Part shown: piece by piece, positions 1 through 21,951 of the stretch
How the letters are laid out: every line of letters begins with the position of its first letter
Position numbering within the stretch: position 1 is the stretch's first letter
Source of the DNA: a virus
DNA length: 21,951 nt
Virus record (IMG/VR): IMGVR_UViG_3300010354_000778
Span: 1 to 21,951 of that record
Strand: one strand, 5' to 3'
Translations under genes and position numbers: made by a program
The notes under the pieces: model-generated
The model's database searches: none
What the model was told of the DNA's origin: nothing
The model's input: the letters and a program-made list of their open reading frames with translations, nothing else

Positions 1-1
1 A

Positions 2-1369
2 TTTAGAAAGAAGATGTGGGATGGAAAGATCAAACTCTTCAACTTCTACAAGAGAGAAATCTATGCAGGACTTTATGACTATGTTGTGCAGTTTGCAAAG
101 GATAGATCATATACGGTTGAGGAACCGGAAATTCAATCAAAAACTAGAATCTCTTTTGAAGAAATCAGAGATTATGTATCCCAACTATCCCCCTACGCAG
201 CAGGGAAGCCCCTAGAGGCTCATAAACACCAATTAGAGGCTATTACGCACGCTATAAACGAAGATAGATGCCTTTTGCTGTCTCCTACGGCATCGGGTAA
301 GAGTTTAATAATATATGCACTTTGCAGGTATTATTTAGAAAAAATAAATCCCAAAAAGAAGATATTGATTATAGTTCCAACTATTTCTCTAGTGTCTCAG
401 ATGTATTCTGATTTTATGGAATACTCGTCTAAAACTGAATGGAAAGCAAGAAATTATTGCCACAAAATTCATGCGGGACAAGATAAAGAAACCTCTAAAA
501 GAATAGTCATTTCAACTTGGCAAAGTTTGTATAAGTTGCCAAATAAATATTTTGAACAATTTGAAGCGGTATTTGGTGACGAATGTCACTTATTTAAATC
601 TAAATCTTTAGCAACCATAATGACCAAATTAAAAGAGTGTCCTTATAGAATAGGAACAACAGGAACTTTAGATGGATCATTTACACATAAACTAGTGATA
701 GAAGGATTATTTGGTAGAGTATACAAAGTTATTTCTACAAAAGAACTTATGGAGAAAAAAATTCTATCTAGTCTTTCAATTGATTGTATAGTTCTTGATC
801 ACGATGACATTGATCGAAATATAACTAAAAAAATGGTATATGCGGATGAAATTGATTGGATTGTTTCATGTAAAAAGAGAAACGATTTTATTTGCAAATT
901 AAGCGGATCGTTAAAAGGAAATACTTTAATACTATTTCAATTTGTAGAAAAACATGGAAAAGTTTTATATGAAACAGTAAAATCTTTATTTCCAGACAGA
1001 AATGTATATTTTATACATGGTCAAACAGATGTTGAAATGAGAGAAACTGTTCGCAAATTAGTTGAAAAATGCGATAGTTGTATTATAATAGCCTCATATG
1101 GAACATTTTCCACTGGTGTAAGTATCAGAAGACTAAATAATATAGTATTCTCTTCTCCATCTAAAAGCAGAATCAGAGTACTTCAAAGTATTGGTAGGCA
1201 ACTAAGAAAGTCAGAGCATAAAGAAATTGCTAAACTATATGATGTTGCGGATGATTTAAAATGGAAATCGTATGTCAATCATACACTAAAACATTTTAAT
1301 GAAAGAATTAAAATTTATGAGTCTGAGAAATTTGATTACAGGATTATAAAAATTCCTCTAGGAGCATAA
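2..1369 (+). CDS. uvsW: UvsW-type DNA/RNA helicase, 5'-truncated by the window edge
   Basis: Superfamily 2 helicase of the T4 UvsW family. In T4 it unwinds branched DNA and R-loops, rescues stalled forks and helps switch from origin- to recombination-dependent replication. Counting from the ATG at 14: Walker A SPTASGKS at about residues 90-97, DECH box at about 189-192, a TTGT motif III-like segment near 215-218, and motif VI QSIGRQLRK near 390-398. The frame is open to the window edge (FRKK precedes the ATG), and the residues around that Met match the internal NWDGRIRLL region of T4 UvsW as I recall it. The ATG at 14 is therefore probably an internal Met and about 35-50 residues of the N-terminal domain lie upstream. 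The stop is followed directly by the next ATG at 1370, so the two genes are probably co-translated. Confidence 0.95.
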   Translation, partial: FRKKMWDGKIKLFNFYKREIYAGLYDYVVQFAKDRSYTVEEPEIQSKTRISFEEIRDYVSQLSPYAAGKPLEAHKHQLEAITHAINEDRCLLLSPTASGKSLIIYALCRYYLEKINPKKKILIIVPTISLVSQMYSDFMEYSSKTEWKARNYCHKIHAGQDKETSKRIVISTWQSLYKLPNKYFEQFEAVFGDECHLFKSKSLATIMTKLKECPYRIGTTGTLDGSFTHKLVIEGLFGRVYKVISTKELMEKKILSSLSIDCIVLDHDDIDRNITKKMVYADEIDWIVSCKKRNDFICKLSGSLKGNTLILFQFVEKHGKVLYETVKSLFPDRNVYFIHGQTDVEMRETVRKLVEKCDSCIIIASYGTFSTGVSIRRLNNIVFSSPSKSRIRVLQSIGRQLRKSEHKEIAKLYDVADDLKWKSYVNHTLKHFNERIKIYESEKFDYRIIKIPLGA

Positions 1370-1966
1370 ATGAACAGTTATAAAATAATTAAATTAACTT
1401 CCGGCGAATCTTTAATTTGTAAAATTAATAAAGTAAAATCAGATACTATTGTTATAGAACGACCAATGATTTTTAAATCAATTCAACTTCCAAACAACCC
1501 ATTTTTTCTTGGGGCGGAGGCGTTACAGTTAAAAAGTTGGATGGAATTTTCAGAAGATAAAACTGTAGAAATACCAATTAACCATATTACTGCTTTAATG
1601 AAAGCAGATTCCATGATTTCACACTGTTATGATATGGAAAAAGAAAAAGAAGATACTCCAGGATTAAAAGAACAAGAGATGAAAGATATTTTATCTCATT
1701 TAAATAATTTACCGGTTCAACCTTTTCCGCAAAATCCACAATCAAATCAAGATATTCCAAAGAAATTAAACATTAACTTTAATGTTCCTGAAGATATGAT
1801 ACCGGATGTTATGGGTGCTCTTGGTATTAATATAAACGGCGATGAAGGATTTATGATCGATGAAGGCGAATTAGAAGATCCAAAGCAACCGCCCATGAAA
1901 AATAAATCTGAGGATTGGGGTAATGATTGGCGAGACTGGCCCGCTGACCCCCATGACTATATCTAA
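1370..1966 (+). CDS. Conserved hypothetical protein with Sm-like N-terminus, downstream of uvsW
   Basis: A 198-residue protein. The first ~80 residues (KIIKLTSGESLICKI, IVIERPM, then a patterned beta-rich stretch ending NHITALM) look like the small Sm/LSm-like barrel of hypothetical proteins that accompany uvsW in marine T4-like phages, as I recall them. A linker rich in Pro, Gln and Asn follows (about 105-130). Then comes a segment with hydrophobic INFNVPEDMIPDVMGALGI character, and the tail is acidic and Trp-rich (EDWGNDWRDWP). No catalytic motif, signal peptide or membrane segment is visible. The start abuts the uvsW stop, and GGAG at 1361-1364 serves as ribosome-binding site. An RNA- or protein-binding role is only inferred from the Sm-like look; the function is unknown. 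Confidence 0.85.
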   Translation: MNSYKIIKLTSGESLICKINKVKSDTIVIERPMIFKSIQLPNNPFFLGAEALQLKSWMEFSEDKTVEIPINHITALMKADSMISHCYDMEKEKEDTPGLKEQEMKDILSHLNNLPVQPFPQNPQSNQDIPKKLNINFNVPEDMIPDVMGALGININGDEGFMIDEGELEDPKQPPMKNKSEDWGNDWRDWPADPHDYI

Positions 1967-2005
1967 CTAGATTTACCCTTTGCTGACTGACACAGTCAAG
2001 TCTAG
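1967..2005 (+). other. Nested inverted repeat (hairpin/cruciform) between the uvsW unit and gp55
   Basis: An inner perfect stem TGACTG (1984-1989) / CAGTCA (1993-1998) encloses a 3-nt loop. An outer 5-bp pair CTAGA (1967-1971) / TCTAG (2001-2005) lies around it. No U-run follows, so this is not a standard intrinsic terminator. It starts immediately after the stop codon of the upstream gene and could act as a 3'-end stabiliser, weak terminator or protein-binding site. Confidence 0.4.
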
Positions 2006-2023
2006 ATGATAAAAATATAATGT

Positions 2024-2037
2024 CAAGTATTTACTTG
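2024..2037. promoter_or_regulatory. 14-bp palindrome overlapping the gp55 promoter -35 box (candidate operator)
   Basis: CAAGTA-TT-TACTTG is a perfect inverted repeat with 6-bp arms. It covers the first three bases of the -35 hexamer at 2035-2040. The heptamer GTCAAGT, which includes part of the left arm (2022-2028), occurs again at 1995-2001 inside the upstream hairpin. A regulator binding here would be placed to block or recruit RNA polymerase. The regulator is unknown. Confidence 0.35.
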
Positions 2038-2062
2038 CAAAATTTTAGTTTTGTGTTACTAT
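2035..2062 (+). promoter_or_regulatory. Extended -10 sigma70-type promoter upstream of gp55
   Basis: TTGCAA (2035-2040), a 16-bp spacer, then TACTAT (2057-2062) preceded by TG at 2054-2055, giving the extended -10 form TGnTACTAT. Predicted transcription starts near 2068-2070, giving a leader of about 25 nt with AGGAG just before the ATG at 2094. Host polymerase could therefore transcribe the gp55-gp47 unit before late promoters fire. Called from sequence match only. Confidence 0.55.
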
Positions 2063-2093
2063 ATCTCCATAGATCAGCAAATAGGAGTATAAC

Positions 2094-2678
2094 ATGGGTC
2101 GCAAGAAAAAAGATTTAACAGATGAACCTGCTATAAAAGAAAAACCATCAAAAAAATCAAAAGAACATTATGTAGATAATAAATTGTTCTATAAAGAAAT
2201 GGTGGAGTGGAAAAAAAAGTATAAAGAATCTCAAGAAATGGATGAGCCCGCGCCGCCCGTATCAGAGTATATTGCAATGTGTTTCTTCCATATTGCAGAA
2301 AACCTTGCAAAGAAACCTAACTTTGTAAACTACCCATTTAAAGAAGATATGATTGGAGATGGGATAGAAAATTGTCTAATGTATTGTGGCAATTTTAATC
2401 CAAGAAAATCAAAAAACCCATTCTCTTATTTTACACAAATAATATATTATGCGTTTCTTCGTAAGATTCAAAAAGAAAAGAAACAAAATTATATCAAATA
2501 TAAATTCTTAGAATCGCAAGACACTAAAGGTGATTTCTCAGAATTTTTAAAGATACTTGGAATAAATGAGGAAGAGGGCGAGATGTATAGGAAGATGTCG
2601 GAGCAAAAAGACGAAGAAAAGAAATTAAAAAAGAAAAAGAAAAATAAATCAAAAGGGGTATTTGGAGATGATGAATGA
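2094..2678 (+). CDS. 55: Late-transcription sigma factor gp55
   Basis: A 194-residue protein of the T4 gp55 family, the phage sigma factor that directs host RNA polymerase to TATAAATA late promoters. The core (about residues 25-140) aligns by eye with T4 gp55: YVDNKLFYKEMVEWK, then AENLAKKPNFVNYPFKEDMIGDGIENCL, then NFNPRKSKNPFSYFTQIIYYAFLRKIQKEKKQ, the last being the region-2-like, polymerase-contacting part. The first ~25 residues are highly charged. The C-terminus is a lysine-rich run ending GVFGDDE. T4 gp55 ends with a hydrophobic-acidic sliding-clamp-binding motif, so the GVF-DDE end may be a divergent version. AGGAG precedes the ATG, and the stop overlaps the gp47 start (ATGA at 2675-2678). 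A slippery A-AAA-AAG lies in frame at 2627-2633. Confidence 0.93.
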   Translation: MGRKKKDLTDEPAIKEKPSKKSKEHYVDNKLFYKEMVEWKKKYKESQEMDEPAPPVSEYIAMCFFHIAENLAKKPNFVNYPFKEDMIGDGIENCLMYCGNFNPRKSKNPFSYFTQIIYYAFLRKIQKEKKQNYIKYKFLESQDTKGDFSEFLKILGINEEEGEMYRKMSEQKDEEKKLKKKKKNKSKGVFGDDE

Positions 2679-3718
2679 GTAAAATTGCTTTTATAACTGA
2701 TACCCATTTTGGTGCTCGTAATGATTCGCCTTTGTTTGCTGAATATTTTCTGTCCTTTTTAGAAGGACAGTTTTTTCCCTATTTAAAGGCCAATAATATT
2801 AAAACCGTTATACATCTTGGCGACTTAATGGATCGTAGAAAGTACGTAAATTTTTATATACTTTCACAAGTAAAATCCAGATTTATGGATTATCTTAGAA
2901 AGAATGATATAGAGTTTCATTGTATAGTAGGTAATCATGATACATTCTTTAAAAACACAAACAATCTTAATTCTGTAAATGAGTTATTTGGTGAGAATGG
3001 AATCTATATTTACGATAAACCTGCATGTAAAACAATTGAAGGTTTTGATTTTGCAATAGTTCCTTGGATCAATAAAGAAAACGAAAAAGAATGTTTAGAT
3101 TTTATAAAAACAGCAAAGGCTTCTGTATGTCTAGGCCATTTTGAATTGTATGGGTATGAGATTATGAGGGGCATACCACACGAAGATGGTATGGATCCCA
3201 ATCTGCTTGCCAGATATGAAATGGTTTTGAGTGGCCATTTTCATGTCAAACACAGCAAGGATAATATACATTATCTTGGCACACCATATCAAATAACATT
3301 TAACGATCTTGGTCAGAAAAAAGGATTTTACGTTTTTGATACACAGACTAGAGATTTAGAGTTCATTGAAAATGAAAGAAAACTTTTTTATACATTAACA
3401 TATAATGATGTTGATTATGATATGTTGACTCTGGATTTTGAGCGTTATAGGCAATGTTTTATTAGAGTATATGTTCAAAAGAAGAAAAGCCAAAAATTAT
3501 TTGATCAATATCTAGAAAAACTTAATTCCGTAGAAGTATCAGAATTAAATATTATTGATATGCCAACACAAACTGTTGAAGACAATGTTGACATTGACAC
3601 AACCAAGGATACACTAACCATCATCAATGATGAGATTGATCGTATGGAAGAAGTACCAAATAAAAACAAATTAAAATCTATTATTCATGAATTATATTTG
3701 GAGAGCCTGTCACAATGA
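2675..3718 (+). CDS. 47: Recombination nuclease subunit gp47 (Mre11/SbcD type)
   Basis: The nuclease half of the gp46/gp47 complex, which resects DNA ends for recombination-dependent replication. It is a 347-residue calcineurin-like phosphoesterase with all the metal-site motifs in order: DTHFGAR (Asp9, His11), GDLMDRR (Asp50), GNHD (residues 86-89), GHFEL (His155) and SGHFHVKH (His188, His190). The length matches the family. The C-terminal ~110 residues form the capping and gp46-contacting part, with less conserved charged sequence. The start overlaps the gp55 stop by 4 nt with GGAG upstream, and the stop overlaps the next gene in the same ATGA fashion, indicating translational coupling. The nuclease looks intact. 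Confidence 0.96.
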   Translation: MSKIAFITDTHFGARNDSPLFAEYFLSFLEGQFFPYLKANNIKTVIHLGDLMDRRKYVNFYILSQVKSRFMDYLRKNDIEFHCIVGNHDTFFKNTNNLNSVNELFGENGIYIYDKPACKTIEGFDFAIVPWINKENEKECLDFIKTAKASVCLGHFELYGYEIMRGIPHEDGMDPNLLARYEMVLSGHFHVKHSKDNIHYLGTPYQITFNDLGQKKGFYVFDTQTRDLEFIENERKLFYTLTYNDVDYDMLTLDFERYRQCFIRVYVQKKKSQKLFDQYLEKLNSVEVSELNIIDMPTQTVEDNVDIDTTKDTLTIINDEIDRMEEVPNKNKLKSIIHELYLESLSQ

Positions 3719-4335
3719 ATATTTTTGCAGTTGATAAGAACCCAGTAATTTCTGCCACAAACCTTTGTGATAAACATGTGGTAAAAATGATTGTAGAGAG
3801 TTGCCAGTTGCTTTCTACTGCACACAGAATCCTTGATGGGTATCAAACTACTGTTTTAAATAAAGCAGGTAGGCCAAGAAAAATTTACAAATTAATGGAT
3901 CCTGAACTCGAAAACAAACTCTGCAAGTTTGTTATGCCAAACCATCCCTGTGCAATTTGGGCCAGAGAGACTACATCCAATTATGTTTGGCTGGCAAAGC
4001 ACAATCTAGCCCTTTGTGATGAGTATCAACATCGATACAATAAAACTCATTCTATGGAACCTTTGGCGGTTCTTTTGCACGAACAATTGCCCAACAACAT
4101 TCCAATTGACGAGTTGACTGAGTTTGTTCAGGCAATGCCTACTCAATACAAAATGCCAAATCCTGTATTGGGTTACCGATATTATTATTGTTATGAAAAA
4201 TCAAGATTTGCTAAATGGAAAAATAATAATATTCCATCTTGGTATACTGATTTACATAACTTGAAGGAGCACGTTAAGCAAAGCGGTGTCGATGTTGAAA
4301 TAAACGCTCCGGATATGATTAAAGACGGATTATAA
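3715..4335 (+). CDS. Conserved phage hypothetical protein (MNIFAVDKNP family)
   Basis: A 206-residue protein of a family I recognise from many marine phages but whose function I do not know. Family hallmarks visible here are the start MNIFAVDKNPVISA, then LCDKHVVKMIVESCQLLSTAHR (about residues 17-38), MPNHPCAIWARET (74-86) and a LCDEYQHRYNKTH segment (about 101-113). The repeated conserved His, Asp and Lys residues suggest an enzyme, possibly one acting on nucleic acid since it sits inside the gp47/gp46 unit. That is inference. It is soluble, with no signal peptide or membrane helix. Its start overlaps the gp47 stop (ATGA at 3715-3718). Its stop codon (4333-4335) lies inside a TATAAATA late-promoter box. 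Confidence 0.88.
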   Translation: MNIFAVDKNPVISATNLCDKHVVKMIVESCQLLSTAHRILDGYQTTVLNKAGRPRKIYKLMDPELENKLCKFVMPNHPCAIWARETTSNYVWLAKHNLALCDEYQHRYNKTHSMEPLAVLLHEQLPNNIPIDELTEFVQAMPTQYKMPNPVLGYRYYYCYEKSRFAKWKNNNIPSWYTDLHNLKEHVKQSGVDVEINAPDMIKDGL

Positions 4336-4338
4336 ATA
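4331..4338 (+). promoter_or_regulatory. T4-type late promoter box TATAAATA upstream of the basic head-type protein
   Basis: An exact match to the T4 late consensus. It contains the stop codon of the upstream gene. With T4 geometry (box at about -13 to -6) transcription would begin near 4344, only about 3 nt before the ATG at 4347. This would give the next gene, and gp46 behind it, a separate late transcript. Confidence 0.5.
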
Positions 4339-4346
4339 CTATTACT

Positions 4347-4838
4347 ATGGACACAAATATTTTTAGACAATATCAAGAATTAAAAGAAGCTGCATCGAAT
4401 ATTGAATTGATTGAAAATGTAGATTCTATTGATTTGTATTGCTCTGAAGATAATCATCTAAATGTCATGGAAATTTTAGATGAAGAATATTTTGAGTACG
4501 AAGAAACTGATTTTGGATTTAATATAACTGGATTAACTTTTGATACTGCTGTTGATATTTTATCTGAATATAATTTTTCTGGAGAACTAAACGAAGCATC
4601 TCCTGTTAGAAAAACAGTTGTTCGTGGTGGCAAAAGAAAAATTATTTTTAAATGCCCCCCTGGCCACAAAAGAATTAAACGAAGGTGTATTAGAAGACCG
4701 TCCGCAGAATTAGCAAGAGTCAAACGAGGAGCCAGAAAGGCTGCAAGAAAATCAAGAAGCAAGAAAGCAAGAGCCGCTAGAAGAAGAAAAATTTCTTTAA
4801 AAAGAAGAGCAGCATTTGCAAAACGTCGTCACAAATAA
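4347..4838 (+). CDS. Hyperbasic candidate head/core protein with prohead-protease-type sites
   Basis: A 163-residue protein with two contrasting halves. Residues 1-83 are acidic (many Glu/Asp). Residues 84-163 are extremely rich in Arg and Lys (for example KRGARKAARKSRSKKARAAR) and include a C-x(2)-GH-x(6)-C pair (Cys103, Cys114). Two sites fit the T4 gp21 prohead protease rule [LI]-x-E|[AGS]: LKE|AA after Glu14, close to an N-terminus that resembles a capsid-targeting peptide, and LNE|AS after Glu83, exactly at the acidic/basic boundary. Cutting there would leave an 80-residue DNA-binding-type product. Basic tails with a similar Cys pair occur, as I recall, in prohead-core-like proteins of marine T4-like phages. 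A late promoter box precedes it while gp47 and gp46 flank it. The head role is inferred; the ORF itself is firm. Confidence 0.8.
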   Translation: MDTNIFRQYQELKEAASNIELIENVDSIDLYCSEDNHLNVMEILDEEYFEYEETDFGFNITGLTFDTAVDILSEYNFSGELNEASPVRKTVVRGGKRKIIFKCPPGHKRIKRRCIRRPSAELARVKRGARKAARKSRSKKARAARRRKISLKRRAAFAKRRHK

Positions 4839-4846
4839 ATTATATT

Positions 4847-6574
4847 ATGTTAATATTAAAAAAGATACGCTGGAAAAATTTCCTAAGCACAGGAAATAGT
4901 TTTACAGAAATTATATTAAATAAAAGAAAGAGCACCCTTATATGCGGTGCAAATGGATCAGGCAAAACTACCTTGCTTGATGCTTTAGTATTTGGTTTAT
5001 TTGGTAAACCATATAGAAATATTAATATACCACAATTAGTAAACAGTATAAACAAAAAAGATTGTGTCGTTGAGATTGAATTTTCTATTGGTGGGATAGA
5101 TTATAAAGTTATCCGCACACTTGCACCAAAAACTTTAGAAATTTATAAACAAGGCAAACTCATAGACCAAGATTCAAAATCTAAAGATTATCAAAATATG
5201 TTTGAAGAAAACATATTAAAGATGTCTTATAAAGCATTTTGCCAAGTGATTGTTCTGGGGTCAACAAATTACGTTCCATTTATGGCATTAACTGCTGGGG
5301 AGCGAAGAGAGATTGTGGAAACTCTCTTAGATATTGATGTCTTCTCTACAATGAATGCTCTACTAAAAGGTAAAATTTCAGAAAATAAAGAAGAAATAAA
5401 AGAATTAAATCATAAGCTTGCTCTTTTAAAAGAAAGAGCAGATGCACAAACAAACCATATAAAAGTACTAAAAGAAAAAAGTAAAACTTCTATTGATAAG
5501 TATGAACTAGAGATTCAAAGTGCAGTAAATCAAAATGATGAACTTCAAAAAGAAATTAATGATTTAAATAATCAAATAGATGTGCTATTGGAACAAGTTA
5601 CTGAAAAAGAAGACTTAGAATTAGAAGCAAGTAATATTGAAAAAGATATAACAGACAACAAAATAACTATTAACAAAATAAATAAAGAAATTGTATTTTA
5701 TCACAATAATGATAAATGTCCTACTTGTTCTCAAGACATTAGTGCCGAATTAAAAAACAATAAGGTACATTCTTGCAATATTCAAAAAATTGAATTAGAA
5801 TCAGCAATTATTTCTCAAAACAGTAAGATAGAACTTCTTGAAGAAAAAATAAAAAAGTTCTATGAAATAGAAACAAAGACAGGCACTCTCCGTAATAAAA
5901 TTGCTGAAGTTCAATCTAACATATTTGCTAATAATCAATATGTAAAAAGAATGACAAAACAAATAGCAGATTTACATTCTGAGTCTGGTGATATTGAAAA
6001 AGAAAACGATAAACTTCAAGTTATTATGGATGATGGCAAAAAACATCTTGATCAAAAGAAAGATCTAGAAGATGATGCCCAATATTATGCTATGGCATCA
6101 CTTATAATGAAAGATTCAGGTATTAAAAGTAAAATTATTAAATACTATTTGCCAATTATGAACAAAATTATTAATCAATATCTTGATCATATGGATTTCT
6201 TTGTTCATTTTGAGTTGGATGAATCTTTTGCAGAAACAATTAAGAGTAGGTACCGAGATATCTTTACATATTCAAGTTTTAGTGAAGGCGAAAAAAGAAA
6301 GATAGATCTGGCGCTTCTGTTTGCATGGAGAGAAATTGCTAAATTAAAGAATTCTTTAAATTGTAATTTGTTAATATTTGATGAAGTTCTTGATGGTAGT
6401 CTAGACGATACAGCTACAGATGCATTTTTAAGTATTATAAATTCTAAATTCTTCAAGAAAGATACTAATATTTTTGTAATATCTCATAAACCAAAGGATA
6501 CTTTGCTAGACAAGTTCAAAGGCCATTTAACCTTTGTGAAGAAAAATAACTTCAGTAGACTTGACATTCCTTAA
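4847..6574 (+). CDS. 46: Recombination nuclease ATPase subunit gp46 (Rad50/SbcC type)
   Basis: An SMC-like ATPase that powers the gp47 nuclease in end resection and recombination-dependent replication. It has 575 residues, close to T4 gp46. Domains in order: Walker A GANGSGKT (residues 34-41) followed by a Q-loop region containing ASTN-like IVLGSTNYVPFM; a coiled coil of about residues 170-420 split by the zinc hook CPTC (291-294); KDSGIKSKIIKYYLP before the C-lobe; signature SFSEGEKRK (about 475-484); Walker B LLIFDEVLDGSLD (about 507-519); and a His in ISHKPKD. The arms are short, as usual for phage Rad50 homologues. The start lies 8 nt after the previous stop with no clear Shine-Dalgarno, so translation may depend on the upstream gene. 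Confidence 0.96.
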   Translation: MLILKKIRWKNFLSTGNSFTEIILNKRKSTLICGANGSGKTTLLDALVFGLFGKPYRNINIPQLVNSINKKDCVVEIEFSIGGIDYKVIRTLAPKTLEIYKQGKLIDQDSKSKDYQNMFEENILKMSYKAFCQVIVLGSTNYVPFMALTAGERREIVETLLDIDVFSTMNALLKGKISENKEEIKELNHKLALLKERADAQTNHIKVLKEKSKTSIDKYELEIQSAVNQNDELQKEINDLNNQIDVLLEQVTEKEDLELEASNIEKDITDNKITINKINKEIVFYHNNDKCPTCSQDISAELKNNKVHSCNIQKIELESAIISQNSKIELLEEKIKKFYEIETKTGTLRNKIAEVQSNIFANNQYVKRMTKQIADLHSESGDIEKENDKLQVIMDDGKKHLDQKKDLEDDAQYYAMASLIMKDSGIKSKIIKYYLPIMNKIINQYLDHMDFFVHFELDESFAETIKSRYRDIFTYSSFSEGEKRKIDLALLFAWREIAKLKNSLNCNLLIFDEVLDGSLDDTATDAFLSIINSKFFKKDTNIFVISHKPKDTLLDKFKGHLTFVKKNNFSRLDIP

Positions 6575-6589
6575 TCGTGCATATATATT
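6561..6589 (+). promoter_or_regulatory. Near-consensus sigma70-type promoter abutting the 6596 start codon
   Basis: TTGACA (6561-6566), a 17-bp spacer, and TATATT (6584-6589). The -35 box lies in the last codons of gp46. The expected start, 6-8 nt after the -10 box, falls at 6595-6597, which coincides with the ATG at 6596. This is the best promoter match I see in the window, and it would drive the whole replication cluster (rnh to gp62) with host polymerase. Confidence 0.65.
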
Positions 6590-6595
6590 GCTTGT

Positions 6596-7702
6596 ATGGC
6601 TAAAAGAATTCAAAAAGGCGACAGCGTTGAATCCATCGTTATGGGAGACGAACCTCTGTGGAATACCAATATTCCGCTGACGGATGAATATCTCTCTGCT
6701 TATATTATCAAGCACACTAATTGGTGTAACTATCATTGGGATCAAAAGAATTACCGAAAGGCTGTTCTAGAATATCTCAAGAATAAGAAAAATAAGAACC
6801 AATTTAACACCATTAGTAAAAAGAGTGGAGATAATTTTGCATTTCGAGAGATTGGGAATTATTGTCGAATGCTGTCCCTCGGTTGCCCATTGACAGAAAA
6901 AATTATTTCCTATATCGACTCTAAACTGAAGGATCTTAAGTCAACTTATGATGTGGCAGAACCTGAAGAGTCTACTGCTGAAAAGGTTGATATTCAGCAG
7001 AGGATTAAGGATAAGACAAAAGATCTAATTGATACAATTGAAGAAAAGGTTGACCATTTTGTACAGGCCCTTTCTGTGGATCGTCCATATTCATTTGATG
7101 CAGTTTCTTGGCTTACGGGTATTGGTGTAAAACCAGTGCACACAAAAGAAATTATTAAGCTGTTTACTCCTCGTAAAGAGGAACTGGAGAAGGCTTTAAA
7201 CGGTGATAAGGAACTTATGGAGGGTTATGCCTTCTTGGGTAAGGCTAAGACCCGTAAATATATGGAATTCAATGTAGGTATTATAAACGCATGTAATACG
7301 ATTGCAGAAAATAAGCGTAAACCAAGGAAGAAGAAAAAAGTTTCTCCAGAAAAACTTGTTTCCAAACTAAAGTATATGGTTGAGGATCCGGCAACCAAGA
7401 TCAAATCTATTGATCCCCGAAAGATTATCTCAGCAAATATTTTACTTACATATAATACCAAAACAAAGAAAGCCTGTCTTTTTAGTTCAAAATCTGGGTT
7501 AAGTATTAAAGGCAGTTCTATTATTGGATTTGATGAAACGGATTCTTCCTCAAAGTCTTTGAGGAAAGAAACTTATATTTTTAACTTGACAAAGCAGCAT
7601 AAGGATGTATCATCTGTATACAAATCCGTAAAATCTAAGGAGAAGCCTGTAAAAAGCAGAATAAATACTGATGTACTGCTGTTGCAGGCGATTAAACTAT
7701 GA
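6596..7702 (+). CDS. Conserved hypothetical protein of marine T4-like phages, heading the rnh-gp45 cluster
   Basis: A 368-residue protein that I recognise as a family common in T4-like cyanophages, with no assigned function; some relatives carry a 'virion structural' label that I cannot verify. Visible parts are LWNTNIPLTDEYLSAYIIKHTNW near the N-terminus (about 21-43), a helical middle, a very basic patch ENKRKPRKKKKVS (about 238-250), then KLVSKLKYMVEDP. The C-terminal beta-rich segment includes GLSIKGSSIIGFDETDSSSK (301-320), typical of the family. The basic patch suggests nucleic-acid contact. There is no Shine-Dalgarno before the ATG, and a strong promoter places the likely transcript start at or next to it. 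A later in-frame ATG at 6641 has no better ribosome-binding site. The stop overlaps rnh (ATGA at 7699-7702). Confidence 0.87.
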   Translation: MAKRIQKGDSVESIVMGDEPLWNTNIPLTDEYLSAYIIKHTNWCNYHWDQKNYRKAVLEYLKNKKNKNQFNTISKKSGDNFAFREIGNYCRMLSLGCPLTEKIISYIDSKLKDLKSTYDVAEPEESTAEKVDIQQRIKDKTKDLIDTIEEKVDHFVQALSVDRPYSFDAVSWLTGIGVKPVHTKEIIKLFTPRKEELEKALNGDKELMEGYAFLGKAKTRKYMEFNVGIINACNTIAENKRKPRKKKKVSPEKLVSKLKYMVEDPATKIKSIDPRKIISANILLTYNTKTKKACLFSSKSGLSIKGSSIIGFDETDSSSKSLRKETYIFNLTKQHKDVSSVYKSVKSKEKPVKSRINTDVLLLQAIKL

Positions 7703-8535
7703 TTCTAATTGATAATTCGCAATTGTTTTTTTCTTCCTATTTCTCGCATGGACATGCGACTGGAGAAGTTAATGACAATCTTGTGCGGCACACACTCCTT
7801 TCTCAGTACGCTAGGATCAACGATAAGTATCGTTCTAGGTTTGGTAGTATCGTCATTTGCAATGATGCTGATAACTATTGGAGAAAAGAGATATATTCAG
7901 GATATAAACAACAGAGAAAAGAACAAAAAGAAAAAAACACAGATGTAGATTGGAAACATCTGTATGAAACTTTTGATCGGGTAAGAGACGAGATCAAAAA
8001 TAATCTTCCCTATAAATCTATTAGGGTAAGTAGATGTGAAGCCGATGATATCATGTATGTACTCTGCAAGCATTATTCTCATAAAGAGAAGATGCTTATT
8101 GTGTCTTCAGACAAAGATATGATTCAGCTTATGAAATTTAATAATGTTTCTATTTATTCACCGAAGACAGATAGTATTATTAAATCAGTTTCAAATATAG
8201 ATGAGTTGCTTTTTGCACATGTATTAAAAGGCGATTCTGCAGACAATATCCCAAATGTAATGACAAATACTGATGATTTTCTTTCCAAGAAAATTCGTCA
8301 AAAACCAATGACAGCAAAAAGAATTGTTGAATTTACAAATAATTGTTCTTTAATTGATGAAAAAAATCTAACTAGAAACAGATCTTTGATCGATCTGTCC
8401 TATATACCAGAGGAGTATGAAAATAATATTTTGAAGAAGTATCAGGAAACTGTTCCTGCTGATCGTAAAAATATTTTTGATTATCTCGTAACCAATAAAA
8501 TGAAACTTCTTTTAGAGAATGTGGAGAGTTTTTAA
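7699..8535 (+). CDS. rnh: RNase H / 5'-3' exonuclease (T4 Rnh, FEN family)
   Basis: A flap-endonuclease-type 5' nuclease that removes RNA primers and adjoining DNA from lagging-strand fragments. It has 278 residues against about 305 in T4. Acidic metal ligands appear in order: Asp5 in MILIDNS, Asp56/Asp58 in ICNDADNYWR, Glu114/Asp116/Asp117 in RCEADDIM, Asp138/Asp140 in SSDKDM, and Asp179/Asp182 in LKGDSADNIPN, the helix-hairpin-helix region. A basic arch-like segment (YKQQRKEQKEK, about 69-79) follows the second motif. The start overlaps the upstream stop by 4 nt. The stop overlaps the next ATG by one base (TAATG). It appears complete. Confidence 0.94.
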   Translation: MILIDNSQLFFSSYFSHGHATGEVNDNLVRHTLLSQYARINDKYRSRFGSIVICNDADNYWRKEIYSGYKQQRKEQKEKNTDVDWKHLYETFDRVRDEIKNNLPYKSIRVSRCEADDIMYVLCKHYSHKEKMLIVSSDKDMIQLMKFNNVSIYSPKTDSIIKSVSNIDELLFAHVLKGDSADNIPNVMTNTDDFLSKKIRQKPMTAKRIVEFTNNCSLIDEKNLTRNRSLIDLSYIPEEYENNILKKYQETVPADRKNIFDYLVTNKMKLLLENVESF

Positions 8536-8966
8536 TGAAATATATAACAAGATTATACTCAGAAGTATTGAACGAAGTTCGACAAGCAAAAACAGAAGAA
8601 GAAAAAATTCAATTACTTCAAGAAAATAAGTCAGAAGTATTGCTTCAAATTTTTCAATATGGATTTGGTAAACTAGAAACTCCATATAGGAGTTCTGTTC
8701 CTGAGTATAAACCAGACGACTCTCCATATGGATTTTCTTACACAACTTTACAAAAAGAAATGCACAGATTACCATATTTTTATAATACAAAACTATTGAT
8801 TGGAAATGAAAAATTACGTGATCAAAAATTAAGAAACATTTTAGAAATGCTTCATTTTTCAGAAGCCGCTCTACTTGAAAATATTTTTACACAAAAATTA
8901 GATACATATGTTTCAAAGGAAATTGTATTAAAAGCCTTTCCTGAATTACAAGGTGATATATCATGA
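8535..8966 (+). CDS. DUF6433-like conserved phage protein
   Basis: A 143-residue protein resembling the DUF6433 family of T4-like cyanophages. The pattern I recall fits: an N-terminal EVLNEVRQAKTEEEKIQLLQ helix, a middle PEYKPDDSP segment, LRNILEMLHFSEAALLENI and a closing KEIVLKAFPEL. The family has no established function. Its constant place between rnh or its neighbours and gp45 suggests a replication-linked role, which is inference. It is soluble and mostly helical. GGAGAG upstream (8523-8528) gives a good ribosome-binding site, and the start shares a base with the rnh stop. The stop overlaps the following ATG by 4 nt. Confidence 0.82.
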   Translation: MKYITRLYSEVLNEVRQAKTEEEKIQLLQENKSEVLLQIFQYGFGKLETPYRSSVPEYKPDDSPYGFSYTTLQKEMHRLPYFYNTKLLIGNEKLRDQKLRNILEMLHFSEAALLENIFTQKLDTYVSKEIVLKAFPELQGDIS

Positions 8967-9562
8967 ACGAACAAGAAATTAATCAAATAAGAGAAGAGTT
9001 ATTAACTCTTGATTATATAACTCTAAAAAGAGCGTTACTTATAGCAAAAAATATGAAAAATGCTCCTCCAGTACCAGAGCAAAAGAATATTTTTGAAAAA
9101 GCAAACTCTTTTGCTAAATCTTATATGTCAAAAGGTTTTACTGGTAAGAAAGCCTCTGATACCGTAAAGTCTCTTAGAGTTTTGAGTTGCCACGGCGGCT
9201 CTGGTTTAGAGGCATGCCCACATAGAAAAAATAGTGATAAGTTTGCGGGATCATTTTATTGTGGTGCATGTGGTTGTGGAGATAAGTCAAACACGCAACT
9301 AATTAATATTAGGAACGATAAAGGCGAAGAGCAATATTCCAAACTAGATTTTCCAAAGGTATATTGTCCATTAAAGATGCCAGGATTTAGTGATTACGTT
9401 GTTTCAGAAAGCGAAGAACAAAAGAATTCTCGCAAGATTGTTATTGAAACTTCGTATGGAGTAGAGTATATTAAGGCAAATTCTAACCAAGAAGGTGGAG
9501 AGATTAAATATCATGAAACAAACAACAATGAAGATCAGCAAGAAGACGTTGGAAGTTCTTAA
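8963..9562 (+). CDS. Cysteine-rich, probable zinc-binding conserved hypothetical protein
   Basis: A 199-residue protein. The N-terminal half is helical and charged. A metal-binding cluster follows: Cys76-His77, Cys85-Pro-His87, Cys100, Cys103, Cys105 (FYCGACGCGDK) and Cys135 (VYCPLKMPGF). The spacing C..CPHR..FYCGACGCG..YCPL resembles the small Cys-rich zinc-ribbon-like phage proteins with a closing CPL/CP-x-GKW element. The last 30 residues are low-complexity Asn/Glu/Gln. The ATG overlaps the previous stop (ATGA) and AAGGTGAT at 8950-8957 is a good ribosome-binding site. Its 3' end overlaps the sliding-clamp gene by 50 nt in another frame. Function is unknown; a replication or transcription accessory role is a guess from context. 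Confidence 0.82.
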   Translation: MNEQEINQIREELLTLDYITLKRALLIAKNMKNAPPVPEQKNIFEKANSFAKSYMSKGFTGKKASDTVKSLRVLSCHGGSGLEACPHRKNSDKFAGSFYCGACGCGDKSNTQLINIRNDKGEEQYSKLDFPKVYCPLKMPGFSDYVVSESEEQKNSRKIVIETSYGVEYIKANSNQEGGEIKYHETNNNEDQQEDVGSS

Positions 9563-10208
9563 GAATTTTTCTAATATCAATCAAAACATTTATATTGAAC
9601 CGGGCAATAAAATCTACACAATCAGCAAGCCACCAAACATTGTGGCAGAGGCACATGTAGACGAAACATTTGATACAACAATTTGTATCTACGAAATGTC
9701 TAAGTTCCTTGGAGTTATTTCTCTGTTTGAGTCTCCAGAATTTGAATTTGATGACAAATCAGTTACGGTTCATGGTCACAATAACGGAAAGATAAAGTAT
9801 CATTTTTGCGAACCAAAGGTTATTGAGAAGTTTGTTGGTATGCATGGTAAACTTCCAAAGGAAGGCAAGAAACATTTTTCGTTTAGTTTATCTCAACGTC
9901 AAATTGATGAGTTGATTCGTTCTGCAAATATTCTCCAGATCAATACTATTAAGATCAGTGAATCTGATAAGGGCGGTGTTGAAGTTTCTGCAGCAGATGC
10001 AAACAACACAACTCCAAATTTCTATTCAATTCATATTGAAGATGCGACAGTATCTGACGATGCAGAAGATGCATATGTTCAACTCAGACTGCTCAATCTT
10101 ATTAGTGGTAGTTATGATGTTGATGTTTATGAACAAACCGTAACCAAGTGGACACACAAGGATATTGATCTTAAGTATTATATTGCTAAAGATATTGAGA
10201 AGGATTGA
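9513..10208 (+). CDS. 45: Sliding clamp gp45
   Basis: The DNA polymerase processivity clamp, which in T4 also acts as the mobile enhancer for late transcription by contacting gp55. It has 231 residues from the chosen start and fits the T4 gp45 length. The N-terminus MKQTTMKISKKTLEVLKNFSNIN matches T4 MKLSKDTTALLKNFATIN, and CIYEMSKFLGVISLFE matches the AIYDLNGFLGILSLV strand-helix of T4. I chose ATG 9513 because the run GGTGGAGAG (9494-9502) lies about 10 nt before it. A GTG at 9495 lies within that ribosome-binding region, and ATG 9528 would be too far from it but would resemble the T4 start. The gene begins inside the upstream cysteine-rich gene and ends just before the gp44 ATG. Confidence 0.93.
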   Translation: MKQTTMKISKKTLEVLKNFSNINQNIYIEPGNKIYTISKPPNIVAEAHVDETFDTTICIYEMSKFLGVISLFESPEFEFDDKSVTVHGHNNGKIKYHFCEPKVIEKFVGMHGKLPKEGKKHFSFSLSQRQIDELIRSANILQINTIKISESDKGGVEVSAADANNTTPNFYSIHIEDATVSDDAEDAYVQLRLLNLISGSYDVDVYEQTVTKWTHKDIDLKYYIAKDIEKD

Positions 10209-10210
10209 TT

Positions 10211-11155
10211 ATGAAAACTAAAGACACGTTTCTTTGGGTAGAAAAATATCGACCCCAAAGAATTGAAGATTGTATTCTTCCAGAAGGAATACAAAGTATG
10301 TTCACGGACATGGTTAAGTCTGGAGAACTACAAAATCTTCTTTTATCTGGTGGTCCGGGATGCGGTAAAACTACTGTAGCAAAAGCTCTTTGTGATGAGC
10401 TTGATATGGATTGGATTATTATTAACTGCTCAGAAGATGGTAATATCGACACCCTACGGACTCTAATTAGAGATTTTGCTAGTACAGTATCAATTACAGG
10501 CAACAAGAAAGCAGTTATTCTAGATGAGTTTGATTATTCTAATCCATCTAGTATGCAACCTGCTCTTCGTGGTTTTATTGAAGAATTTGCAAATAATTGC
10601 AGATTCTTAATGACTTGTAATTTTAAAAATAGAATTATTGATCCACTTAAATCAAGATGCACTAATATTGATTTTAAATTTTCAAAGGAAGATAAAAACA
10701 ATATTAGTGGTCGTTTTTTAAATCGACTAAAATACATTTTGGACAATGAATCTATTAAGTATGATGAAAAAGTTTTAGTAAAATTAATTTTAAAGTACGG
10801 TTCTGATTTTAGAAGAATCATAAATGAATTACAAAGGTACTCAGTTGGTGGAATTATTGATTCGGGCATTCTACTAGAAGTTGGTGATGTTAATATTGAA
10901 AAACTATTTGCGAGCATGAAGAACAAAAACTTCACCGAAATTCGTAAGTGGGTGTTTGATAATTTGGATAATGATTCTGTCTCTGTATTTCATAAACTAT
11001 ACGAAACCTGCATCAACTATCTTCAGCCAACTAGCGTACCACAGGCAATTTTAATTATTGCGGACTACCAATACAAAGCAGCATTTGTGGCGGATCATGA
11101 AGTCAATATGACTGCATGTTTAATTCAACTTATGGTGGAGTGTGAATTTAAATGA
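10211..11155 (+). CDS. 44: Clamp loader large subunit gp44 (AAA+ ATPase)
   Basis: ATPase subunit of the gp44/gp62 clamp loader that opens gp45 rings onto primer junctions. It has 314 residues. Motifs: FLWVEKYRPQ (residues 7-16), the classic clamp-loader N-terminus; Walker A GGPGCGKT (47-54); Walker B VILDEFD (102-108); sensor 1 LMTCNFKN (133-140); and the SRC arginine-finger motif (148-150). A C-terminal helical collar follows. The ATG at 10211 has AAGGATTG just upstream (the end of gp45). An upstream TTG at 10205 in the same frame is a less likely start. The next gene overlaps its stop (ATGA at 11152-11155), which fits the coupled synthesis of gp44 and gp62 known in T4. Confidence 0.95.
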   Translation: MKTKDTFLWVEKYRPQRIEDCILPEGIQSMFTDMVKSGELQNLLLSGGPGCGKTTVAKALCDELDMDWIIINCSEDGNIDTLRTLIRDFASTVSITGNKKAVILDEFDYSNPSSMQPALRGFIEEFANNCRFLMTCNFKNRIIDPLKSRCTNIDFKFSKEDKNNISGRFLNRLKYILDNESIKYDEKVLVKLILKYGSDFRRIINELQRYSVGGIIDSGILLEVGDVNIEKLFASMKNKNFTEIRKWVFDNLDNDSVSVFHKLYETCINYLQPTSVPQAILIIADYQYKAAFVADHEVNMTACLIQLMVECEFK

Positions 11156-11541
11156 AAAAGAAGGAAGACTTATTTTTTATAATTGATTCTATTTCTGCAA
11201 CTAAACAGCACCTCATGAATGAGGGGCTAAAGGAATCTCTATATAAACCTTATATGGTAAATAAGGCATTTTCATATCATGCTGACTCCATTATGCATGC
11301 AAATGAAATGAATAGACGATTTCATATACCACAAAAGTATCAATATGAATATTTGTTTCAAACCATCCGTAAGAGAAAACGGTTTGCAAAATGGCATAAA
11401 AAACAAGAAGATAAGACTTTAAACCTTATTGTAGAATATTATGGGGTATCTTTCCGTAAAGCGGAAGAGTATCTTACGATATTGACCAAAGAACAAATAC
11501 AAAAAATAGCCAAAGAATTAAATAAAGGCGGTCTAGACTGA
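11152..11541 (+). CDS. 62: Clamp loader small subunit gp62
   Basis: The small, non-ATPase subunit of the gp44/gp62 loader. It has 129 residues, shorter than T4 gp62 (about 187). Visible similarity includes YKPYMVNKAFSYHADSI, resembling the T4 YSKFMVENALSQF segment, and RKRKRFAKWHKKQEDKTLNLI, resembling T4 PRGKRYGKWAKLVEDSTEVL. EEYLTILTKEQIQKIAKEL resembles the YKSILTKNGKLPLVLKEL helix. The call is reinforced by its place directly after gp44 with an overlapping ATGA. The N-terminal portion and the basic C-terminal tail present in T4 gp62 are largely missing, which seems to be the short marine form of the gene rather than damage. Confidence 0.88.
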   Translation: MKKKEDLFFIIDSISATKQHLMNEGLKESLYKPYMVNKAFSYHADSIMHANEMNRRFHIPQKYQYEYLFQTIRKRKRFAKWHKKQEDKTLNLIVEYYGVSFRKAEEYLTILTKEQIQKIAKELNKGGLD

Positions 11542-11547
11542 TATTTT

Positions 11548-11555
11548 TATAAATA
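11548..11555 (+). promoter_or_regulatory. T4-type late promoter box TATAAATA upstream of regA
   Basis: An exact consensus box in the 48-bp gap between gp62 and regA. With T4 geometry transcription starts near 11561, giving a leader of about 29 nt. In T4 regA is expressed from early and middle transcripts. A late-type box here may instead serve the adhesin block behind regA. It overlaps the first bases of a leader hairpin. Confidence 0.45.
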
Positions 11556-11578
11556 TAAATGACAAAATACATTTATAT
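11553..11578 (+). promoter_or_regulatory. Leader hairpin before regA
   Basis: A perfect 8-bp stem ATATAAAT (11553-11560) / ATTTATAT (11571-11578) with a 10-nt loop. Its right arm ends 11 nt before the regA ATG and touches the weak GGA ribosome-binding site at 11579. It could modulate regA translation, which is autoregulated in T4. All-AU pairing makes it weak, and it may be a chance result of AT richness. Confidence 0.3.
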
Positions 11579-11589
11579 GGAAAAATATC

Positions 11590-11997
11590 ATGGAACAGAA
11601 TAATTCGTTGGTTGATTCATTATTAGAAGTAACTTTACAAAAAGAAGACGATTTTTTAAAAATAAAAGAAACCCTAACCCGTATAGGTGTATCTTCTAAG
11701 AAAGAAAAAAAACTTTACCAATCTTGTCATATTTTGCATAAGAAAGGTAAATATTACATAGTTCATTTTAAAGAACTATTTTTACTTGATGGTTTAGAAT
11801 CAGATATTAGTGAAACTGATATTGGCCGTCGTAATACTATAGCAAAATTATTAGAAGAATGGGGACTACTTTCTGTAGTTGATAAAGAAAAAATGAATGC
11901 TATTATTACGCCTCTAAATCAAATTAAAATTCTTCCTCATAAAGAGAAAGGCGAATGGCAACTAGTACCTAAGTATCACATAGGAAAGAAATTTTAA
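11590..11997 (+). CDS. regA: Translational repressor RegA
   Basis: RNA-binding protein that shuts off translation of many early mRNAs, including those of clamp and clamp-loader genes and its own, by covering their start regions. It has 135 residues and very strong similarity to T4 RegA (122 residues): DDFLKIKETLTRIGVSSKKE, KLYQSCHILHKKGKYYIVHF, and LLEEWGLL, and a VPKYHIG end matching T4 VPKYTIG. Compared with T4 it carries about 11 extra N-terminal residues (MEQNNSLVDSL). No ATG lies closer to the conserved part, so the ATG at 11590 is kept, although its ribosome-binding site is weak. It follows gp62 as in T4, but the polymerase gene does not come next. Its stop overlaps the next ATG (TAATG). 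Confidence 0.96.
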   Translation: MEQNNSLVDSLLEVTLQKEDDFLKIKETLTRIGVSSKKEKKLYQSCHILHKKGKYYIVHFKELFLLDGLESDISETDIGRRNTIAKLLEEWGLLSVVDKEKMNAIITPLNQIKILPHKEKGEWQLVPKYHIGKKF

Positions 11998-12386
11998 TGA
12001 CCGGTAATTACGACATAACAGCAGAAGCAAATTCGGATTTTAAACTAGAGATCCAATACACAGATTATAACGATGTCGCTATTAATTTAACAAATAAAAA
12101 ATTAGTATTTACCGTTAAGAGAACTTATTTAAATATTCAGGATGACCTTTTTGCCATCCACAGTCAAGTGGGCGATCAGGTTGAAGGTGCTTTAGAATAC
12201 CCTAATTCCGATAATAGCTATGGTAGCATAGAAATTACGGCAATTTCTGGGGAAATTGTTATAAATATTAATAAAGAAGTTATGGAATTATTAGAGCCGG
12301 GGCAATATTTTTATGCACTTCGTTTGATTAGTAGCAATTTTTCAGAAAATATCTTAAAGGGCAAATTTGAAGTACAGGCATTCTGA
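11997..12386 (+). CDS. Probable virion structural protein, beta-rich (tail/adhesin block)
   Basis: A 129-residue protein opening the late tail block. The sequence MTGNYDITAEANSDFKLEIQ, DVAINLTNKKLVFTVKR, then SIEITAISGEIVININ and GQYFYALRLISS has the alternating beta pattern of the small Ig-like/BppU-like N-terminal domains found in phage baseplate and fibre proteins ('linear gain then ligand' type). I recognise the style, not a named family. AGGAAAG at 11982-11988 precedes the ATG, and the start shares a base with the regA stop, so its translation may follow regA. No signal peptide is visible. A connector between baseplate and fibres is a plausible but unproven role. Confidence 0.72.
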   Translation: MTGNYDITAEANSDFKLEIQYTDYNDVAINLTNKKLVFTVKRTYLNIQDDLFAIHSQVGDQVEGALEYPNSDNSYGSIEITAISGEIVININKEVMELLEPGQYFYALRLISSNFSENILKGKFEVQAF

Positions 12387-12509
12387 ATGACAAATAAAAT
12401 AAAAGTAAAACATTTTAAAGAAAATACCGTAGTTGTTTTAAGAGATTTACCTAAAAAAATAAAGGTAAAAAAATCAAAGCAGCATGTTATTATTGTATTA
12501 ACAAACTAA
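12387..12509 (+). CDS. Small 40-residue basic protein (mini-gene)
   Basis: A 40-codon reading frame filling the gap between two structural genes almost exactly: its ATG directly follows the upstream stop and its TAA ends one base before the next ATG. The product is basic (13 Lys or Arg) with two hydrophobic strands (ENTVVVLRDL and HVIIVLTN) separated by KKIKVKKSK, suggesting a tiny beta hairpin. No family is recognised. The tight fit between neighbours and the absence of internal stops in an AT-rich stretch support it as a gene, but the ribosome-binding site is weak. Confidence 0.55.
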   Translation: MTNKIKVKHFKENTVVVLRDLPKKIKVKKSKQHVIIVLTN

Positions 12510-12510
12510 T

Positions 12511-13479
12511 ATGGCAACAATAGGTAGAAATTCTGGAATAACATATTTCGGCAATAACTCTGCCGCAAGAAATGTCTTTGTTGGTGCTAGAGGCCCACAA
12601 GGAGTAAAGGGTGATACTGGAGTTGGAGTAAAAACTGCAGATATTAATACAAATGGAGAGTTGGTTTTAGAATTAACAAATAATGCAACTTTGAATGCTG
12701 GATCAGTAGTGCCATCTGCAGAAGTATGGACTAAAGATGATGTAATACCAACAAGCATAGGCGGTATTACTGCAGGAACAGTTGGCCAAACTTTAGATGG
12801 TTTGACTCCTATGCAAATATTAGAAAAATTACTATATCCATATCAAGCACTTTCTGTGTCGTCATTTAGTGTTGGATTGCCGATTTCTACCACAGTTGAA
12901 GTTGGAACAATTAGTGCTGCTGGAATCTATTCAACTTCTTGGGCATTTAATAATGCATCAAATCTAACAGCAAATAGTATATCAATATCTCGTTCATCCA
13001 CCACTTTAGCAAGTGGATTAAATGTGAGTCCATTTTCAATAACACACCCACAGTACCAATATACAACTCCAACTCAATTGCCATTCACAATTAGTGCAGG
13101 CCAAAAAGAGGGCGCAAATGTAACTTCTACCGTTAATTATAGTTGGAAGAAAAAAATATGGTACGGGAAATCAAATTCCACTTCATTATCATCATATTCT
13201 GATTTTTCTTCTTTTTCTTCTATTTTTACTCAAGGATTAACTAGTATAAGTTCTGCAAATTATTCGTTTTCTGCGACTACAGGAGACGACCAATATTTAT
13301 ACATTATTGTTCCGGATAATTCGTCATACAGTACATTTATGTCAAATGGATTTGAATTTCCCTTTCAAGCCTCTCAAATAATAACTTTTACAAATTCTTT
13401 CGGGGTAACGCTTACATATAAATATTATAGATCTACATATGCAACAGAATCTGCAGTAATAATAAATGCTGGAGTTTAA
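12511..13479 (+). CDS. Virion structural/tail-fibre-associated protein with a collagen-like motif
   Basis: A 322-residue Ser/Thr/Asn-rich beta protein. Near the N-terminus five Gly-X-Y triplets (residues 25-39: GAR GPQ GVK GDT GVG) form a short collagen-like segment, often found in trimeric phage fibres. Then comes TAGTVGQTLDGLTPMQILEK and LLYPYQALSVSSFSV, a motif I recall from structural proteins of marine T4-like phages, where a 'LLYPYQ' helix precedes Ig-like repeats. The remainder is beta-rich with many aromatic residues and no chaperone or peptidase end. Unlike four of the later genes in this block it lacks the D-x-[GS]-T-[YF] tail (it ends INAGV). No Shine-Dalgarno is visible before its ATG. 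Fibre or tail decoration is inferred. Confidence 0.75.
   Translation: MATIGRNSGITYFGNNSAARNVFVGARGPQGVKGDTGVGVKTADINTNGELVLELTNNATLNAGSVVPSAEVWTKDDVIPTSIGGITAGTVGQTLDGLTPMQILEKLLYPYQALSVSSFSVGLPISTTVEVGTISAAGIYSTSWAFNNASNLTANSISISRSSTTLASGLNVSPFSITHPQYQYTTPTQLPFTISAGQKEGANVTSTVNYSWKKKIWYGKSNSTSLSSYSDFSSFSSIFTQGLTSISSANYSFSATTGDDQYLYIIVPDNSSYSTFMSNGFEFPFQASQIITFTNSFGVTLTYKYYRSTYATESAVIINAGV
13427..13434 (+). promoter_or_regulatory. Possible late promoter box TATAAATA inside the preceding gene, before the 13482 gene
   Basis: An exact consensus box 48 nt before the ATG of the 100-residue structural gene. It is inside coding sequence, so it could be chance in this AT-rich DNA. The spacing and the good ribosome-binding site downstream make a functional role possible. 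Confidence 0.25.
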
Positions 13480-13481
13480 TT

Positions 13482-13784
13482 ATGGCAAAAATACCAGGAA
13501 CAGTGGGTTTAGGTGGAAAAATTGCTCCTAACGACGAAAACGACAAATATCCAGTAACAGACCCAAAATATGGTTTGGGCGGTCTTAGAACAGTGGTAAG
13601 TGAAACAGAAAGAAATGAAATACCATATTTAAGACGCCAATTGGGTATGTTGGTTTATGTAAGTTCAAATAATAATTATTATAAATTAATAAATTTAGGC
13701 ACTCAAGATGGCCCCACAGTAAATGGAGATTGGGAAATATTAACTACCACATCGTCTGGGGACTTGGATGCTGGAACATATTAA
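13482..13784 (+). CDS. Small virion structural protein with C-terminal DAGTY tag
   Basis: A 100-residue protein. The run GLGGLRTVVSETERNEIPYL..GMLVYVSSNNNYYKL..GDWEIL follows the small domain common in phage tail and fibre proteins ('G-x-R-x-V-x-T-x-x-x-R-D-x-I-P..GMLVYV..Y-x-L..W'), which as I recall is a recurrent virion-surface or connector module. It ends DLDAGTY, a tail shared in form with three later proteins of this block. GGAG at 13471-13474 lies 7 nt before the ATG, and the start is 3 nt after the previous stop. A structural role is likely; the exact location in the virion is unknown. Confidence 0.78.
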   Translation: MAKIPGTVGLGGKIAPNDENDKYPVTDPKYGLGGLRTVVSETERNEIPYLRRQLGMLVYVSSNNNYYKLINLGTQDGPTVNGDWEILTTTSSGDLDAGTY

Positions 13785-13786
13785 AT

Positions 13787-13794
13787 TATAAATA
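13787..13794 (+). promoter_or_regulatory. T4-type late promoter box TATAAATA upstream of the 1683-residue fibre gene
   Basis: An exact consensus box in the 43-bp intergenic gap. The predicted start near 13800 gives a leader of about 28 nt that contains GGAG at 13814-13817, well spaced from the ATG at 13828. This is the most convincing late promoter in the window, together with the one at 21908. Confidence 0.65.
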
Positions 13795-13827
13795 TAAGTA
13801 GTATAGATTATCCGGAGATATTAAAAA

Positions 13828-16800
13828 ATGCCAAAAATTCAAATAAAACGCGGTATCACAGATCCAGGAGCAAGTACTTTAACCTCTGCAGGAGAACTTG
13901 CAGTTAATACTAGTGATAAGAAATTTTTTATTAAAACTGCAACCGATAGCACCACTGCACCTATTTGGATGGGTGCACAAATTGTAAATACAGTTAATGA
14001 CTGGAGCAGTGCTGATTTAAGCAAACAGGTACTTACGGGTACTGCGACACGAGATAGAATTAGAAATGCTCCTGAATTATTATTTAATAGTACCGGTACT
14101 ATTGGTGCGTCATTTGGTATTTATAGTCTTAACGGATACATGTGGAATTTTGCAAATAGTGAAATTAATTTTAATAATTCTACATTAAAAAATGCTCCAA
14201 CTCCAGCGTTTGATGGCGATGTTGCAAATAAAAAATACGTAGATAATATCGCAACAGGAATTAGATTTAAAGCTGCAGTAAATAATATTATGTTTGAAGA
14301 TGGTTACGGAAACGCAACTATACCAACATACACAGAAGCAGTAAGTGCAGACTATGTTAGAACACTAAAAACTGAAGTTTATACTCCAGATGCGCCAGCA
14401 CAACCATTTTATGGTTATGCTAGATTTGATATTACGCCGCAGAATAACGATGTCACAGAAACTCTACAAGGTGGAGTTACAATAACTAATTTTCAAATTG
14501 GTGCTACAGTAAAATTAGGTGGAGTTATAATAGGAAAAATTACTAACATATCCCCATTGTATTCAGCGAATGTAAATGAAAGCGTAAAAATTAGAAATGG
14601 TGCTACTAGCACCATCACACATGTGTCTGGAAACGTTACAATCACATTAGATTCAAAGACACCGAGCTCATATACATCTACTCCAAATACTACTTCAATT
14701 ACAATAACAAATGAAGGTAGGGGAGACACATTAACTACTACAGGATCAATAAACTTAGCAGATATAGATTATGCCTCAGTCTGCACAATAAACTCCACAA
14801 CAGGACAACAAACTTGGTCTAATTTTGCAATTAAACCAAACGATAGAGTTCTTGTTAAAGTTTTTTCAGGCTCTGAAGCATATAAAAATGGTATTTACGT
14901 TGTACAAACTGCAGGTACAATAAATATACCATCCTCTATTCTGGGTCCGGGAATGCAAGGAGCCGGTAATAGCAAAATAACGGGAAATGATGTAGTAAAA
15001 CTAAGAGGCGACACTACAAATCAAAACTTATTTTCGCAAAATACTCCTTCAGATATAGATCCAACAACAACTAATAAAGGAACATGTTATCCAACAACAA
15101 CCGGAACAGATTATGGTTATAATTCTAGTACTGGTTTTTGGGAAGACAGTGCAACACCAGCAGGATGGACTTTAGTAAGAGCTACAGATTTTGATATATG
15201 GAACGAAATACCTGGTTCTATTGTTTATGTAAAAGTAGGAACAAATGGCAAATCTAATTGGATTTGTTTGGCAGAAAAAGATATTATAGGAGGAACTTGG
15301 TTAGCAGGCAGTACCTATAATGAATTAGGAAATTCCTCCTATGGTATAGGATTTGGTGAATTTTCAACTGCAGGTGGAATGACCACAACTTATCCTTTAT
15401 ATTCTGATGGAAATAATCTTGGTTTAAATTATATGAGACCATTAACTACGGATCCTATGATGGGAACGTATTTAACATTAGATATAAGACGATATAATGA
15501 TCAAACAAGTTCTGCTAGTGCATATACTATAACTGATATTTCTAGTGATACTGATGTATTAAATAAACCACTATATCTAGGTTACGACACTACTTCAGGT
15601 GCCGAAGGTTATTACTTATATCCAAACCCAAATGCAGGGTCAAGTATTCAAGAATTAGGCACTAGTGATGGCACTGTTACTTTTACTTTTGCTAAGGGAA
15701 GTGGTGATGATAGTATTTATGCAGATAGAGTACAAAATCTTATAACTCAAACAAATGGTCCGATGAAATATGATACTGCTACTGGTTCCCCAATTATAAA
15801 TGGCAATTTAGTTGTAAATGGCCAAGCAGTTGCTTCTAATTTTAAATTTAGTGAGCCTGTAATTACTTCTGCAAGTACTTTTTCTAAATCTAGCAGCGAC
15901 GTTATCTTAGTTGGTCAACAAATCAGTGCAATAACTACTGCAGGCACTAACGGGATTACTGCTACTTTAAGGTCTCATAATGATAGCTCTGAATATGCAT
16001 ATAGTCTAGATGATGAGTTTACAACAAATACCGGTGCAGACTATCCAATAGTCACTTCGGTAACATCCAACTCATTTACTTTAGATAAACCACTACGGCC
16101 ATTTCCAGCACCGGCAGATGTCAGTATATCTGGAGTAAATGTTTATAATACAACAATTATAGGCACAACAGCACCAGTATCAAATGAGTATCCTCTTACA
16201 AGCGCAACCCCATATACTACGAGAACAGGTGATCCTGTTGTTGTAAATAATAATATTGGCAGCAATATTTTATCGGGAACAATATATTATGCTATTGTAA
16301 ATCTGTCTACTCAACGTATAGCATTTGCTTCTTCTTATGCAAATGCGATTGCAGGAATAAAAATAACATCAACCACTGCCGCACCTTCAGGCACAACTGC
16401 AATTACTTATCAATTTACATCTACAAACCACGGATTAAGTAATGGGCAGCAAGTATATTATAATAGTACCGGAAACCCAGCAGGAAACCACACAAACAAT
16501 TCAGTTTATTATGTAACCAGTGTCTCTACAAATGCATTTAGATTAGCATCAACAAGTGCTATTGCCGCTGGTTCAACAAATGGTGTTAGTGATTTAGGAT
16601 TATTGTCAACATTACCAACAAGCACCACACACAAAGTAATTAAAAATATTATTCCAGCAAATACTGAAGCACTAAAAGTTAGAACTGGAAAAATTATAAT
16701 TTCTAGCACAACACAACCCACTCTTCCTGTTCAACTCTTTAATACAGCAAATTATGTTGAAACTGGTGCATTGAATCTAACTGGAAAGTTCCTAAAATTA

Positions 16801-18879
16801 GGAACTGGTACACAAAGAGGAACTGGTGCAGCACAATTTACTCCAGCAGCAGATCAAAATAGAATTTTGGCAAATGTTCAAACGTCTATTACTTATACAA
16901 TATCTAGTTTAAATACTACAACATCTGAATTAGCAATAACCCCAACTGGAACAAAATTACCAACAGGAACTGCTGTTAAATTTTCCACTACATCATCAAT
17001 AACTGGATTGACAAATAACAGTACATATTATGTAATCAATGTTTTAGATGGCTCATCTAATCCTACTAGTGTTGTTAAATTAGCAACAACAAAAGATGAG
17101 GCATTAAACGATGATGCAATATCTTTAACAAGCACCCTAGCTGCTGGTACACACCAATTAATTGAAGAATCTCAATTAAGAGCAGCAGAATTAAGATTTA
17201 ATACTTCAAGTGGTTGGCAAATTAGTAAGACACCTGTTGGTGATAATAGTTCATATGAAGGGTCTCCAACTTACTTTAACTTGGCAACACAAGATGGGAC
17301 AGAAACTTTAACCAATAAAAGTTTAACATCCCCAACTTTAACAACACCAATACTAGGAACACCAGCATCCGGAACTTTAACAAATTGTACAGGATTACCA
17401 ATAAATGGTTTAGTTAGCAGCACTTCATTGGCTTTAGGTGTTGGTAGTATAGAATTAGGGCATGCTTCTGATACAACAATTACAAGAGTTAGTGGTGGCA
17501 AGATTGCTGTTGAAGGTGCCAACATAGCAACGGAACAATATGTTCTAGATAATACAGGCGGTGCAGTTTATAGTTCAGTTTCAAATGCTTCTGTAAGAGC
17601 AATAACTGGAACTATAACATATACCCATTCGTCTGGTTCAAGCACAATAGCAGTTACAGCAGGTGGTGATTTAAATACTGATTTTGAAGGAACATTTACT
17701 ACTACTGGCGCTAGATTATTAGTTAAAAATCAAGCCACTGCAGGTCAAAATGGTATCTATACTATAACATCATATACTAGTAATTCTGTTTATACGCTCA
17801 CAAGAGCTGCAGATTTTGATAGTTCTGCAGAAAGCAGAGCGGGTGGTATAGTATTTGTTAGTGGTGGAACAACTCAAGCAAATACTTCGTGGGGCGTATT
17901 GCTCACATCTGTTATTACAAGTGCGGCTTGGACAGCTGGACCAACAACTTTAGTAATTAACTGGGGACAAACCTCTGCTCCTGGTGCAGGGACAACGTAT
18001 TCTGCAGGAACTGGCTTAACGCTTACGTCAACAACATTTGCCGTTGATAGTGCAACGATACCGTATTTAGCAAATAATAATACATTTTCTGGTAATAATA
18101 CATTTACTGGTGACATAACATTAAATACTGCTAGCAAATCATTAACAATAGGTAGTACTTCTGCAGGGTTGAGTGTTGCAGGCACCACAACATTAAGTGG
18201 TACTACAAATCTAACAGGCGCAACAACTTTGACAAACGCCGGTGGTCTTACATTACGACGAGCAGCAAATCAAGACGGAATTATTCTTAATGGTAGAGCA
18301 GGTGGAACAGCCGGTCATACAGTAACCTTTACACCAACAACACTCAATGGCAGCAGAACAATAACATTACCTGATGTAACCGGAACACTTATAACAGATG
18401 GCAATTTGTCTGCAATTACATCAGTTGGAACATTAAGTGGGTTGACTGTATCTAAATCAAGTGTCAATACAGCAACTTTAACAAATACTGCACTAACTGC
18501 AAATAATTCTATTTTAGTGTTGCACAAGAGCCCAACAAGCGGAACAGATTCCAGCACATATTCAGAAATAAATCTAAAATATACTACATCTGGCGGTACC
18601 GTAACCGATAGATTCTTTGGCATGAAATCTGGAGGAAATGTATATGTTGCTTCTGCAAATGGTGGAACAACTCCATTATTAGAAATTACAACTGCTGGTG
18701 TACTCAGCATAAATAATGGAGCAACTCTAACTTCTGATGCCGCTGCAGATTCAAATCAAGGCAGATTAACTTTAAATTACAATATGAATGTTGCATCATC
18801 AAGAGGCTATAAAGTAAATGGAACTACAGTTATAGATGGTTCTAATGTTTTTGTAGATATGGACTGTGGAACTTATTGA
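13828..18879 (+). CDS. Large tail fibre / receptor-binding adhesin (1683 residues)
   Basis: A very long Thr/Ser/Asn-rich beta protein, probably a trimeric fibre or adhesin that contacts the host. Residues 1-50 (MPKIQIKRG..GELAVNTSDKKFFI) are the phage fibre attachment module, repeated in the 19181 gene. Further along: NKKYVDN at about 134-140; a DRVLVK..NGIYVV..RATDFD domain at about 335-485; a block of three related GxxV..YYV..LA repeats at about 798-1111; the fibre motif TLTNKSLTSPTLTTPILGTP at about 1153-1172; a second YVLDN plus RLLVKN..NGIYTI..RAADFD domain from about 1238; and FSGNNTFTGD, ITLPDVTGTL and GYKVNGTTVID near the C-terminus. It ends DMDCGTY. No intramolecular chaperone or peptidase domain is visible. 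A late promoter and good GGAG precede it. Confidence 0.88.
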   Translation: MPKIQIKRGITDPGASTLTSAGELAVNTSDKKFFIKTATDSTTAPIWMGAQIVNTVNDWSSADLSKQVLTGTATRDRIRNAPELLFNSTGTIGASFGIYSLNGYMWNFANSEINFNNSTLKNAPTPAFDGDVANKKYVDNIATGIRFKAAVNNIMFEDGYGNATIPTYTEAVSADYVRTLKTEVYTPDAPAQPFYGYARFDITPQNNDVTETLQGGVTITNFQIGATVKLGGVIIGKITNISPLYSANVNESVKIRNGATSTITHVSGNVTITLDSKTPSSYTSTPNTTSITITNEGRGDTLTTTGSINLADIDYASVCTINSTTGQQTWSNFAIKPNDRVLVKVFSGSEAYKNGIYVVQTAGTINIPSSILGPGMQGAGNSKITGNDVVKLRGDTTNQNLFSQNTPSDIDPTTTNKGTCYPTTTGTDYGYNSSTGFWEDSATPAGWTLVRATDFDIWNEIPGSIVYVKVGTNGKSNWICLAEKDIIGGTWLAGSTYNELGNSSYGIGFGEFSTAGGMTTTYPLYSDGNNLGLNYMRPLTTDPMMGTYLTLDIRRYNDQTSSASAYTITDISSDTDVLNKPLYLGYDTTSGAEGYYLYPNPNAGSSIQELGTSDGTVTFTFAKGSGDDSIYADRVQNLITQTNGPMKYDTATGSPIINGNLVVNGQAVASNFKFSEPVITSASTFSKSSSDVILVGQQISAITTAGTNGITATLRSHNDSSEYAYSLDDEFTTNTGADYPIVTSVTSNSFTLDKPLRPFPAPADVSISGVNVYNTTIIGTTAPVSNEYPLTSATPYTTRTGDPVVVNNNIGSNILSGTIYYAIVNLSTQRIAFASSYANAIAGIKITSTTAAPSGTTAITYQFTSTNHGLSNGQQVYYNSTGNPAGNHTNNSVYYVTSVSTNAFRLASTSAIAAGSTNGVSDLGLLSTLPTSTTHKVIKNIIPANTEALKVRTGKIIISSTTQPTLPVQLFNTANYVETGALNLTGKFLKLGTGTQRGTGAAQFTPAADQNRILANVQTSITYTISSLNTTTSELAITPTGTKLPTGTAVKFSTTSSITGLTNNSTYYVINVLDGSSNPTSVVKLATTKDEALNDDAISLTSTLAAGTHQLIEESQLRAAELRFNTSSGWQISKTPVGDNSSYEGSPTYFNLATQDGTETLTNKSLTSPTLTTPILGTPASGTLTNCTGLPINGLVSSTSLALGVGSIELGHASDTTITRVSGGKIAVEGANIATEQYVLDNTGGAVYSSVSNASVRAITGTITYTHSSGSSTIAVTAGGDLNTDFEGTFTTTGARLLVKNQATAGQNGIYTITSYTSNSVYTLTRAADFDSSAESRAGGIVFVSGGTTQANTSWGVLLTSVITSAAWTAGPTTLVINWGQTSAPGAGTTYSAGTGLTLTSTTFAVDSATIPYLANNNTFSGNNTFTGDITLNTASKSLTIGSTSAGLSVAGTTTLSGTTNLTGATTLTNAGGLTLRRAANQDGIILNGRAGGTAGHTVTFTPTTLNGSRTITLPDVTGTLITDGNLSAITSVGTLSGLTVSKSSVNTATLTNTALTANNSILVLHKSPTSGTDSSTYSEINLKYTTSGGTVTDRFFGMKSGGNVYVASANGGTTPLLEITTAGVLSINNGATLTSDAAADSNQGRLTLNYNMNVASSRGYKVNGTTVIDGSNVFVDMDCGTY
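14830..15285 (+). repeat. First copy of the 'NGIY..RA-DFD' fibre module
   Basis: Encodes DRVLVKVFSGSEAYKNGIYV, then after an insertion LVRATDFD and a GSIVYVKVGT..WICLAE end. The same order of elements recurs at 17708-17910 in the same gene. The first copy is much longer owing to a Gly/Thr-rich insertion. Confidence 0.6.
16219..16374 (+). repeat. Fibre beta-repeat, copy 1
   Basis: Encodes RTGDPVVVNNNIGSNILSGT, IYYAIVNLSTQRIAFASS and YANAIAGIKIT. It shares the pattern 'G-x-x-V..L-x-[GN]-x-x-[VIT]-Y-Y-[AV]-[IV]..[FL]-A..A' with two later copies. Confidence 0.55.
16420..16599 (+). repeat. Fibre beta-repeat, copy 2
   Basis: Encodes NHGLSNGQQVYYNSTGNPAG, NNSVYYVTSVSTNAFRLAST and a following Ala/Gly-rich turn. 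This is the common phage-fibre 'HGL-S-x-G-x-x-V-x-Y..Y-Y-V..F-x-L-A' unit. Confidence 0.55.
16957..17160 (+). repeat. Fibre beta-repeat, copy 3
   Basis: Encodes LPTGTAVKFSTTSSITGLTN, NSTYYVINVLDG, VVKLATTKDEAL and LTSTLAAGTHQL. The THQL end echoes LSTLPTSTTHKV after copy 2, suggesting the repeat unit extends past the YYV core. Confidence 0.5.
17708..17910 (+). repeat. Second copy of the 'NGIY..RA-DFD' fibre module
   Basis: Encodes ARLLVKNQATAGQNGIYTIT, LTRAADFDSSAESRAGGIVF and TSWGVLLT. It is the compact form of the module whose longer copy lies about 2.9 kb upstream in the same gene. Both copies follow a 'K-Y-V-D-N'-type element. Confidence 0.6.
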
Positions 18880-18892
18880 TCAAAATAATCGA

Positions 18893-18900
18893 TATATATA
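18893..18900 (+). promoter_or_regulatory. Possible late or sigma70 -10-like element (TATATATAAT) before the coiled-coil gene
   Basis: TATATATA differs from the late box by one base, and the overlapping TATAAT at 18897-18902 is a perfect -10 hexamer without a good -35 box. It lies in the 39-bp gap before the 18919 gene, with AAAGGAGA at 18905-18912. Which of the two readings applies, if either, is unclear. Confidence 0.3.
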
Positions 18901-18918
18901 ATGTAAAGGAGATAAATT

Positions 18919-19149
18919 ATGAACGATATGTCAAAATATAATGAAAGTGTAATAATTCCATACCTTCAAAAGAAATACCAAGAATTAAGTAACCAAAATA
19001 TGGTTCTTGAGGTAAATCTTTTGATGGAAAGACAAAAAAATGCGGAATTAGAATCTAAGTTAGCAGAATATACTTCTGTGGATAAACCTAAAGAAGACAA
19101 GAAAAAGAAAAAAACAACAGAAGAAGTATTAGATGCAAGCACATATTAA
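18919..19149 (+). CDS. Small coiled-coil protein with C-terminal DASTY tag
   Basis: A 76-residue charged protein between the two large fibre genes. Residues about 12-50 (VIIPYLQKKYQELSNQNMVL, EVNLLMERQKNAELESKLAE) show a heptad pattern typical of a parallel coiled coil. A Lys-rich linker follows (DKPKEDKKKKKTTEE), and it ends VLDASTY, like the C-termini of the flanking fibres. It has the strongest Shine-Dalgarno in the tail block (AAAGGAGA, 6-7 nt before ATG 18919). A Met three codons in (18928) is a less likely start. No family is recognised. Trimerising coiled coil plus shared tag suggests a fibre adaptor or assembly partner; this is inference. Confidence 0.75.
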   Translation: MNDMSKYNESVIIPYLQKKYQELSNQNMVLEVNLLMERQKNAELESKLAEYTSVDKPKEDKKKKKTTEEVLDASTY

Positions 19150-19151
19150 TT

Positions 19152-19159
19152 CTTAAATA
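19152..19159 (+). promoter_or_regulatory. Weak late-promoter-like box CTTAAATA before the 907-residue fibre
   Basis: CTTAAATA differs from TATAAATA at its first two bases. It lies in the 31-bp gap, 21 nt before the ATG at 19181. There is no clear Shine-Dalgarno after it, so this promoter call is tentative. Confidence 0.25.
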
Positions 19160-19180
19160 GATTGGGTGTAGTTTTTTATT

Positions 19181-21904
19181 ATGCCTCCAGTATTAAAAAT
19201 AAAAAGATCAGCAACATCGGGATCGGCCCCTGCATCACTTTCTGATGGAGAACTTGCTGTAAATACTACTGATAAAAAATTATACGTAGGAACTTCCGGA
19301 AGCGTTGTAGAATTGACTGGTGGTGCAGGTGGAGGTATCACTTCTATAGGATTAAATGTTCCTTCTTCTATATTTACTTCTAATGGAACAATAACATCAA
19401 ATGGAAGTTTAGGGTTTAGTTTAAATAATCAAAACGCTAATCTTATTTTTGCATCTCCAGACAATACATCAGGTGCCCCAAGTTTTAGAACATTAGTGCC
19501 GAAAGATCTAGCAGCAAGTGGAACCGCTAATCAATATCTTCAAATAAATAGTTCAGGCAATTTAGTTTGGAATACGATTTCTACTTCTGGCGGTGCCCCA
19601 TCCGGCACAAATGGTCAAATACAGCTTGTGGTGAAAGATGGTGGAGTATTTGATTCATTAACAAATTTTCAAATATTAACAAATTCTTCTTATTTTTTTA
19701 AGAACAATATAATAACAGTTCCAACGCAAAATACAACATATAGTAAAATTAATTTTCCATTTAATAATATATTTTCAGAAAATGATATCGTGGGAATATC
19801 CACTGGTGGTGGAGCAACTACTAATTATGTAATTAGAAATGTAACTAATACTTCTTTTAAAACTTATGCATTACCAACATCTTCCGGATCAGCTATAGGT
19901 TCATTAGAAACATTAAGTGGCTCAAATACTTCGTCTATACAATTATCGCCACCTAGCAATTCCACTACTCCTCTATTTTTCACAGGAACACTTAAAACCC
20001 CTGCTGGAACTGCTCCATCAACAATAACAGTCGCTACTGCTATTGTTGGTAATTTTAAAGTAGGTATGCAAATAACTAGTGGTGTTAGACCTGTAATTAT
20101 TAGAGGGTGCATAGTCGATACAACTAGTCAAAACAGCGTGTCGCTATATGATAGTATACCAACTACAACAGGAATTCTTGCTAATTGTTATGTTGATGTT
20201 TTAAAAAATGAATTATCTACAGATGCTAGTGCAAACAATGCACAAACAAATGCAATTACTTGCGTATTTGCTTCGCCAAACACTTATATATCAAGCGCTA
20301 ATACAACCACAAGAATTGTAACTTTTAATCAAAATATTTTAGGTAGATTTAATACAGATACTACATCCGGAAGTGGAGTCATACTTAAAAAAAGCGATAC
20401 TGAAACAACTATGGATATTGTAGTATATCAAAAAGGCGCGATGCGTTCAAATACCTACATAACTCACATAGATGCAGCAACCGGAATTCTTACATTAAAT
20501 CAAAGACAGCATAACGCAACAGATACGGCTGGTGTGACCCTAACTGGATATGCAACATTTCCGGAAAGAAACGTATTTTCTTTTGGAACACCTTTATACA
20601 AAACTACATCAGAAATAATAACAAACGAAAGTATTTGTTTAATTAAACAAATAAATGATGCTAATAGAAATTTAGAACAAAAAATTTTATTTAAAGCCCC
20701 AGAAGCATATACAATCAGTGTTAGTGCTATTTCAACAGCAACAGTAACACTGTCCGTAAAAAATAATTTAATAGAAATGTGTGTTGGAGATATTATATTA
20801 TATGGAACAAGCACAAGTGGAACAACCCAATTAACTCCAACAACATTAACTTATATAAAAAGCATAAATTACAATAATGGAACAATAACTTTAAATTCTG
20901 CGACGGAATTAACCGGAGCGACTCAATTAACAATCAGATCTTCTAGATATGTAAAAAGTGTAATTGAACACAGATCGTTTCCTTATGACTCATATAACCC
21001 AACAAATAGATTTAATCATTCAAATATTATAAAATATGCTCGCGATACTGGTGGTTCTGGCTCTTTAGATTACGATTTAAGTTCAGTATCATATGAAAAA
21101 ACATTATTTGATGTGCAAAAAGGATCTGGAAATAATTTAGGATCAATAAATGATATGGGTTTATATATTTGTAGCGATACTTCTATAAAAATAGGAATAT
21201 CTGCTATTTCTAGAGGAGCAAATGTTGATAATAAGTCTATAAAAGAACCTATAGATAGTATTTTACCACACATTTCTATAGAACCACTCAAATATACTTC
21301 AGATTATTACAATGGTATATATTTTAAAAATGTTCCAGTAAATAATGATCCTTTAGACAATTCAAATTATTTTTATGTTATGGGGTGCAAATCTGCAACT
21401 CCAAGAAAAAATGATGGAGCTAATTTTTTAACTTGGTATAGACTGTCTGCAACTAGTATTTCTAGTTTGATTGGTGGCCCCGGTACCACAGTAAACCCTA
21501 AAGAAGAAATAAATGAAATAACTGGATTGCCAGAATTAGTTATTTCTTTAGCAGATGAAGTCCCAATAAATACCTCTTTGACAGTTCCTCTAATTAAAGG
21601 AACTGCTGGTGGAGATTTAAATATCACAACAGAATCGCCCGATTCAAATATAGTTTTATCGATTCCACAAAGCAATACAGATGTAGTTTTATCTACAGGA
21701 AATGTATATATTACTTCTGGGTTAGATGCTGGTGATGTTTATGTACAATCAGCAGAAGATGTATATCTAACTTCACAAAATGTAAGAGTTTCTGGTAATT
21801 TAATTGTAGATGGCTATATTCAATCAGGAACAGGCTTTCAGGGTGACAATACTGACGCAGAAGAGCCAATTACTGGTCTTGTCATGGATGGGGGCACTTT
21901 CTGA
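19181..21904 (+). CDS. Second tail fibre / adhesin sharing the N-terminal attachment module (907 residues)
   Basis: A Thr/Ser/Asn-rich beta fibre protein. Residues 1-50 (MPPVLKIKRSATSGSAPASL, SDGELAVNTTDKKLYVG) duplicate the attachment module of the 1683-residue fibre, so both probably dock on the same part of the tail. Next come a Gly-rich linker, ITSIGLNVPSSIFTSNGTIT and KDLAASGTANQYLQINSSGN, a common fibre motif. A long unique central region (about 160-800) has beta-rich repeats around SSIQLSPPSNS, RIVTFNQNILGRF and HRSFPYDSYNPTN, and is the likely host-contact part. The C-terminal LTVPLIKGTAGGDLNITTES..VYITS..VYVQSAEDVYLTS..VRVSGNLIVDGYIQ repeats are typical of T4-like fibres, and it ends VMDGGTF. 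No clear ribosome-binding site precedes the ATG. Confidence 0.87.
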   Translation: MPPVLKIKRSATSGSAPASLSDGELAVNTTDKKLYVGTSGSVVELTGGAGGGITSIGLNVPSSIFTSNGTITSNGSLGFSLNNQNANLIFASPDNTSGAPSFRTLVPKDLAASGTANQYLQINSSGNLVWNTISTSGGAPSGTNGQIQLVVKDGGVFDSLTNFQILTNSSYFFKNNIITVPTQNTTYSKINFPFNNIFSENDIVGISTGGGATTNYVIRNVTNTSFKTYALPTSSGSAIGSLETLSGSNTSSIQLSPPSNSTTPLFFTGTLKTPAGTAPSTITVATAIVGNFKVGMQITSGVRPVIIRGCIVDTTSQNSVSLYDSIPTTTGILANCYVDVLKNELSTDASANNAQTNAITCVFASPNTYISSANTTTRIVTFNQNILGRFNTDTTSGSGVILKKSDTETTMDIVVYQKGAMRSNTYITHIDAATGILTLNQRQHNATDTAGVTLTGYATFPERNVFSFGTPLYKTTSEIITNESICLIKQINDANRNLEQKILFKAPEAYTISVSAISTATVTLSVKNNLIEMCVGDIILYGTSTSGTTQLTPTTLTYIKSINYNNGTITLNSATELTGATQLTIRSSRYVKSVIEHRSFPYDSYNPTNRFNHSNIIKYARDTGGSGSLDYDLSSVSYEKTLFDVQKGSGNNLGSINDMGLYICSDTSIKIGISAISRGANVDNKSIKEPIDSILPHISIEPLKYTSDYYNGIYFKNVPVNNDPLDNSNYFYVMGCKSATPRKNDGANFLTWYRLSATSISSLIGGPGTTVNPKEEINEITGLPELVISLADEVPINTSLTVPLIKGTAGGDLNITTESPDSNIVLSIPQSNTDVVLSTGNVYITSGLDAGDVYVQSAEDVYLTSQNVRVSGNLIVDGYIQSGTGFQGDNTDAEEPITGLVMDGGTF

Positions 21905-21907
21905 TAT

Positions 21908-21915
21908 TATAAATA
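21908..21915 (+). promoter_or_regulatory. T4-type late promoter box TATAAATA at the window end
   Basis: An exact consensus box 4-11 nt after the fibre stop codon. The predicted start near 21921 gives a leader of about 15 nt with AGGAG at 21924-21928 before the ATG at 21937. The arrangement is that of a well-formed late gene start. Confidence 0.6.
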
Positions 21916-21936
21916 CAGTAAACAGGAGTAACAACT

Positions 21937-21951
21937 ATGGCAACAATTAAA
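21937..21951 (+). CDS. Start of a further gene (first 5 codons, cut by the window end)
   Basis: ATG with AGGAG 8 nt upstream, behind a late promoter box. Only MATIK is visible, similar in style to the MATIG start of the 12511 structural gene and to the MPKI/MAKI starts in this block. Probably another virion protein; nothing more can be said. Confidence 0.55.

Follow-up and report, generated by a model that had tools for sequence, protein, structure and literature searches.

What does a small protein of two oppositely charged halves do among the recombination genes of a T4-like phage? The window analyzed here comprises a complete virus record (21,951 bases) and contains in this order uvsW, a PHROG 471-like gene, gp55, gp47, a PF03013 pyrimidine-dimer glycosylase gene (3715-4335; Pfam E 1.6e-10), a gene for a protein of 163 aa (4347..4838, + strand) and gp46. 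Judged from similarity to relatives and by eye, more replication genes and large fibre-like ORFs lie downstream of gp46; gp20-gp23 were not found in the record. An earlier, sequence-only reading had placed the gene between gp47 and gp46: gp46 is indeed the next gene, but the glycosylase gene intervenes after gp47. Based on the analyses described below, it is highly probable that the 163-aa protein is a prohead-core protein of the gp68 type, whose gene was relocated to a position beside gp46 and which is cut by gp21 at the joint of its two domains.

The division into an acidic and a basic half is as first described. Residues 1-83 (4347..4595, + strand) have a net charge of -20, and the 80 residues 84-163 (4596..4835, + strand) a net charge of +35. 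In an AlphaFold2 model (mean pLDDT 84.5, pTM 0.43), the acidic half is predicted as an alpha/beta domain consisting of helix 5-17, strands 20-23 and 27-31, helix 37-46, strands 50-53 and 57-61, and helix 65-74, and the basic half as two beta hairpins followed by a long 39-residue helix (119-157). The invariant residues Cys103 and Cys114 are both located in the modelled hairpins. Searches for similar proteins with known function yielded little: a single Pfam match far under the cut-off, nothing in NCBIfam or in a PDB sequence search, and no Foldseek match in PDB at E <= 0.001. The best match in the viral structure library BFVD is a 99-residue protein without a name (E 2.2e-4), and the 'Prohead core protein' of Vibrio phage Kuja takes the fifteenth rank (E 0.15). 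The same library includes a 700-residue 'Prohead protease' of an uncultured phage (A0A6J7X314) that aligns weakly with the model (E 0.12 at 22% identity over 88 columns); it may combine a protease and a domain of the present family in one protein.

The recognition motif of the T4 protease is given as L/I-X-E (PMC9026906). Only two matches to the form [LI]xE[AGS] are present in the window protein, i.e. at Glu14 (LKE↓A, codons 12-15, 4380..4391, + strand) and at Glu83 (LNE↓A, codons 81-84, 4587..4598, + strand), the latter exactly on the acidic/basic joint, as had been claimed. Two such sites are near chance in a single protein (composition shuffles: mean 0.40, P(two or more) = 0.056), and it is the conservation across near relatives that raises Glu83 above chance. 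The comparison started from 57 sequences (the window and 56 loci), from which five fragments (L034, L007, L071, L074, L075) were removed; an 80% redundancy filter left 28 sequences, composed of a near set of 25 and a gp21-adjacent set of three. Glu83 is invariant in 25/25 near relatives (<80% identity), residue 81 is Leu in 22 and Ile in three, and residue 84 is Gly in 12, Ala in 11 and Val in two, hence Ala/Gly in 23/25; positions 1-82 contain no other invariant residue. The near set includes L078 (95 aa), which is gapped over most of the acidic half; without it, Glu83 is found in 24/24 members and the next best acidic-half residue, Leu44, in 22/24. An alignment of 32 members with another tool setting again shows Glu83 as invariant, and before it Met1 as well. 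In the model, Glu83 is part of a linker (75-86), and the mean pLDDT is 61 over residues 81-90.

Glu14 had been read as a second cut, near an N-terminus resembling the T4 capsid-targeting peptide. The motif is present in the window protein, but neither the site nor such an N-terminus is conserved in the near relatives. Ala15 occurs in 1/25 near members (the window alone), and the three nearest relatives show QKE↓N, IKE↓E and ILE↓K at the position of Glu14, which was thus rejected as a conserved cut. A strict N-terminal site within 25 residues, the joint excluded, is contained in 3/25 members (the window, L038 and L060) and in none of the nearest relatives. Of the two sites whose alignment among homologues the earlier reading had proposed to check, Glu83 consequently aligns and Glu14 does not.

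The motif is unevenly distributed. The acidic halves of the 25 members contain 154 L/I-x-E sites, of which 25 are the joints and 129 lie elsewhere. This is an approximately twofold enrichment over the 77 +/- 7 sites of 1000 shuffles, in which 154 was never reached; as the sequences are related, the test does not provide a clean probability. The basic halves contain no L/I-x-E site in 2076 residues (25 members), where shuffling predicts 1.5; a significant lack of sites in this half was therefore rejected.

According to the model that we favor, the gene left the portal-protease cluster and now lies between the pyrimidine-dimer glycosylase gene and gp46. The protein would be made late and would enter the prohead core, where a gp21-type protease would cut it after Glu83, in the flexible linker between the halves. 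Shredding of the acidic half, in which further L/I-x-E sites abound, would make room for DNA, while the 80-residue basic half would be released whole and then most likely be lost or persist as a minor remnant on the DNA. The model is sequence-based: it draws on the split into two halves, the invariance of the joint site, the profile match between the basic half and gp21-adjacent genes, the common joint and the stand-alone version of the basic domain. The earlier description as a cleaved internal head protein appears to be right in kind, given the conserved joint site and the domain kin upstream of gp21. In T4, gp68 is present in about 240 copies, is not essential, and is degraded by gp21 together with gp22 and gp67, ending as small peptides that presumably escape (PMC9958956).

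What becomes of the basic half could also be seen differently. The protein may be a retained internal head protein: gp21 would remove the acidic half, and the 80 basic residues would remain with the packaged DNA and perhaps be injected. We consider this unlikely, albeit by no means negligible. A retained version is possible because the canonical specificity offers no cut in the basic half, in any of the 25 members or, past the joint, in any of eight gp68 proteins of the T4 family. Furthermore, the basic half also exists as a separate protein of 80 aa, and a second subgroup of the family lies, judged by eye, among proteins with N-termini resembling capsid-targeting peptides. Against retention, the missing sites in the basic halves are not significant, and gp68 is said to become escaping peptides in the T4 account cited above. 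A role in condensing DNA is unlikely because at the T4 copy number only about 2.5% of the phosphates would be offset (240 x 35 over 2 x 168,903), which is too little.

Late synthesis, as the favored model assumes, is addressed by the sequence ahead of the gene. The octamer TATAAATA (4331..4338, + strand), which we take to be a T4-type late promoter box, begins 16 nt ahead of the ATG and overlaps the glycosylase gene at its stop codon; the leader would therefore be very short. Besides the window, its three nearest relatives L031, L032 and L033 have the box ahead of the gene, which makes 4/25 members; the remaining 21 near members lack the exact box. The window contains eight such boxes where 5.0 are expected (at least eight in 14/100 shuffles), and because this count is not beyond chance, the box was rejected as stand-alone evidence. 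In the long contigs, it occurs within 80 nt upstream of gp22 in 4/5 cases, of gp23 in 1/5, of the family gene in 1/6, of regA in 2/4 and of uvsW in 1/5, but of the portal gene and gp21 in none; within 80 nt upstream of gp46, gp47, gp55, gp45 and gp44, it is found in 0/23. Hence, the claim that the gene has its own late box holds for the window and its closest relatives and weakens beyond them, and the box is at most suggestive of late expression of the 163-aa gene.

In order to place the gene among its relatives, viral contigs were scanned, which resulted in 10 relatives with the single sequence and 56 loci with a profile. The family gene lies directly upstream of gp46 in 30/56 loci; 22 of these have the glycosylase gene, three have gp47 but no glycosylase gene, and five start inside the gene. 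In the second subgroup (21/56 loci), it adjoins neither gp46 nor gp21. The remaining five loci (L080-L084) have it directly upstream of the gp21 protease gene, with the portal gene about 3.8 kb further upstream in the four that reach that far. One family match each was obtained in 12 virus records, and none in the three annotated records (T4, Sf-FP1, P-HM2). The family profile finds no member in the records of P-HM2, Sf-FP1, C48C1, phiM19 and Cr30, and the genes between gp47 and gp46 in P-HM2, Sf-FP1 and phiM19 are apparently unrelated (by eye). A tblastn search of L009, L008 and L082 against annotated phages gave no match, perhaps as a result of filtering of the basic stretches.

The location beside gp46 raises an alternative, namely a DNA-binding accessory of repair or recombination that acts with gp46/gp47 and the glycosylase and whose protease motif is fortuitous. 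The 30 gp46-adjacent loci speak for it, yet the 21 loci adjoining neither gene and the five adjoining gp21 do not, and the sole invariant residue of the acidic half is the Glu of the protease motif. The late box of the closest relatives, compared with 0/23 for gp46, gp47, gp55, gp45 and gp44, points in the same direction, although uvsW (1/5) and regA (2/4) can carry it, too. A repair role is disfavored because the position of the gene varies and because of the protease joint, and we regard it as improbable.

In the second subgroup, the gene is surrounded by proteins whose N-termini, judged by eye, resemble capsid-targeting peptides ending in LTE↓A, LAE↓S and LLE↓G (L045, 2033-2971 and 8251-9477; L048, 8152-9360; L038, 3442-4641). 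One neighbor is a DUF6267 protein. The neighborhood is a candidate cluster of internal head proteins.

The gp21-adjacent loci bear on the origin proposed in the favored model. A scan with this group identified 21 loci, five of them on already known contigs, and gp21 is the next identified gene in 20/21 of these head-cluster loci; L127 stops short of gp21, and L131 carries a gap of about 490 bases. After removal of a fragment (L138), a member with a misplaced start (L126) and near-duplicates, 11 members were counted. Nine are fusions, all of which (9/9) have an [LI]xE↓[AGS] joint that leaves 79-80 aa, and two consist of the basic domain only (80 and 81 aa). The N-terminal part of the gp21-adjacent proteins is gp67-like (87-89%; score 34 versus at most 17.5 in shuffles). 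In L132, L133 and L139 (79 aa), the stand-alone gene is immediately preceded by a separate ORF with a gp67-like stretch (by eye) and immediately followed by gp21. Because such genes of 79-81 aa are found, the predicted cleavage product has a gene of its own.

Head genes of the relatives were located by blastp with annotated proteins of T4, P-HM2 and C48C1; phrog_20, tried as a portal profile, was discarded as the wrong family. Each of five relatives with gp21 possesses one family gene, which never lies before gp21. Portal gene and gp21 are present in G002, G009 and G011, where the family gene adjoins gp46 and where the place before gp21 is taken by large ORFs and a small gp67-like ORF, with no basic-domain gene; none precedes gp21 in G001 either. 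In G008, a member of the second subgroup, the family gene is about 57 kb away from the head cluster. The earlier impression that the gene is out of place among recombination genes is thus well founded; domains akin to its own are found directly upstream of gp21 elsewhere. A place next to gp21 in the portal-protease cluster is customary for gp68-type genes but does not define the protein. The gp21 of the relatives keeps the T4 protease sequence blocks, which presumably hold the catalytic residues, and begins, at or near its N-terminus, with MKLITE, an L/I-x-E site. Near the place of LTE↓A in T4, the gp23 of G001, G002, G009 and G011 reads LTE↓N, LRE↓D, LRE↓D and LRE↓T, respectively (by eye); the residue after the cut may be relaxed in gp23 of these relatives.

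Profile comparisons connect the basic half to these head-cluster genes. With hhalign, the near family matches three phrog_3503-type proteins (RHph_TM30, Vibrio K469 and 207E48) at 97.7% (E 2.3e-12, score 73.7) and the gp21-adjacent L080-L083 at 96.4% (E 1.3e-9, score 63.0), whereas 60 column shuffles per comparison reach a score of at most 18.9; a separate profile comparison with the gp21-adjacent genes resulted in 96.6%. Phrog_33445, a PHROG without assigned function, matches 26/32 near members, RHph_TM30, K469 and T4 at gene 68 (E 0.0015 against gp68, 8.9e-5 against the T4 genome), but 0/14 control genomes. PHROG 3503 matches the window protein only weakly (E 0.011), and 8/32 near members at E <= 0.01. 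The gp21-adjacent relative was modelled with the same order of hairpin, hairpin and long helix (mean pLDDT 72.5), its joint Glu103 being in a low-confidence stretch. The family profile misses the 156-kb record G023, a bearer of the stand-alone basic gene, and the stand-alone L132 protein reaches only 20.9%.

Unrelated Lys/Arg-rich stretches of the same contigs served as a control; 13 of 19 were used, the other six being family members, and none of them exceeds 4.8% with the near profile, although most are less basic than the family. The stretches had been cut to 80 residues; even true members, when cut likewise, reach no more than 8.5% against the gp21-adjacent profile, and that arm of the control is uninformative. 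It is very improbable that the connection with head genes merely reflects a composition rich in Lys/Arg: the compared domains are all 30-49% Lys/Arg, the direct T4 gp68 match is weak and PHROG 3503 at E <= 1 also matches 4/14 control genomes, but composition-keeping column shuffles and reversed profiles stay far below the real scores, the unrelated stretches do not match, the fold order is common to both predictions, and the joint motif and the gp21 neighborhood are independent of composition. According to these comparisons, the basic half is related to genes at the gene 68 position in other T4-like viruses.

Among known systems, T4 gp68 (head scaffolding/prohead core, PHROG 1049) has the same acidic-then-basic layout as the window protein and, likewise, L/I-x-E sites in its first half only, including LNE↓F at the joint (67); the phrog_33445 match is common to both families. 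The differences concern location, with gene 68 lying between gp67 and gp21, an acidic half without evident likeness to that of the window protein, and the lack of the C-x-PG...C hairpin motif. Compared directly with the near family, T4 gp68 gives a weak match (41% over 21 columns; 8.4% for the C-terminal part alone), and a search of the T4 record with the family profile gives no match at E <= 0.1. Through intermediates, T4 gp68 is reached at 87.8% from the phrog_3503 type and at 82.6% from the gp21-adjacent type. The link from the window family to T4 gp68 is therefore mainly indirect, and weak when direct. All eight gp68 proteins examined, i.e. T4 gp68 and seven relatives from annotated phages, show the acidic/basic split. 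An L/I-x-E motif lies close to it in seven (LNE↓F in T4, LSE↓K in K575), the exception being Skers with VNE↓A.

The phrog_3503-type proteins of Rhizobium RHph phages and, via similarity to these, of Vibrio K469 and 207E48 are annotated 'head scaffolding' or 'prohead core' and possess a CPPGYK...C basic domain like that of the window protein, but measure only 99-101 aa, their N-terminal part being short. K469 and 207E48 have the gene flanked by those for the portal protein and a gp21 homolog, whereas the Rhizobium gene is outside any head cluster within the 20 kb seen; the joint is an exact L/I-x-E in 1/3 (IVE↓A; the others are VTE↓A and ASE↓A). The gp67-basic fusions upstream of gp21 in uncultured T4-like viruses (L080-L084, L120-L139) share the basic domain and the [LI]xE↓[AGS] joint with the window protein, but their N-terminal part is helical and gp67-like, while its partner in the window is an alpha/beta domain. 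From T4 IPI-III and Alt, an N-terminal part is removed by gp21 as well (PMC9958956, PMC9026906). This part is a short targeting peptide, whereas the conserved site of the window family is at the mid-protein joint; a short N-terminal peptide with a gp21 site at its end is not conserved in the family.

The protein had been presented as new in kind; it rather belongs with the already known gp68-type prohead-core proteins. Its kinship would extend the gp68 kind to phages outside the T4 family and imply that a head cluster may lack a gp68-type gene which the genome carries at another place. Cyanophages have been described as lacking gp67 and gp68 (PMC2984593). Among the papers listed by literature searches, no title or opening of an abstract describes such a relocation or a stand-alone basic domain. 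Given this modularity (one basic domain, varied acidic partners, the same joint, a stand-alone form), what the gp68 basic half does and what becomes of it can be tested. It is conceivable, though doubtful, that the basic domain is a portable and widespread head component of T4-like viruses that is joined through a protease joint to whichever acidic domain builds the core, and whose intact 80-residue piece stays on the DNA in the mature head after cleavage. If true, the half of gp68 regarded as 'discarded' would be a DNA-binding protein of the head interior that has been overlooked, and its gene would have moved into the recombination operon in the lineage of the window.

A separate observation concerns the far end of the window. 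Four consecutive ORFs of structural type (13482-13784, 13828-18879, 18919-19149 and 19181-21904) terminate in similar C-terminal tags: LDAGTY, MDCGTY, LDASTY and MDGGTF. Among 1795 mechanical ORFs from six related contigs, six have the same kind of ending, and four of these are consecutive in G001; as a control, the motif seven residues earlier is found in 1/1795 ORFs. Furthermore, the two fibre-like ORFs 13828-18879 and 19181-21904 have similar starting segments (KIKR...GELAVNT-DKK).

Follow-up and report, generated by a model that had tools for sequence, protein, structure and literature searches.

A recurrent C-terminal tag in the fibre block

Why do four proteins encoded in a single fibre block of an aquatic T4-like phage, among them two long fibres, a 100-residue protein and a coiled-coil protein, end in nearly the same residues? 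The question is raised by the virus record IMGVR_UViG_3300010354_000778, the 21,951 bases of which (the whole stretch analysed, referred to here as the window) carry T4-like replication genes first, with homologues of a UvsW-like helicase, a late sigma factor, a gp46/47-like nuclease, gp45, gp44, gp62 and regA, and then the fibre block (Table 1). Between the gp47- and gp46-like genes lies a gene for a 163-aa protein (4347-4838), kept in the related contig L002, the C-terminal third of which is very basic and histone- or protamine-like.

A first-pass annotation of the window had proposed that four proteins share the terminal motif D-x-[GS]-T-[YF] and that two neighbouring ones lack it. Both statements were confirmed: the four C-termini read GDLDAGTY (stop at 13784), VDMDCGTY (18879), EVLDASTY (19149) and LVMDGGTF (21904), and the genes starting at 11997 and 12511 end in KGKFEVQAF and IINAGV. 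The further claim that the bodies of the four differ completely holds for the 100- and 76-residue proteins, which by BLASTP do not convincingly resemble one another or either fibre, but not for the 1683- and 907-residue fibres, the first ~37 residues of which are 49% identical (E ~1e-5). The N-terminal domain common to these two fibres is the probable partner of the tag.

Table 1. Features of the fibre block in the window; roles in the fibre are predicted.
Feature	Position	Strand	Evidence or remark
LtfC/p132-like (phrog_1084) Ig-like protein, untagged; probable fibre collar or anchor	11997..12386	+	phrog_1084 E 2e-11; AF2; structural matches
322-aa protein, untagged; collagen-like stretch; no socket domain	12511..13479	+	
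100-aa adaptor, first segment; tag present, socket domain absent; predicted chain start	13482..13784	+	orthologues in L002 and L005 end in DAGTY and DAGNY
Tag LDAGTY of 100-aa adaptor	13764..13781	+	
1683-aa fibre segment; N-terminal socket domain, C-terminal tag	13828..18879	+	
IKIKRG-type N-terminal domain (proposed socket) of 1683-aa fibre	13828..13977	+	alignment A3; HMM E 1.5e-19
Tag MDCGTY of 1683-aa fibre	18859..18876	+	kept in L002 and L005
76-aa coiled-coil protein; Lys-rich linker and tag; possible plug-imitating assembly factor	18919..19149	+	tails differ among relatives
Tag LDASTY of 76-aa coiled-coil protein	19129..19146	+	
907-aa fibre segment; N-terminal socket domain, C-terminal tag	19181..21904	+	HMM; weak Mtd_N match below Pfam cut-off
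IKIKRG-type N-terminal domain (proposed socket) of 907-aa fibre	19181..19324	+	HMM E 5e-20
Tag MDGGTF of 907-aa fibre	21884..21901	+	
First five codons (MATIK) of next gene, cut by contig end	21937..21951	+	consistent with a further socket-type protein

The tag is commoner than composition predicts. From the residue composition of the window, at least four of its 22 genes would end in D-x-[GS]-T-[YF] with a probability of roughly 1e-13, and although the motif was picked post hoc, this chance is still negligible after correction for the many possible motifs. Across nine contigs the tag ends 30 of 69 fibre-block proteins versus 0 of 372 others (Fisher 1e-27). A chance origin was rejected on the window figure together with this replication in independent contigs. 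Nor is the tag lost in close relatives, as all four genes recur in both L002 and L005, where they end respectively in DAGTY/DAGNY, DCGSY/DCGTY, DASTY/DASTY and DGGSF/DGGTF. Over the 60 residues that precede its tag, the long fibre is 18-33% identical among the three phages (18-22% between the window and the other two), with a tag of the form DCG[TS]Y retained throughout. An alignment of 57 distinct tagged ends gives the consensus [LIVM]-D-[GCA]-G-[TSEN]-[FY]-COOH, every position of which is encoded by several synonymous codons. Because the codons vary and the tag is kept despite divergent preceding residues, selection acts on the peptide and not on the DNA. The earlier suggestion of a selected C-terminal signal, probably one for docking, is well supported by a tag which outlasts the divergence of the preceding sequence and synonymous codon variation, and which recurs across the family.

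The same annotation had tentatively pointed to DGG-type ends in other marine T4-like phages, correctly so, as the tag is found in many cyanophages of the Kyanoviridae (S-B05, S-B43, DSL-LC02, DSL-LC03, S-8S55, S-CAM9, P-HM1, P-SSM2, ACG-2014f, S-SRM01, S-T4 and S-CAM7) and also in S-SKS1. The search with the tag pattern found none in S-CAM1, S-SSM7, S-PM2, S-SM2, Syn33, Syn19, P-TIM68, S-SCSM1, S-CREM2 and the Pelagibacter phage HTVC008M. Virion mass spectrometry exists for S-CREM2, which has neither the tag nor the domain, so those data are silent on tagged proteins in the virion. Searches of GenBank phages by tblastn with the 907-aa fibre, a 72-aa coiled coil and a 271-aa fibre gave no match, and a scan of viral contigs with the 76-aa coiled-coil protein gave no confirmed relative. 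The module lies downstream of regA in the clade of the window and elsewhere near baseplate, neck or terminase genes; because these genomic surroundings differ between clades, the module moves as a unit. In another contig the fibre module is followed by three paralogous Gly-rich proteins in tandem (L009:16817-19689), of 312-321 aa (MNNGF[YF]GFP...GGDGYV).

The N-terminal domain that follows the tag

A domain of ~48 residues with the pattern IKIKRG...GELAxNT...KxxIG (alignment A3), here proposed as a socket for the tag, starts most of the long proteins that bear a tag and, in each chain, one protein that does not. Comparison of a domain-bearing protein with the PDB by sequence gave no convincing match, and the AF2 model of a 156-aa protein with both domain and tag, from L011, was poor (mean pLDDT 53.5, below 50 in the tag region). 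Of the 39 IKIKRG genes in the training loci, 37 come directly after a tagged gene, whereas untagged genes are followed by an IKIKRG gene in only 2 of 49 cases (Fisher 4e-13), an intervening small coiled-coil gene being skipped in these counts. Two domain-like N-termini in G008 (LILKRG and LLLKRG) were recognised by regex and not by HMM.

Three single-protein scans, made with the N-terminal sequences of IKIKRG proteins alone, retrieved 184 new IMG/VR loci. With a small coiled-coil gene again passed over, 108 of the 121 unique genes that precede the domain end in a strict tag, versus 32 of 306 other genes of the same loci (Fisher 3e-56), these loci being kin of the query phages and so new data which are phylogenetically not independent. 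Several of the 13 misses are near-variants of the tag (DYGSF, DYGGF, EGGSF, QGGTF, IDCGFFD and IDGGTYS), and others are small spurious or coiled-coil ORFs picked as the upstream gene. Tag and domain also meet within one polypeptide: a 443-aa protein of DSL-LC03 (L117:8324-9655) is a natural fusion of adaptor and IKIKRG fibre, at the junction of which, WVVTNEIDGQVNPTIKIKR / WVVTNEIDGQVNPTIKIKRTT, a tag-like IDG is followed immediately by the domain. The distal fibre gene is located elsewhere in the genome in many phages, and adjacency is not visible there.

The final 15 bases of the window, after the fibre ending in DGGTF, read ATG GCA ACA ATT AAA; in the place of this gene the relative L002/G001 has an 817-aa IKIKRS protein without a tag. 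The window (21951) and L005 (19982) stop at the same base, 15 nt inside the next socket-type gene, a shared end point which suggests that assembly broke off at a distal fibre gene that is variable or shared.

Numbers of tags and domains

Tags and N-terminal IKIKRG domains were counted in 22 phage records and are equal in number in 20 of them (0:0, 1:1 or 2:2; permutation p about 5e-6 for the 22 records and 0.001 for just the 12 that have tags), a result to be read in the knowledge that the records are related genomes, the counts of which are not fully independent, and that equality is partly built in, as middle segments bear both ends. Nine of the 22 were picked after the hypothesis had been formed, and eight of these agree, six of them as 0:0. 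The tags of coiled-coil proteins were excluded, pattern hits were taken only at the ends of real ORFs and a domain E below 1e-4 was required; weak domain-like hits in HTVC008M, S-CAM1, Syn33 and Syn19 (E 0.003 to 0.02) were left out. What the counts add independently is that for every protein that starts a chain, with a tag but no domain, there is one that ends it, with a domain but no tag. L022, for example, has two starts (80 and 135 aa), two untagged ends (549 and 353 aa) and one middle segment (1003 aa), and a domain protein encoded away from the module was untagged in every case read.

The two exceptions are S-B05, with three tags and two domains, in which an extra 79-aa protein without a socket domain (L114:14708-14947) ends in YDGGSF, and S-SCSM1, with no tag and one domain. 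Socket-type proteins for which no tagged gene was found occur in S-SCSM1 (L144:4708-9144) and in L080 (3932-4726), both of which have an LtfC-like gene. In a 642-kb uncultured phage an untagged 893-aa protein (L003:12001-14682) opens with a relative of the N-terminal ~87 residues of the window's 100-aa adaptor.

The LtfC/p132-like and coiled-coil proteins

The AF2 model of the first protein in Table 1 (pLDDT 89.5) has its best structural match in DT57C LtfC (8hqz_Q, Z 11.2, 107 residues aligned, rmsd 2.1 A) and gives a Z of 10.9 with T5 p132 (7qg9_L), LtfC and p132 standing ahead of other Ig-like folds. The protein has no Pfam hit, and its best cyanophage relative scores 24.6 bits against a cut-off of 27 for LtfC (PF23926). 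Judged by the model, it is related to LtfC by fold. As a full member of the LtfC/p132 family it would form a dodecameric ring about the tail and accept fibre strands. In DT57C and T5 the LtfC/p132 ring holds the lateral fibres, the N-terminal strands of which are added to its sheets (PMC10713586; PMC10038345), and since the predicted fold matches these ring proteins, the block of the window probably encodes a collar protein and then a segmented fibre. As in DT57C and T5, the gene adjoins those of tail fibres, and it is the first in almost every tagged module. The two systems differ in that it is the fibre N-terminus that enters LtfC in DT57C, where C-terminal tags are not reported, and in that the phage of the window is T4-like. 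LtfC-like genes are also present in the tagless phages HTVC008M, S-CAM1, S-SSM7, P-TIM68 and S-SCSM1, of which only the last has a strong IKIKRG domain. P-SSM2 has two such genes at 174 kb (L122:8908-10448), away from the two tagged genes, which lie together at 101-103 kb.

In many modules the next gene after the fibre encodes a coiled-coil protein, a gene absent beside the shortest chains; in S-T4 and S-SRM01 the tagged adaptor is adjoined by no such gene. Its product ends in a looser tag, borne by a flexible Lys-rich tail (DASTY, DGDVF, DGQTY, DAGDFA or STEEF). Sequence is a poor guide to the family of a coiled coil; compared with a view to T4 gp57A-type fibre chaperones, the 76-aa protein has phrog_35872, of unknown function (E 0.007), as its sole match.

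A proposed connector and its alternatives

The best reading of these sequence patterns, and one we hold to be likely, is that tag and domain link the segments of a trimeric fibre as plug and socket. The C-terminal tag of one segment would be the plug, docking on the IKIKRG domain at the N-terminus of the next, so that segments would join head to tail. Such a chain would start with a small adaptor bearing a tag and no socket, continue through one or more fibres bearing both, and end in a distal fibre with a socket and no tag, which is presumably the receptor-binding one. The adaptor would probably attach to the LtfC/p132-like protein, the gene for which lies a little way upstream. Fibre proteins are usually trimers, and if the segments are trimeric then three plugs would meet three sockets. 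The tag of the coiled-coil protein has no place in this chain; by mimicking the plug, that protein may cap sockets before or during assembly.

The first-pass annotation had envisaged a docking peptide for a single baseplate or adaptor site, a trimer lock or a recognition tail for a chaperone. A selected signal, probably one that docks, has stood up well, although one common site for all the tags is less likely than serial joints, as the tags precede IKIKRG proteins and the counts match. A common site of this kind, for instance on the LtfC/p132-like collar, with the tagged proteins arranged in parallel, remains the sole serious contender among the rivals, albeit an unlikely one. Its appeal lies in the LtfC-like gene that heads almost every tagged module and in the peptide strands which DT57C LtfC accepts from its fibre (PMC10713586). 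However, that fibre binds by its N-terminus, LtfC-like genes occur in tagless phages which, S-SCSM1 apart, lack strong IKIKRG domains, and neither the tag-then-domain gene order, the matching counts nor the DSL-LC03 fusion would be predicted. Rather less credible is a cap or folding lock at the C-terminus of each trimeric fibre, acting without a partner. Many tagged proteins are indeed fibre-like, and several share a beta-rich stretch before the tag (GNLIVSGYIETDTGIRG...), but Lys-rich coiled-coil tails and short adaptors, the bodies of which are unrelated, end in the tag as well, distal fibres of this type do without it, and the pairing with the N-terminal domain of the next protein would go unexplained.

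We are more doubtful still of a tail recognised by an assembly chaperone, perhaps the coiled-coil protein. A coiled-coil gene does stand after the fibre gene in many modules, and other phage fibres require dedicated chaperones (PMC9608196), but the coiled-coil protein is itself tagged in many phages and S-T4 and S-SRM01 have a tagged adaptor with no such gene adjoining; if there is a chaperone role, it may apply to the coiled-coil protein only. Finally, the motif might be a by-product at the DNA or RNA level, from a Shine-Dalgarno sequence in the last codons or a recombination site, as 29 of 100 unique ends have a stop codon overlapping the next start and DGG codons can contain GGAGG. To this we give almost no credence: a Shine-Dalgarno-like string is present in only 24 of the 100 ends and 9 of the 29 overlapping ones, the next starts in the window are 31-43 nt distant, and the codons for Asp, Gly, Thr and Phe/Tyr all vary. 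Such synonymous variation refutes this origin as a general explanation.

Comparison with known systems

The nearest known kind of structure to the proposed plug-and-socket chain is the T4 long tail fibre, in which successive proteins (gp34-gp35-gp36-gp37), mostly trimers, build the fibre. The C-terminal end of gp34, which probably meets gp35/gp36, is partly disordered in the crystal, and the joints of the long fibre are not fully resolved (PMC5537660). However, no domains common to the two systems were detected, and the T4 joints are not described as a single short, reused C-terminal peptide; the 1683- and 907-aa proteins have no PHROG hit at E 0.01, to the gp34-gp37 sequence family or any other. 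The N-terminus of the 907-aa fibre is weakly similar to Mtd_N (PF18454), from the major tropism determinant of a Bordetella phage, although the scores of 20.3 bits for this fibre and 23.0 bits do not reach the cut-off of 26.3. We know of no partner peptide for Mtd. In polyketide synthases a short C-terminal docking element meets the N-terminal element of the next subunit and so fixes the order of the chain; the proposed connector would work alike, an analogy which implies no homology.

Literature searches, with most subscription journals outside their scope, returned no hit for the strings DGGTF or phrog_1084, and nothing on such a tag by a broader motif. In the searchable literature a short connector of this kind, reused at several C-termini and matched by an N-terminal domain, thus seems undescribed.

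Implications

Cyanophages of this type abound in seas and lakes, yet the annotation of most of their fibre proteins goes no further than hypothetical. It is an evenly balanced question whether the six-residue plug and the ~48-residue socket form a general connector code in a large T4-like group, in which fibres would be lengthened, shortened and re-tipped by the addition or swapping of genes and the coiled-coil protein would be a plug-mimicking assembly factor. If the connector is real, plug and socket would offer a small and directly testable protein-peptide pair. The order of the segments and the distal protein would then be legible from sequence, the tip being the socket protein without a tag and probably the receptor-binding one, and it would be explained how these phages exchange fibre genes that differ greatly in length and body whilst keeping the joints intact.
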